Origin: Psychromonas sp. B3M02
GTDB taxonomy: Bacteria > Pseudomonadota > Gammaproteobacteria > Enterobacterales > Psychromonadaceae
DNA length: 55,344 nucleotides
Assembly (NCBI RefSeq): GCF_003318165.1
Contig: NZ_QOCB01000147.1
Coordinates: 1-55,344 of the forward strand
Reading direction: 5' to 3'
Of this stretch, positions 1 to 55,344 are shown in pieces. A model generated the notes under the pieces. The model searched no databases. It was given only the letters and a program-made list of their open reading frames with translations, and was not told where the DNA came from. Numbering within the stretch: position 1 is the stretch's first letter; every line of letters begins with the position of its first letter. The position numbers and the translations under genes are program-made.

Positions 1-14
1 TAATACAATTGGTA
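1..14. mobile_element. Terminal fragment of a 160-bp MITE, cut by the window edge
   Basis: The first bases, ending ATTGGTA at 8-14, match the end of the miniature element seen complete at 11204-11363 and 55126-55284. They carry the same outer end followed by TTA. Only the end is inside the window, so the assignment rests on about 17 matching bases and would need sequence to the left. Confidence 0.5.
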
Positions 15-36
15 TTAACTGTGAAAATTAAAAGCG

Positions 37-819
37 CTAGGCTTTCTCAGCAATTTTCTTCAGCATAAATGATGTACCAACAAAAGCAAAGCTAGCAGTA
101 ACCATGGTTGATGCACCAAAACCACTGGCACAATCCATCTTCATATTACCGTCTGATTCAGCTTTCTCTTTACACACTTCCCCGTTTAAATCTGGGTAAC
201 TTAACTGCTCAGTAGAAAACACGCAGTTAATTCTGAATTTACGTTTAGGGTTTGTTGTAAAGTTAAAGTGGCGGCGTAATTCTGAACGCACTTTAGCAGC
301 TAAAGGGTCTTGAATCGTACGTGCTAAGTCAGTGACTTGAATTTGTGTTGGGTCTAACTGTCCACCTGCGCCACCACAGGTTAATAATGGGTATTTATTA
401 CGCTTACAATGCGCCACTAACGCGACTTTTGCATGGATACTATCAATGGCATCAAAGATGTAATCCATATTGCTATTTAAATAATCAAAGCAGTTTTGTT
501 TATCAATAAAATCATCAATACAGTTAACGATAATATCTGGGTTGATCTGTTTACAGCGAGCAGCCATCACATCAATTTTTTGTTGGCCAACGGTGTCCGC
601 TAACGCATGGACTTGACGGTTAGTATTAGTCACACATAAATCGTCCATATCGATTAAGGTAATTTGACCAATACCTGAGCGTGCTAATGATTCTACTACC
701 CACGATCCGACACCACCAATCCCAACCACACAGACATGGCTGTCTTTAAATTTGTTTAATGCACGTGTGCCATATAAGCGTTTAATGCCACCAAAGCGGT
801 TTTCATATTGTTCGTTCAT
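37..819 (-). CDS. tcdA: tRNA threonylcarbamoyladenosine dehydratase TcdA
   Basis: The 260-residue protein is an E1-like ThiF/MoeB-fold enzyme. TcdA uses ATP to cyclise t6A37 in tRNAs to ct6A, working with the CsdA/CsdE sulfur relay in E. coli. The sequence shows the nucleotide-binding loop VVGIGGVGSW near residue 30, followed by the DMDD acidic turn and TNTNRQ, which are signatures of the family. Length is close to the E. coli protein (about 268). It is a single gene with no obvious operon partner and its 3' end abuts a MITE end at 1-14. The ribosome site before the ATG is weak. Assignment is secure at family level. Confidence 0.9.
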   Translation of the reverse strand: MNEQYENRFGGIKRLYGTRALNKFKDSHVCVVGIGGVGSWVVESLARSGIGQITLIDMDDLCVTNTNRQVHALADTVGQQKIDVMAARCKQINPDIIVNCIDDFIDKQNCFDYLNSNMDYIFDAIDSIHAKVALVAHCKRNKYPLLTCGGAGGQLDPTQIQVTDLARTIQDPLAAKVRSELRRHFNFTTNPKRKFRINCVFSTEQLSYPDLNGEVCKEKAESDGNMKMDCASGFGASTMVTASFAFVGTSFMLKKIAEKA

Positions 820-973
820 GGGTAACTCATGTTGATTTTGGAAGCAGGATTATACTGCCTGTTATTGAATATGCAAAAAACAGTATTGATTTTCCAGCTA
901 AGAAAGGAAGCATTTCACCTACTTATTATAAATAACTACCTGTTTATCAATTAGTTTGATCAAAGTATAAGAA

Positions 974-1039
974 TGCGAATATTTCACAACAAAATAGTGA
1001 ATATTGCGTGATAAGTTCGTGATATCTACTCGCCATACT
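974..1039 (+). promoter_or_regulatory. Candidate OmpR/PhoB-type operator and promoter of the spondin genes
   Basis: Two exact direct repeats CGTGATA (1007-1013 and 1018-1024) lie 11 bp apart, one helical turn, and a possible -10 CATACT (1034-1039) follows 9 bp later with no obvious -35. This 7-4-7 arrangement next to a -10 is how PhoB/OmpR family activators typically bind. Just upstream is an inverted repeat, AATATTTCAC (977-986) against GTGAATATT (997-1005), with one extra base. The response regulator encoded at 2553 is an obvious candidate ligand, but that link is inference. Confidence 0.4.
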
Positions 1040-1088
1040 CTCTTCATCAACTAAGCACACTTAACTTAAGATAAAAGGGAGTTTCAAC

Positions 1089-1763
1089 ATGACAAACAAG
1101 CATTTTATTACGGCTGGACTTTTGGGGCTATTTTCGGCAACCACTCAAGCACAAGATTTAACGGTTACTGTCACTAACTTAACGCATAATATCTATTTCA
1201 CTCCAATTGTTGCGGGCGCACATGATTCAGCGACTGAAATCTTTGAAACCACCACAGCGGCAACAGCCGAGTTAGAGGAGTTAGCAGAAGGTGGTGATAT
1301 CTCTGGTGTAAGTAGTATCTTAGGTAATGCGGGTGCAGATGTTATTGAAAATCCTGCTGATGGTTTATTAGCATCAGGTGAATCCACTAGTTTTGTATTA
1401 AGTAATTCAAGTGGTAACGATTACCTATCTGTTGCCGCTATGATGCTTCCAACCAATGATGCCTTTATTGGTTTAGATAGCTGGGAGATCCCAAGTGAAG
1501 CCGGTACTTACACTGTTTTCTTGAATGCTTATGATGCAGGAACAGAAGCCAATGATGAATTAGCGGCAAGTATCCCAGCCTTTCCTGGTGGTGATGCAGG
1601 TTCAGGCGGTTCAGGTGTGACAACAGAAATCAGCAATGCAACTGTGCATATTCACCCTGGTGTTGTGGGGGATGATGATGCGGAAGGTGGCATTAGTGAT
1701 TTAGACAATAGTTCACATCGTTGGTTAAACCCTGTTGCTAAATTGACTGTCGTTGTTGAATAG
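1089..1763 (+). CDS. Secreted Spondin_N domain protein
   Basis: A 224-residue exported protein. Residues 1-22 form a signal peptide with probable cleavage after TTQAQ. The mature part starts LTVTVTNLTH and contains YFTPIV, TSFVLS, NDAFIGL, YDAGTEAND and HPG motifs typical of bacterial Spondin_N (F-spondin N-terminal) proteins, whose function in bacteria is not established. It has no cysteines and is acidic. The start is supported by AAAAGGGAG upstream. It lies 8 bp before a related lipoprotein gene and upstream of a two-component system, suggesting one transcription unit. Family call is fairly sure; role unknown, possibly surface or periplasmic sensing or adhesion. Confidence 0.75.
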   Translation: MTNKHFITAGLLGLFSATTQAQDLTVTVTNLTHNIYFTPIVAGAHDSATEIFETTTAATAELEELAEGGDISGVSSILGNAGADVIENPADGLLASGESTSFVLSNSSGNDYLSVAAMMLPTNDAFIGLDSWEIPSEAGTYTVFLNAYDAGTEANDELAASIPAFPGGDAGSGGSGVTTEISNATVHIHPGVVGDDDAEGGISDLDNSSHRWLNPVAKLTVVVE

Positions 1764-1771
1764 GAGGCTTT

Positions 1772-2485
1772 ATGAGTAAATTTGCTAAAGTCACTATAGC
1801 AACCCTTGGCGGGTTAGCGTTAGCAGCATGTAATGATGACTCTGATACAGTGACTATAATTGAAACACCCGTAGAGTATGAAGTGGTATTAAAGAACCTA
1901 ACCAATGGTCAGCCTATTTCACCACCATCATTACTCTTACACAATACTGGCGCGCTGTTTACCGTTGGTGAATCTGCTTCTGAGGCACTAGAGCTATTAG
2001 CAGAATCAGGGGATGCGAGTGAAATATTAAGTGACACTAGCTTTATTCTCAGTTCAGCGAGTGCTAGTGGCGGTATTACCTATGGTACATCTACCTCAAT
2101 TACAGTGAGTTACACCGATAATGTAAAATATTTATCATTTGTTAGCATGTTAGGAAATAGTAATGATGCTTTCACCGGTCTTAACCAAGTGGACTTAACA
2201 GATTTAGCGCTGAATGATTCAGTCACCTACCAAACAGTGGCTTATGATGCAGGTACTGAAGCAAATACAGAAACGGCTGATACTGTACCAGGTCCAGCTT
2301 CTAACGCAGCCTCTTCGGATGGGACTGCTGGCGAAGCCTTTAATGCTGAACGAGATGATATAGATATAGTGACAATGCACCCAGGGATTGTGAGTAGTGA
2401 TGATGGTTTAACTACATCGGCGTTAACTTACCAACAGAAATTCGATAACCCTGTTATGTCAGTTACCATCACTCGTACCAGGTAA
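1772..2485 (+). CDS. Spondin_N domain lipoprotein
   Basis: A 237-residue paralogue of the preceding gene. The N-terminus MSKFAKVTIATLGGLALAAC ends in a lipobox (LAAC), so the protein is probably a lipoprotein anchored through Cys20. The body repeats the upstream protein's landmarks: YEVVLKNLTNGQPISPP, NDAFTGL, YDAGTEANTE and MHPGI. The two likely arose by tandem duplication followed by divergence, one copy soluble and one membrane-anchored. An AGGAGG ribosome site lies in the 8-bp gap. The response regulator starts 67 bp downstream without an evident terminator between, so co-transcription is plausible. Function unknown. Confidence 0.75.
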   Translation: MSKFAKVTIATLGGLALAACNDDSDTVTIIETPVEYEVVLKNLTNGQPISPPSLLLHNTGALFTVGESASEALELLAESGDASEILSDTSFILSSASASGGITYGTSTSITVSYTDNVKYLSFVSMLGNSNDAFTGLNQVDLTDLALNDSVTYQTVAYDAGTEANTETADTVPGPASNAASSDGTAGEAFNAERDDIDIVTMHPGIVSSDDGLTTSALTYQQKFDNPVMSVTITRTR

Positions 2486-2552
2486 ACTAGTGTGACTTAT
2501 TGATTGTTAACCGCTTTAACCTTCAATAAGTCTCTTTCTTAGAGAGTTGAAA

Positions 2553-3290
2553 ATGGCAGATAGTATTTTAATCGTAGAAGATGACCAAGACATTGCAGAG
2601 TTAATTAAGGTGAATATGGAGGATCTTGGTTTAGCAGTAACACATTGTGATAATGGCGAAGATGCGATTAAACAAGCTTTAGAAAATGATTACTCATTAT
2701 TAATGTTAGACCTGAATTTACCTGGCTGTAGTGGTTTAGATGTTTGTCGTAAAGTCAGAGAGAGTAAACCTGCTCAAGCAATCTTAATGCTTACCGCAAG
2801 AACCTCAGAATTAGATCGTGTCCTAGGCTTAGAGTTAGGGGCCGATGATTATATGGCGAAACCCTTCAGCGTAAGAGAGTTACAAGCACGTGTACATGCC
2901 TTACTACGCCGTGTTCATCTTTTACAAAATAACCAAACTCAAGAGCCGGTAGCCGATAACAGCGTTATTTGTCATGGCCAATTAATGATTAACCAGCGCA
3001 CCCATGAAGTGGTGTTGCGTGAACAGAGTTTAGAGTTAACCTCCACTGAATTTGACCTATTGAGCTTTATGGCTCAACACCCTGGGCAAGTATTCTCACG
3101 TACACAACTATTGGATAAAGTGTGGGGTTATCAGCATAGTGGTTATGAGCACACTGTAAATTCACATATTAATCGTCTTCGTAACAAGTTAGTGGCTGGT
3201 CAACCTAATTCAAATAACAAAGTATTCCCACATATCATCCAAACCGTTTTTGGTGTGGGTTATAAGTTTAGTCCGGAAGGTGTCGCTTAA
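2553..3290 (+). CDS. OmpR/PhoB-family response regulator
   Basis: The product is a two-domain transcription regulator of about 245 residues. The receiver domain (residues 1-115) has the acidic pair VEDD, the phospho-acceptor Asp53 in LMLDLNLPG, the conserved Thr in LTART, and Lys in MAKPFS. The C-terminal winged helix (about 140-240) has ELTSTEFDLLSFMAQHPG and VNSHINRLRNKL. ATG at 2553 is preferred over an in-frame TTG 6 bp earlier because AGAG lies at suitable distance. The stop overlaps the kinase start (TAATG), indicating translational coupling. It probably controls the adjacent spondin genes, which is inferred from position and the direct repeats at 1007-1024. Confidence 0.88.
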   Translation: MADSILIVEDDQDIAELIKVNMEDLGLAVTHCDNGEDAIKQALENDYSLLMLDLNLPGCSGLDVCRKVRESKPAQAILMLTARTSELDRVLGLELGADDYMAKPFSVRELQARVHALLRRVHLLQNNQTQEPVADNSVICHGQLMINQRTHEVVLREQSLELTSTEFDLLSFMAQHPGQVFSRTQLLDKVWGYQHSGYEHTVNSHINRLRNKLVAGQPNSNNKVFPHIIQTVFGVGYKFSPEGVA

Positions 3291-4765
3291 TGAAGGTGTC
3301 CCTTTATCAACGCATGACTCTAGCTTTAGTACTGCTGTTTATTGCCATCACCTGTGTAGTTTCTTGGTGGACTAAGACTTTAGAAAAAAGCTCTCATCAC
3401 GAAGCGGAGCAGCGTCTTCATCTAGAACTTGCTGAACATTTAGGTCACGATAACCCATTATTAAAAGAGGGGGTTTATGACAAAGGTGCGCTTAAAAACC
3501 TGTTTCATAGCTTAATGATTTTAGGGCCTAGTTTTGAATTTTATTTTATTTCTCCAAGTGGCCAATTAGTTAGCTACTCTGCTGAAAAGAGTGCAATAAA
3601 GCGCCAACAGATTAATGTGGCACCCTTAGTGGATTTTATCAATCGTAAAAAATCATTGCCTATTTATGGTGATGATCCTCGTGATAGTAATCAGCAGAAA
3701 ATATTCTCTGCGGCACCTATTTATAACGATGAAAACCTACAAGGGTATTTATATGTGATCATTGGAGGTCAAGCCTATGACTCCGCTTTTGCTGATGTAG
3801 AGTCTGATTTACTGCGCTCGCAATCGGTTATTTTTATATTAGCTGTGGTGGTCGCTTTCTTTTTAGTATCGATCATCTTATTACGTATTTTAACTAATCC
3901 TTTAAAACAGTTGACCAATAATATCCGTGCTTTTAAAAAAGCCGGATTTGAAAAGAACAAAGTAGAGTTGCAACAGTGGCCTGCTGCAAAACATAACGAG
4001 ATCCATGAACTCGGTGATGCTTTTAATGAGATGGCTGAACAAATTAATTATCAATTTGTACAACTGCAATCCATTGATAAAACCAGAAGAGAGATGTTAA
4101 CGGATCTTTCTCACGACTTACGTACACCCTTGGCGGCTTTACAAGGTTACTTAGAAACCATTAAGTTACGTGGTGATGCTTTAGATAAAGAGCAACATCT
4201 GCGCTTTATTGACATAGCGTTTAAAAATGCCAATCAATTAAAAAAGCTGGTGGATCAAATTTTTGAATTAGCACATCTAGATGGTGGGCAGGTTACCTTA
4301 CAATTGGAAACCTTCCCGTTACCTGAGTTGTTGCATGACATTGTGGCTAAGTTTCAACATCGTTTGCAAGATAAACAATTGAAGCTAAACATTGCCCCTG
4401 AGCATTGTGATTATATGGTGTACACGGATATTGGTAAATTGGAGCGAGTGTTAAGTAACTTGATTGATAATGCCATTCGTCATAGTCATCAGGGCGGTTG
4501 TATCAGTATTGCAGTGAACGAAGAGGATAACAACAAGTTACATCTTACGCTCAGCGATAATGGAACTGGGATTCATGAGCATGAATTAGCTTATATCTTT
4601 GATGCACGTTACCGTGCAAGTAATGCCATCTTCGATAAAAAAGAACATGGTGGTTTAGGGTTAGCAATCACCCAAAAGTTATTACGTTTATTACACTCTG
4701 AGATTCGTGTAGAAAGCCAAATCGGCAAAGGTACTTCTTTTCATTTTTGCCTAAACAGAAGCTAA
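3290..4765 (+). CDS. Membrane sensor histidine kinase
   Basis: A 491-residue kinase partner of the overlapping regulator gene. Transmembrane segment 1 is about residues 9-27 and segment 2 about 183-203, bounding a periplasmic sensor of some 155 residues with no recognised domain. A HAMP linker follows, then HisKA with phospho-accepting His275 in DLSHDLRTPLAALQGY, and a HATPase_c domain with N (LSNLIDNAIRHS), G1 (LSDNGTGI) and G2 (HGGLGLAI) boxes. The signal is unknown. Possible ligands include something bound by the co-encoded spondin proteins, but this is speculation from neighbourhood only. Confidence 0.88.
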   Translation: MKVSLYQRMTLALVLLFIAITCVVSWWTKTLEKSSHHEAEQRLHLELAEHLGHDNPLLKEGVYDKGALKNLFHSLMILGPSFEFYFISPSGQLVSYSAEKSAIKRQQINVAPLVDFINRKKSLPIYGDDPRDSNQQKIFSAAPIYNDENLQGYLYVIIGGQAYDSAFADVESDLLRSQSVIFILAVVVAFFLVSIILLRILTNPLKQLTNNIRAFKKAGFEKNKVELQQWPAAKHNEIHELGDAFNEMAEQINYQFVQLQSIDKTRREMLTDLSHDLRTPLAALQGYLETIKLRGDALDKEQHLRFIDIAFKNANQLKKLVDQIFELAHLDGGQVTLQLETFPLPELLHDIVAKFQHRLQDKQLKLNIAPEHCDYMVYTDIGKLERVLSNLIDNAIRHSHQGGCISIAVNEEDNNKLHLTLSDNGTGIHEHELAYIFDARYRASNAIFDKKEHGGLGLAITQKLLRLLHSEIRVESQIGKGTSFHFCLNRS

Positions 4766-4794
4766 CTCCCCCTTTAAGCATGCCACTTTCCTAC

Positions 4795-4834
4795 CAGTGC
4801 TTACGTTTATATTTGCCGTAAGCACTGTTTTTTT
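4795..4834. terminator. Intrinsic terminator between convergent genes
   Basis: A perfect 11-bp stem, CAGTGCTTACG (4795-4805) with CGTAAGCACTG (4817-4827), is followed by seven T. It ends the two-component operon; the opposite strand lacks a good T run, so it serves mainly the plus strand. Confidence 0.85.
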
Positions 4835-4845
4835 ATTGATGATTT

Positions 4846-6168
4846 TTACTTAACACGAACATTTTCATTGAAGTGCTCAATGGCTTCAACCACTCGTGTT
4901 GCACCATTTTGTATATCTTCCATAGTGATACCAGCTTCTGTTGAAAACTCTAAAGCATTGCTTACTTCTCTTTTACATTGGTCTATTAAACTCACAGCCT
5001 CTGCCATTTGTTGCACGTTATCGTTGACCACTTTACTGATCTCTTCAGTGGTGGTGTTGGTGCGTGAGGCTAGGCTTCTTACTTCATCTGCAACCACTGC
5101 AAAACCACGGCCTTGTTCACCAGCTCGAGCCGCTTCAATCGCAGCATTAAGTGCTAATAAATTAGTTTGTTCTGCAATGCCTTTTACACTGCCTGCTAGG
5201 TTACTAATATGTTCTGAATGCACATTTAAAAACTTAATGTTTTCACTGACTTTTTCCATTTGCTCCGTTAACTGCTGCATACCATTGATGGTATCTTGAA
5301 TAATGCCTTTACACTTCTCCGATTGATCCTGTGTTTCACCTGAGACTTGGTGAGCTATTTGTGAGGCTTCAATGGCGGCTTGTTCCTGCTCTATTTGTGA
5401 GGTAATTAAGGTCGCAAATTTAATGATTTTATAGAGTTCACCACGGTCATTATGAATTGGATTATAGGACGCTTCTAACCAGATTTCTCGACCACCACTA
5501 TCAATGCGTTTAAAGCGGTTAGAGACCGCTTCACCACTGCCTAGTTTTTCCCAGAATAGACGGTACTCATCAGTGCTTGTTTCTGCAGGGTCACAGAACA
5601 TACGGTGATGCTGCCCTTGAATCTCATCTAGGCGATAACCCATGCCTTGTAAAAAGTTACTGTTGGCTGTGATCACTTCGCCGGTAGGTGTAAACTCAAT
5701 AGTAGACATAGAGCGATTTATAGCCGCTAATGTGTCTTGTTGTTGACGTGAGTGTTCGATAGTACGTGTTAATTCAGTACAGAAAACCACAAATGAAGCT
5801 AAATTATTTTGCTCATCTACAATCGGTTCAATTATGGATCTAAGCCAAGTCAATTCCCCATTGCTTTTATCTGCTTGCACGGCGCCGTGCCAACTATTAC
5901 CTGAGAGTAATGCTGCTTTTAAAGCCTTAAAATGGGCTGTATCTCGGTAGTGTTCTGGTACCATTTCTGTGAAATGTTTGCCTTCAATGTCATTGATCTT
6001 GAAACCTAACTCCGTTTCTGTCATATCGTTGATAGCTGTTATCTTCCCGCTTTTATCCAACTCAAAATGAATCATATCTTCTTTAAGGCTTTGGCCAACC
6101 TGTTTAAGAATAAATAGTTCGTCCTGAAGTTTTTTATTTTCTTCCTTTAATGCTTTGCTCTTAAACAT
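4846..6168 (-). CDS. Soluble methyl-accepting chemotaxis protein with two PAS domains (BdlA-like)
   Basis: A 440-residue cytoplasmic chemoreceptor. Residues 1-30 are a basic coiled coil, PAS1 spans about 30-140 (ITAINDMTETELGF, HGAVQADKSNGELTWL), PAS2 about 150-260 (ITANSNFLQGMGYRLDEIQG, HRMFCDP), and the signalling hairpin about 280-440 carries the CheA/CheW-binding tip GIAEQTNLLALNAAIEAARA. No transmembrane segment is visible. The layout equals that of Pseudomonas BdlA (biofilm dispersal) and Aer-like sensors, in which PAS domains bind haem or FAD; which cofactor applies here is unknown. The second helix after the tip is short, as in BdlA. Single gene, convergent with the kinase. Confidence 0.85.
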   Translation of the reverse strand: MFKSKALKEENKKLQDELFILKQVGQSLKEDMIHFELDKSGKITAINDMTETELGFKINDIEGKHFTEMVPEHYRDTAHFKALKAALLSGNSWHGAVQADKSNGELTWLRSIIEPIVDEQNNLASFVVFCTELTRTIEHSRQQQDTLAAINRSMSTIEFTPTGEVITANSNFLQGMGYRLDEIQGQHHRMFCDPAETSTDEYRLFWEKLGSGEAVSNRFKRIDSGGREIWLEASYNPIHNDRGELYKIIKFATLITSQIEQEQAAIEASQIAHQVSGETQDQSEKCKGIIQDTINGMQQLTEQMEKVSENIKFLNVHSEHISNLAGSVKGIAEQTNLLALNAAIEAARAGEQGRGFAVVADEVRSLASRTNTTTEEISKVVNDNVQQMAEAVSLIDQCKREVSNALEFSTEAGITMEDIQNGATRVVEAIEHFNENVRVK

Positions 6169-6300
6169 GTACTTGCTCTCTAAAAAGTTGTTTATAAAAA
6201 ATACATTATGGATAAGAGTGTAGTTAATTTAAGTAAAAAGTGGTAATTAAATGATGATTAATTAGTGTTTTAGAGGGGGAATAAATGAATTTATTTAAAA

Positions 6301-6829
6301 GATAGCTTCCATCTCTTTTGTGTTTTCATCGCGTACGTAATTTCTTTACTTTATAACAGACACAAAAAAGCCAAGCTAAATGTTTGGCTTAAAATCTTTA
6401 AGTTTATCTAAAAATATTAGTTAGATGCTTCAACGATAGTTTTCATCTCTTTCGTGTTTTCATCACGTACGTAATTTCTTTACTTTTATAACAGATATAA
6501 AAAAGCCAAGCTAAATGCTTGGCTTATAATATCTTAAAGCTAATTAACTAAAAATTAGTTAGATGCTTCAACGGTAGTTTTCATATCTTTCGTGTTTTCA
6601 TCACGTACGTAATTTCTTTACTTTATAACAGATATAAAAAAAGCCAAGCTAAATGCTTGGCTTATAATATCTTAAAGCTAATTAACTAAAAATTAGTTAG
6701 ATGCTTCAACGATAGCTTCCATCTCTTTTGTATTTTCATCGCGTACGTAATTTCTTTACTTTATAACAGATATAAAAAAGCCAAGCTAAATGCTTGGCTT
6801 ATAATATCTTAAAGCTAATTAACTAAAAA
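6301..6829 (-). repeat. Tandem array of the ilvC 3' end plus terminator, four units
   Basis: Three full units (6417-6554, 6555-6692, 6693-6829; 138, 138 and 137 bp) and one partial, more diverged unit (6301-6416) follow ilvC directly. Read on the minus strand, each unit holds a terminator hairpin (AAGCCAAGC with GCTTGGCTT) and then a degenerate copy of the last 40-60 bp of ilvC ending IVEASN-stop or a variant. The first 37 bases of each copy match the true ilvC end closely, after which a small insertion and shifts break the frame. Units differ from one another at several positions. No ORF of note runs through the array. Confidence 0.9.
6772..6800 (-). terminator. ilvC terminator (first of four repeated copies)
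   Basis: Minus-strand hairpin AAGCCAAGC (from 6800 down to 6792) and GCTTGGCTT (6786-6778) with a 5-base loop, followed by a T run. Equivalent hairpins recur in each unit of the 6301-6829 array, near 6370, 6500 and 6640. Confidence 0.85.
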
Positions 6830-8314
6830 TTAGTTAGATGCTTCAACGATTGTTTTCATATCTTTCATGTAACCGCGTAGTTTCTTACCTACGATTTCTA
6901 CTGGGTGGTTACGAATCTCTTCGTTGATTTCGATTAAGCGAGCGTTATCAACAGAGTTAGATTTAACTGTTAATGCTTTACCTAGGAACTCAGGGTTCAT
7001 TGCTTTAACGAAGTCTGCAAGTAGTGGTTTTGCAGCGTGGTCAAATAGGTAACAACCGTACTCAGCTGTATCAGAGATAACAACGTTCATTTCGTAAAGT
7101 TTCTTACGAGCGATGGTGTTAGCGATTAGTGGCGTTTCATGAAGAGACTCGTAGTATGCAGACTCTTCGATGATACCTGATGCAGTCATTGCTTCAAATG
7201 CAAGTTCAACACCTGCTTTGATCATTGCTACTAGGAAGATACCGTGGTCGTAGAACTCTTGCTCATCGATTTCCATGTCACCAGCTGGTTGTTTTTCAAA
7301 ACCAGTTTCAGCTGTTGCTGCACGCCATTTAAGTAGGTTAACGTCATCGTTAGCCCAGTCAGCCATCATAGTTGCAGAGAATTCACCTTCAATGATGTCA
7401 TCCATGTGCTTGTTGAATAGCGGACGTAGGATATCTTTAAGTTCTAAAGACATATCGAATGCTTTGATTTTAGCAGGGTTAGATAGACGATCCATCATGT
7501 TAGTGATACCGCCGTATTTAAGACCTTCAGTTACAGTTTCCCAACCGTATTGAATTAGTTTTGAAGCGTATGCTGGCTCAAGGCCGTCAGCAACCATTTT
7601 TTCAAAACCTAAGATTGCGCCAGTTTGTAACATACCACATAAGATAGTTTGCTCACCCATTAGGTCAGATTTAACTTCAGCAACAAAAGAAGACATAAGA
7701 ACACCAGCACGGTCACCACCAGTAGCAGATGCGTATGCTTTAGCCCATGCTAAACCGTGGTTTTGTGGGTCATTTGCAGGGTGAACAGCGATTAGTGTTG
7801 GTACACCGAAACCACGTTTGTATTCTTCACGTACTTCAGAACCAGGACATTTAGGTGCACACATGATAACAGTGATATCTTCACGTACTTGCATACCTTC
7901 TTCAACGATGTTGAAACCGTGAGAGTAAGCTAGTGTAGAACCTTCTTTCATTAATGGCATTACTGCACCAACAACCGCTGTGTGTTGTTTGTCAGGAGTT
8001 AGGTTACATAGTAAGTCAGCTTGTGGAATTAGCTCTTCGTAAGTACCAACTGTGAAACCATTTTCAGTTGCATTTTTCCAAGATTGACGTTTTTCAGCGA
8101 TTGCTTCAGCACGTAATGTGTAAGAAACGTCAAGACCTGAGTCACGCATGTTAAGACCTTGGTTAAGACCTTGCGCACCACAACCGATGATAACTACTTT
8201 TTTGCCTTTTAATGCTTCACAACCGTCAGCAAATTCGCTGCGATCCATAAAACGACATTGACCTAGTTGATGTAACTTCTCACGTAGAGGAAGAGTATTA
8301 AAGTAGTTAGCCAT
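6830..8314 (-). CDS. ilvC: Ketol-acid reductoisomerase (class II)
   Basis: A 494-residue NADPH- and Mg-dependent enzyme of valine, leucine and isoleucine synthesis, converting acetolactate or acetohydroxybutyrate to the dihydroxy acids. Length marks the long class II form (E. coli 491). The Rossmann loop [21 protein letters not shown] is near residue 40, and the C-terminal half contains the duplicated knotted domain with the Mg-binding D/E residues ([24 protein letters not shown]). An upstream CGGAG sets the start. It diverges from sseA-ilvY, and IlvY is the expected activator responding to substrate. The 3' end is reiterated downstream (6301-6829). Confidence 0.97.
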
Positions 8315-8399
8315 GTTAGCTGCACTCCGAAATAAATTAATAGGGGAAATGACATTTTAATAAGGGGTCATTTGAATTCGGGAGTCACTATAACGCATA

Positions 8400-8480
8400 T
8401 CGAGTATTGCGCAAAATGATATATTAGCAATGTTACGTTGCGTTAAATGAAATGATACAATGGCAGTATTGCATTTAGTG
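8400..8480. promoter_or_regulatory. Candidate IlvY operator region between ilvC and sseA-ilvY
   Basis: The 302-bp divergent gap contains ATTGC and GCAAT in inverted orientation (about 8406-8431), a further TTGCG near 8438 and ATTGC near 8470. LysR-family IlvY in E. coli binds paired operators in the equivalent ilvC-ilvY gap. The sites were picked by eye and no exact consensus is claimed. Confidence 0.3.
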
Positions 8481-8616
8481 AAGTGAATCTTACTTTTATC
8501 ATACAAATGTGAGCATCACGATATCATGAAGGTTATTTTGCGATTATGATGTATTTTTTAATGGTCCACTTACTATTGTCTTTATTTGTTAACTTATTGT
8601 ATAAAAAGGAGTTTAT

Positions 8617-9498
8617 ATGCCTTCACTGGTGTTGCCAGGAGAGTTAGTCTCTAGCCAATGGTTAGCAGAACATAGAGACCACCCCGATTTAATCTTGCTA
8701 GATGCCAGTTGGCACATGCCATTAACGCAACGTAACGGTTATCAAGAATGGTTAAATGAACGTATCGATAACGCGCAATTTTTTGATTTTGATCGTGAAG
8801 TTTGTGATCAAGAGTCAGCTTTTCCACATATGATGCCTACCCCACAACATTTTGAATTATCTGCTCAGCTACTAGGTATCAACAATAATAGCGTGATTGT
8901 GGTTTATGATAGTTTAGGGATTTTCTCTAGTCCGCGTGTTTGGTGGATGTTTAAAACCATGGGCTTCAACCATGTGGCAGTATTAGATGGTGGTTTACCT
9001 GCATGGAAAGAGGCGGGGTTACCTTTGAATATTCAACCACCACAAAAAGTAGCTCATCAAGGAGATTTTAAAGCGGTTTATCATGCCGACTTAATCAGTG
9101 ATACCGAGCAAGTTGTTGATGCTATAAAAGATAAACAAGTAGCAATCATTGATGCGAGAGCAAGAAATCGCTTTTTAGGGGAAGTACCTGAGGCACGTAA
9201 AGGGTTGCGATCTGGTCATATGCCAACGGCAATTAATTTACCGATCAGCGAAGTGTTACATAACCAAACCATGAAAAATGCCTATCAACTAGCACAAATA
9301 TTTGAAGCATTAATGCCACAAAAACAGCGCATGGTATTTAGTTGTGGTTCAGGTGTAACTGCCTGCATTCTTGCCTTAGCGGCTAAGTTAGCGGGGTACG
9401 ATGCATTAAGTGTTTATGATGGATCCTGGAGCGAGTGGGGCGCGAATCAAACCCTGCCTGTAGTACAATCAAAACAAAGTACTAGTCATGGACACTAA
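8617..9498 (+). CDS. sseA: 3-mercaptopyruvate sulfurtransferase
   Basis: A 293-residue tandem-rhodanese enzyme that moves sulfur from 3-mercaptopyruvate to thiols or cyanide. Two rhodanese domains are visible: an inactive first one (residues 8-140, GYQEWLNERIDNAQFFD, VVYDSLGIFSSPRVWWMF) and an active second with the catalytic loop CGSGVTAC, Cys243. This loop is the mercaptopyruvate type rather than the thiosulfate type. AAAAGGAG precedes the ATG. Its end overlaps ilvY by 11 bp, so the two are co-transcribed, which places a sulfur enzyme inside the classical ilvC/ilvY divergon. Confidence 0.92.
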   Translation: MPSLVLPGELVSSQWLAEHRDHPDLILLDASWHMPLTQRNGYQEWLNERIDNAQFFDFDREVCDQESAFPHMMPTPQHFELSAQLLGINNNSVIVVYDSLGIFSSPRVWWMFKTMGFNHVAVLDGGLPAWKEAGLPLNIQPPQKVAHQGDFKAVYHADLISDTEQVVDAIKDKQVAIIDARARNRFLGEVPEARKGLRSGHMPTAINLPISEVLHNQTMKNAYQLAQIFEALMPQKQRMVFSCGSGVTACILALAAKLAGYDALSVYDGSWSEWGANQTLPVVQSKQSTSHGH

Positions 9499-10369
9499 AT
9501 CACTACAAATTTTTGTGCATTTAAGTCAAAGCCTGCATTTCTCTAAAACCGCATTGGCGATGCACGTTAGCCCCTCTACGTTAAGTCGTTTAATTCAGCG
9601 TTTAGAGGATGAGTTAGGGGCGAGTTTATTAATTCGTGATAATCGCTCTGTTGTATTAACCGATGCGGGTGTGGCGTTTAAGCAATTTGCACTACAGCAA
9701 ATTGAGCAATGGGAATTATTAAAGCACTCTATTTTAAAAGACACCAATGAATTAGAAGGTGAGATTAATCTATATTGCTCAGTAACTGCTGCTTACAGTC
9801 ATTTACCACCAATATTAGAACGTTTTAGACGTAACCATCCACATGTCGATATTAAGCTGACTACCGGTGACAGCGCGGTGGCTATTGAACAAGTGATGCA
9901 ACATCAGGTGGACTTTGCAATCACCGCTTACCCTGATAATTTTCCTAACCGAATGCATTTTATTCCTTTGGCTGAAATTCCTTTGTCATTAATTGCCCCA
10001 ACAATTCCTTGTGCAGTGACTAAATTAATTACTCATTCACCGATTGATTGGAAACATATCCCTTTTATCTTGCCTGAGCACGGTGCTATCAGACGCCGTT
10101 TTGATACCTGGTTTCGCTCTAATAAAGTAGGTAAACCACATATTTATGCCAAAGTGGCCGGGCATGAAGCGTTAATTAGCATGGTTGCACTTGGTTGCGG
10201 GGTTGGTGTTGCACCGGATGTGGTAGTGGAAAATAGTCCCGTGCGAGACCGTGTACAAAGTTTGTCTTATGACGGAGAGTTAGCTTCTTTTAATCTAGGT
10301 GTATGTTGTTATAAAAATCGATTAAATGAACCTTTAATCGAAGCCTTTTTAAATTGCGTAGAAGCTTAA
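9488..10369 (+). CDS. ilvY: LysR-type activator IlvY
   Basis: A 293-residue LysR family regulator. The N-terminal winged helix-turn-helix (residues 1-60) reads FVHLSQSLHFSKTALAMHVS and PSTLSRLIQRLEDELGASLL. The effector-binding domain follows (about 90-290). High resemblance to IlvY and the ilvC gene across the divergent gap support the name; IlvY activates ilvC when acetolactate or acetohydroxybutyrate is present. The start lies inside the last codons of sseA, so translation is coupled. About 90 bp with no evident strong terminator separate it from ubiK. Confidence 0.9.
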   Translation: MDTKSLQIFVHLSQSLHFSKTALAMHVSPSTLSRLIQRLEDELGASLLIRDNRSVVLTDAGVAFKQFALQQIEQWELLKHSILKDTNELEGEINLYCSVTAAYSHLPPILERFRRNHPHVDIKLTTGDSAVAIEQVMQHQVDFAITAYPDNFPNRMHFIPLAEIPLSLIAPTIPCAVTKLITHSPIDWKHIPFILPEHGAIRRRFDTWFRSNKVGKPHIYAKVAGHEALISMVALGCGVGVAPDVVVENSPVRDRVQSLSYDGELASFNLGVCCYKNRLNEPLIEAFLNCVEA

Positions 10370-10462
10370 TCATTTCCTAACTAAAACCAAGTTTGTTTAT
10401 ATTCCCATAGAATTTATTCGGGGTGAGGTTTACAATGCGTTAATAATTGAAGGAGCTTTTTT

Positions 10463-10726
10463 ATGTTAAATCCACAGAAGTTAGAAGAAATCGCAAAGCA
10501 AGTAAGTGACGCAATGCCTGAAGGTGTAAAAAGCTTTGGTAATGAAATTGATCGTAAAATCAAACAAGTGTTACAAGCACAGTTAGGCAAACTAGATATG
10601 GTAAGCCGTGAAGAGTTTGATGTACAAACACAAGTATTACTTCGCACTCGTGAAAAACTTAATGCAATGGAAGCAAAATTTGCTGAGTTAGAAAAGAAAT
10701 TAGATGCATCGAGCGAAGACAAGTAG
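10463..10726 (+). CDS. ubiK: Ubiquinone biosynthesis accessory factor UbiK
   Basis: An 87-residue protein of the YqiC/BMFP family. The N-terminal half is amphipathic ([17 protein letters not shown]) and the C-terminal half a coiled coil ([23 protein letters not shown]) that trimerises in homologues. UbiK pairs with UbiJ and helps aerobic ubiquinone synthesis, probably at the membrane. GAAGGAG precedes the ATG. It lies 8 bp before a DUF2750 gene, so they likely share a transcript. ubiJ is not in this window; ubiG lies at 32876. Confidence 0.9.
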
Positions 10727-10734
10727 AGAGTAGA

Positions 10735-11124
10735 ATGAAAGAACAATATTTAAAGAATGCTGAGCTATTTGTTGAGCAAGTTGCCGAGCAAGGTGAGTTA
10801 TTTGGTTTATTTGATGAAAACCAAGGTTGGGCAAACTGCCATGCACATGATAATAAAGACGCGACTGCCGTTTATCTTTTTTGGTCTGATGCAAAACAAG
10901 CGGCTAAATTACAAAATGAAGAGTGGGCTGACTACCAAGTACAAAGCATCGCATTGGACGTTTTTTTTGAATCTTGGTTAGATGGCATGCAAAAACAACA
11001 AGTGTTTGCAGGCGTTAACTGGGACCAAGAGTTGTGTGGTTTAGAAATTGAAGCAATGGTACTTAAAAATGCGTTAGTGGAAAACTTTCAACAAAAAGAG
11101 GTTGAAACTGCTGAAGCAGAATAA
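10735..11124 (+). CDS. DUF2750 family protein
   Basis: A 129-residue cytoplasmic acidic protein resembling DUF2750 (LFGLFDENQGWANCHAHD, VYLFWSDAKQAAKLQNEEW, LDVFFESWLDGM). Homologues of about 110-130 residues occur in many Gammaproteobacteria with no known function. No signal peptide or membrane segment is seen. It follows ubiK by 8 bp and is closed by a strong terminator, so it is probably the last gene of this unit. Confidence 0.75.
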   Translation: MKEQYLKNAELFVEQVAEQGELFGLFDENQGWANCHAHDNKDATAVYLFWSDAKQAAKLQNEEWADYQVQSIALDVFFESWLDGMQKQQVFAGVNWDQELCGLEIEAMVLKNALVENFQQKEVETAEAE

Positions 11125-11144
11125 CTCTATTTAGTATTATATAT

Positions 11145-11174
11145 AAAAAAACCAAGCTATTAGCTTGGTTTTTT
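11145..11174. terminator. Intrinsic terminator after the DUF2750 gene
   Basis: Stem AAAAAACCAAGCTA with TAGCTTGGTTTTTT; the A and T tracts make it usable from both strands. Confidence 0.85.
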
Positions 11175-11203
11175 TATATCAGCGATAGTAATAATCGATA
11201 TTA

Positions 11204-11363
11204 TACCAATTGTATTAAATAACTGATCTAAATTTTGCGCCGGAAAAATGGCTTAGTTTGAGGCGTAAGTTGATGTAAATGGTTGTTCCCTATACGAAAC
11301 TTACAACGAAAAAATAAGTTGTTTTAACAAGTAAAATAGATCAGTTACTTACTATGATTGGTA
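11204..11363. mobile_element. 160-bp MITE, complete copy
   Basis: A non-coding element bounded by TACCAAT and ATTGGTA, with imperfect terminal inverted repeats of about 27 bp (TACCAATTGTATTAAATAAC on the left; the right end inverted reads TACCAATCATAGTAAGTAAC; both continue into TGATCTA). A copy at 55126-55284 in the opposite orientation differs only at one base and by one A in a homopolymer, so both moved or duplicated recently. Flanks are TTA/TA-like, fitting a TA target. It encodes no transposase. Its right end supplies part of the rraB stop codon region (stop 11364-11366). Confidence 0.85.
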
Positions 11364-11729
11364 TTACTCTTCTGGGTAAGTGCCCCAGCCGTCGTAATCG
11401 ATACCAAAAGATTGTGCTAATGTCAGTAGTCTTTCCACATCTTCATAAATCGCTTCTTCATCAAGATTCATTTCAACTACCACGTCAAAACTTAAAATGA
11501 TTGAACCATCTTCTAACTCTAATTCTTCTGGGTCGGTTACTTCATAACCCTTTTTAAAACACGCAACAGCGGCTTTCTCTAGGACATCAAAGTTGTCGCA
11601 AGAAAGGTGGTGTTCGATCATATAAATTGCATCTGGGTTACTACCATCTTCCAACACGGCTTCTACAATATCGGCAGTCTCTTCAGCAAACTCGGCTAAT
11701 AGCTCTTCAAATGTAAGTTCTTCTGACAT
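11364..11729 (-). CDS. rraB: Ribonuclease E inhibitor RraB
   Basis: A 121-residue, very acidic protein matching RraB, which binds RNase E and alters mRNA decay. Typical stretches are FAEETADIVEAVLEDGSNPDAIY, IEHHLSCDNFDVLEKAAV and the end FGIDYDGWGTYPEE. The stop codon sits exactly at the border of a MITE, so the element inserted at or just after the gene end without removing visible conserved sequence. The ATG is preceded by an AAGAGAT site. It lies 75 bp downstream of plsC on the same strand. Confidence 0.9.
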   Translation of the reverse strand: MSEELTFEELLAEFAEETADIVEAVLEDGSNPDAIYMIEHHLSCDNFDVLEKAAVACFKKGYEVTDPEELELEDGSIILSFDVVVEMNLDEEAIYEDVERLLTLAQSFGIDYDGWGTYPEE

Positions 11730-11804
11730 GTTTATCTCTTCTATATCAAGGTTTACGGTTGTGGCGTAGACCTGTTGCCAGCCACTCGTATCTGTACGTT
11801 TTAG

Positions 11805-12548
11805 TTAATCGCAACAACCTGGGTTGTTATCTGGGCGGTTAACTTCTTTATTAAGTTGTTTGTATTTCGCTAGCATTATCTCATGAGAGTCATTCATTAA
11901 ACGGCGAATTTCACGTTTTTTGTATTGAGTAATATCAATCGGCTCTAACATCTCAACAATTACTTCACCGTTGTCCCAACGATTTAGTTTAACTTGATCA
12001 TGTGTGTTTGAAATAACGGTAGGTACTACGTTAACACCCGCTTGCAGTGCCGTATGGAAAGCCCCCATTTTAAATGGCATTAAACCACGGCCTCGGCTAC
12101 GGGTTCCCTCTGGGAAAATCCATACCGCTAGGTCTTTTGCACGCATCTGATTAACCACGTCAGTAATGGTGTTTTTTGATTTATCTTTATTATCTCGGTC
12201 AATTAAGATGTTACCGGTTAACCAGTAGATAATGCCAAAGAAAGGCACTAACACTAAGCTCTTTTTGCCAATAGTAACTGAGCCAGGTTGAACAGCACCC
12301 GTAGTGGTTACCATATCGTAGTTATTTTGGTGATTTGCAATATACACCACTGAGCCATTATTTTTAGCACTTTCAGGTATTCTAATGGTGACTTTTAAGC
12401 CCACTAAACGTGACATTTTGCTAAATAGCATAGCAAAGTGGTAAGTATTTTTAGGGTTACGTGGACTCAAAATGCAGTAAAACAGTGAGTACACGCTCAT
12501 TAAAATAACGACAGCAATAATTAAAATTGCTCTGATAATAAATAACAT
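11805..12548 (-). CDS. plsC: 1-acyl-sn-glycerol-3-phosphate acyltransferase
   Basis: A 247-residue inner-membrane acyltransferase making phosphatidic acid from lysophosphatidic acid. An N-terminal membrane helix spans about residues 2-24. The acyltransferase blocks are NHQNNYD (HX4D catalytic motif, near residue 72), the middle ILIDRDNKDKS, and FPEGTRSRGRG. It starts 3 bp after parC, the same pairing as in E. coli, and they surely share a transcript. Confidence 0.93.
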   Translation of the reverse strand: MLFIIRAILIIAVVILMSVYSLFYCILSPRNPKNTYHFAMLFSKMSRLVGLKVTIRIPESAKNNGSVVYIANHQNNYDMVTTTGAVQPGSVTIGKKSLVLVPFFGIIYWLTGNILIDRDNKDKSKNTITDVVNQMRAKDLAVWIFPEGTRSRGRGLMPFKMGAFHTALQAGVNVVPTVISNTHDQVKLNRWDNGEVIVEMLEPIDITQYKKREIRRLMNDSHEIMLAKYKQLNKEVNRPDNNPGCCD

Positions 12549-12551
12549 AGT

Positions 12552-14831
12552 TTATGAATTCTCTTCTTGTTCAGGTTCAGAGGTGATGATTTCAATATTA
12601 TCAACGCGCTGCAATCCACGTGGTAATTTATTACCGCGACGACCACGCTCACCTTGATAATGGGCTAAATCATTTGGTTTAAGGGTGAGCTTGCGTTTCC
12701 CTGCATGAAGGGTGACTGCACTCTCTGGTGATATAATTTTCAGCATAGTAACAAACTCTTCTCGTTTAGTCGCTTTTGCTGTCATGATGTTAATCATCTT
12801 GTTACCTTTACCTTTACTTAAACTTGGCAGGCTAGCAACAGGGAAGATCAACATACGGCCTTCATTACTAATAGTTAAACACAAATCATCTTTATTATTA
12901 GACAGTTTCTGTGGTGCGATAAGCTGTGCGTTAGTGGTTAAGTTGATTAACGCTTTACCATTTTTGTTACGGCTATTAATGTCGCTTAGATTAGCAATAA
13001 AACCATAACCGTGGTCACTGCTGATAATATAACGATCTGTTTCATCACCCATTAATACACAGGCAAAAGGCACGTTTTCATTTTGATTAAAGCGACCAGT
13101 AAGTGGTTCACCTTGAGTACGTGCTGAAGGTAATGAATGCGCATCAAGCGAATATACTCGCCCAGAGGTATCAATGAATAAACAGCTTTGATTACTCTTA
13201 CCTTGGCAGCTGGTTAAATACTCGTCACCCGCTTTAAAGCTTAATGCTTGTGGGTCAACATCATGACCTTTTGCACTTCGCACCCAACCTTGGGTTGATA
13301 ATACGACAGTTACTGATTCACTTGGCATTAATTCTTTTTCAGTTAAAGCTTTAGCTTCTTCTCTTTCCACCATAGGCGAGCGACGATCATCGCCATACTT
13401 TTCAGCGTCAGCTTTGATCTCTTTTTTCACTAAGGTATTAAGACGACGGTCTGAACCAAGTAATAACTCTAATTTCTTCTGCTCTTCCGATAGTTCAGCC
13501 ATTTCACCACGGATTTGAATCTCTTCAAGCTTAGCTAATTGACGTAATTTGATTTCTAAAATAGCGTGTGCTTGTGTTTCAGATAAGTCATAGCGTGATA
13601 TCAATTCTGCTTTTGCATCATCGTAAGTACGGATGATTTCAATCACTTCATCAATATTTAAGTAAGCAACTAATAAGCCTTCTAAAATATGTACACGGGC
13701 TAATATTTTATCTAAGCGGTATTGTAAGCGGCGACGTACAGTATTACGACGATACACTAGCCATTCACTCAAAATAGTTACTAGCCCTTTTACACTAGGA
13801 CGTTGGTTGAGCCCTAGCATGTTTAAGTTAACTTTATGGCTAACTTCTAAATCAGTAGAAGCAAATAGATGATTCATTAAGGCTTCGATATCAATACGAT
13901 TTGAGCGAGGAATGATAACTAAGCGAGTTGGGTTTTCATGGTCAGATTCATCACGTAAATCTGCCACCATCGGCAGTTTTTTATCCTGCATCTGTTTCGC
14001 GATATCTTTTAATATTTTACCGCCAGACACTCGATGAGGTAATGCTGTTACCACTATCTCGCCATTTTCTACGGCAAATACGGCGCGGCTTTTAAAGCTA
14101 CCACGACCGGTTTTGTAGATATTGATAATCTCTTTACGTGGAGTAATGATCTCGGCCTCAGTAGGGTAATCTGGGCCTTGCACAAATTCCATCAAGTCTT
14201 CAAGTTGTGCTTTTGGATTGTCGATTAAGTGTAAACAAGCAGCAGCCACTTCACGGGCATTATGTGGCGGAATATCCGTAGCCATACCAACGGCAATACC
14301 TGAGATCCCATTTAATAGGATATGCGGTAAACGAGCAGGTAATAATTCAGGCTCTTTTAAGGTACCATCGAAGTTAGGTTTCCAATCTGTGGTGCCTTGT
14401 CCAATCTCTGATAGTAGTAGCTCAGAAAATGCAGATAAACGTGACTCTGTATAACGCATCGCGGCAAATGATTTTGGATCGTCGGGAGCACCCCAGTTGC
14501 CTTGACCATCAATCAATGGGTAACGGTATGAGAAAGGTTGAGCCATTAATACCATGGCTTCATAACAGGCACTGTCACCATGTGGGTGGTATTTACCTAA
14601 TACGTCACCTACGGTACGTGCTGATTTTTTATATTTGGCTAAAGCAGATAACCCCAATTCAGACATCGCATACACGATACGTCGTTGAACAGGTTTTAAA
14701 CCGTCACTGATATGCGGTAAGGCACGATCCATGATCACATACATGGAGTAGTTAAGGTAGGCATCTTCAGTAAATTTAGCGAGCGATAGTTGCTCAATGC
14801 CTTCTAAACTCATGTCTATGACTTCACTCAT
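12552..14831 (-). CDS. parC: DNA topoisomerase IV subunit A
   Basis: A 759-residue type IIA topoisomerase subunit that decatenates daughter chromosomes with ParE. The N-terminal breakage domain has the quinolone-determining segment [16 protein letters not shown] with Ser87 and Glu91, equal to the drug-sensitive E. coli Ser80 and Glu84, and the catalytic Tyr127 in [10 protein letters not shown]. The C-terminal beta-pinwheel (from about 500) is of the shorter ParC type and lacks a GyrA box, which separates it from GyrA. parE is not in this window. Followed directly by plsC. Confidence 0.96.
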
Positions 14832-14990
14832 ATTTTACAACCCTGTAATTAAAAATAACTAGTTAAAGGTAGAGTATACAGTAGTTGTATTGCAAGACAG
14901 AAATAGAAATGAATTTGTGTGGATGAAATATGGTGTTTTTTGCTTAAAAACAACGGTGAAGGTAAGAAAGAGGTGACTTTTTAGTGGTTA

Positions 14991-15035
14991 AAAGCAGATT
15001 AATCACTGTACTTGTATGAGTGAATAATCTGCTTT
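14991..15035 (-). terminator. hemL terminator
   Basis: A 17-bp stem with one mismatch: AAAGCAGATTAATCACT (14991-15007) against AGTGAATAATCTGCTTT (15019-15035). It lies just past the hemL stop, with T residues following on the minus strand. The 220-bp gap to parC otherwise holds only the parC leader. Confidence 0.7.
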
Positions 15036-15051
15036 GGTATTTCTTTAAAAT

Positions 15052-16329
15052 TTATAGTTGTGCAAAAGCTTTTTTAGCAGCGGCAATGGTATTGCTAATA
15101 TCTTGGTCTGTATGTGCTAACGATAAGAAGCCCGCTTCAAAAGCTGAAGGTGCTAGGTAAACACCTTCTTCTAACATTAGGTGGAAGAATTTTTTAAATC
15201 GTTCTACATCACAAGCACACACTTGTTGGAAGTTAGTCACTTCAGCTTCTTCAGTAAAGAAGAAACCAAACATACCACCCGTGTAGTTAATGCTTAATGG
15301 AATACCTTCCTCTTTAGCAGCTTGTTTAAGGCCTTCGGCTAGTTGTTTCGTTTTGATTGCTAGTTGTTTATATTCAGGTGAATCAAGTGCGGTTAGTGAC
15401 GCTAAGCCAGCATGCATGGCAATCGGGTTACCCGACAAAGTACCCGCTTGATAAACAGGGCCAGTTGGTGCGATAAATTGCATCACTTTATGACTACCGC
15501 CAAAAGCACCCACAGGCATACCGCCACCAATCACTTTACCAAGTGTGGTTAGGTCTGGTTTGATACTGTAATGGGCTTGTGCGCCACCTAATGCAACACG
15601 AAAACCTGTCATTACTTCATCAAAGATTAACAGTGCTTGGTATTGGTCACAAATGTCACGTAAGCCTTCCAGGAAACCTTCCACTGGCGGAATACAGTTC
15701 ATGTTACCTGCTACTGGTTCAACGATGATACAAGCAATCTGCTCTGGGTATTCTTCAAATAAAGCTCTAACCGAAGCAAGGTCATTAAAGTTCGCGGTTA
15801 ATGTGTGTTTTGCAAAATCAGCTGGGATTCCTGGCGAGCTTGGTTGGCCTAAAGTTAGTGCGCCTGAGCCTGCTTTTACTAACAAAGAATCAGCGTGACC
15901 ATGGTAACAACCTTCAAACTTTAAGATTTTATCGCGATTAGTGTAACCACGGGCAAGACGAATTGCACTCATGGTTGCTTCTGTACCTGAGCTCACCATA
16001 CGCACTTGTTGCATAGAAGGGACTAGTTGCTGCACTTTTTCAGCCATGGTGATTTCAATTTCAGTGGGTGCGCCGAAACTTAACCCATTTTCTGCTGCCT
16101 CAATCACAGCTTGTTTAATCGCAGGGTGGTTATGCCCTAAGATCATTGGGCCCCATGAGCCAACATAGTCAATATATTGTTTATCATCAACATCATAGAT
16201 ATAAGCATCTTGTGCTTTTTGTATAAATAATGGGCCGCCACCAACGCCATTAAATGCGCGAACCGGCGAGTTTACGCCACCGGGAATAATAGATTGTGCT
16301 CGATTAAATAACTCTGATGATTTGCTCAT
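15052..16329 (-). CDS. hemL: Glutamate-1-semialdehyde 2,1-aminomutase
   Basis: A 425-residue PLP enzyme converting glutamate-1-semialdehyde to 5-aminolevulinate in the C5 haem pathway. Landmarks are [12 protein letters not shown] near the N-terminus, [38 protein letters not shown], and the PLP lysine in [18 protein letters not shown]. Length matches E. coli (426). A TAGGAAAT ribosome site precedes the ATG. Single gene, divergent from clcA; haem supply links functionally with hemH (33839) and katG (38546). Confidence 0.96.
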
Positions 16330-16539
16330 AATTTCCTATTAATGATTTTTAAAATGATTAAAACAGCAATATACCCATGAAAAAACAAGATGCAACTGAG
16401 AAAGTAGTTAGATCAGTGCTTTTTAACAGGGTTTCTTTGTAAAATCTTTGCTAACATGGCAGGAATAAGTCTACGAGTGACTATTCTTTTTATAATACTG
16501 GTTTTTTACCGCTTTTTTGCTTTAGGTTGTATCGCAATT

Positions 16540-17964
16540 ATGAAAATAGCAGTGCCCATTGTGTTTGTTAATGGAATTAAAAGTTTCATTGATCGTTTCT
16601 TTACCCGTAAAAGTAGTGCGTTATTAATTTGGTTATCTGTTTTTATCGGGTTACTTGCTGGTAGTGTCTCTGCTTTATTTGACCATGGTATTATTTTAGT
16701 CTCTGAAATGCGCTTAGATTTTATTCACCGTTATGGTGAAGGTGATATTCCCCTTTGGTTAATTGCTATTCCTGTTTCCTCGATCATGGCCGCCACGGCT
16801 TTCTACATTACTCATCGTTTTGCCCCTGAAGCGGGCGGTAGTGGTATTCCAGAAATTGAAGGTGCCATGGAAGGAATGCGTCCAGTACGTTGGAGACGCG
16901 TTATCCCAGTCAAATTTATGGGTGGTTTGTTAGCCTTAGGCAGTGGTATGGCGCTGGGGCGAGAAGGACCGTCGGTGCAACTGGGCGCCAATGTCGGGCG
17001 TATGATTTCAGATATATTTAAAGTGAATAAAGTGGATGCACAAGCGTTACTAGCGGCAGGTGCTGCGGGTGGTTTAGCGGCTGCTTTTAATGCACCACTG
17101 GCTGGTATTATGTTTGTTATCGAAGAGATGCGTTCGCAGTTTAATTATAGTTTAACCTCTACTAAAAGTGTCTTCTTAAGTGCGGTGATGGCGACCATAG
17201 TGATGCGTCTATTTACAGATCAAGACGCGGTGGTAACCGTTACTCAATACTCTCATCCCGATTTACATACACTGGGTTTTTACCTTATTTTAGGTTTCTG
17301 CTTTGGTGTTATTGGCATCTATTTTAATAAAATGATTCTAGCTACGCAGGATATTTATCTTTCTATCCATAAAGGTCGTCGCTGGTATTTTGTTGGCATT
17401 GGTGCATTCCTTGGCGCTATCTTTGGGGCGTTATCGATTGTTGCGCCAGATGTTGCCTTTAGTGGTATTGAGTTGATACCACATGTTGAAGGTGGGCACT
17501 TCTTAGCCGGTGGATTATTACTTCTATTCTTAGTACGTACTTTTACCACTTTAATCAGTTTTGGTTCAGGCGCACCGGGTGGTGTATTTGCTCCAACACT
17601 GGCTTTAGGCACATTATTTGGTATGTTGTTTGGGGTTATTGCTCAAGCTTTATTCCCTGATTTAATCACTGAGCCTGGTGCATTTGCGATTGCTGGTATG
17701 GGCGGGCTATTTGCTGCAACAGTACGTGCTCCTATTACGGGAATATTATTGGTTATTGAGATGACCAGTAACTATGAAATGATTCTGCCATTAATTGTGA
17801 CCTGTTTAGGGGCTACCATGGTGGCTCAAACATTAGGTGGACGACCTATCTATACGCAATTATTAGAAAGAACCTTAAAACTAGCTATGCGTGCTAAACG
17901 TCAAGAAGCAACAGATAAAGCGATGGGACGTGTTTCTGGTAAATACGCCAAGCAGGATAAGTAA
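16540..17964 (+). CDS. clcA: H+/Cl- exchange transporter ClcA
   Basis: A 474-residue CLC antiporter of the inner membrane, used in acid resistance. Selectivity-filter motifs are visible: GGSGIPEIEG, GREGPSVQLG with the external gating glutamate, GAPGGVFAPTLALG, and the internal proton glutamate in FVIEEMRSQF. The frame is open from ATG 16456, which would add 28 hydrophobic residues; ATG 16540 gives the family's usual length and is preferred, but neither has a good ribosome site. A coiled-coil protein gene follows 10 bp later. Confidence 0.9.
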   Translation: MKIAVPIVFVNGIKSFIDRFFTRKSSALLIWLSVFIGLLAGSVSALFDHGIILVSEMRLDFIHRYGEGDIPLWLIAIPVSSIMAATAFYITHRFAPEAGGSGIPEIEGAMEGMRPVRWRRVIPVKFMGGLLALGSGMALGREGPSVQLGANVGRMISDIFKVNKVDAQALLAAGAAGGLAAAFNAPLAGIMFVIEEMRSQFNYSLTSTKSVFLSAVMATIVMRLFTDQDAVVTVTQYSHPDLHTLGFYLILGFCFGVIGIYFNKMILATQDIYLSIHKGRRWYFVGIGAFLGAIFGALSIVAPDVAFSGIELIPHVEGGHFLAGGLLLLFLVRTFTTLISFGSGAPGGVFAPTLALGTLFGMLFGVIAQALFPDLITEPGAFAIAGMGGLFAATVRAPITGILLVIEMTSNYEMILPLIVTCLGATMVAQTLGGRPIYTQLLERTLKLAMRAKRQEATDKAMGRVSGKYAKQDK

Positions 17965-17974
17965 GAAGAAAGTG

Positions 17975-18685
17975 ATGAAGCAATTTAAAATAAGCTTTTT
18001 AAAATGGTTGGTGATCAGCCTGATCTGTATCTATTTTGGCTTTATGGTCGGTAAGTTTAAGCAGGATATTCTACAACATAAGGTGCAATCATTAGCCTTA
18101 GATGTAGAAAGCCTGACCTTAGAGAATACTCAACTCACTGAGCGTCTTAACCTAATACAAGCAGATTATAACTCTGAAAAACAAGTGCATAGCGTATTAG
18201 AAAAAGAAAACCTTACGTTGAATAATGCCTTAGATGCAAGCAACAACAAGCTGTATTTTTATGAGCAAGTGGTGGCGCCTGAACTGTCAAAAGCAGGGCT
18301 TAATATCTACTCCTTTGATGTTACTGCTGGTGAAGAGCAGGGGACCTGGTTATTTGAAGTGGTATTAATGCAAGGCCAAAAAGGGCGACATGAATTAAAT
18401 GGCAAAGTTGAAATCACCTTTGCTAGTGCCGATGGCGATCAGAAAATCAGCTTAAAAGATCTTAATACCAATTTTGATTCTGCTTTTAAGTTTAAATACT
18501 TCCAGCACCTCAAAGGCAGTTTTACCTTGCCTGAACAAGCAACAGTTGAGCAAATTTTTGTGGTCGCTGAAGCTAAAGCGTCAAAATGGAGTCGTTCACA
18601 ACGTATTGAAAAAGTATACGATTGGAAGAACTTTATTGAAGATGGGGCGACTTCTTTAGAAGAATTAGCGACTCAATCGGAATAA
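17975..18685 (+). CDS. Membrane-anchored coiled-coil protein, DUF6776-like
   Basis: A 236-residue protein with one N-terminal transmembrane segment (about residues 8-26), then a coiled coil (about 30-95, VESLTLENTQLTERLNLIQ) and a globular part rich in beta strands (FEVVLMQGQKGRHELNGKVE). This matches the DUF6776-type proteins found near erpA or hemL in related bacteria; function unknown. ATG 17975 with AAGAAG upstream is chosen over an earlier in-frame start inside clcA. It probably shares a transcript with clcA, and erpA follows after 90 bp. Confidence 0.65.
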   Translation: MKQFKISFLKWLVISLICIYFGFMVGKFKQDILQHKVQSLALDVESLTLENTQLTERLNLIQADYNSEKQVHSVLEKENLTLNNALDASNNKLYFYEQVVAPELSKAGLNIYSFDVTAGEEQGTWLFEVVLMQGQKGRHELNGKVEITFASADGDQKISLKDLNTNFDSAFKFKYFQHLKGSFTLPEQATVEQIFVVAEAKASKWSRSQRIEKVYDWKNFIEDGATSLEELATQSE

Positions 18686-18775
18686 CTAGCATAGATAAAC
18701 TACTGCTAATACTTGAACAAACTAGTCAAGCATTAGATAATAGCCTTGGGCACATTAATAGGATTACAAAGTTAA

Positions 18776-19126
18776 ATGACAAGTGAAGTAGAAATGGCAT
18801 TACCGATTTATTTCAGTGATAGCGCAGCAAATCGAGTAAAAACATTGATTGCAGAAGATAATAATCCTGATCTTAAGTTACGAGTGTATGTAACTGGTGG
18901 TGGCTGTTCTGGTTTTTCATATGGCTTTACTTTCGATGAAAAAATTAATGACGATGACACCTTAATTGAAAACTGTGGAGTGACTTTAGCGGTTGATCCA
19001 ATGAGTTTACAATACTTAGTAGGCGGTACCGTTGACTTTGTAGATGGGTTAGAAGGCTCTCGTTTCCTAGTAAATAATCCTAATGCAACATCAACCTGTG
19101 GGTGTGGTTCATCATTCTCTATTTAA
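18776..19126 (+). CDS. erpA: Iron-sulfur cluster insertion protein ErpA
   Basis: A 116-residue A-type Fe-S carrier. The three ligand cysteines are present: Cys44 in [12 protein letters not shown] and Cys108/Cys110 in [11 protein letters not shown]. ErpA delivers clusters to targets such as IspG and respiratory enzymes. The start at 18776 fits the N-terminus of the E. coli protein (MSDDVALP against [10 protein letters not shown]). Located close to hemL as in Vibrio and E. coli. Confidence 0.95.
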
Positions 19127-19153
19127 AATAATGGCTATTATTAGCGATTATTA

Positions 19154-19198
19154 AATTGGTACTTATTTTATCTCCCCCCTATAAAGTAAGTACCAATT
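19154..19198. repeat. 17-bp inverted repeat with C-rich loop
   Basis: AATTGGTACTTATTTTA (19154-19170) pairs with TAAAGTAAGTACCAATT (19182-19198) at 16 of 17 positions, with an 11-base loop containing six C in a row. It lies 27 bp after erpA. There is no T run after it, so it is not a standard terminator; it could block exonucleases or form a cruciform. Confidence 0.7.
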
Positions 19199-19343
19199 CC
19201 CCACTCAACCAGCTTTATTATAACCTCTTAATGCTAATCAGTATTTATCAATCAAATGCCATTGTTTCTGTCTTCTGCTGGGGCTATTTTTATGAGCCAA
19301 ACAGCGTAATATAATCACCACAAGTTATTTAGTGTGATTGGTA
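19191..19343. mobile_element. Possible diverged MITE remnant
   Basis: This 153-bp gene-free stretch begins TACCAATT and ends TGATTGGTA, like the 160-bp MITE, and its last 25 bases resemble the MITE right end (AGTTATTTAGTGTGATTGGT against AGTTACTTACTATGATTGGT). The interior does not match by eye. It may be an old copy or a relative sharing ends. Low confidence. Confidence 0.3.
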
Positions 19344-19403
19344 TTCTATTTGTTATAACATGCGTGAAAATTAACTTATATTTACCTAGGAATTAACAAT
19401 CAT

Positions 19404-20030
19404 ATGTTAGAAAACTTCATCTATATTTCAGATTTAATCGGGGTTATAACCTGTGCTATTTCTGGTGTATTAGTGGCGACCAGATTACGAATGGACCCTT
19501 TTGGTATTACCGTATTAGCCGGGGTTACTGGTATTGGTGGTGGTACGCTACGTGATATGATGATGGGCGCAACACCAGTATTTTGGATTGTTGATAACAC
19601 TTATATTTACGTGATTCTCCTAAGTGCTTTAGTGAGTGTGTTATGGTTGCATCGAATCCATCGTTTTCCAGCGTATCTGTTACCTATTTTTGATGCCTTT
19701 GGTCTCGCTATATTCACCATTGTTGGTGCGCAAAAAGCCTTGATGTTAGGTTTTAGTGGGCCGGTTGCTATCGTCATGGGCTGTATTACAGGTGTTGTAG
19801 GGGGCATGATTCGAGATATTTTAAGTGGACAAATCCCCTTTGTATTGCAAAAGGAGATTTACGCAACCGCCTCTATTTTAGGGGCGACGTTATATGTGTT
19901 ATGTGACTATATTGCACTAGGGCCTATTTTCTCCATGGCGATTGCTATGCTAGGTACTTTATCCTTAAGACTGTGTGCTATTTATTACCATTTATCATTG
20001 CCTGTGTTCAGTAATGATAGGGAAGCATAA
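19404..20030 (+). CDS. TRIC-family (YicG/UPF0126) membrane channel
   Basis: A 208-residue integral membrane protein with about seven helices and the internal duplication of the family: each half carries a glycine-rich Arg-Asp motif, GVTGIGGGTLRDMMMG near residue 45 and GCITGVVGGMIRDILSG near 130. Bacterial relatives form trimeric monovalent-cation channels. E. coli YicG has the same size. No partner gene; an own promoter is likely in the 270-bp gap after erpA. Confidence 0.88.
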   Translation: MLENFIYISDLIGVITCAISGVLVATRLRMDPFGITVLAGVTGIGGGTLRDMMMGATPVFWIVDNTYIYVILLSALVSVLWLHRIHRFPAYLLPIFDAFGLAIFTIVGAQKALMLGFSGPVAIVMGCITGVVGGMIRDILSGQIPFVLQKEIYATASILGATLYVLCDYIALGPIFSMAIAMLGTLSLRLCAIYYHLSLPVFSNDREA

Positions 20031-20122
20031 AAGGCATTATTGGTATTTTCTCGTTTATTTAACATTCTTTAAACAATTGTTTTGCAAACATAAACTTCTA
20101 ATTGATAAACTCTATCGTCTAG

Positions 20123-20140
20123 TATGAATTGTCAATTGTT
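20123..20140 (+). promoter_or_regulatory. Possible ArgR box upstream of argA
   Basis: TATGAATTGTCAATTGTT resembles the 18-bp ARG box in its left half (TNTGAAT) and is partly palindromic; the right half is poorer. It is 20 bp before the argA ATG, where arginine repression would be expected. Judged by eye. Confidence 0.3.
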
Positions 20141-20159
20141 GTGATTAATAGGTAGGGAA

Positions 20160-21494
20160 ATGGAAGCAGTAACAAATTCAACACAACTGATTAATTGGTT
20201 TCGTAATTCAGCGCCATATATTAATGCGCATCGTCATAAAACCTTTGTGTTAATGATTGGTGGTGAAGCATTAGAAACAGATAACTTTCAATATATTATC
20301 AATGATATTGCACTACTTAATAGCTTAGGCGTTAAGTTGGTGTTAGTGCACGGTGTCCGTCCGCAAATTCAAAAACAGCTAGAGATGAATGGTCACAGCA
20401 GTGAGTTCTATCAAGATGTTCGAATCACCGATGATCGCAGCTTAGAATTAATCAAACAAGCAATCGGGCGAGTACAGATAGAGTTACAGGCTGGTTTATC
20501 AATGGGGCTGGTGAACTCTCCTATGCAAGGTGCCGCGATTCGCACTGTGATCAGCAATGTTGTCACAGCACAACCTATTGGTGTTAAAGATGGCATCGAC
20601 TTGTGTCATGCAGGCAAGGTTAGACGTATTGATGTTGAAGGCTTACGTACTCAGCTATCTTCTGGTGCAATTCCGATTATTTCTCCTATTGGTTATTCGG
20701 TAACTGGCGAGGTATTTAACCTGTTAGCGGAGGAGGTTGCGACACAAGTTGCCATTGATTTAAAAGCCGACAAACTCATTGGCTTCTGCTCTAACCAAGG
20801 TGTGTTAGATGAACAGGGCAATGTTATTTCAGAGCTATTGCCTGAACAAGCACAAGAACATATTGATAGAAACGAACTATTATCAGGACAAGCATCGGGG
20901 ACTTTACGTTTTTTACGTGCCGCTGTTGCTGCTTGCCAAGCAGATGTAACACGTTGTCATCTTCTCAGCTACCATCAAGATGGGGCTTTATTAAAAGAAC
21001 TATTTACTCGTGATGGTACCGGCTCGCAAATAGTGAAAGAGAGTTATGAGCAAATTCGTCCAGCGACCATTGATGATATTGGTGGTTTGTTGCAATTAAT
21101 TGAACCTCTTGAAAAGCAGGGGATATTGGTTAAACGCTCTCGTGAACTATTGGAAAATGAGATTGAATCTTTCTTTATCGTAGAGCGAGACGGCATGGTG
21201 ATCGGCTGTGCTGCTTTATATCCATTCCCAGATGATAAAACCGGGGAGTTAGCTTGTTTAGTGAGCCACCCTAAATACCGTAGAGCGGCGCGTGCCGATA
21301 ACTTAGTCGCGCATGTAGAACGAAGAGGTCGACAGTTAGGCTTAGAATCTATTTTTGTTTTAACCACACAAAGTATTCATTGGTTTAGAGAGCGTGGTTT
21401 TGTGTTTGCTGAGATAAGTCATTTACCGAACGCTAAAAAAGAGATGTATAACCTGAAGCGTAACTCTAAGGTGCTTGTTAAAAAAATAATATGA
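20160..21494 (+). CDS. argA: N-acetylglutamate synthase
   Basis: A 444-residue enzyme catalysing the first step of arginine synthesis. It has an N-terminal amino-acid kinase-like domain (about 1-290, FVLMIGGEAL, LVLVHGVRPQIQKQL) that binds arginine for feedback control, and a C-terminal GNAT domain (about 295-444, LACLVSHPKYRRAARADNLV). Length equals classical ArgA (443 in E. coli). TAGGGA precedes the ATG. The stop overlaps the next start (ATGA). Confidence 0.95.
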   Translation: MEAVTNSTQLINWFRNSAPYINAHRHKTFVLMIGGEALETDNFQYIINDIALLNSLGVKLVLVHGVRPQIQKQLEMNGHSSEFYQDVRITDDRSLELIKQAIGRVQIELQAGLSMGLVNSPMQGAAIRTVISNVVTAQPIGVKDGIDLCHAGKVRRIDVEGLRTQLSSGAIPIISPIGYSVTGEVFNLLAEEVATQVAIDLKADKLIGFCSNQGVLDEQGNVISELLPEQAQEHIDRNELLSGQASGTLRFLRAAVAACQADVTRCHLLSYHQDGALLKELFTRDGTGSQIVKESYEQIRPATIDDIGGLLQLIEPLEKQGILVKRSRELLENEIESFFIVERDGMVIGCAALYPFPDDKTGELACLVSHPKYRRAARADNLVAHVERRGRQLGLESIFVLTTQSIHWFRERGFVFAEISHLPNAKKEMYNLKRNSKVLVKKII

Positions 21495-22534
21495 TTAAAA
21501 CCAGTGCCACACTAAAAGGGGTTTTATTTAATAAGCTGAATAAACATAACGGCTTATTGAAAGGTTCCTCCTTGTTAATTCATACTCTAGCGGTAGGCTT
21601 GATACTTATCGCCTCATCCTCTGTTGCGCTTGCTAAAGATAAATATGTATCAATAGGCACGGGTGGCATTAGTGGTGTGTATTATCCAACCGGTGGGGCT
21701 ATCTGCTTTTTACTGAATCAAGTCAGAGGTATTGATAATATCCATTGCGATATTAAAAGCACACCGGGCTCTATTTATAATTTAGAAGCGTTAAAGAATA
21801 AAAAAATTGATGTTGTAGTGGTGCAGTCTGATTGGCAATTTCATGTCTATAATGGCAGCTCTTTATTTAAAGATGAGGGGAAGTTTACTGAGCTTCGCTC
21901 TCTCTTCTCAGTGCATTCCGAACCTTTTACGGTATTAGCCAGAGAAGATGCGGATATTCATAACTTTGAAGACTTAAAGGGAAAGCGCGTTAATATTGGA
22001 TCTGCTAATTCAGGGCAACGAGCCACCATGAAAATGTTATTGGACCTTTATCATTGGCAAGCATCAGACTTTGCTGAGCTGACCTCTTTAACACCTAGTG
22101 AACAAGCCCAAGCGATTTGTGATAATAAAATAGATGCTATCGTGTATGTTGTTGGTCACCCTAATAGCTCTATAAAAGAAGCCACTAGTGCCTGTAAGAC
22201 GCAGCTAGTTAATGTCACTGGTGAAAAAATATCGACGCTTATTAAAAACCATGCTTACTATGAGAGTGCCAATATAGCGGCTGGTATGTACCGCGGTAGC
22301 CCAGAGCAAACTAACACCTTTGGTGTTGGGGCGACGATTGTAACGACTGCGAGTTTACCTGATCATATTGCCTATGAAATGGTCAAAGCAGTATTTGAAC
22401 ACCACCAAGAATTCATTCAATTACATCCCTCTTTTAAAGGTTTAACAAAGCAGGAAATGGTATCGCAATATCTTACGGCGCCGATTCATCCTGGGGCACT
22501 TCGTTATTATAAAGAGGTTGGCTTATTACCATAA
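21491..22534 (+). CDS. TAXI-family TRAP transporter solute-binding protein
   Basis: A 347-residue periplasmic binding protein. A long signal region (hydrophobic about 27-48, cleavage after SVALA) is followed by the family opening VSIGTGGISGVYYPTGGAICFLLNQ, then TPGSIYNLEAL, VVQSDWQF, and GKRVNIGSANSGQRATM. TAXI proteins feed glutamate-like substrates to TRAP 4TM-12TM permeases. No permease gene is nearby, so it is an orphan that must use a distant partner or act as a sensor. It overlaps argA by 4 bp, so they are translationally coupled. Confidence 0.85.
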   Translation: MIKTSATLKGVLFNKLNKHNGLLKGSSLLIHTLAVGLILIASSSVALAKDKYVSIGTGGISGVYYPTGGAICFLLNQVRGIDNIHCDIKSTPGSIYNLEALKNKKIDVVVVQSDWQFHVYNGSSLFKDEGKFTELRSLFSVHSEPFTVLAREDADIHNFEDLKGKRVNIGSANSGQRATMKMLLDLYHWQASDFAELTSLTPSEQAQAICDNKIDAIVYVVGHPNSSIKEATSACKTQLVNVTGEKISTLIKNHAYYESANIAAGMYRGSPEQTNTFGVGATIVTTASLPDHIAYEMVKAVFEHHQEFIQLHPSFKGLTKQEMVSQYLTAPIHPGALRYYKEVGLLP

Positions 22535-22553
22535 AAGCAGAAAGCAATAGGTA

Positions 22554-22583
22554 TAAAAAAACCTGTTATAAAACAGGCTTTTT
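22554..22583. terminator. Terminator between convergent TAXI and fur genes
   Basis: A-tract, CCTGTT (22562-22567), loop, AACAGG (22572-22577), then CTTTTT. The flanking A and T tracts extend the stem and allow use from both strands. Confidence 0.75.
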
Positions 22584-22653
22584 ACGGGGGTAATATCAAG
22601 TCATTAACTAGTTGAACTGTTTACCAATGAAAACAACTCAACTGAAGTGACCA

Positions 22654-23079
22654 CTATTTATGTTTACACTCACCATCTACTGGCTCACCGTAAAGATATA
22701 AACTGTGGTTGGTTAGTTTGATACCAAATTTCTCAGCGATTAGCATTTGACGCTCTTCAATGATTGGATCATTAAACTCAATCACCTCACCACATTTTAG
22801 ACAAACTAAATGGTCGTGATGCTCTTTATGCGTTAATTCAAATACTGATTTTCCGCCTTCAAAATGGTGACGAGTAACTATCCCTGCATCATCAAATTGG
22901 TTTAATACACGGTAAACAGTGGCTACACCCACTTCATCACCTTGATCTAGTAATTTTTTATACAGATCTTCTGCGCTTAAATGTTGATTTTCTGGTAGTT
23001 GTAATAAACTTAAAATCTTTAAACGTGGTGATGTTACTTTTAAACCTGCTTCTTTAAGGGCTAAATTTTCATTACTCAT
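22654..23079 (-). CDS. fur: Ferric uptake regulator Fur
   Basis: A 141-residue Fe(II)-dependent repressor. The DNA-binding winged helix covers residues 1-85 (LKVTSPRLKILSLL, VGVATVYRVLNQFDDAGIV), and the metal site includes HKEHHDHLVCLKCGEVIEF. The C-terminus is short (GECKHK), lacking the second CxxC found in some Fur proteins. TAGGAC precedes the ATG. It is the last gene of the ybfE-fldA-fur series, an order shared with E. coli and Vibrio. Confidence 0.96.
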   Translation of the reverse strand: MSNENLALKEAGLKVTSPRLKILSLLQLPENQHLSAEDLYKKLLDQGDEVGVATVYRVLNQFDDAGIVTRHHFEGGKSVFELTHKEHHDHLVCLKCGEVIEFNDPIIEERQMLIAEKFGIKLTNHSLYLYGEPVDGECKHK

Positions 23080-23108
23080 GTTATGTCCTAAATACTTGTA
23101 TGGTGAAT

Positions 23109-23636
23109 TTAGTCAGCTAGTTCTGCTAAGCACATTTCATTATAAATTTGTTCTGACCATGCTTTCACACGTGATGCTGTTAGTTCAGGTTGACGATCTT
23201 CATCAATCCCTAAACCAATAAAGTGATTATCATCAACCATCGCTTTTGATGCTTCAAAGTCATAACCTTCAGATGACCAGTTACCAACAATAATAGCACC
23301 TTTACTTTCAACTATATCGCCTAATTGTCCCATTGCGTCTAAAAAGTACTCAGCATAGTCTTCTTGATCACCACAACCAAAGATAGCAACTAACTTATCA
23401 GTAAAGTCGATATCCTCTAAATCTGGGAAAAAATCATCCCAATCACATTGTGCTTCACCATAGTACCAAGTAGGAATTCCAAATAAAATAAGGCTGAATT
23501 CAGCGATATCTTCTTTGCTACTTTTGGCAATATCTTTTACTTCGACTAATTTGTTACCTAATTCTTTTTGTATCATTTTTGCAACAGCTTCAGTGTTACC
23601 TGTATCGCTACCAAAGAAAATACCTACGCTAGACAT
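23109..23636 (-). CDS. fldA: Flavodoxin
   Basis: A 175-residue long-chain flavodoxin that carries electrons for activation of radical and reductive enzymes. The FMN phosphate loop FGSDTGNTEAVAK is near residue 8; the isoalloxazine regions are IPTWYYGEAQCDWDDF and FGCGDQEDYAEYF. A 20-residue insertion marks the long-chain type. Only 29 bp separate it from fur. Confidence 0.96.
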   Translation of the reverse strand: MSSVGIFFGSDTGNTEAVAKMIQKELGNKLVEVKDIAKSSKEDIAEFSLILFGIPTWYYGEAQCDWDDFFPDLEDIDFTDKLVAIFGCGDQEDYAEYFLDAMGQLGDIVESKGAIIVGNWSSEGYDFEASKAMVDDNHFIGLGIDEDRQPELTASRVKAWSEQIYNEMCLAELAD

Positions 23637-23646
23637 ACTTTATACC

Positions 23647-23925
23647 TTAATTTATTTGATTTAACTGTGCGTGAAGTAGTTGATTAATTAACTCTGCACG
23701 GCTTATTGATTGTGTATCTGATAACGCATTGAGTTTATCAAATAATGCACTATCTACTTTTAATTCGATTCTTTTTAAACCGTTTTGTTTATCTCTTAAC
23801 GTCTGTTTCTGCTTGTTTATTTTCAGCTGAACTTGACGCGAATGAGGATTACTTTTAGGTCTGCCTCGGCGTACCTCGTTTGCAAATAGATCGCTAGTAA
23901 TGCGATCAAATGATTCCTTTGCCAT
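23647..23925 (-). CDS. ybfE: YbfE-like LexA-regulon protein with ribbon-helix-helix fold
   Basis: A 92-residue basic protein. Residues 18-30 are basic (VRRGRPKSNPHSRQ), and the C-terminal half (LKRIELKVDSALFDKLNALSD, SISRAELINQLL) resembles a ribbon-helix-helix DNA-binding domain. The homologue ybfE of E. coli is LexA-controlled and sits in the same place. ATG 23925 with TTAGGTAAC upstream is preferred over an in-frame TTG at 23940. No clear LexA box was found upstream by eye. The gene is 10 bp before fldA. Confidence 0.8.
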   Translation of the reverse strand: MAKESFDRITSDLFANEVRRGRPKSNPHSRQVQLKINKQKQTLRDKQNGLKRIELKVDSALFDKLNALSDTQSISRAELINQLLHAQLNQIN

Positions 23926-24269
23926 TTTGTTACCTAACAATTCTTACTTAACTACACTTACCTAACAATACAATCATTGAATTTAATTTTTTAACCAATG
24001 CCTGAATTCACCCACACAATTTCAATCATTGCTTTTGCAATAAAGCCAATACAACTCAAAATCACTACTTAACTGATTATAGCTAATGCTGTTAAGTCAG
24101 TGCCGAATATCCCAATTTAATTGATTACTGGGATTATTCTTACAACCTTATTTTAACTGTTTTAAAAATGTATACACGCTCGTTTCTACTCACCCATAAA
24201 CACTGCCGGAACTGTGTTCAACATATAATACAACCTAAGGTGATAACACCTTTACGTTAATTATAGTAG

Positions 24270-24455
24270 TAAGTTGGTTTTTGAACTAACGACTTGCATA
24301 GCAAGTGTTGAGGCAAACATTTTAGTTGTTTTTGAGCGATTAATTTTAGTTAATCCTCTAGTTAACCCTGACCCGACCTTATGGTCAGTATCAAGATTAG
24401 AAAGTCCATTTCGGTTTCTAGGTCACACATTGTCACCTAGAAAACTGAGTTTTTG
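24270..24455 (+). ncRNA. Candidate structured small RNA between ybfE and ybfF
   Basis: The 618-bp space 23926-24543 has no convincing gene. Within it are three consecutive hairpins: AAC-G-ACTTGC/GCAAGT-GTT (24288-24309, 3-base loop), CTGACC/GGTCAG (24368-24388, with an alternative GACC-TTAT-GGTC), and TTTCTAGGT-C-ACA/TGT-C-ACCTAGAAA (24415-24443, loop CAT, one C-C mismatch), then a GTTTTTG tract. A possible promoter GTGATA, 16 bp, TATAGT (24240-24267) precedes them on the plus strand. A 60-codon ORF overlaps but looks unlike a protein. The strand and transcript are inferred. The rest of the gap (23940-24240) shows only weak hairpins. Confidence 0.35.
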
Positions 24456-24543
24456 ACTTGCTTGAATTTTGCACCCCGAATGATAACGGGTATCGACATC
24501 AGATGCCATCTAAAATAGATAAATATGTTCTTGAAATGGTGAT

Positions 24544-25329
24544 TTATTGAGCAAAAAAGTTAATCGCCAAGCGGTTGAAGGTTTTTGGTTTTTCTGCATG
24601 TAACCAATGTCCTGTTGCGTTAATCACTTTTAATTTCGCATTTGGAAAGAGAGCAACTATTGCCGGCTGGCTGGCTTCTTCAATGTAATCAGACAATTCA
24701 CCTTTAATGAACAAGGTTGGGCTTGTATAGGTGTTGCTTTGCTCTGGCCAATCAATGATCGAGGCGTAATTGTTGTATAAATTTTCCAAGTCATAAACAA
24801 ACTGGAAACCCTCAGCTGTGCGTTGATAAGACTTTAACAGGAACTGTCTGACTTCTGGTGTTTCAACATAATCAGCTAATACTTTATCAGCAGCTGTTCT
24901 GCTTTGTACATTAGAGGCTTTCACTGCTTTTAATCCGGCAAACACATCACTGTGTTTATCTGCATGTGAAGTGGGAGCAATATCTGCCACAATTAAACGT
25001 TGGATACGTTGTGGCTGTGCTAATGCACAACTCATGGCTATTTTCCCGCCCATTGAATGCCCTAAAATCGAGAACTGCTCAATTTGCAAATGGTCGGCTA
25101 ATTCAAAAATATCATTGGCCATTTGTGGGTAACTCATGGAACTATTGCGTTCGCTTTGCCCATGATTTCTTACATCAACTAGGATAACGTCGTAATCGCT
25201 TTGTAGCTCTTTTCCTAACCCTGAGAGATTAGACAAACTACCAAATAAGCCATGAATTAAAAAAATAACCTGTTTTTTATCTGGTGATTGGTCACGAGTA
25301 GATGGTTTTAATTGGTAATTTAGTAGCAT
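24544..25329 (-). CDS. ybfF: Alpha/beta-hydrolase, esterase YbfF
   Basis: A 261-residue hydrolase. Landmarks are the oxyanion region FLIHGLFGSLSNL, nucleophile Ser92 in LGHSMGG, an acid near ELSDYI, and catalytic His in TGHWLHAEKP. E. coli YbfF is an esterase on acyl-CoA-like and short-chain esters; the natural substrate is uncertain. Divergent from seqA as in E. coli. Confidence 0.9.
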   Translation of the reverse strand: MLLNYQLKPSTRDQSPDKKQVIFLIHGLFGSLSNLSGLGKELQSDYDVILVDVRNHGQSERNSSMSYPQMANDIFELADHLQIEQFSILGHSMGGKIAMSCALAQPQRIQRLIVADIAPTSHADKHSDVFAGLKAVKASNVQSRTAADKVLADYVETPEVRQFLLKSYQRTAEGFQFVYDLENLYNNYASIIDWPEQSNTYTSPTLFIKGELSDYIEEASQPAIVALFPNAKLKVINATGHWLHAEKPKTFNRLAINFFAQ

Positions 25330-25468
25330 AACGGCTCATTTTAAGTAAAAATAAATAAAGTGTTAAAGAATAACAAATTATGCATTAAAGCTGAACCTAA
25401 TGACAGCGTACTTATTACGCAGATTAATGGTGTTTTGATGGATAAATAAGTCATGTCATGGGGATATA

Positions 25469-26080
25469 ATGAAGACGATTGAAATAGAAGATGACCTATA
25501 TAAGCATATTTTAAACAATATTGAAGCTTTCGGCGAAACTCCCTCGCAAATTCTTCGTCGTTTATTGGCGCTACCGAAAGAAAGCACTTCTGTTGAAGCA
25601 GAAGTGAAGCCTGTTCAACCTGAAGTTGCAGAAGTTGTGGAAATCACTGCAACATCTAGTGAAAAAGAGAAGCCAGCAGAAACACTAAACAATCAACCAG
25701 AAGCCTTGTATGTCCATAAAGGTGTCAAAGAGTTATTTAGTGATCCTGCTTTTAAAGCGGAAACCGTGATCACTAATAAATTTATGATGATGCTAACCAC
25801 CATGTACTTTGAGAAAAAAGCAGAGTTTATTGAGGCTGCTGAAACCACCAAAGGACGTACCCGCGCTTACTTAGGGACACAACTTGAAGAGTTATTAAAC
25901 TCAGATAATGAAGAGGAGTTAGCCCAGTTTAAAGCAAGTAAACCAAGAACCATTCCTAATACACCGTACTGGGTGATCACCAATGCGAATACAGGACGTA
26001 AACGTATTATTCTGACGCAAATGATGGCATCAATGGGTTATCCACATCACTTGATCGGACGGATAAAAGAAGAAATTTAA
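25469..26080 (+). CDS. seqA: Negative modulator of replication initiation SeqA
   Basis: A 203-residue protein binding hemimethylated GATC at oriC and behind forks. The N-terminal oligomerisation domain is residues 1-35 ([28 protein letters not shown]). A long acidic, proline- and valine-rich linker follows (about 38-80), making it longer than E. coli SeqA (181). The C-terminal DNA-binding domain has [12 protein letters not shown] and [15 protein letters not shown]. Its presence implies Dam methylation in this organism. GGGGAT precedes the ATG and pgm follows 29 bp later. Confidence 0.95.
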
Positions 26081-26109
26081 TTTATTCCAATAACAAATCT
26101 GAGGCACTT

Positions 26110-27762
26110 ATGGCAATTCATCCACGCGCTGGTAAACCAGCACAAGCAAATGATTTAGTTGATATTCCAAAATTAGTTTCTGCATATTATGTAAACTTAC
26201 CAGACGTTGAAGTTGCTGAGCAACAAGTTGCTTTTGGCACATCGGGTCACCGTGGTAGTTCTTTTAATTATGCATTCACCGAATTACATATTCTGGCGAT
26301 TACTCAGGCATTAGCAGAGTACCGAAAAGAGCAAGGTTACACTGGCCCAATGTTTATTGGGAAAGATACACATGCGCTGTCTGAACCTGCATTTATATCT
26401 GCAGTACAAGTGTTAGTTGAAAATGGTATTAAAGTCGTGGTGCAAGCGGGTGGCGGTTACACTCCAACACCTGTTATCTCTCATGCTATTTTACAATATA
26501 ACAAAGCTAATCCAGATTCATTGGCTGATGGTATTGTTATTACACCTTCACATAACCCACCGGAAGATGGTGGTTTTAAATATAATCCACCAAACGGCGG
26601 CCCAGCTGACAGCGATGTTACTAAGATTATTCAAGATCGTGCCAATGAAATACTCAACGATAATTTCGACGATATTTTACAAACTGATTTTGACGAAGCG
26701 ATGCAGTCTGATTTAGTGGAAGAGTACGATTATATTCAACCTTATGTTGATGACTTGAAGAATGTATTAGACGTTGAAGCTATTGCGAAATCAGGCATCA
26801 AGATTGGTGTTGATACTTTAGGTGGTTCTGGCGTGGCTTACTGGCCAGTTATTGCCGAAACTTACGGCATTAATATCGAAGTGGTTAACGGTCGTGTTGA
26901 TCCAACATTCTCATTCATGACATTAGATAAAGATGGCAAAATCCGTATGGATTGTTCATCTCCTTATGCGATGGCTGGATTAATTGAGTTAAAAGATAAG
27001 TTTGATGTAGCCGTTGCCAATGATCCTGATTATGACCGTCATGGTATTGTGACTAAATCATCTGGTTTATTGAATCCAAACCACTACCTTGCCGTTGCTA
27101 TTAACTATCTATTTACCCACCGTAGTGAATGGTCTGACAAAGCAATTGTTGGTAAGACCTTAGTATCAAGCTCAATGATTGACCGTGTGGTAAATGAGTT
27201 AGGCCGTGATATGTCAGAAGTGCCAGTGGGCTTTAAATGGTTTGTTGATGGCTTATTTGATGGCAGTTTTGGTTTTGGTGGTGAAGAGAGTGCTGGTGCT
27301 TCTTTCCTTCGTAAAGATGGCACAGTGTGGAGTACAGATAAAGATGGGATCATCCTTGCTTTATTAGCCGCAGAGATTATTGCTGTTACTAACAAAGATC
27401 CTGGTGAACATTATGCTGAATTTGTTGAAAAATTTGGTGCACCTGTTTACCAACGCTTTGATGCACCAGCATCGCCTGAACAGAAAAAAGTATTAGCAAA
27501 CCTAAGCCCTGATATGGTGGAAGCGGAAACATTAGCCGGTGAGAAAATTACCGCTAAATTAACCCACGCGCCTGGCAATGGTGCCGCTATTGGTGGTTTA
27601 AAAGTGACCACTGAAAATGGTTGGTTTGCAGCTCGCCCGTCGGGTACAGAAAATATTTATAAAATTTATTCTGAATCTTTCATTGGCGAAGAGCATATCG
27701 CATTAATTCAAACAGAAGCACAAGAGATCGTTGCACAAGCCTTTGCTAAGGCTGGTTTATAA
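26110..27762 (+). CDS. pgm: Phosphoglucomutase (alpha-D-glucose phosphate specific)
   Basis: A 550-residue enzyme interconverting glucose-1- and glucose-6-phosphate. The phosphoserine is Ser147 in TPSHNP, the Mg loop is NDPDYDRHG, the sugar loop GGEESAGAS, and the phosphate-binding loop [15 protein letters not shown] near the C-terminus. Length equals E. coli Pgm (546). Downstream lies glgP, whose product glucose-1-phosphate is the Pgm substrate, though a terminator separates them. Confidence 0.96.
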
Positions 27763-27804
27763 TATTTCACGCATATCTGATGTGTGAAAGTTAAACGACT
27801 GTAT

Positions 27805-27833
27805 TTAGGCGAGGTTTTTACCTCGCCTTTTTT
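27805..27833 (+). terminator. pgm terminator
   Basis: AGGCGAGG (27807-27814) and CCTCGCCT (27821-27828) followed by TTTTTT. Confidence 0.9.
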
Positions 27834-28049
27834 ATATCCTTTTTCCAACCTAATGGCTTCCGTAGCTCTTTTCAATTTAATTTTTATTAAAGTTGTTTTT
27901 TGATGGTTTTTTTAGTATTACTTTATGTGTGCGAGGAATAATCTGTTTTATTTGACTGTATTGCTCTTTTGGACTCATTATTTATACAAAAAGGTTTTAC
28001 ACGCGATAGAGCTTCTTTTTAACAACTTATGAAATTAATGGGTGTATCA

Positions 28050-30527
28050 ATGGCGACTAAAAAAACGACAAAAGTTGCAGTGCCTGCAGTAGGCTGTGCG
28101 GAAATGCAACAAGCGATTATCGACCGTCTTCATAAAGGATTAGGTACCGATAAAGATAAAGCCAATAACAAAGCCTGGTGGAATGCCACTTGCCAAGCAG
28201 TGAATGAACTGGTTTTTGAAAAGCTAACACAAACACATCAAAACCATGCGGAAAAAGATACCCGCGCGGTTAACTACCTTTCTCTTGAGTTTTTAATGGG
28301 ACGACTCCTGTCCAATAATCTACAAAATTTAGAAGTTTTCGATGTCACTCAAGAAGCCTTAAAAGGGCTAGGTAAAGATCTCTACGAAATATGCGATGAA
28401 GAGCCTGATATGGCATTAGGTAATGGTGGTTTAGGAAGACTAGCTGCCTGCTTTATCGACTCCTTAGCCACGTTAGGTTACCCAGCTATCGGCTATGGTA
28501 TTCATTACGAACATGGTCTATTTAAACAAGAATTTCAAGATGGGCGTCAAATAGAGCGCCCTGATACATGGCGAGAATACGGTAACCCGTGGGAAATTTG
28601 TCGCCCTGAATCTATTCAATTTGTGCCACTTTACGGTTATGTTGAAACGGTTTACGAACAGGGTAAAGGTTCTCGCAAAGTATGGCATGCGGGTCAAAAA
28701 CTAAAAGGTGTGCCATGGGATATTCCAATCGTGGGTTATGGAGCAAAAACCGTTAACATTTTACGATTATGGGAAAGCCGTGCCCATGAAGCATTTGATT
28801 GGGACGTTTTTAATGCCGGTGGTTATGTGGATGCACAAACTGAAAAATCTAAAGCAGAAACCATTTCTAAGGTGTTATATCCAAATGATTCAACAGACGC
28901 AGGTAAAGAATTGCGTTTAATCCAGCAATACTTCTTCTGCGCTTGTTCTGTAAAAGATATTCTGCGTCGCTTTAAACGAGCGAATAAAGAAGAGTGGTCA
29001 TTATTACCCGAAAAAGTCGCTATTCAGTTAAACGATACTCACCCAACGATCGCCATACCTGAATTGATGCGTATTTTAATAGATGAAGAAGGCTTAGAGT
29101 GGCCTGAAGCATGGGAAATTTGTCAAAATACCTTCGCGTATACCAACCATACTCTATTACCAGAGGCCTTAGAAAAATGGTCTGTGGCATTATTTGAGAA
29201 AGTATTACCACGTCATTTAGAAATCATCTATGAGATTAACTCTCAGTTCCTGACTAAAGTAGTTGAGAAAAAATGGCCTGGAGATGATGCGAAAAAATCT
29301 AAATTGTCGGTTATTGAAGAGTCGCAACCACGTATGGTACGCATGGCGAACCTTTGTGTGATCACCGCTTACAAGGTTAATGGTGTGGCGGCCGTCCATT
29401 CTGAATTAGTGAAAACGGATCTGTTTCCAGAGTTCCATGAGTTATTCCCAACCAAGTTAGTAAATGTGACTAATGGGGTAACCCCACGTCGCTGGTTAAA
29501 AGCCTGTAATCCTGGGTTAGCTACCTTGTTAGATGAAACCATTGGTGATGACTGGGTGCTGAATTTAGATAAACTTAAGGAGATTCTACCTAAAGCAACC
29601 GATACTGCTTTCCAGAAACGCTTTATGGACATTAAAAAAGAAAATAAAGTGGCGATGGCTAAAATTATTAAAGAGGAAACGGGCGTTGATGTTTCTGTGG
29701 ATGCGATTTTTGATGTGCAAATTAAACGTTTACATGAATACAAGCGTCAGCAGTTAAATTTGATCCATATTCTTACCTTGTATAAACGTTTATTAGAAGA
29801 TCCTGATTACGATATGGTGCCGCGAGTTTTCTTGTTCGGCGCAAAAGCCGCACCGGGTTATCATATGGCAAAAGAGATCATCTTCGCTTTGAATAAAATA
29901 GCTGACAAGGTGAATAACGATACACGTATTAACGATAAACTGAAGGTTGTGTTCTTACCAAATTACCGTGTTTCTTTGGCTGAGCATATGTTTCCTGCGG
30001 CAGATGTCTCTGAACAAATATCAACGGCAGGGCTGGAAGCATCTGGGACTGGTAACATGAAGTTCTCTCTAAACGGTGCATTAACCATAGGGACTATGGA
30101 TGGTGCAAATATTGAGATGGCTGAAGAGATTGGTGCTGAGCACATGTTTATTTTCGGGTTAAGTGTTGAAGAAGTGAAAGCGTTAAAAGCCGATGGCTAT
30201 AATCCATACGATTATTATTACAAGAACCCTGAGTTAAAATCGGTATTAGATTGGTTAGACAGTGATTTCTTCACGCCTAGTCACCCAGGATTACTATCAG
30301 ATATTAAACGTAGTTTATTAGAGTGGGGCGATGAGTATCTGTGTCTCGCTGATTACGAGTCCTATGTGAATGCGCATCAAGCCATTGATACATTATATCG
30401 TGATCAGTCTGCATGGGCTGAAAAAGCGATCCTTAATGCAGGGGCTATGGGTAAATTTAATTCAGATAGATCAATTGAAGATTATGCAACTAAAATCTGG
30501 AATTTGAAAAAATTTCCCATCGCTTAA
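28050..30527 (+). CDS. glgP: Glycogen/maltodextrin phosphorylase
   Basis: An 825-residue PLP enzyme releasing glucose-1-phosphate from alpha-1,4-glucans. Motifs include [49 protein letters not shown], the substrate site [12 protein letters not shown], and the PLP lysine in [22 protein letters not shown] 28050 has GGGTG at usable distance; an in-frame ATG at 28029 lacks any ribosome site. Glycogen versus maltodextrin preference cannot be read from sequence. No other glg or mal gene is in the window. Confidence 0.93.
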
Positions 30528-30549
30528 TGATGTAAATCATTAAAAGGTG

Positions 30550-30579
30550 AAAGGCGACTCCGTAGGTGTCGCCTTTTTT
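30550..30579 (+). terminator. glgP terminator
   Basis: AAAGGCGAC (30550-30558), 9-base loop, GTCGCC and six T. Confidence 0.9.
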
Positions 30580-30632
30580 ATTTAAACAGAGTTACAATCT
30601 AAACATGATGTATAACCAGCGACGAGGGCATT

Positions 30633-30950
30633 ATGTTGACACAACAAACAGCACCACAAAAAAACAATCAAGAGAATGATATCTGCGAAGCCTGCGGCAC
30701 TTTTGTTGAACTCGGTTCAGTGATCACTGAGGATGATACTTTACTTGTCCTGCCATTCAACGGCCCTGACAAAGCAAGTGTTGAGCAATTAGCTGATAAG
30801 TATATTCAATCTGCACAAACTCGCTTTCCGGAAGTACAAGTTTCAGTAGACTATAAAGAAATGGAATATGTTGTTGAAAGCAAAGTGAGCCTGAAATTTG
30901 AATGTACTGCAGAAAAGTTAATTTTTGAAATGGGCTTGAGTAGTATCTAG
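30633..30950 (+). CDS. YfcZ/YiiS family (DUF406) protein
   Basis: A 105-residue cytoplasmic protein. The N-terminal part has a CEACG pair of cysteines (residues 18-21), the middle is an alpha-beta domain, and the end FECTAEKLIFEMGLSS matches the ending of E. coli YfcZ. Function unknown. It stands alone, followed by a weak 8-bp inverted repeat (AAGCTCCC 30975-30982, GGGAGCTT 31003-31010) without a T run. Confidence 0.75.
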   Translation: MLTQQTAPQKNNQENDICEACGTFVELGSVITEDDTLLVLPFNGPDKASVEQLADKYIQSAQTRFPEVQVSVDYKEMEYVVESKVSLKFECTAEKLIFEMGLSSI

Positions 30951-31146
30951 TCAGCTTAAATTAAACAATTGAACAAGCTCCCACCCTATTTGTGATGGTA
31001 TCGGGAGCTTAATACAACTCTCTGTTAATATACTTGCCCTTAAAACCAACTTTTTTCTTCGCAATGGCAAACTTCATTTCTTAATTTTCTGCTTAATCGT
31101 TATACTTAACCTTTAACTCATTATTTTGACTGTTTTGGAGCATACA

Positions 31147-32481
31147 TTGCTAATTAAAGATTTACCCATTGATCAGCGTTTGATCACTTCTGTTTCACAT
31201 TTAGGTTTTAAAGAAACAACACAAATTCAAGCTGATTCCATTCCGGTGGCAATTGCAGGGAAAGATCTTTTAGCATCCTCTAAAACAGGCTCAGGCAAAA
31301 CGCTGGCTTATTTATTACCTGCTATGCAGCGTGTTTTGAAAAGTCGTGCACTTACACGACGTGACCCTCGTGTGTTGATCCTTACGCCTACTCGTGAGTT
31401 AGCTAAACAGGTTTATGCTCAATTGCGTTTATTAGTGTCTAACACCAGCGTGAAGTCGATTTTAGTATTAGGTGGTGAAAACTTTAATGACCAAGTAAAA
31501 GCCATTGATAAAGACCCGCATTTCATCGTCGGTACACCAGGACGTATTGTGGACCATGTTAAAAAAGGGCTTTTACACTTACCAGGTTTAGAGCTACTTA
31601 TTTTAGATGAAGCTGACCGTATGTTGGATTTAGGTTTTGCTGAGCAATTAACAGCAATCAATGAAGCGGCTAACCATCGTTTGCGTCAGACATTAATGTT
31701 CTCAGCAACATTAGGTCACGCAGAAGTGAATGAATTTGCAGGACACCTATTAAAAGCACCTATTCGTATTGCAGTAGGTGAAGAGAATCAGCAACACAGT
31801 GAAATAACACAACGTTTTTACTTGGCTGATAATCTTAACCAAAAAGAGAAATTACTGTTTCACTTTTTAAAAGAGGAACAGATTAATCAAGCGATCATCT
31901 TTACTGCAACACGCGCCGATACTGAGCGTTTAAGTGCTATTTTAATTGAGAAAGGCATGTCAGCGGCAGCCTTGCATGGTGATTTGTCTCAAGCAAACCG
32001 TAATAAAATTATGGACTCATTCTCTCGTGGCAAACAAAAAATATTAGTAACAACGGATATCGCTTCACGCGGTTTAGATCTTGTTCATGTTAGTCACGTT
32101 TTAAATTTCGATATTCCAAAGCATACCGAAGAGTATATTCATCGTATTGGCCGAACTGGTCGTGCTGGTGAGTTGGGTGATGCTATCTCTATCATTGGAC
32201 CAAAAGATTGGGATAACTTTAAAAAAGTAGAAAGCTTTGTTGCTCAAAAAATTAGCTTTGATAAGGTGGAAGGCATTAATCCTAAATTTAAAGGATTGAA
32301 ACCAGCACCTAAGAAGGTCTTTAAAGCGAAAAAAGTGACAGCTGTTAAGAAAAAACCAGCGGTGAAAAAAGCCAGAGTAACCAATAAAAAACAAGAGAAT
32401 GTATTTCACGAGTCTATTGATGTTGGCGCGGCGCCAATGCGTCGTAAAAAACGCACAATTATTGATGATTCAGAAGATTAA
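31147..32481 (+). CDS. DEAD-box RNA helicase, SrmB-like
   Basis: A 444-residue ATP-dependent helicase. Motifs in order: Q motif (FKETTQIQADSIP), I (SSKTGSGKT), Ia (PTRELA), GG, Ib (TPGR), II (DEAD in LDEADRMLDLGF), III (SAT), IV (IFTATR), V (TDIASRGLD) and VI (HRIGRTGRAG). A lysine-rich tail follows (PKKVFKAKKVTAVKKKP) typical of SrmB or RhlE-like ribosome-assembly helicases. No ATG fits; TTG at 31147 is preferred because GGAG lies 6 bp before it, while an earlier in-frame TTG (31126) has none. A rare start may limit expression. Cold-adapted bacteria often rely on such helicases, which is inference here. Confidence 0.85.
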   Translation: MLIKDLPIDQRLITSVSHLGFKETTQIQADSIPVAIAGKDLLASSKTGSGKTLAYLLPAMQRVLKSRALTRRDPRVLILTPTRELAKQVYAQLRLLVSNTSVKSILVLGGENFNDQVKAIDKDPHFIVGTPGRIVDHVKKGLLHLPGLELLILDEADRMLDLGFAEQLTAINEAANHRLRQTLMFSATLGHAEVNEFAGHLLKAPIRIAVGEENQQHSEITQRFYLADNLNQKEKLLFHFLKEEQINQAIIFTATRADTERLSAILIEKGMSAAALHGDLSQANRNKIMDSFSRGKQKILVTTDIASRGLDLVHVSHVLNFDIPKHTEEYIHRIGRTGRAGELGDAISIIGPKDWDNFKKVESFVAQKISFDKVEGINPKFKGLKPAPKKVFKAKKVTAVKKKPAVKKARVTNKKQENVFHESIDVGAAPMRRKKRTIIDDSED

Positions 32482-32509
32482 TCATTAGCTTAGGTTTTAT
32501 TATTATTCT

Positions 32510-32541
32510 GCCCCGCTGAGCAATCAGCGGGGCTTTTTTTT
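32510..32541 (+). terminator. Helicase gene terminator
   Basis: Perfect 10-bp GC-rich stem GCCCCGCTGA and TCAGCGGGGC with a 4-base loop, then eight T. Confidence 0.95.
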
Positions 32542-32581
32542 GATCTTTTTATCTGCCATTACGTACTAATTAAAGAGGTGA

Positions 32582-32842
32582 ATGATGGATATTAATAAAA
32601 TGAAAAAGCGCCACTTACTGCAAGTGTTTGAGCTGATCACTCGTAAGGGTGTTAAAACTGAAGGTGTATATGAATACCATGATATTAAGGCGTCGCAAGA
32701 CTTTGATGGATATACCTGTTGGTTGTCCTTTAAAGATCTCACCGTGACATTACTGTTCCATGGTGCCTATGATCTAGATTATAAAAGTGAAGAAACCTTA
32801 AAAATCTTCTTTAAGAAAATTGCTAACCTATTAGATGACTAA
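32582..32842 (+). CDS. Small DUF3081-like protein
   Basis: An 86-residue cytoplasmic protein resembling DUF3081 (HLLQVFELITRKG, GVYEYHDIKASQDFDGYTCWL). Two adjacent ATGs are possible; AGAGGTGA fits the second (32585) slightly better. Function unknown. It precedes ubiG by 33 bp on the same strand. The family name is from memory of the pattern, so moderately sure. Confidence 0.6.
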   Translation: MMDINKMKKRHLLQVFELITRKGVKTEGVYEYHDIKASQDFDGYTCWLSFKDLTVTLLFHGAYDLDYKSEETLKIFFKKIANLLDD

Positions 32843-32875
32843 ACATCTCAAAACTATGCAAAACTATGTGAAATA

Positions 32876-33649
32876 ATGAATACACTAAACCCCAAAGAAA
32901 TTGAAAAATTCCAAGCAATGGCAAATGAGTGGTGGGATCCGCAAGGTAAATTCAAACCATTACACCAACTCAATCCAACGCGTCTTGATTATATTAAACA
33001 ACAAATCGCCACTCACTATGATAGAGACCTAACACACAAACAACCCTTTAAAGGACTACGTTTATTAGATATTGGCTGCGGTGGTGGTTTATTAAGTGAG
33101 CCGATGTCCGCTTTAGGGGCAGATGTATTAGGGGCTGATGCTGCACCTAACAATATACCCGTGGCGCAACTGCATGCTAAACAAGCTGGTTTAACTATTG
33201 ATTACAGAAATACATTGGCAGAGCACTTGTTGGAAGAGGGCGAGCAGTTTGATGTGATACTAAATATGGAAGTGATTGAACACGTTGCAGACCCTAATGC
33301 TTTCATAGACGCTTGTGGGGGCTTACTAAAACCAAATGGGCTTATGTTATGTTCCACTATCAACCGTAATATTAAAAGTTATATTGTGGCAATTTTTGGT
33401 GCTGAAAGGGTGATGCGCTGGTTACCAGTTGGAACCCATCAGTGGGGACAATTTATTAAACCTACTGAATTAAAAGAAATGGTCCAGCAGGCAACATTAA
33501 CCTGTATTCAGCAACATGGTTTTGTATTTAATCCATTACGTTGGCGTTGGTCTATTTCAACTAAGGATCTCTCAGTTAATTACGTTATGAGCATTGTAAA
33601 ACCGATGGACTCAATAGATAAAAAAGATTATTCCTTGAGGTCTGAATAA
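32876..33649 (+). CDS. ubiG: Ubiquinone biosynthesis O-methyltransferase UbiG
   Basis: A 257-residue SAM-dependent methyltransferase acting on two hydroxyl groups of the ubiquinone ring. The N-terminal motif [20 protein letters not shown] and SAM loop [15 protein letters not shown] are diagnostic. The middle and end ([61 protein letters not shown]) look more like alphaproteobacterial UbiG or mitochondrial Coq3 than the E. coli form, hinting at transfer. The ribosome site is weak. A downstream gap of 190 bp holds nothing obvious. Confidence 0.88.
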
Positions 33650-33838
33650 GTTATATTTCAATCAGTTATTTAGGTTGTTGCAGTGAGCCTAACCGATTAA
33701 CACAGCATTTAAAGAAGTAAGTTAAATTGTTGCATCAGTGGTTAAATCATCCGTTAATTTAATATTGATCTAAACTAATGCAGGCGAGGATAGATACCCT
33801 CATACTATCAATTTTAATGCTCAACAAAGGAGCTTAAT

Positions 33839-34858
33839 GTGTCACGATTCTCTGGCATCACAGATAACCCTCACGAAGAGCGGTTTCATCAAAAAACAGG
33901 TATTTTACTCACAAATTTAGGTAGTCCAGATCAACCGACTACAAAAGCGGTACGCACTTATTTGCGAGAGTTTTTATCGGATAGACGTATTGTCGAAATC
34001 CCACGTCTTATTTGGATGATTATTTTACATGGTATCGTGCTACGCCTTAGACCTAAAAAATCAGCGAAATTATATGAGAGTGTTTGGACTGAAAATGGCT
34101 CTCCTTTAACGCATATTACTGAACTGCAACGCGATAAATTAAGTGCGTTACTAAAAGAAAAAGGTTACCAAGATACAGAAGTAGTGATGAGTATGCGTTA
34201 TGGTAACCCATCGATTGAGTCTGGTTTGAAAGCGTTACGAGAGAAAGGTTTTACCCGTATTGTGGTGCTGCCTTTATATCCTCAATATTCCAGCCCAACC
34301 ACAGGTTCAACTTTTGATGCTGTTTCGAGAGTATTACAAACATGGCGTTGGGTACCCGAGTTACATTTTATTAATGGCTACCATAAAAACACTAGTTACA
34401 TTGAATCTCTAGCGAATAGTATCGAAGAAGATTTACAAAAAAATGGTACACCTCAAAAAATCGTTTTCTCATACCACGGTATGCCAAAGCTATTTTTGAA
34501 AAATGGTGACCCTTATTATTGTTTATGTTTACAAACAACCCGTTTGGTGGTAGAAAAATTAAACCTTGATAAAAATTTAGTGATCAGTACGTTCCAGAGT
34601 CGTTTTGGTAAAGCGGAATGGTTAAAGCCTTATACCGACGCAACGTTAGAAAGCTTTCCGGCACAAGGTATCAAAGATATTGCAATTATTAGTCCTGCCT
34701 TTAGTGCTGACTGTTTAGAAACATTAGAAGAGCTAGAGTCAGAGAATAGGGAAATATTTGAAGAGGCGGGCGGTGAAAAATACCGTTATATCGCTGCATT
34801 AAATGACCGTGATGATCATATTGAAGCTATGTTTGAGGTGTTAAAGCCTAATTTATAA
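33839..34858 (+). CDS. hemH: Ferrochelatase
   Basis: A 339-residue enzyme inserting Fe(II) into protoporphyrin IX. Landmarks are GILLTNLGSPDQPTTKAVR, LPLYPQYSSPTTGST, catalytic His in VFSYHGMPKLF, a CxC in DPYYCLCLQTTRL, TFQSRFGKAEWLKPYT, and the C-terminal ISPAFSADCLETLEEL. The start is GTG at 33839 with AAAGGAGC; an ATG two bases upstream is out of frame. Acts with hemL (15052). Single gene closed by a shared terminator. Confidence 0.95.
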   Translation: MSRFSGITDNPHEERFHQKTGILLTNLGSPDQPTTKAVRTYLREFLSDRRIVEIPRLIWMIILHGIVLRLRPKKSAKLYESVWTENGSPLTHITELQRDKLSALLKEKGYQDTEVVMSMRYGNPSIESGLKALREKGFTRIVVLPLYPQYSSPTTGSTFDAVSRVLQTWRWVPELHFINGYHKNTSYIESLANSIEEDLQKNGTPQKIVFSYHGMPKLFLKNGDPYYCLCLQTTRLVVEKLNLDKNLVISTFQSRFGKAEWLKPYTDATLESFPAQGIKDIAIISPAFSADCLETLEELESENREIFEEAGGEKYRYIAALNDRDDHIEAMFEVLKPNL

Positions 34859-34877
34859 TGGTTGAAAGTGAATCAAA

Positions 34878-34915
34878 AATGCCCCGTTAAGCGATGCTTA
34901 TACGGGGCATTTTTT
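34878..34915. terminator. Bidirectional terminator between hemH and creA
   Basis: AATGCCCCGT (34878-34887) and ACGGGGCATT (34902-34911) with T run on the plus strand and A-rich start giving T on the minus strand. Confidence 0.88.
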
Positions 34916-34923
34916 AATTACGA

Positions 34924-35442
34924 TTATAAAGTTTCGTTTACTTCTTGTACCGGTGTCACTTGTTCTTTCTCTTCGTAAGCATCAGTTCCCCATAACGGTA
35001 CGGTTGAAAGACTATGTTTAAAGCTACCTGATGTCTCTTTGGTAGAGTATGAAACATACATTAAGGTTTGGTTATCAGCATCAAATATGCGGCGAATCTT
35101 CATGTTCTTAAAGAAGATACTTTTAGACTTTTTGAATACCACTTCACCTGATTTACTTTTATCGATATTAGCAATCATGGCAGGTGTTATTTCACCTGTT
35201 TGACGGCATGAAATTGCGCTATCACTCGGGTCAGAAAAGCTTAAGTCCGCTTCGATAGACGCGATATGACAGGTAACACCAGACACTAACGGATCTTTTA
35301 ACATATTAAGTTTAATATCCTGCGTGGTAAACAAGCCTAAGCTGACATCTCCCACTTCATCTTGAGAGCAGCCTCGTAAAATAAAGAAGCCGATAACCAG
35401 TAATACTATGACCATGATGATTAGTTTTATCTTCTTTAACAT
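34924..35442 (-). CDS. creA: CreA family protein
   Basis: A 172-residue protein with one N-terminal hydrophobic segment (residues 4-22, then RGC), placing it in the periplasm or as a lipoprotein-like anchor at Cys25. The body DVSLGLFTTQDIKLNMLKD, GVTCHIASIE, AISCRQTGEI and FFKNMKIRRIFDADNQTLMYV matches CreA, a conserved protein of unknown function. The creB/C/D regulators of E. coli are not beside it. It starts 9 bp after a DUF2310 gene and is the last of a minus-strand series from 37958. Confidence 0.85.
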   Translation of the reverse strand: MLKKIKLIIMVIVLLVIGFFILRGCSQDEVGDVSLGLFTTQDIKLNMLKDPLVSGVTCHIASIEADLSFSDPSDSAISCRQTGEITPAMIANIDKSKSGEVVFKKSKSIFFKNMKIRRIFDADNQTLMYVSYSTKETSGSFKHSLSTVPLWGTDAYEEKEQVTPVQEVNETL

Positions 35443-35451
35443 ATTAAATTC

Positions 35452-36228
35452 CTATTTTTTAAAGTCCCACGAAAGGTTCGAGACAAGTTGGCATTGGTCG
35501 CACTTAAAATCGAAAATATCGAATAAAGGCTCATTTAATTTCCATTCACCACCGCAGCTTGGGCAAGGTCTATTTTGCTCTTCCTGTAATGAGGTTCCTG
35601 CTACACGATACAAATAATAATAAGTTGGCACTTTAGTTATATATTGAATGCGTTTACACAGATTAGTTCCACGATAAAAGAATTTACTATCTACTTCTCC
35701 TAACTCTTTTAAAGCGGCACTGGATACTGCAGAGCCATTCATTTGCAATTCATCTAGGTTGACCCATTCCTCTTGCCACTTTATCGCACTTTTACGGTCA
35801 CCATTGCTTATCTCCTCTGGCGTGCGGTAAAGGGGAATAGGCGCTAAGGTTTCACCGCAACGGATCGGCGAGCAAGTGTCGAGAAAGGTAGTATATAAAA
35901 TCTGCCAGCTTGGAGTAAAATTAGTGGCGCATTGTTGTGAGTTAAGATCTTCCGCGATGGTTTTGATTTTAGGTGCTAATAAACCTGCGTTAGTTAATCC
36001 CTGTAATGCGTGGGTTACTTGTGGGCTATTAAAGCGTGCGAGTAAACTGTGCTCTTCTGGGCACACTAAGCGAGTTGTAAAAATAGCACCTTGCATGGCC
36101 ACTGGGAACTCTCTACCAAGTATTTGACCGTTATAGCGCAACATATCTAAGTAATTGTTAATAGCGCGTTCTACTGCAGCGTATTGTGTATCTTGGTAAC
36201 ACTCAAAGCTTAATTCTTTAATATACAC
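35452..36228 (-). CDS. DUF2310 family zinc-ribbon protein
   Basis: A 258-residue cytoplasmic protein. The C-terminal zinc ribbon is formed by CPSCGGEW and FKCDQCQLV (residues about 222-247). The N-terminal part (IKELSFECYQDTQYAAVERA) and middle (CSPIRCGETLAPIPLYRTP) match proteins labelled DUF2310. Function unknown. Tightly packed between creA and a small coiled-coil gene (2-bp gap). Confidence 0.75.
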   Translation of the reverse strand: MYIKELSFECYQDTQYAAVERAINNYLDMLRYNGQILGREFPVAMQGAIFTTRLVCPEEHSLLARFNSPQVTHALQGLTNAGLLAPKIKTIAEDLNSQQCATNFTPSWQILYTTFLDTCSPIRCGETLAPIPLYRTPEEISNGDRKSAIKWQEEWVNLDELQMNGSAVSSAALKELGEVDSKFFYRGTNLCKRIQYITKVPTYYYLYRVAGTSLQEEQNRPCPSCGGEWKLNEPLFDIFDFKCDQCQLVSNLSWDFKK

Positions 36229-36230
36229 AG

Positions 36231-36569
36231 TTAGTCTTCCTGCGATTGCGCTGCAGCAATCTTGGTTTGTAGGGTTTTTACTTGCATTTTTAGGGTGTTA
36301 ATCTCTTCTTTTAATGGGGCGATAGCTTGTGCTATGCGACTATCAATCTGTTCATCAATACTACCCGAAACCGATTGTGAGGCTGAGCTTGTTAACGCCG
36401 GTTCTGTGGGAGCTTCAATTATTTTATTAGGATTGTCTTGCCACATTTTTAAGCCTTGAATAATGGCTGGCAGTGGGGGGTTTTTGGGTAAACGCGCTTT
36501 GATTAAGCTAGTGGTTGGCGTTTTACCTTCTTTAATTAATTGTTGAGCAATTAAGATTATACGATCCAT
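36231..36569 (-). CDS. Small coiled-coil protein with KfrA-like N-terminus
   Basis: A 112-residue protein. Residues 1-45 (MDRIILIAQQLIKEGKTPTT, then LIKARLP) look like a helix-turn-helix of the kind seen at the start of KfrA-type DNA-binding proteins. A low-complexity stretch rich in S, P and T follows, then a C-terminal coiled coil (about 70-105). ATG 36569 with AAGGTGAT is chosen over an earlier in-frame start. Function unknown; it is the fourth gene from the 3' end of the 37958-34924 block. Confidence 0.6.
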   Translation of the reverse strand: MDRIILIAQQLIKEGKTPTTSLIKARLPKNPPLPAIIQGLKMWQDNPNKIIEAPTEPALTSSASQSVSGSIDEQIDSRIAQAIAPLKEEINTLKMQVKTLQTKIAAAQSQED

Positions 36570-36579
36570 AGAATCACCT

Positions 36580-36900
36580 TTAGTGAAAAGACTGCTGTTC
36601 GTCAACAACACGATAAGCAGGTAATTGAAAACGAGGTTTAACTAAACCGTTTAAGGTGAGGGTTCCTTGATAATTATTGTCACCGTCACTGCTAAATTCA
36701 AATACAAAATTAGCCTGCAAAAAATCACTGCCTAATTTAAAGTTAAAACGAGATCGGGAGAAAGACAGTAGTTGTAAATCTAACTTCTGACAGTGCATCT
36801 CAGTTAATTTTTTAGCTAACTCTGATTGCTGGCGTAACTTCCAAATGGTGGTACCCGCTAACACCATCAATAAAATAAATAACAGATCCCAAATAATCAT
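36580..36900 (-). CDS. DUF3301 membrane protein
   Basis: A 106-residue protein with one N-terminal membrane helix (residues 3-20) and a conserved tail (HCQKLDLQLLSFSR, FEFSSDGDNNYQGTLTLNG, PRFQLPAYRV) matching DUF3301. Function unknown. In related bacteria DUF3301 and DUF3549 genes are neighbours, as here (11-bp gap), suggesting a joint role. Confidence 0.78.
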   Translation of the reverse strand: MIIWDLLFILLMVLAGTTIWKLRQQSELAKKLTEMHCQKLDLQLLSFSRSRFNFKLGSDFLQANFVFEFSSDGDNNYQGTLTLNGLVKPRFQLPAYRVVDEQQSFH

Positions 36901-36911
36901 ATGGGTGGTCC

Positions 36912-37958
36912 TTATGTGTTTGGCTTTAATCCTGAAAATAACAGGCCAATAGCCTGTGATAACGCCGGAGATCGAGCCGTTAAACGTAACTGTTTTAACA
37001 CTTTGTCACGTAATGCAGGGATAGCAACAAGATCCGAAAATAATTGTGGGAATAGCGCTTGTTGATGTGTTGCTAAGGCTTCAAAGTAACGGTTTAACAA
37101 GGTCTCATCTTGTAATTGTGTCCAACAGCGCCCAGCAATAGTGATATACCAATCAGCTTCATGTAAGAGCGTTGTGGAAAATTGAGCGTCTAGTAATTGT
37201 TTGGTGAAGCCTTGCCCTTTTGCACTGGCGAGCGCTCTTAATAATAAAATAGCGCTGGTGGTTTGCCCCTGTTGTAATCGTTGCTTAGCTTGTTCTATTA
37301 TTTTTTCAGCTAATGGGCTACCGATATTGCGTTGGTTTTCCAGACACAAACATAAGGTTTGTAAAGGTTGTTCTGGCAGTGTTGATAAAGCAGATATTAT
37401 TTTTTGTTGGTTATCATCATGATCTAAACGTGCTGCTAGGTCGGCAAAACCTTGAAAGCCTAATGTTTGCCAATCTTGGTTATTCACTGAACCTGAAAAA
37501 TAGGCTTGTACTGCAGGGTAGAATGATGAAGCAGGGCGCACAAAAATACTGTTCATATTTGCATTAAAAATCGCTAGTTTTTCAGTACTTGGTTTAAATA
37601 CAAAAGGGTTACTGGCAAGGCGTTCCTGGGTTTTATCGCTAACATCGGCGGTTAAGTTTTCTCCCATGGCTTCGACTACCATACGGATAAAGCTAGTTTG
37701 CGCAGTGATTTTCATTAAACCTTGTTCATCCAAAGGCATTTTTAGAAACCATACAAAATGCTCTTTTTGAGCTGCAACTTGCCAAAAGGTCAGCGCGACA
37801 AAAGCATGTTGTTGAATAGGGTATGGGTAGGGCTGTTTGTTGTTAGCCACTTTTTGAAATTCGCTATTCTCTATTTTTTGTACAATACGCCCTAGATCAT
37901 ATACACGAAATTGGCATTGGGCTTGTTCTAAAAAATCGGTCAGGGTGTTCATGCTCAT
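36912..37958 (-). CDS. DUF3549 family protein
   Basis: A 348-residue cytoplasmic protein of DUF3549. The opening LTDFLEQAQCQFRVYDLGR and KEHFVWFLKMPLDEQG are family landmarks; the C-terminal half is helical and repeat-like. Function unknown. First gene of the minus-strand run DUF3549-DUF3301-coiled coil-DUF2310-creA, with gaps of 2 to 11 bp, so they form an operon. The second Met (37952) is also possible. Confidence 0.78.
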   Translation of the reverse strand: MSMNTLTDFLEQAQCQFRVYDLGRIVQKIENSEFQKVANNKQPYPYPIQQHAFVALTFWQVAAQKEHFVWFLKMPLDEQGLMKITAQTSFIRMVVEAMGENLTADVSDKTQERLASNPFVFKPSTEKLAIFNANMNSIFVRPASSFYPAVQAYFSGSVNNQDWQTLGFQGFADLAARLDHDDNQQKIISALSTLPEQPLQTLCLCLENQRNIGSPLAEKIIEQAKQRLQQGQTTSAILLLRALASAKGQGFTKQLLDAQFSTTLLHEADWYITIAGRCWTQLQDETLLNRYFEALATHQQALFPQLFSDLVAIPALRDKVLKQLRLTARSPALSQAIGLLFSGLKPNT

Positions 37959-38062
37959 GAAAACTGTCTTTATTTATTAATGGTATGGCGATTATATACA
38001 GGTATCAGCAAGACCTCTATATTGTGCTTCAAACTCTCTTGTATTTATCGCCTTAGCCATGG

Positions 38063-38380
38063 TTAATTAGCGACAGTGGTGTTATTCAACGAGTAATTCC
38101 AGACTTTATAAAAGTAAAAGGCATAACCTAACCCTAGCGTTAAAATAGAAATGATCATCCATAAAATAACATGGCCAATATTGCCAAAAATATCGGTATT
38201 ACATGACATCTTTCTTGAGCGACCTTGGTCATCAATGAATTCAGAACGATTGATAATAAACTTAGAAAATGAGTAAGGGTAAAAGAAAGCGGCAATACCA
38301 AAGGTCACCATGATTAATAAAAACCACAGTATGATATGGCCTAAGATATCGATTGTTGCTACATCTGCTTGAATCTTCAT
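38063..38380 (-). CDS. Small membrane protein with internal duplication (DUF6693-like)
   Basis: A 105-residue protein made of two similar halves, each GH-ILW followed by a membrane helix: LGHIILWFLLIMVTFGIAAF (about 13-32) and IGHVILWMIISILTLGLGYA (about 67-86), each then running to an aromatic FY-Y and a KFIINRS- or YSLNNT-type end. This suggests duplication and fusion of a short unit. Resembles DUF6693; function unknown. Solo gene with AGGAAATAT before the ATG. Confidence 0.6.
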   Translation of the reverse strand: MKIQADVATIDILGHIILWFLLIMVTFGIAAFFYPYSFSKFIINRSEFIDDQGRSRKMSCNTDIFGNIGHVILWMIISILTLGLGYAFYFYKVWNYSLNNTTVAN

Positions 38381-38478
38381 ATATTTCCTCAGTAAATTTG
38401 GTTAAGTCAAAGTTAACGTATTTAGTGCAGGAAGACCATTATTTGATGTCTAGGTTGTTAATTCAGGCAGTATAGATA

Positions 38479-38505
38479 CAAAAAAGCCCTGAAATATCAG
38501 GGCTT
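38479..38505 (-). terminator. katG terminator
   Basis: Minus-strand AGCCCTGA and TCAGGGCT with a 4-base loop, followed by six T. Confidence 0.85.
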
Positions 38506-38545
38506 AGCGATTATTTTATTAGGCCATGACAGCCTAATGGTTGGT

Positions 38546-41025
<2,480 letters not shown>

Positions 41026-41086
41026 AAAAAGACACTGATATTATAACTTCATTAAGAATTAACTTAAGAAATACAATATCAGTGTC
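41026..41086 (-). terminator. Terminator of the beta-hydroxyacid dehydrogenase gene
   Basis: A 12-bp stem, GACACTGATATT (41031-41042) with AATATCAGTGTC (41075-41086), a nested TTAAG/CTTAA hairpin in the loop, and T residues on the minus strand after it. Confidence 0.7.
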
Positions 41087-41160
41087 GAAGTTGTGTTTCA
41101 AGCCCACATAGTTTTATTAGAAATAAGCGAGCTTTATTTATTTTTAAAGGTACTTTTTAA

Positions 41161-42042
41161 TTATTTTTCTAATTTAGTAAAGTAATCAAAAATAACGGGT
41201 ACATCGTGTTGACCAAGACCAGCATCAACAGCTGCTTGTAAGTTTGCTGAAGTACCTTGAGCAATTAAAGATTCAGAACCTAGGTCTGCAACCATTTGGT
41301 TAAAGTAACCAAGATCTTTGTTCGCATTAGCAACTGAGAAACCTAGTTTTTCTTCGCCATCTACAGCATAGAATTTAGTGAATTGCATAAATGGTGAGTT
41401 AGAAGGACCCGCAGACATAATATCAAACAGTTGTTGGCCATCAACCCCCGCTGCTTTTGCTACAGCAAAGGCTTGTGACATTGCAGTTACCGTGGTCATA
41501 CCAATAAAGTTGTTAATTAGTTTAGTTGTATGGCCTGCACCTAATGCACCAAGGTGGAATACATTTTCACCTTGCTCGTCTAGTACTGGTTTAACTTTGT
41601 TAAATGTTTCAATATCACCAGCTGCCATGATGTTTAATAAACCATCTTTAGCGTGTGCAGGCGTACGACCTAGTGGTGCGTCGATCATACCACAACCTTT
41701 TTCTGCTAATGCAGCACCGATTTTACGCGTAGAATCTGGAATAGATGTACCGAAATCGATCAACACTTTACCTTCAGACATACCCGCTAAAATACCATCT
41801 TCAGCATAAACAACTAGCTCAACTACTTTTGAAGTCGTTAATGCTAGCATTACAATGTCACTTTTCTCAGCTAACTCTTTACCAGAAGCAACTTCTGTCG
41901 CGTTACCACGTGCAATTACTTTAGCAACAGCATCTTTATTGAGATCCATTACATTTACTTGAAAACCACGTGTTTGTAAGTTTTCAACCATGTTGCCGCC
42001 CATAAGGCCAAGGCCGATGAAACCGATTACTGGTTTTGTCAT
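41161..42042 (-). CDS. NAD(P)-dependent beta-hydroxyacid dehydrogenase
   Basis: A 293-residue member of the 3-hydroxyisobutyrate/tartronate semialdehyde reductase family. The Rossmann loop GFIGLGLMGGNM is at residues 6-17, the substrate motif DAPLGRTPAHAKDG near 122, and the catalytic lysine in TKLINNFIG near 175. The PLGRTPAHA form resembles reductases such as YihU (sulfolactaldehyde) more than GarR, but the substrate cannot be fixed. TAGGAG precedes the ATG. A long upstream region (42043-42560) may regulate it. Confidence 0.8.
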   Translation of the reverse strand: MTKPVIGFIGLGLMGGNMVENLQTRGFQVNVMDLNKDAVAKVIARGNATEVASGKELAEKSDIVMLALTTSKVVELVVYAEDGILAGMSEGKVLIDFGTSIPDSTRKIGAALAEKGCGMIDAPLGRTPAHAKDGLLNIMAAGDIETFNKVKPVLDEQGENVFHLGALGAGHTTKLINNFIGMTTVTAMSQAFAVAKAAGVDGQQLFDIMSAGPSNSPFMQFTKFYAVDGEEKLGFSVANANKDLGYFNQMVADLGSESLIAQGTSANLQAAVDAGLGQHDVPVIFDYFTKLEK

Positions 42043-42138
42043 AACTAACTCCTAAATGTCTTATTATATGTTTACGTTTCGGTAAGGATAACTGGCTCGT
42101 TATATTTAATCAATCTTTGATGCAGTGAAATCCTTTTG

Positions 42139-42200
42139 AGGTCACGATTACTGCGATTCACGCAGGTAAATTCACTAATATCGAATGTTTTTTGTGACCT
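42139..42200 (-). promoter_or_regulatory. Nested inverted repeats upstream of the dehydrogenase gene
   Basis: AGGTCAC (42139-42145) and GTGACCT (42194-42200) enclose a hairpin TTACTGCG/CGCAGGTAA (42148-42169, one bulged base). It lies 97-158 bp before the dehydrogenase ATG on the minus strand, so it could be an mRNA leader structure or an operator. Not a known riboswitch that I recognise. Confidence 0.3.
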
Positions 42201-42392
42201 GTATAAAGTATTTGTTATCTTAGGCTTGTTTCGTTTGATTATGAAAATTAAAAGTCAAATTAACTTTAATATCAGGTGTTTATGTGTTTTCTCTGTTTGT
42301 TTTATATATTCTAATAAAGGTTTCGGGGGAGCATTCATTATAAGAATAGGTATTAAAGTATTTTAAGAAAAGTGGTGGTGTAGTGATTAGAA

Positions 42393-42458
42393 AATGATTA
42401 ATAATCTACTTAACACAATGAAAAGTACTCCCTATCAAGTATATTTTCATTAATCATT
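42393..42458. repeat. AT-rich palindromic region
   Basis: Inner arms AATGAAAA-TACT and AGTA-TTTTCATT (42417-42429 and 42438-42451) and outer arms AATGATTAAT and ATTAATCATT (42393-42402, 42449-42458). Gene-free stretch between dehydrogenase and PEP-CTERM genes; a 76-codon ORF at 42136-42366 is not convincing. Confidence 0.4.
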
Positions 42459-42560
42459 ATTTGTATGATGTTAAAGGAAAGAAGGGAATAGTCATACTAA
42501 TTATTAGTATTGCAGTGGTTATAGAGATTATTGCTTTCAAATATATTTTTTAAGCGGAAA

Positions 42561-42590
42561 TAAAAAAGCCTCTGATATAGAGGCTAGTTT
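42561..42590 (-). terminator. Terminator of the PEP-CTERM gene
   Basis: Minus-strand AGCCTC and GAGGCT with a 7-base loop (42567-42585), then six T. Confidence 0.75.
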
Positions 42591-42653
42591 TAATTTGTTT
42601 GTTTTTGGGAAGCATCTTTAAATAGAGGATGACACTTTTATAAAGTGCATTTC

Positions 42654-43295
42654 CTAAGCCACTTTCTTTTTGCGTGACAAACTCAAACCCATTAATGCCA
42701 AACCAAATAAACCAAATAAAGCTGGCTCAGGTACAGTGCCGATAATTTTTACAGCAGCAGTACCATTTACTTCATATTCACGATCTACATAATCCGTATG
42801 GTAATACTCTGAATAATAACTTGATTCCAATACTAGATATTCAGATTCATCAGAAAAATCATGATGTTGAGCCAAATAATAAGTACCACTTGCTAATAAA
42901 ATCTCTAAATCAGACAATAAGAATGAAGTAACATTAAGGTTGTTAAGATCATAAGTACTTTTTGTTGCAACAGTTGTACCACTTAACAACGCTTCTCCAA
43001 AGGGGTCATCGGCGGATATAATCTTCCAACTTGTAGATATATAATTTTCAATACCCGCTCCGTCTCCGTTACCATTATTGCCGTTGTTATCTTTTGCAAA
43101 GAATTCAAAACCAGTAATATCCCAATCTTGGTCAGCTGTAAACTCAGAAATGACCCACCACTCCGTTGAACCTAAACAACCCTCTGCAACACAACGTAAA
43201 CTTGTGCCACTTGGTTCACCTGAATCATATAGAAGTGTTGAATTAGCAGTTGTACTGAGGATGAGGGAAAAGAAGATACCCATTAATTTTATCAT
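42654..43295 (-). CDS. PEP-CTERM sorting domain protein
   Basis: A 213-residue exported protein. Residues 1-19 form a signal peptide. The C-terminal tail (188-213) has the VPEP motif, a hydrophobic helix (FGLFGLALMGLSLS) and the basic end RKKKVA, which is the PEP-CTERM signal cut by an exosortase. The body is rich in S, T, Y, D and N, with a probable Cys35-Cys40 disulfide (RCVAEGC). Such proteins often belong to exopolysaccharide-linked surface systems. No exosortase is in this window. TTGGAG precedes the ATG. Confidence 0.85.
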   Translation of the reverse strand: MIKLMGIFFSLILSTTANSTLLYDSGEPSGTSLRCVAEGCLGSTEWWVISEFTADQDWDITGFEFFAKDNNGNNGNGDGAGIENYISTSWKIISADDPFGEALLSGTTVATKSTYDLNNLNVTSFLLSDLEILLASGTYYLAQHHDFSDESEYLVLESSYYSEYYHTDYVDREYEVNGTAAVKIIGTVPEPALFGLFGLALMGLSLSRKKKVA

Positions 43296-43469
43296 GTTAA
43301 CTCCAACGCTTAAGTCTTTTAAATACGAGTGTTAAATAGCGTGCTGTATAGTACAGATTAAGCAAGAAAAATGCCATTTAACTATGTTGCTGTAATCAGT
43401 GAAGTTTTTGTTATGATAATGTGAGCGAATCTGAATGTTGTAAAATATTCTGACACCCTGTTTAATGGG

Positions 43470-44678
43470 TTAATGGTTATGTATATGCTTTTGTTGGTAG
43501 CGGTTTAGCGCTTCTAGGAAGTAATAGTCAGTAAAAATAGCAGGTACATCAATGGCATTGGGTTTTGTATAATAATGTACTGATTTATTAATAATAGGGG
43601 CTTTGGTGATGTCTTTAATAAAATAAGGAGTTGAAATTAAAGAGTTCAATATTCGTTTATAGGTTTGTATATAGGCAGCTTGCTTGGTTTGCTGTTGAAT
43701 ATACCCTGATAATTCGATTAACGCAGAAGCAAAGATAGCAGACGCTGATGTGTCAGGTTGTAAAACCTTACTATCGAGATCCCACATTGCAATGCCATCG
43801 TCGGGCAGTTGTTTAATAAAATAGTCAGTTAAGGTTTGTGCATATTGAAGGTAAATATCATCATGTGTGTAACGATACATAACGACCATGCCATAAATTA
43901 TCCATGTATGACCTCGAGACCAAGTCGTTTCGTCTCCATCGCCTTGTAATGTGCCCTTATTAATCACTTCGCCTGTTGTTTTGTTGTAGCGAACAATATG
44001 ATAACTACTGCCATCTTCTCGTATAAAGTCTTGGTAAGTTTTTAATGCATGATCTTTTGCTATTTCTGCCCATTGTGTATCACCACCGTTTTCCGCAGCC
44101 CATAACAAGAGTTCTAAGTTCATCATGATATCGATAACCACGGGGATCGAGTTTTCAAAATACTTATCATCCCAATCTGAGCTGAGTAGTTGGATATTTT
44201 TATGATAGCGATCTGCGAGGGTATTAGCTGCAAAGAGCATGATCTGTTGATAAGCGCCAACATCAATGTCATGACTGATTGCTAATGCCTGACCGTAAGT
44301 GGCCATAAATTTAAACCCTAAGTCATGACTACCCGTATCATGTGTTTGATCTGCTAAGGACTCTGTCCATTGTTTGGCCCACTCTTGAAAACGAGTATCA
44401 CCACTTAACTGGTAACCTTGCCATAATGCTCCAGGGTAAAAGCCAGCAGTCCATTTATGGGATTTATTTAATTGCCAAGTCAGATCATGGTTGCCATAAG
44501 TAGGGAAAAGGTTAGGGTCTTTAATCAATGCAACACTTGTTTCTAGATGAGAAAGAGACGCCTGGATAGCTTGAGAAATACGTTTATTAAACGCTGCATC
44601 GTCTTCATTTGAAGCTGCCAATGTAATCGTGCTGCTCATTAGCAACACGCTTAATATTACCCCTTTTATTATGTGCAT
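43470..44678 (-). CDS. Secreted GH88 unsaturated glucuronyl hydrolase
   Basis: A 402-residue exported glycosidase. Signal peptide residues 1-22 (LSVLLMSSTITLAA). The alpha/alpha-barrel carries Asp119 in HDLGFKF and Asp183 in VVIDIMMNLELL, matching the two catalytic aspartates of GH88. GH88 enzymes hydrate and split unsaturated uronic acid from oligosaccharides made by lyases acting on ulvan, alginate-like, chondroitin or gellan substrates. No lyase or transporter gene is beside it. AAGGATAG precedes the ATG. Confidence 0.88.
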   Translation of the reverse strand: MHIIKGVILSVLLMSSTITLAASNEDDAAFNKRISQAIQASLSHLETSVALIKDPNLFPTYGNHDLTWQLNKSHKWTAGFYPGALWQGYQLSGDTRFQEWAKQWTESLADQTHDTGSHDLGFKFMATYGQALAISHDIDVGAYQQIMLFAANTLADRYHKNIQLLSSDWDDKYFENSIPVVIDIMMNLELLLWAAENGGDTQWAEIAKDHALKTYQDFIREDGSSYHIVRYNKTTGEVINKGTLQGDGDETTWSRGHTWIIYGMVVMYRYTHDDIYLQYAQTLTDYFIKQLPDDGIAMWDLDSKVLQPDTSASAIFASALIELSGYIQQQTKQAAYIQTYKRILNSLISTPYFIKDITKAPIINKSVHYYTKPNAIDVPAIFTDYYFLEALNRYQQKHIHNH

Positions 44679-44883
44679 TTATCTATCCTTAGGCATTTAG
44701 TATGGTTAAAGCACTCGTTGTGAAGCAGTCTATTCGTATTGTTGGCTTTAACCAATACAGAGATGAAGTTTTTAGCGTTTATTGTTATATTAGTCGCTTA
44801 TTTTTACCGTTTATCGAATAAACATTATTAGCCACTATGACGTTATTGAGTCATGTCTTAGGGGTGAGCAGTAAGCGAGAGTT

Positions 44884-45726
44884 ATGACGTCAAAACAACA
44901 CACCTTCGAAGCAGTACAAGTAGCAGATAATGAGCTAGACAACCTAGAAACAATGCTAGCGACAGTGGCTGAGCAACAAGACATTGTGGTTGAAAGTAAT
45001 ACACCTGAATTAGATATCTTGTACCAAGATGATTATTTAGTGGCGATCAATAAACCTTCGGGATTATTAGTTCACCGTAGTTGGTTAGATACGCATGCTA
45101 CAGAATTTGCAGTACAAAAGTTACGAGATCAAATTGGCCAACATGTCTACCCTGTACATCGCCTAGATAGACCTACTTCTGGGGTGTTATTGTTTGTATT
45201 AGATAAAGACAGCGCACGTCATCTGATGCAGCAGTTTATCGATCATAGCACTGAAAAAAGTTACTTAGCAGTAGTAAGAGGGCATATCGGGCAAGGTGTT
45301 TTAGATTACCCTTTGAAATACCAATATGACAAAATTGCCGATAAAAAAGCTGATATGACTAAACCCGCTCAAGATGCAGTCACCGAATATCGTTGTATTT
45401 CTCAAACGGAAGTACCGATTGCAGTTGGACCTTACGCGGCTTCTCGATATTCATTAGTAGAGTTACAGCCTAAAACAGGCCGTAAACATCAATTACGCCG
45501 CCATATGAAACATTTACGTCACCCTATTGTCGGAGATACTTCACATGGTGATGGTAAGCATAATACGATGTTTAGAGAGCATTTTGATATTCATCGCTTA
45601 TTGTTACATGCCGCTTACTTGAGCTTTACACACCCGCATACGGAGCAAAAGGTGGAAATTCATGCGCCTTTAACCAGTGAGTTTGCACGTGTGTTAACTG
45701 ACATTAATTTATCAATAGAGAAATAA
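44884..45726 (+). CDS. truC: tRNA pseudouridine(65) synthase TruC
   Basis: A 280-residue RluA-family synthase. Motifs are the catalytic HRLDRPTSG with Asp95, VVRGH, and LVELQPKTGRKHQLRRHMKHL. The alignment to E. coli TruC begins at LDILYQDDYLVAINKPSG, so this protein has some 43 extra acidic N-terminal residues. An internal start was considered but none has a better ribosome site. It is followed by a membrane protein gene after one base, so these are translated together. Confidence 0.88.
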   Translation: MTSKQHTFEAVQVADNELDNLETMLATVAEQQDIVVESNTPELDILYQDDYLVAINKPSGLLVHRSWLDTHATEFAVQKLRDQIGQHVYPVHRLDRPTSGVLLFVLDKDSARHLMQQFIDHSTEKSYLAVVRGHIGQGVLDYPLKYQYDKIADKKADMTKPAQDAVTEYRCISQTEVPIAVGPYAASRYSLVELQPKTGRKHQLRRHMKHLRHPIVGDTSHGDGKHNTMFREHFDIHRLLLHAAYLSFTHPHTEQKVEIHAPLTSEFARVLTDINLSIEK

Positions 45727-45727
45727 G

Positions 45728-46459
45728 ATGAATAAATCCCTTAACAAAGTGCTATTAATTGTTTTGATAATAATGGGCGTTTTCTACTACTTTCAACAAG
45801 GTAGTAATACCCAACAAGCCTGCATTACTGAAAAAGGGTTTTGGAATGAATCGCAAAAAGTCTGTGAAAAAAGCAGTAAAAAGATTATTTTTGAATCACT
45901 GGCTAATGCTCATCCAACCTCGATTATTTATCCAGAAAATGAGCGACCTGTTTTATTAGATACTCTAGAAAAAGTGCAAGGTAATGACTTTCTACATGGG
46001 CAATTTGATGTGTTAGTTGCGCCTGCACAAGCAGAAACTGGCCCAGTATATGACCGTGGGACTGCATATTTAAATATGTCTAAAATGGCTTTATTAAGTG
46101 ATAACAGAAGTGGGCTAACCTATTTTTCAGCGCCTTTTATTATTAATACGATGGGCAGTGGTGTTTTTACCTATGTTGGACTTTTTTCATATGACTTTAA
46201 CACCGAGCAAGCGCGTCACCTCAGCTCTGAGTTATTAGGTAACCGAGTGCGTGAAGCAAAGATTGTGATTGAAGAAAAAAGTGTGGTGAAAGACAAGGTA
46301 TTTGTGCAAGAAGGTTTTATTAAAGTGTATTTTAAAACTCATGGTCCTGATCAAGCGGCTTCTGAGTATCCAACACAAGATAACCACATGGATTTACAAC
46401 TTGTTGCGTTAGATCCAAGTAATGATGAGAACGCTACTTTTAGAAAAATTGCGGAGTAG
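45728..46459 (+). CDS. Unrecognised membrane-anchored protein
   Basis: A 243-residue protein I do not recognise. It has a single N-terminal membrane helix (about residues 8-22), then a short loop with Cys32 and Cys46 (ACITEKGFWNESQKVC) that may form a disulfide, and a soluble periplasmic-type domain rich in beta strands (VYDRGTAYLNMSKM, TMGSGVFTYVGLFSYDF). It starts one base after truC, implying co-expression. No function is proposed. Confidence 0.6.
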   Translation: MNKSLNKVLLIVLIIMGVFYYFQQGSNTQQACITEKGFWNESQKVCEKSSKKIIFESLANAHPTSIIYPENERPVLLDTLEKVQGNDFLHGQFDVLVAPAQAETGPVYDRGTAYLNMSKMALLSDNRSGLTYFSAPFIINTMGSGVFTYVGLFSYDFNTEQARHLSSELLGNRVREAKIVIEEKSVVKDKVFVQEGFIKVYFKTHGPDQAASEYPTQDNHMDLQLVALDPSNDENATFRKIAE

Positions 46460-46534
46460 CTTTCTCTAATAAAAGGAGCCTATCGTTTTGAGTTTTTTAT
46501 CACTGTAGGTTCTTAATCTACTGCTTATTTTATT

Positions 46535-47020
46535 TTATGCTGTTTTCTTACCTTCAAGCTGCATCAATAAGTAATCTTGTATCTCTTTGTTTAAACAGCT
46601 TTTACTGAGGTACTGTTGACCACCTTGTTGTAAATTCAACATAAACCCAGCATCCGTTTCTTGATAGCTTTTAATCGACTCCCAAGCCAATTGACTATTG
46701 ATGTAAACGCTTTTATTTTCAATGCCATTTTCATCAAAGATCAAAGTGATTTTATTGCCTGCATTTTTACTGATCATTTGTCGTGTCAGCCACCATGCTT
46801 TGCGATATTTAAAGCTCAGATATTCAAGGACTGCAATAGCGAAGAAGAACCAGGCTAATAAACCTTGAACTTCAGTTAAAAACAGAAAAAATAAACCAGT
46901 AATAATCGCACCTATAATAAATCCCCAACGTGGCTTTTGTGGTGCTTTTAATGACATAGATTGATCAAAGCATTCTGCGTAATGGGAGCGGTCAAGTGTG
47001 AAAACTGTTTCTAACTGCAT
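46535..47020 (-). CDS. YcxB-like family membrane protein
   Basis: A 161-residue protein with two adjacent membrane helices (about 35-70, GFIIGAIITGLFFLFL and GLLAWFFFAIAVLEYL) and a C-terminal domain (ITLIFDENGIENKSVYINSQLAWESIKSY) that matches the YcxB-like pattern. ATG 47020 with ATAGGT upstream is chosen over an in-frame TTG at 47044. Function unknown. Divergent from metC. Confidence 0.7.
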   Translation of the reverse strand: MQLETVFTLDRSHYAECFDQSMSLKAPQKPRWGFIIGAIITGLFFLFLTEVQGLLAWFFFAIAVLEYLSFKYRKAWWLTRQMISKNAGNKITLIFDENGIENKSVYINSQLAWESIKSYQETDAGFMLNLQQGGQQYLSKSCLNKEIQDYLLMQLEGKKTA

Positions 47021-47209
47021 GGTAAACCTATCAATGTTAAGCAATATAAATAAAGATTATACCCACTTCTTCAATCACTAAGCCATTTAATCCAGACTAT
47101 CTTATGACAATTTTCTCGCTGTTTATCTATTTTTGAAGTGGTAGTATGTGATTATTAGAGACTAAATAGATTTTTCAATGCTTTATTAATGATGGGGTGG
47201 ATGAGTTAA

Positions 47210-48385
47210 ATGAAAAAAGAGACACAGATAGTAACACTAGGTCGCGATAAAAAATGGACTAAAGGGGTGATCAACCCACCTGTGGTACGAGCTTCAACTA
47301 TGGTATTTGAAACCATGGAAGAGATGCGTTTTGCTTCAAAGAATAAAGCTAATGGAGAGATGTTTTACGGTCGTCGTGGCGGCCCAACACACTTTGCTTT
47401 TCAAGCTGCGATTGCAGAATTAGAAGGTGGTGTAGGCACTGCACTTTATCCATCGGGCTCTGCGGCTATTAGCAATTCACTAATGTCATTTTTAAAAGCC
47501 GGCGATCACCTGTTAATGGTAGATAGTGCTTATGAGCCTACACGTGCATTATGCGATAGCTTATTAGCAGGGTTTGGTATTGAGACCACTTACTACGACC
47601 CAATGATTGGCGCGGGTATTAAAGACCTGATTCAAGACAATACAAAAGTATTATTTTTAGAATCGCCTGGTTCAATTACCATGGAGATTCAAGATGTACC
47701 CACATTAAGCAAAATTGCACATGAGCATGGTTTAGTGGTGATGTTAGATAACACGTGGGCTTCACCTATTAATTCACGTCCATTTGAAATGGGCGTTGAT
47801 ATCTCGATTCAAGCTGCGACTAAATATATTGTTGGTCACTCTGATGTGATGATGGGAACAGCAACATCTAATGAAGCACATTGGGAGCAATTACGTGAAA
47901 ATAGTTACCTAATGGGGCAATGTACATCGCCTGATGATGTGTATCTAGCAAGCCGAGGTTTACGTACTCTAAGCGTACGTATGGCACAGCATGAAAAGAA
48001 TGCATTACAAGTAGCAAACTGGTTAGCAACTCGTCCAGAAGTGGATCATATTCGCCATCCTGCATTTGAATCTTGCCCTGGACATGAATTCTTCAAACGA
48101 GATTTCAGCGCGGCAAATGGTTTATTTTCATTTGTATTAAAGGAAGGGAACAGCAAATCATTAACTGCCTTAGTTGAGAATATGGATCATTTTAAAATGG
48201 GCTTCTCATGGGGTGGTTTTGAAAGCTTAATTTTAAGTGTATCGGGTATTGATAAAATCAGAACCGTGACCGAATGGGATAGCAGCAAGCCATTGATTCG
48301 TTTACATATCGGTTTAGAAAACCCAGAAGATTTGATTGCCGATTTAGAAGCGGGTTTTGAACGCTTTCATGCAGCACTTAAATAA
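47210..48385 (+). CDS. metC: Cystathionine beta-lyase
   Basis: A 391-residue PLP enzyme cleaving cystathionine to homocysteine, pyruvate and ammonia in methionine synthesis. Landmarks are INPPVVRASTMVFET, FYGRRGGPTHFAFQ, YPSGSAAISNSL, LDNTWASP, and the PLP lysine in IQAATKYIVGHSDVMMG. The overall form fits MetC rather than MetB (GRRGGPT, SWGGFESL). Single gene with a terminator. Confidence 0.93.
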   Translation: MKKETQIVTLGRDKKWTKGVINPPVVRASTMVFETMEEMRFASKNKANGEMFYGRRGGPTHFAFQAAIAELEGGVGTALYPSGSAAISNSLMSFLKAGDHLLMVDSAYEPTRALCDSLLAGFGIETTYYDPMIGAGIKDLIQDNTKVLFLESPGSITMEIQDVPTLSKIAHEHGLVVMLDNTWASPINSRPFEMGVDISIQAATKYIVGHSDVMMGTATSNEAHWEQLRENSYLMGQCTSPDDVYLASRGLRTLSVRMAQHEKNALQVANWLATRPEVDHIRHPAFESCPGHEFFKRDFSAANGLFSFVLKEGNSKSLTALVENMDHFKMGFSWGGFESLILSVSGIDKIRTVTEWDSSKPLIRLHIGLENPEDLIADLEAGFERFHAALK

Positions 48386-48407
48386 CTTAAATTGTTGTAA
48401 TTGATAG

Positions 48408-48432
48408 AAGGGGCCAAGCTGGCTCCTTTTTT
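48408..48432 (+). terminator. metC terminator
   Basis: AAGGGGCC and GGCTCCTT with a 5-base loop followed by T residues. Confidence 0.8.
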
Positions 48433-48485
48433 GTTTTTAACTATACCTATTTTTTAGGTTGTGAAGCACATATGATCAATGGAAT

Positions 48486-49364
48486 ATGACTTTCTACTTT
48501 TTAGGCTTAGCGATATTAGCTGCTTTTCCTTTTTGTAAAATTACACTAGCCAGGCAGCCACTTTGGCCATTTTTATTGTTAATCTGTCTTTGCTTTGCTT
48601 TTAAAGAGAAGCATATAAACGTAATGGGATTAGCAAATCTCACTTGCTATTTTGCTTTGTATTATGCCGCGTTAAATATAAAACAGGTTCGGTTATCTCG
48701 ATTATTTAGCTGTGTATTTATTGCTGCTAGTGTAGCGCTCGCCTTGCATCTTGTACCTGGGTTTAATAATTTACCCATTATCATTAATGAGCAAATCAGC
48801 CAGAATGCGATAACTTATAACTTGTATGCAAATATTGATAAAGGGATTGCTGGTTTGTTGTTAGCCGCTTATTGCTTTAGAAAACTAAATAGCAGTACTA
48901 CCACTGAAAAAAGTATTAATGTCTCACATGCCCACTGGCAAAGTGCAAAACAACCTCTCTTGGTTATTGGCTGTACTATCTCTGCGACATTGATTGGTGC
49001 TCTGTTATTAGGGCTGGTGGCGTTTAAGCCTAAGGTGCCAGACTTTTGGTTTGAGTTTATCGCTATTAATCTGTTATTTACCTGCGTAGCGGAAGAAGCA
49101 TTATTTAGAGGCGTTTTACAAAGTACACTTTCGAAACTATTAAGTTCTACACGGATTCCTATTTTGGCACCTACTATCGTTGCTTCTATTTTTGCAGTGG
49201 CGCACTTTATCGGAGGGCTCAACTATGTATTGGTGTCTGCCATAGCTGGTTTAGGTTACGGGTATATCTTTTATAAAACACAACGCTTAGAGTGGGCTAT
49301 TTTATGTCACTGGTTAGTAAATCTTTGCCACTTTTTTCTATTTACCTACCCCATGCTTAAATAG
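48486..49364 (+). CDS. CPBP-family intramembrane metalloprotease
   Basis: A 292-residue polytopic membrane protein. The CPBP (Abi/CAAX protease) motifs are EEALFRG (motif 1), HFIGG (motif 2) and HWLVN (motif 3) in the last third; about seven or eight helices are predicted by eye. Substrate unknown; bacterial members act in peptide processing or self-immunity. The ribosome site is weak. A GH8 gene follows 103 bp later. Confidence 0.85.
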   Translation: MTFYFLGLAILAAFPFCKITLARQPLWPFLLLICLCFAFKEKHINVMGLANLTCYFALYYAALNIKQVRLSRLFSCVFIAASVALALHLVPGFNNLPIIINEQISQNAITYNLYANIDKGIAGLLLAAYCFRKLNSSTTTEKSINVSHAHWQSAKQPLLVIGCTISATLIGALLLGLVAFKPKVPDFWFEFIAINLLFTCVAEEALFRGVLQSTLSKLLSSTRIPILAPTIVASIFAVAHFIGGLNYVLVSAIAGLGYGYIFYKTQRLEWAILCHWLVNLCHFFLFTYPMLK

Positions 49365-49467
49365 TATTTGAGGTTAATTTTTGGTGATCTTTATAGTGTT
49401 CACCTTTATCATAGAGGCCTATTTATCAATACATCTGCCTGTTAAAAAGTTAAGGAATACTGGAAAC

Positions 49468-50502
49468 ATGAAGAAAATTATATTCGCCTTAATAATATTG
49501 TTTTTCATTGTCATATCACTTCTACCACAATTTCTTTCTTTTGAACGAACACCCTATCAAAAAAATTGGATTGCCTACAAAGAGCAATTTATTAAAAATG
49601 GGCAAGTTATTGACCAAGAAAATAACAACCTATCCACTAGCGAAGGGCAAGGCTTTGCATTGTTATTTGCTGTTTTCTCAAATGATAGGAAGCAATTTGA
49701 GAAAGTCTGGGCATGGACTCAGCAACATATGCAGCGTAAAGATTACCTGTTTCGTGGCGAAGTTGATTCATCAGAGCAGACTTGTGATAAAACCTGTATT
49801 TCAGCTAAACCTAATACAAGTAATGGCGATCTCATTATTGCATGGGCATTATTTGCGGCTGAGAATAAATGGGACCGTCAAATATATTTAGTGGAAGGTT
49901 TCCGTGTATTAGAAGCCATTAAAGCTAAACTAATACGTAAAAAGTTTGATTACCAAGTCGTTTTACCAAGTGAAACAGGTTTTGAATTAGCCGATGGTAG
50001 TGTGCAAATTAATTTATCTTATTGGGTGTTCCCTGCATTTAAATTATTCTCTGACATCACTGCAGACCCTATCTGGGGTGAAGTCTACCAATCGGGTACC
50101 TCATTAATGGAATGGGCTCGTTTTGGTGATTGGAGTTTACCTGCGGATTGGATGATACTTTCAGAAGATAAAGTCACTTTAACTGGGGCTAACTCAACTG
50201 AATATGGTGAGAATGCAAATAGGTTACCTCTTTACTTGATGTTAGCTAAAGATTACCAAACTGAGTTAGTTGCGCCATTTATCGACTGGTGGAGCCAACA
50301 ACCAGTGCCTGCATCAGTGGATTTATTAACGGGTGAAGTTTCAACATTATCTGCTAATAGTGGAATGCAAGCTATTGAAAAGGCTACTGAGGCTAACATG
50401 CAGGGCAATACTGAAATCACCTTCCCTGAAGTAAATGCAGAAACTGATTATTATTCAGCCACCTTTATTTTATTATCGCAATTAGCCATGATTAAGCAGT
50501 AA
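49468..50502 (+). CDS. GH8 family glycoside hydrolase (BcsZ-like)
   Basis: A 344-residue exported enzyme. An N-terminal signal or anchor helix (residues 3-23) precedes a GH8 (alpha/alpha)6 barrel. Proposed acid Glu59 lies in LSTSEGQGFALLF, and an Asp in NTSNGDLIIAWAL (Asp121) fits the usual subsite aspartate. Cys106 and Cys110 may be bonded. Relatives cut cellulose or other beta-1,4-glucans; BcsZ normally sits in cellulose synthase operons, but none is here. ATG 49468 is chosen over a TTG at 49381. trxC follows 15 bp later. Confidence 0.82.
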   Translation: MKKIIFALIILFFIVISLLPQFLSFERTPYQKNWIAYKEQFIKNGQVIDQENNNLSTSEGQGFALLFAVFSNDRKQFEKVWAWTQQHMQRKDYLFRGEVDSSEQTCDKTCISAKPNTSNGDLIIAWALFAAENKWDRQIYLVEGFRVLEAIKAKLIRKKFDYQVVLPSETGFELADGSVQINLSYWVFPAFKLFSDITADPIWGEVYQSGTSLMEWARFGDWSLPADWMILSEDKVTLTGANSTEYGENANRLPLYLMLAKDYQTELVAPFIDWWSQQPVPASVDLLTGEVSTLSANSGMQAIEKATEANMQGNTEITFPEVNAETDYYSATFILLSQLAMIKQ

Positions 50503-50517
50503 AAAGAGAGATTATAA

Positions 50518-50949
50518 ATGACAACAATTACTTCTAGATGCCCGCATTGCCAATCCCTGAATCGCTTACCTGTTGAGCGAATTGAAGCAGACCCAAGCTG
50601 CGGACGTTGTAAAAAGGAGTTATTACAAGGTGCTCCTATTGAAGGCACTCAAGCGAATTTATCCGTATTAATCAATGGTGATAAACCTGTAGTTATTGAT
50701 TTTTGGGCGCCATGGTGTGGCCCCTGTGTGAATTTCGCACCGATATTTACAGAGGTCGCGACACAAAATACAACCGCAAGGTTTTTAAAAGTAAATACTG
50801 AAGATCAACAACAATTAGGCGCGCAATATAATATTCGCAGTATTCCAACCTTGATGGTATTTAAACAGGGAAAAGTCGTAGATACCCTGAATGGTGCCTT
50901 ACCAGCTGGGCAGTTCAAAACTTGGTTAGCACAGGCATTATTAAAGTAG
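50518..50949 (+). CDS. trxC: Thioredoxin 2
   Basis: A 143-residue thioredoxin. The N-terminal zinc finger is formed by Cys8, Cys11, Cys28 and Cys31 (RCPHCQ, SCGRCK), and the redox site is WCGPC (Cys67, Cys70). This zinc-binding form is TrxC, induced by oxidative stress (OxyR) in E. coli. It is separated from the GH8 gene by 15 bp, so co-transcription is possible though functionally unrelated. Confidence 0.93.
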   Translation: MTTITSRCPHCQSLNRLPVERIEADPSCGRCKKELLQGAPIEGTQANLSVLINGDKPVVIDFWAPWCGPCVNFAPIFTEVATQNTTARFLKVNTEDQQQLGAQYNIRSIPTLMVFKQGKVVDTLNGALPAGQFKTWLAQALLK

Positions 50950-50973
50950 CTGCGATTTAATATAAAGATATTT

Positions 50974-50998
50974 CGACATGGATAACATCCCCATGTCG
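50974..50998 (+). terminator. Hairpin after trxC
   Basis: CGACATGG (50974-50981) pairs with CCATGTCG (50991-50998); only a weak T run follows, so termination is uncertain. The remaining gap to 51400 is AT-rich with no gene or hairpin I can support. Confidence 0.5.
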
Positions 50999-51410
50999 AT
51001 TAATTTAATGCCTGTCATTTGTTTAAATAAACTTGCTGAATAATAATACAGTCCTTTTTGCATTGTTTATTTTATTTGTATCTTTGTCGTTATTTACACT
51101 CTCAGCCAGAAAGTAGTTACCACTATTTTATCCATATAATGGGTTTAACAATTTTATAAATTACATACTACTTTGGGCATTATTTCTCCGTTTAAAATCG
51201 CTTCTGATTTCAATATGTACTACGTGCAATAAAGAAAAGTTAGCATGATTCTTTCCTTTAATCTAAACAACTCTATTTTTCTTCTATATTTATATTTTAA
51301 TTTTTATAGCCATTTTATATAAAAATTGAATGTTTTAAGTGCTTTATTAGGTCTTATTAATATATCCCTTATCAAGGACGAATAAATTGGTCACTCAACC
51401 GGAGAAAACT

Positions 51411-53012
51411 ATGAGTAGATGGAAGAAAGTATCGTTAATTGTTATCGGTATATTAATATGTATTTCATTCTTTTTTACTAGAATTGTAACTTATGTTGTA
51501 CAAGGAGCAGAACAAGCACAAGGGGAAACTGATTTGCGTTTTACTGAAATTAGTACTGCTTTTACACATCAATCAGACTTTGTTGCTGGTTTACCCTTTA
51601 TGGCGTTATCTACCATTGATATAGATAATGACAATATTGATGAGATCTTTGTTGGTGGGGGTATTGGTCAACAAGATAGCTTACAAAAGTATGTTAATAA
51701 TAGCTTGGTGAGTTTGCCTACAGAGGGCTGGTTTGATAAAGCTAATGATGACCCAACTTATGGAGCTGCTTCCATTGATGCTAATAATGATGGGCGGGTA
51801 GATCTATTTGTTGCTCGAAGTAGCGGAGTTTACCTTTATGAAAATACAGGTGAAGGTTTTATTGGGAAAAAAGTAGAATTTCCTTTAGATAAAAAATCGT
51901 TGCCTTTATCAATTTCATTCGGCGATATTAATAATGATGGTGCCGTTGATTTATATGTTTCTAACTATATTCGTCCAGAATATGTTGAAGGTGAAACTAT
52001 TTTTAATCAAGTTTATGGTGGTATTAGCAATTTACTATTAAATAATGGTGATAATACTTTTACCGATATTACTAAGTCATCAGGTGTATTTGAGCAACAC
52101 AATACCTTCACAGCTGTTTTTGTTGATTTAAATAATAATGGGTTAAGTGATTTAGTAGTGGCTCAAGATACAGGGTTTGTTCGTGTATTTAAAAATAACG
52201 GTGATTTAACATTTGATAGTATTGAACTACCGGTTACCTATAGTTATCCAATGGGCATTGCTGTTAGTGACTATAACAATGATGGGTTGTTAGATTTATA
52301 CTTCAGTAACGTAGGAAAAACCTTACCTGATTTTTTAGTTGTTGGTGATTTAACTGACGATCAAACCTTAAATAAAGACTATATCTTGCTAGAAAATCAA
52401 GGTGACTTTAAATTCAAGGATACTGCATTAGCAAATAATGCCGCAAAATATGGATTTGGTTGGGGTCTTGTCTCTTATGACTTTAATAACGACTCTTTAG
52501 CTGATTATCTTATTACTCAAAACTATATCCGCTTTCCTGCTGTTGAACATTTGGATCTCTACCCTGGAAACCTATTACAACAATATCAAGATAATACATT
52601 TAAGCCTGTCGAAGAAGTGGCTGGTATTCTCAATAAGCACTTTGGTGTGACTACCGTTGTTTCAGATTTTAATCAGGACGGTTGGCCTGATGCCGTTATT
52701 GGTAATTTAAACGGTAAGTTGCGCGCATTTATTAACAATGGTGGTAAACGCCATTGGTTAAAAGTGCGATTTAAAGACCAAACACGCTCATTAGGGGCAA
52801 TTGTGACACTTACTATGGAAAATGGTCAAACCTATACAAACCAGTTTTATAGCAGTGAAGGCTTAGGCTCTGATCAAACGAGTGACCTATTTTTTGGTTT
52901 AGATAATCAAACTGACATTAAGTCTATACAAGTGAGCTACCAAAATGGCAAAACAGTGAGTATTGATTCACCTCAAGTGGATTCCACGATTAACCTTGCT
53001 GATTATCAATAA
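51411..53012 (+). CDS. FG-GAP repeat protein of the CRTAC1 type
   Basis: A 533-residue exported or anchored protein. One N-terminal helix (about 8-26) is followed by a beta-propeller of FG-GAP/VCBS repeats, with calcium-loop motifs DIDNDNIDE, DANNDGRVDL, DINNDGAVDL, DLNNNGLSDL, DYNNDGLLDL and DFNQDGWPDA. The last 90 residues (WLKVRFKDQTRSLGAIVTL) match an ASPIC/UnbV domain. Such proteins act in adhesion or matrix contacts. ATG 51411 with CGGAG upstream is chosen over TTG 51387. First gene of a three-gene cassette. Confidence 0.85.
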   Translation: MSRWKKVSLIVIGILICISFFFTRIVTYVVQGAEQAQGETDLRFTEISTAFTHQSDFVAGLPFMALSTIDIDNDNIDEIFVGGGIGQQDSLQKYVNNSLVSLPTEGWFDKANDDPTYGAASIDANNDGRVDLFVARSSGVYLYENTGEGFIGKKVEFPLDKKSLPLSISFGDINNDGAVDLYVSNYIRPEYVEGETIFNQVYGGISNLLLNNGDNTFTDITKSSGVFEQHNTFTAVFVDLNNNGLSDLVVAQDTGFVRVFKNNGDLTFDSIELPVTYSYPMGIAVSDYNNDGLLDLYFSNVGKTLPDFLVVGDLTDDQTLNKDYILLENQGDFKFKDTALANNAAKYGFGWGLVSYDFNNDSLADYLITQNYIRFPAVEHLDLYPGNLLQQYQDNTFKPVEEVAGILNKHFGVTTVVSDFNQDGWPDAVIGNLNGKLRAFINNGGKRHWLKVRFKDQTRSLGAIVTLTMENGQTYTNQFYSSEGLGSDQTSDLFFGLDNQTDIKSIQVSYQNGKTVSIDSPQVDSTINLADYQ

Positions 53013-53071
53013 TCAACAGTGATATTAAATAAAAACCTAGCGCTTTAAATTATTAATAAGAGAGCATTTTT

Positions 53072-53764
53072 GTGGATAAAAAAACATATAACATCTTGCT
53101 ATTAACAGGTATCGCCGGATTTTTTGCTGCTTTATTAGTGGGAATAGGGGAGTTTACTTTACAGTTTTCTCCTCTTGGCGGTTATGAAGCTGAAGGCTAT
53201 GGTTACTTTGCTAATGTAAGTAAAGACAGGTTAACAATAGGACACTTTTTTAGTACCTTAGCTGCCCCATTATATATTTTAGGGTATTGGCACTTAGGAC
53301 AAATGTTTATTAAAGGCGGAAGTAAAGTACATGGTTGGATCATTACTCTACTCGGTGGTTATGCTTTTATGGTCGGTAATGCATGGTTAGGAGGGCGTAT
53401 TTATTTAGCGCTAACAGCCCATGAAATAGCCGACATAACGGACTCTAATTTTGTTTTGCAATTACAAAGTTTATTAAGTGAGTTTGGCGCACATAATGAA
53501 CCTTTGGTTAATGCGTTACGTTTAGCAATGGTTGTTGTTTCTATACTCTGGATATGGCGTATTGCACTAGGTAAAACCTTATATCCGCGTTGGGTTGCTT
53601 TATTTAGCCCTGCAGTTATTTTAGGGGCAATATTTGCTACTTACTTTACTGGTTTAAGTATTGGTGTGTGGTTGTTACCTGCGGCAATGAACGTTGTGCA
53701 TTTAATTATATTTTCTATTTCGATTTATGCCGTGCATAGACAATACAAAAAGTTAAATTTATAA
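53072..53764 (+). CDS. Six-helix membrane protein, DUF6796-like
   Basis: A 230-residue integral membrane protein with about six helices (8-28, 56-76, 86-106, 148-165, 175-197, 202-222). It begins with GTG, preceded by AGAGAG. Contains GIGEFTLQFSPLGGYE and HFFSTLAAPLYILGYWH. Resembles DUF6796 proteins of unknown function; the label is tentative. Lies 60 bp after the FG-GAP gene and 4 bp before the next. Confidence 0.6.
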   Translation: MDKKTYNILLLTGIAGFFAALLVGIGEFTLQFSPLGGYEAEGYGYFANVSKDRLTIGHFFSTLAAPLYILGYWHLGQMFIKGGSKVHGWIITLLGGYAFMVGNAWLGGRIYLALTAHEIADITDSNFVLQLQSLLSEFGAHNEPLVNALRLAMVVVSILWIWRIALGKTLYPRWVALFSPAVILGAIFATYFTGLSIGVWLLPAAMNVVHLIIFSISIYAVHRQYKKLNL

Positions 53765-53767
53765 ACG

Positions 53768-54196
53768 ATGAACAATATACCTGAGAATGAAAATAAGAGA
53801 CTAAATATACCAATCGCCATAGCTATTAAGGCTATTCTATTAGTGTCGCTAAGTGCAGGATTATATGGGGGGATTTCTGTATCTTATTTAACAGTTACAG
53901 GTATTGTCCCTTGTCCATCGGTTATTAATATACCGGCTTGTTATATTGTTAGTATTGGTTATTTGTTAATGCTAATCGCTGCTTTATTTGATCGCAAAAA
54001 ATATTCCAAATGGCTATTTATCATAGGTTGGACACCAGTAATCTTACTTGCGGTTGTAGGTAGTGCACTGGAGTTCTCTCAGGGAGATATTTGTCCAAGA
54101 AGTGAAATGGGTACGCCACTTTGTTATATCTCATTGAGCTTTGGTGTGTTTGTTGCTTTTTTATATTGGCTAAAAACTACCAAGCTAAGTAGTTAA
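53768..54196 (+). CDS. Four-helix membrane protein with paired cysteine motifs
   Basis: A 142-residue protein I do not recognise. Four membrane helices (about 14-45, 56-74, 82-100, 118-136). Two similar loops each have C-P, six or seven residues, P-x-C-Y: CPSVINIPACY (Cys49, Cys58) and CPRSEMGTPLCY (Cys109, Cys119). This looks like an internal duplication with two disulfides outside the membrane. Some resemblance in layout to VKOR/DsbB-like proteins but without CxxC. Last gene of the cassette, 4 bp after its neighbour. Confidence 0.6.
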   Translation: MNNIPENENKRLNIPIAIAIKAILLVSLSAGLYGGISVSYLTVTGIVPCPSVINIPACYIVSIGYLLMLIAALFDRKKYSKWLFIIGWTPVILLAVVGSALEFSQGDICPRSEMGTPLCYISLSFGVFVAFLYWLKTTKLSS

Positions 54197-54202
54197 ATAG
54201 TT

Positions 54203-54230
54203 AAAAAACCAGCGTAAAGCTGGTTTTTTT
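54203..54230. terminator. Bidirectional terminator of the FG-GAP cassette
   Basis: AAAAAACCAGC and AGCTGG-TTTTTTT with a 4-base loop; A and T tracts on each side suit both strands. Confidence 0.88.
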
Positions 54231-54259
54231 GAAAGCCAAATAAGTGGGCTATCAAATAC

Positions 54260-54724
54260 TTATGGTTGGTAAGGTAGAGAAGATTGATGCAAGATAATAC
54301 GTACTTTATTATCTTCGCATAGTTTAAATACAAAGCTCTTATTTACAAAAATATGGCTGTCATCTTCCCCAATGAAATGCACATTACATTGCACTATCGC
54401 TAAATCACCATGCAGAATAAAGTCTTCCTTGCTGTACCAAACTTTAACCCAAGGCTTAAGTTTAAAGCCATTATCATTTGGAAATTCGCTGTTGCTACCA
54501 ACAAAGTAAGAAAGTGCACCCTCTTTAGTAGGGCGGAATGTTTGTTGACCAAATGTTAAAGTTGGCTTGAACAATACATGGCCGTTGTCGTAGTCGTAAC
54601 TTTCAGATAACACTTGAAGAGAAAATGCTTGTGCATCGCCACCTTCAGAGTGAACTTTCCCTACTTTAACAACGTTATCACACCAAGTTTGTAGTGCTGT
54701 ATGTACCATCTCTTTAGTAAACAT
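54260..54724 (-). CDS. NTF2/SnoaL-like small protein
   Basis: A 154-residue cytoplasmic protein with the mixed alpha-beta layout of the NTF2-like fold: an N-terminal helix (MVHTALQTWCDNVVKV) then strands including YDNGHVLFKPTL, LHGDLAIVQCNVHFI and KVRIILHQSSLP. Homologues of this size occur in marine Gammaproteobacteria and are often mislabelled; the function is unknown. Convergent with the FG-GAP cassette. Confidence 0.6.
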   Translation of the reverse strand: MFTKEMVHTALQTWCDNVVKVGKVHSEGGDAQAFSLQVLSESYDYDNGHVLFKPTLTFGQQTFRPTKEGALSYFVGSNSEFPNDNGFKLKPWVKVWYSKEDFILHGDLAIVQCNVHFIGEDDSHIFVNKSFVFKLCEDNKVRIILHQSSLPYQP

Positions 54725-54945
54725 AATCTATCCATCTCTCTTTTATGGGGTTTATCATTAACATATAAGTCGTTGTAACCAGTTAAATAGTTCAACCAAG
54801 AGTAACTTAACATAATAGTATTTTGTTGAGTAGAGTATTGCATGTGCTGTTTCAGTTTATCTATAGAGGGGAGGCGAAAAGCTTTCGCTGATGGAGTTAA
54901 TTGTGTGAAAGGGGTTAGGAATATATAAACTCAAATTTCAGGCAT

Positions 54946-54970
54946 AAAAAACCAGCAGTTAGCTGGTTTT
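54946..54970 (-). terminator. Terminator after the tRNA-Leu relic
   Basis: Minus-strand AAAACCAGCT/GCTGGTTTTTT hairpin with a T run, 27 bp past the tRNA 3' end. The same block (from AAACTCAAATTTCAGGC on) recurs at 55297-55340. Confidence 0.8.
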
Positions 54971-54996
54971 ATTATTTCTTAACACTTAGTTAAGAA

Positions 54997-55093
54997 TGGT
55001 GCGGAAGGAGAGACTTGAACTGTTACAGCTTGCGCCTTCTTTGGGAATAGCTGAATCTAACTCTAGCGCGTCTACCAATTTCGCCACTTCCAA
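54997..55093 (-). pseudogene. Degenerate tRNA-Leu (UAG-type)
   Basis: Read on the minus strand, positions 55093-54997 show GGAAGTGGCGAAATTGGTAG (acceptor end, D arm), TTCAAGTC (T loop) and CCTTCCGCACCA with encoded CCA, all tRNA-Leu hallmarks. Faults are visible: the first two acceptor bases are TT, not GC; the 3' anticodon stem has TC-AG where TCTAG would pair with CTAGA (one base lost); the loop GTTAGAT has A instead of G at position 37; the variable region is some 14 bases too long; the T stem has two mismatches. 97 nt instead of about 87. Probably a decaying duplicate. Confidence 0.65.
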
Positions 55094-55125
55094 GAACGTG
55101 GCTGGGATAAAAAGATTTGAAGTTA

Positions 55126-55284
55126 TACCAATCATAGTAAGTAACTGATCTATTTTACTTGTTAAAACAACTTATTTTTCGTTGTAAGTTTCGCATAGGG
55201 AACAACCATTTACATCAACTTACGCCTCAAACTAAGCCATTTTTCCGGCGCAAAATTTAGATCAGTTATTTAATACAATTGGTA
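55126..55284. mobile_element. 160-bp MITE, second complete copy (inverted)
   Basis: Reverse complement of 11204-11363 with only one substitution and one A fewer in a homopolymer. Bounded by TACCAAT and ATTGGTA, flanked by TTA on each side. It lies 32 bp upstream of the tRNA-Leu relic, between it and a repeat of the tRNA terminator, so it split or invaded a tRNA array. Confidence 0.88.
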
Positions 55285-55314
55285 TTAATTTGTATAAACT
55301 CAAATTTCAGGCAT

Positions 55315-55340
55315 AAAAAAACCAGCAGTTAGCCGGTTTG
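55315..55340 (-). terminator. Second copy of the tRNA terminator
   Basis: Same block as 54928-54970 with small changes (AGCCGG for AGCTGG, which weakens the stem by one pair). It implies a further tRNA gene just beyond the window on the minus strand. Confidence 0.55.
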
Positions 55341-55344
55341 ATTA

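Follow-up and report, generated by a model that had tools for sequence, protein, structure and literature searches.

The window analyzed here is a 55,344-nt stretch from Psychromonas sp. B3M02, whose genome assembly holds 3.86 Mb in 156 contigs, the window being contig 120 among them. On the minus strand of this window lies ilvC, and directly behind it follow repeat units, head to tail and with no cargo between them, each running from a spacer through an intrinsic terminator to a tail that copies the ilvC 3′ end. Over the 55 kb, TRF placed the array at 6301-6870 (period 138, 4.2 copies, 91% matches, score 938), and its remaining rows were the same array at a period of 275 and a 42-bp repeat at 23930. 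With the unit borders set at stop codons on the minus strand, the locus contains the following features:

6830..8314, minus strand: ilvC, ketol-acid reductoisomerase, source of the repeated 3′ end (ORF; Pfam KARI_N and KARI_C)
6693..6829, minus strand: unit 1, 137 bp, with spacer, terminator T1 and tail 1
6778..6800, minus strand: terminator hairpin T1 (terminator scan)
6693..6759, minus strand: tail 1, ilvC-end copy with the ending EMEAIVEASN
6555..6692, minus strand: unit 2, 138 bp
6641..6663, minus strand: terminator hairpin T2 (terminator scan)
6555..6621, minus strand: tail 2, ilvC-end copy with the ending DMKTTVEASN
6417..6554, minus strand: unit 3, 138 bp
6503..6525, minus strand: terminator hairpin T3 (terminator scan)
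6417..6483, minus strand: tail 3, ilvC-end copy
6295..6416, minus strand: unit 4, diverged and truncated
6368..6390, minus strand: terminator hairpin T4, with one broken pair
6295..6349, minus strand: tail 4, truncated, with the ending EMEAIF
4846..6168, minus strand: next gene downstream, with PAS and MCP-signal domains (ORF, Pfam)

The first-pass annotation had described the ilvC 3′ end and its terminator as tandemly repeated, in three units plus a partial one. The tandem repeat is real, as the TRF array and the units of 137, 138 and 138 bp with a diverged last one demonstrate. The description needs amending in that T1 belongs to ilvC, that everything lies on the minus strand and that the partial unit reaches approximately 6295. 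Since the first terminator is ilvC's own, the locus holds four terminators and four tails, three of them full and one truncated. The alignment of the units that had been proposed gave 94-97% identity among units 1-3, each of which ends in an ilvC 3′-end copy with an insert, and 77-81% between these and the truncated unit 4. The spacer is the same throughout units 1-3; their terminator segments share 95-98% identity and their tails 90-97%. The tails are a mosaic that can be seen directly, with the GAGATGGAAGCTATC form in tails 1 and 4 and an ATGAAAACTA form in tails 2 and 3.

The ilvC gene is present in 23 of the 24 genus genomes, of which 10 carry tails behind the gene, 9 carry none, 1 is ambiguous and 3 are unresolved, the loci of G007, G013 and G023 being cut short by contig ends, MITE-like sequence or IS. 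Tail copies with a score of 33 or more were found in G000, G001, G008, G009, G012, G014, G015, G016 and G020, with the contigs of G015 and G016 ending inside the array. The tenth carrier, G003, has a degenerate tail (reached by 0/200 shuffles) and a good tail beyond an MCP gene. The ambiguous case is G019, whose array is a composite that combines terminators with a REP-like block; a 15-nt repeat of the gene's end scored 30 there (2/200 shuffles). At this sensitivity, no tail was detected in G002, G005, G006, G010, G011, G017, G018, G021 and G022. These tail-less species were additionally searched for remnants with nine queries each against 400 nt, with 200 shuffles each, and the resulting values are uncorrected for the nine queries. 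The lowest values came from two species: a candidate in G006 was reached by 1/200 shuffles and lies in the coding region of the next gene, a better-placed match there was reached by 7/200, and a candidate in G002 by 3/200; we claim none of them.

A change in unit number behind ilvC among relatives had been proposed as a check on the array, and sister species on the ilvC tree do differ: G000 has four units and G018 none, and G012 has three units, compared with one degenerate tail and one tail beyond the MCP gene in G003. On this quick tree (first 1410 nt, SH-aLRT support only, with G019 counted as a carrier and without G007, G013 and G023), the presence and absence of tails needs at least 5 changes. 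In G003 (L101, 1333-3169), the PAS/MCP gene stands between the degenerate and the good tail and is followed by a convergent MarC gene. It is 73% identical to the MCP gene of the window, which comes after the whole array and adjoins a sensor kinase gene with no MarC gene between them. Recombination between tails that flank a gene could delete that gene.

Such copies are exceptional among gene ends. For 319 of 321 long ORFs, the final 63 nt were compared with the 1 kb that follows, using the window and 20 further stretches (362 kb of three genus genomes), with ORFs picked by length and unannotated. The ilvC of the window scored 67 and the other 318 gene ends at most 31, and only the former reached the score of the weakest tail case in the genus. 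The best control match (score 31, stretch L162 of G012) was rejected as a gene-end copy, being a short internal repeat well past the gene's terminator-like hairpin. Outside the genus, a search of 197 genomes, genus members among them, returned ilvC loci for 18 order relatives, of which 0 beat their own shuffles or reached the score of the weakest tail case in the genus. Of 79 further ilvC loci outside the genus, 0 reached a score of 33; the 80th locus of that set is Psychromonas RZ22 itself, and four loci had under 1000 nt downstream. Three of the 79 beat all 100 shuffles (L084, score 31; L068, 27; L066, 23.5), which is not far from chance for 79 tests. The shuffles behind the tail scores of gene ends, order relatives, outside loci and remnants were single-base, a milder control than dinucleotide shuffling. 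L084, from Colwellia chukchiensis, has a possible short ilvC-end copy at approximately 4641-4668, 155 nt past the stop codon and beyond a hairpin with a T run; this uncertain copy is the sole one of the three near the gene.

Within its own 3.86-Mb genome, the array matched itself and one weak 32-bp terminator-like place, and thus does not behave as a dispersed repeat. At 11149-11180 the window has a terminator-like sequence, AAAAAACCAAGCTATTAGCTTGGTTTTTT, which is 88% identical over 32 bp to the array's terminator. The pattern GCTTGGCTTTTTTGTRTCTG occurs six times in 5 of the 24 genomes. We considered a mobile terminator cassette carrying it and rejected this reading: five of the places are at ilvC, and the sixth (contig C27 of G020) was read as the far side of an ilvC array broken by an IS. 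A plasmid search gave no match.

The tails carry an insert that the gene does not have. Measuring the stretch between two shared anchors, which was possible in 20 of 25 tail matches, we found 17 nt in all 23 genus ilvC genes and 23 nt or more in tails. Genus-wide, the insert is +6 to +10 nt in 19 of the 20 tails and +17 nt in one, and so one old duplication is likely. It is in frame in 5 of the 20 tails and measures 7 nt in the window's genome; no frame is kept, and we rejected the tails as translated sequence. These observations speak against the suggestion of the first-pass annotation that the array is a recombination reservoir that swaps the C-terminus of IlvC. The window's tails do vary in their residues (EMEAI, DMKTT, EMKTI), and within a species the gene end and the array are alike, both of which would suit such swapping. 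However, 0/23 genus ilvC genes have the tail insert, the 22 Psychromonas IlvC proteins (the window's included, the outlier G011 excepted) all read KKLRGYM(K/T)(D/E)MK near their end, and the in-frame minority of inserts points the same way. In the window's genome, the 7-nt insert means that a longer swap would break the frame. We therefore regard a C-terminus reservoir as hardly credible.

The tails resemble the ilvC gene of their own species. For 20 tails of 10 species, the observed match to the own ilvC from insert to stop was reached by 1/2000 species-label shuffles, a value uncorrected for relatedness; one chance G012 match, three composite G009 units and the degenerate G003 tail had been dropped before this count. 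The own ilvC ranked first for 11 of the 20 tails, ties included, and at the Lys/Thr codon of IlvC, 19 of the 20 are by eye of their own gene's type, tail 4 of G014 being the exception. The first 75 nt of unit 4 are 87% identical to the ilvC 3′ UTR of G020, compared with 81% to unit 1 of the same array. The distal unit has thus retained an older 3′ UTR, as would fit an oldest copy at the outer edge of the array. Likeness to the own species, together with a distal unit nearer to G020, is the pattern of unequal exchange and gene conversion. The earlier proposal of unequal crossing-over or slippage thus gains support, since sister species differ in copy number and the copies follow their own ilvC end.

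We consider it likely that the array is an old tandem duplication that has been resized and homogenised by recombination, that its terminators were carried along and that no function is needed to explain it. In the putative mechanism, an ancestor inside Psychromonas would have duplicated approximately the last 57 nt of ilvC together with its 3′ UTR and terminator, and this old duplication would be the seed. Homologous recombination or slippage among the copies and the gene's own end would keep changing the unit number, and the same exchange would rewrite the unit ends to match the resident ilvC. In the predicted folds of units 1-3, the spacer pairs with the unit's tail end, and such spacer-tail inverted repeats might favour slippage. 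Selection on IlvC would keep the tail insert out of the gene, and the terminators, carried along, may add redundancy. The array, its distribution over the genus, the differing unit numbers, the resemblance to the own ilvC and the older distal unit are observed; the single origin, recombination as the agent and near-neutrality are what we infer from these patterns. The at least five changes on the ilvC tree weigh against a single origin. Near-neutrality, in turn, must be set against the conservation of the terminator stem: RNAalifold on 19 aligned units recovered a stem of 9 pairs, kept in 169 of 171 cells and broken in 2, which selection would also give. The alignment left out the later units with damage in G019 and G009, unit 3 of G016 and those on far contigs in G015 and G020.

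Terminator redundancy is the main rival reading. The first-pass annotation had proposed a terminator battery; under selection, such a battery would curb transcription that runs on from a highly expressed ilvC into the gene behind it. As expected of intrinsic terminators, T1-T3 have G+C-rich stems of nine pairs with a T run behind each, and a terminator scan found all three (0.2 expected in shuffles), missing T4 with its broken pair. In 6 of the 19 units, both partners of one stem pair are altered and pairing is preserved. In G014, the first terminator has a broken pair and the next three are intact. However, 9 of the 23 species show no tail copy, and G019 and G009 have damaged terminators in their later units. 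Moreover, among the tail-less species, the next gene lies on the same strand in G018 and is convergent in G022 and G005, so in the few species looked at the unit number does not plainly follow the downstream gene. Selection for a battery is therefore not demonstrated, and we give it a small, though real, probability. A related reading, to which we likewise assign little probability, is that selection keeps the array as a self-renewing back-up, in which exchange with the ilvC end would restore intact terminators and so buffer the loss of one stop signal. Examples of such loss are the broken pair in G014 and the IS insertions in G007, G009, G020 and G023.

It is improbable that the array yields small RNAs processed from the ilvC 3′ UTR, each of them stopping at a terminator. 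Compared with dinucleotide shuffles, units 1-3 have more stable predicted folds (z = -3.2, -4.4 and -4.4), and the tyrV array of E. coli is annotated with a small RNA, rttR. The folding scores probably owe much to the terminator, and against this reading stand the z of only -1.6 for unit 4 and the RNAalifold result, in which no conserved structure besides the terminator stem appeared across the 19 units. No sigma-70-like promoter was found in 6150-6900, and at a permissive threshold Rfam gave 11 rows for 5800-9000, all under their families' gathering scores. We also weighed whether the units are remains of repeated mobile-element integration at the ilvC 3′ end, that is, att sites. Gene 3′ ends are common integration sites, and the MCP gene of G003 sits between a degenerate tail and a further one. 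However, the repeat includes the terminator and stands head to tail without cargo, and no integrase was noticed in the printed ORF starts of 13 downstream stretches, which were read rather than searched. We rate this origin as very improbable. Because the tails do not hold a frame, and neither a promoter-like site nor an RNA family at the cut-off was found, we hold that the array is mostly a by-product.

The closest parallel is the tyrT-tyrV/rttR locus of E. coli, a head-to-tail array behind a gene, with units that end in a copy of the gene's 3′ end. Tested likewise, the tyrV/rttR array has a 178-bp unit in 3.1 copies, and the tRNA-Tyr end occurs in it three times as an exact 19-nt copy. The E. 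coli array stands behind a tRNA gene and has rttR and tpr annotated inside, and rtT RNA and Tpr have been studied. In contrast, the Psychromonas array stands behind a protein gene, with no evident gene in its units. These units also include an intrinsic terminator. From this comparison, the Psychromonas array looks like a protein-gene counterpart of tyrV/rttR with a terminator in each unit. In intergenic VNTRs, the unit number varies among relatives and units are alike within a genome, and the same is true here. Unlike an ordinary VNTR, the Psychromonas unit derives from the end of the gene next to it, with which, in many species of the genus, it seems to trade sequence. REP/BIME sequences are short intergenic repeats with hairpins, and the array shares with them short hairpin-bearing repeats between genes, although, unlike them, it is not dispersed in its own genome. 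A literature search, short of full texts, found no publication on the Psychromonas ilvC array. In many Psychromonas species, the end of ilvC, a biosynthesis gene, and the non-coding array behind it seem to evolve jointly, which makes the locus a clear natural example where the turnover of the array, the length of conversion tracts and the redundancy of terminators could be measured.

The array terminators are also targets of a transposon. In four species, terminators of the ilvC array contain IS ends that read AATGCCG(A/T)TC(A/G)GTTAAG, exactly or with one base different:

L095, L096, L107, L133, L137 and L139: IS-hit ilvC arrays of G020, G009, G007 and G023

More generally, intrinsic terminator hairpins are preferred sites of an IS4-family element whose ends resemble AATGCCGWTCRGTTAAG (flanks L190-L209). 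The 20 loci read, out of 119 IS ends found in six genomes, gave 20 distinct flanks, of which two belong to the same insertion. In 15 of these 20 flanks, at least five consecutive A occur within 27 nt, compared with 8.5% of random 27-mers, and many flanks show the first hairpin arm by eye. The transposase of the G019 copy is of the IS4 type (Nterm_IS4, DDE_Tnp_1). A search of the window's own genome for the IS-end pattern, allowing one mismatch, found no copy. The hits on array terminators in four species connect the targeting of the transposon with the structure of terminators. In G019 and G009, a REP-like block (TTTTGACTTTGGGGCGCTGGCTTTAGCCTGCAG...) recurs along with the array terminators, and it also occurs repeatedly in G020 (L105, L096, L107, L133). 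Finally, at 11200-11365 the window has, by eye, a MITE-like sequence with ends near TATACCAATTGTATTAAATAACTGATC and GATCAGTTACTTACTATGATTGGTATT, and a sequence similar to it was seen by eye behind the ilvC terminator in G007.
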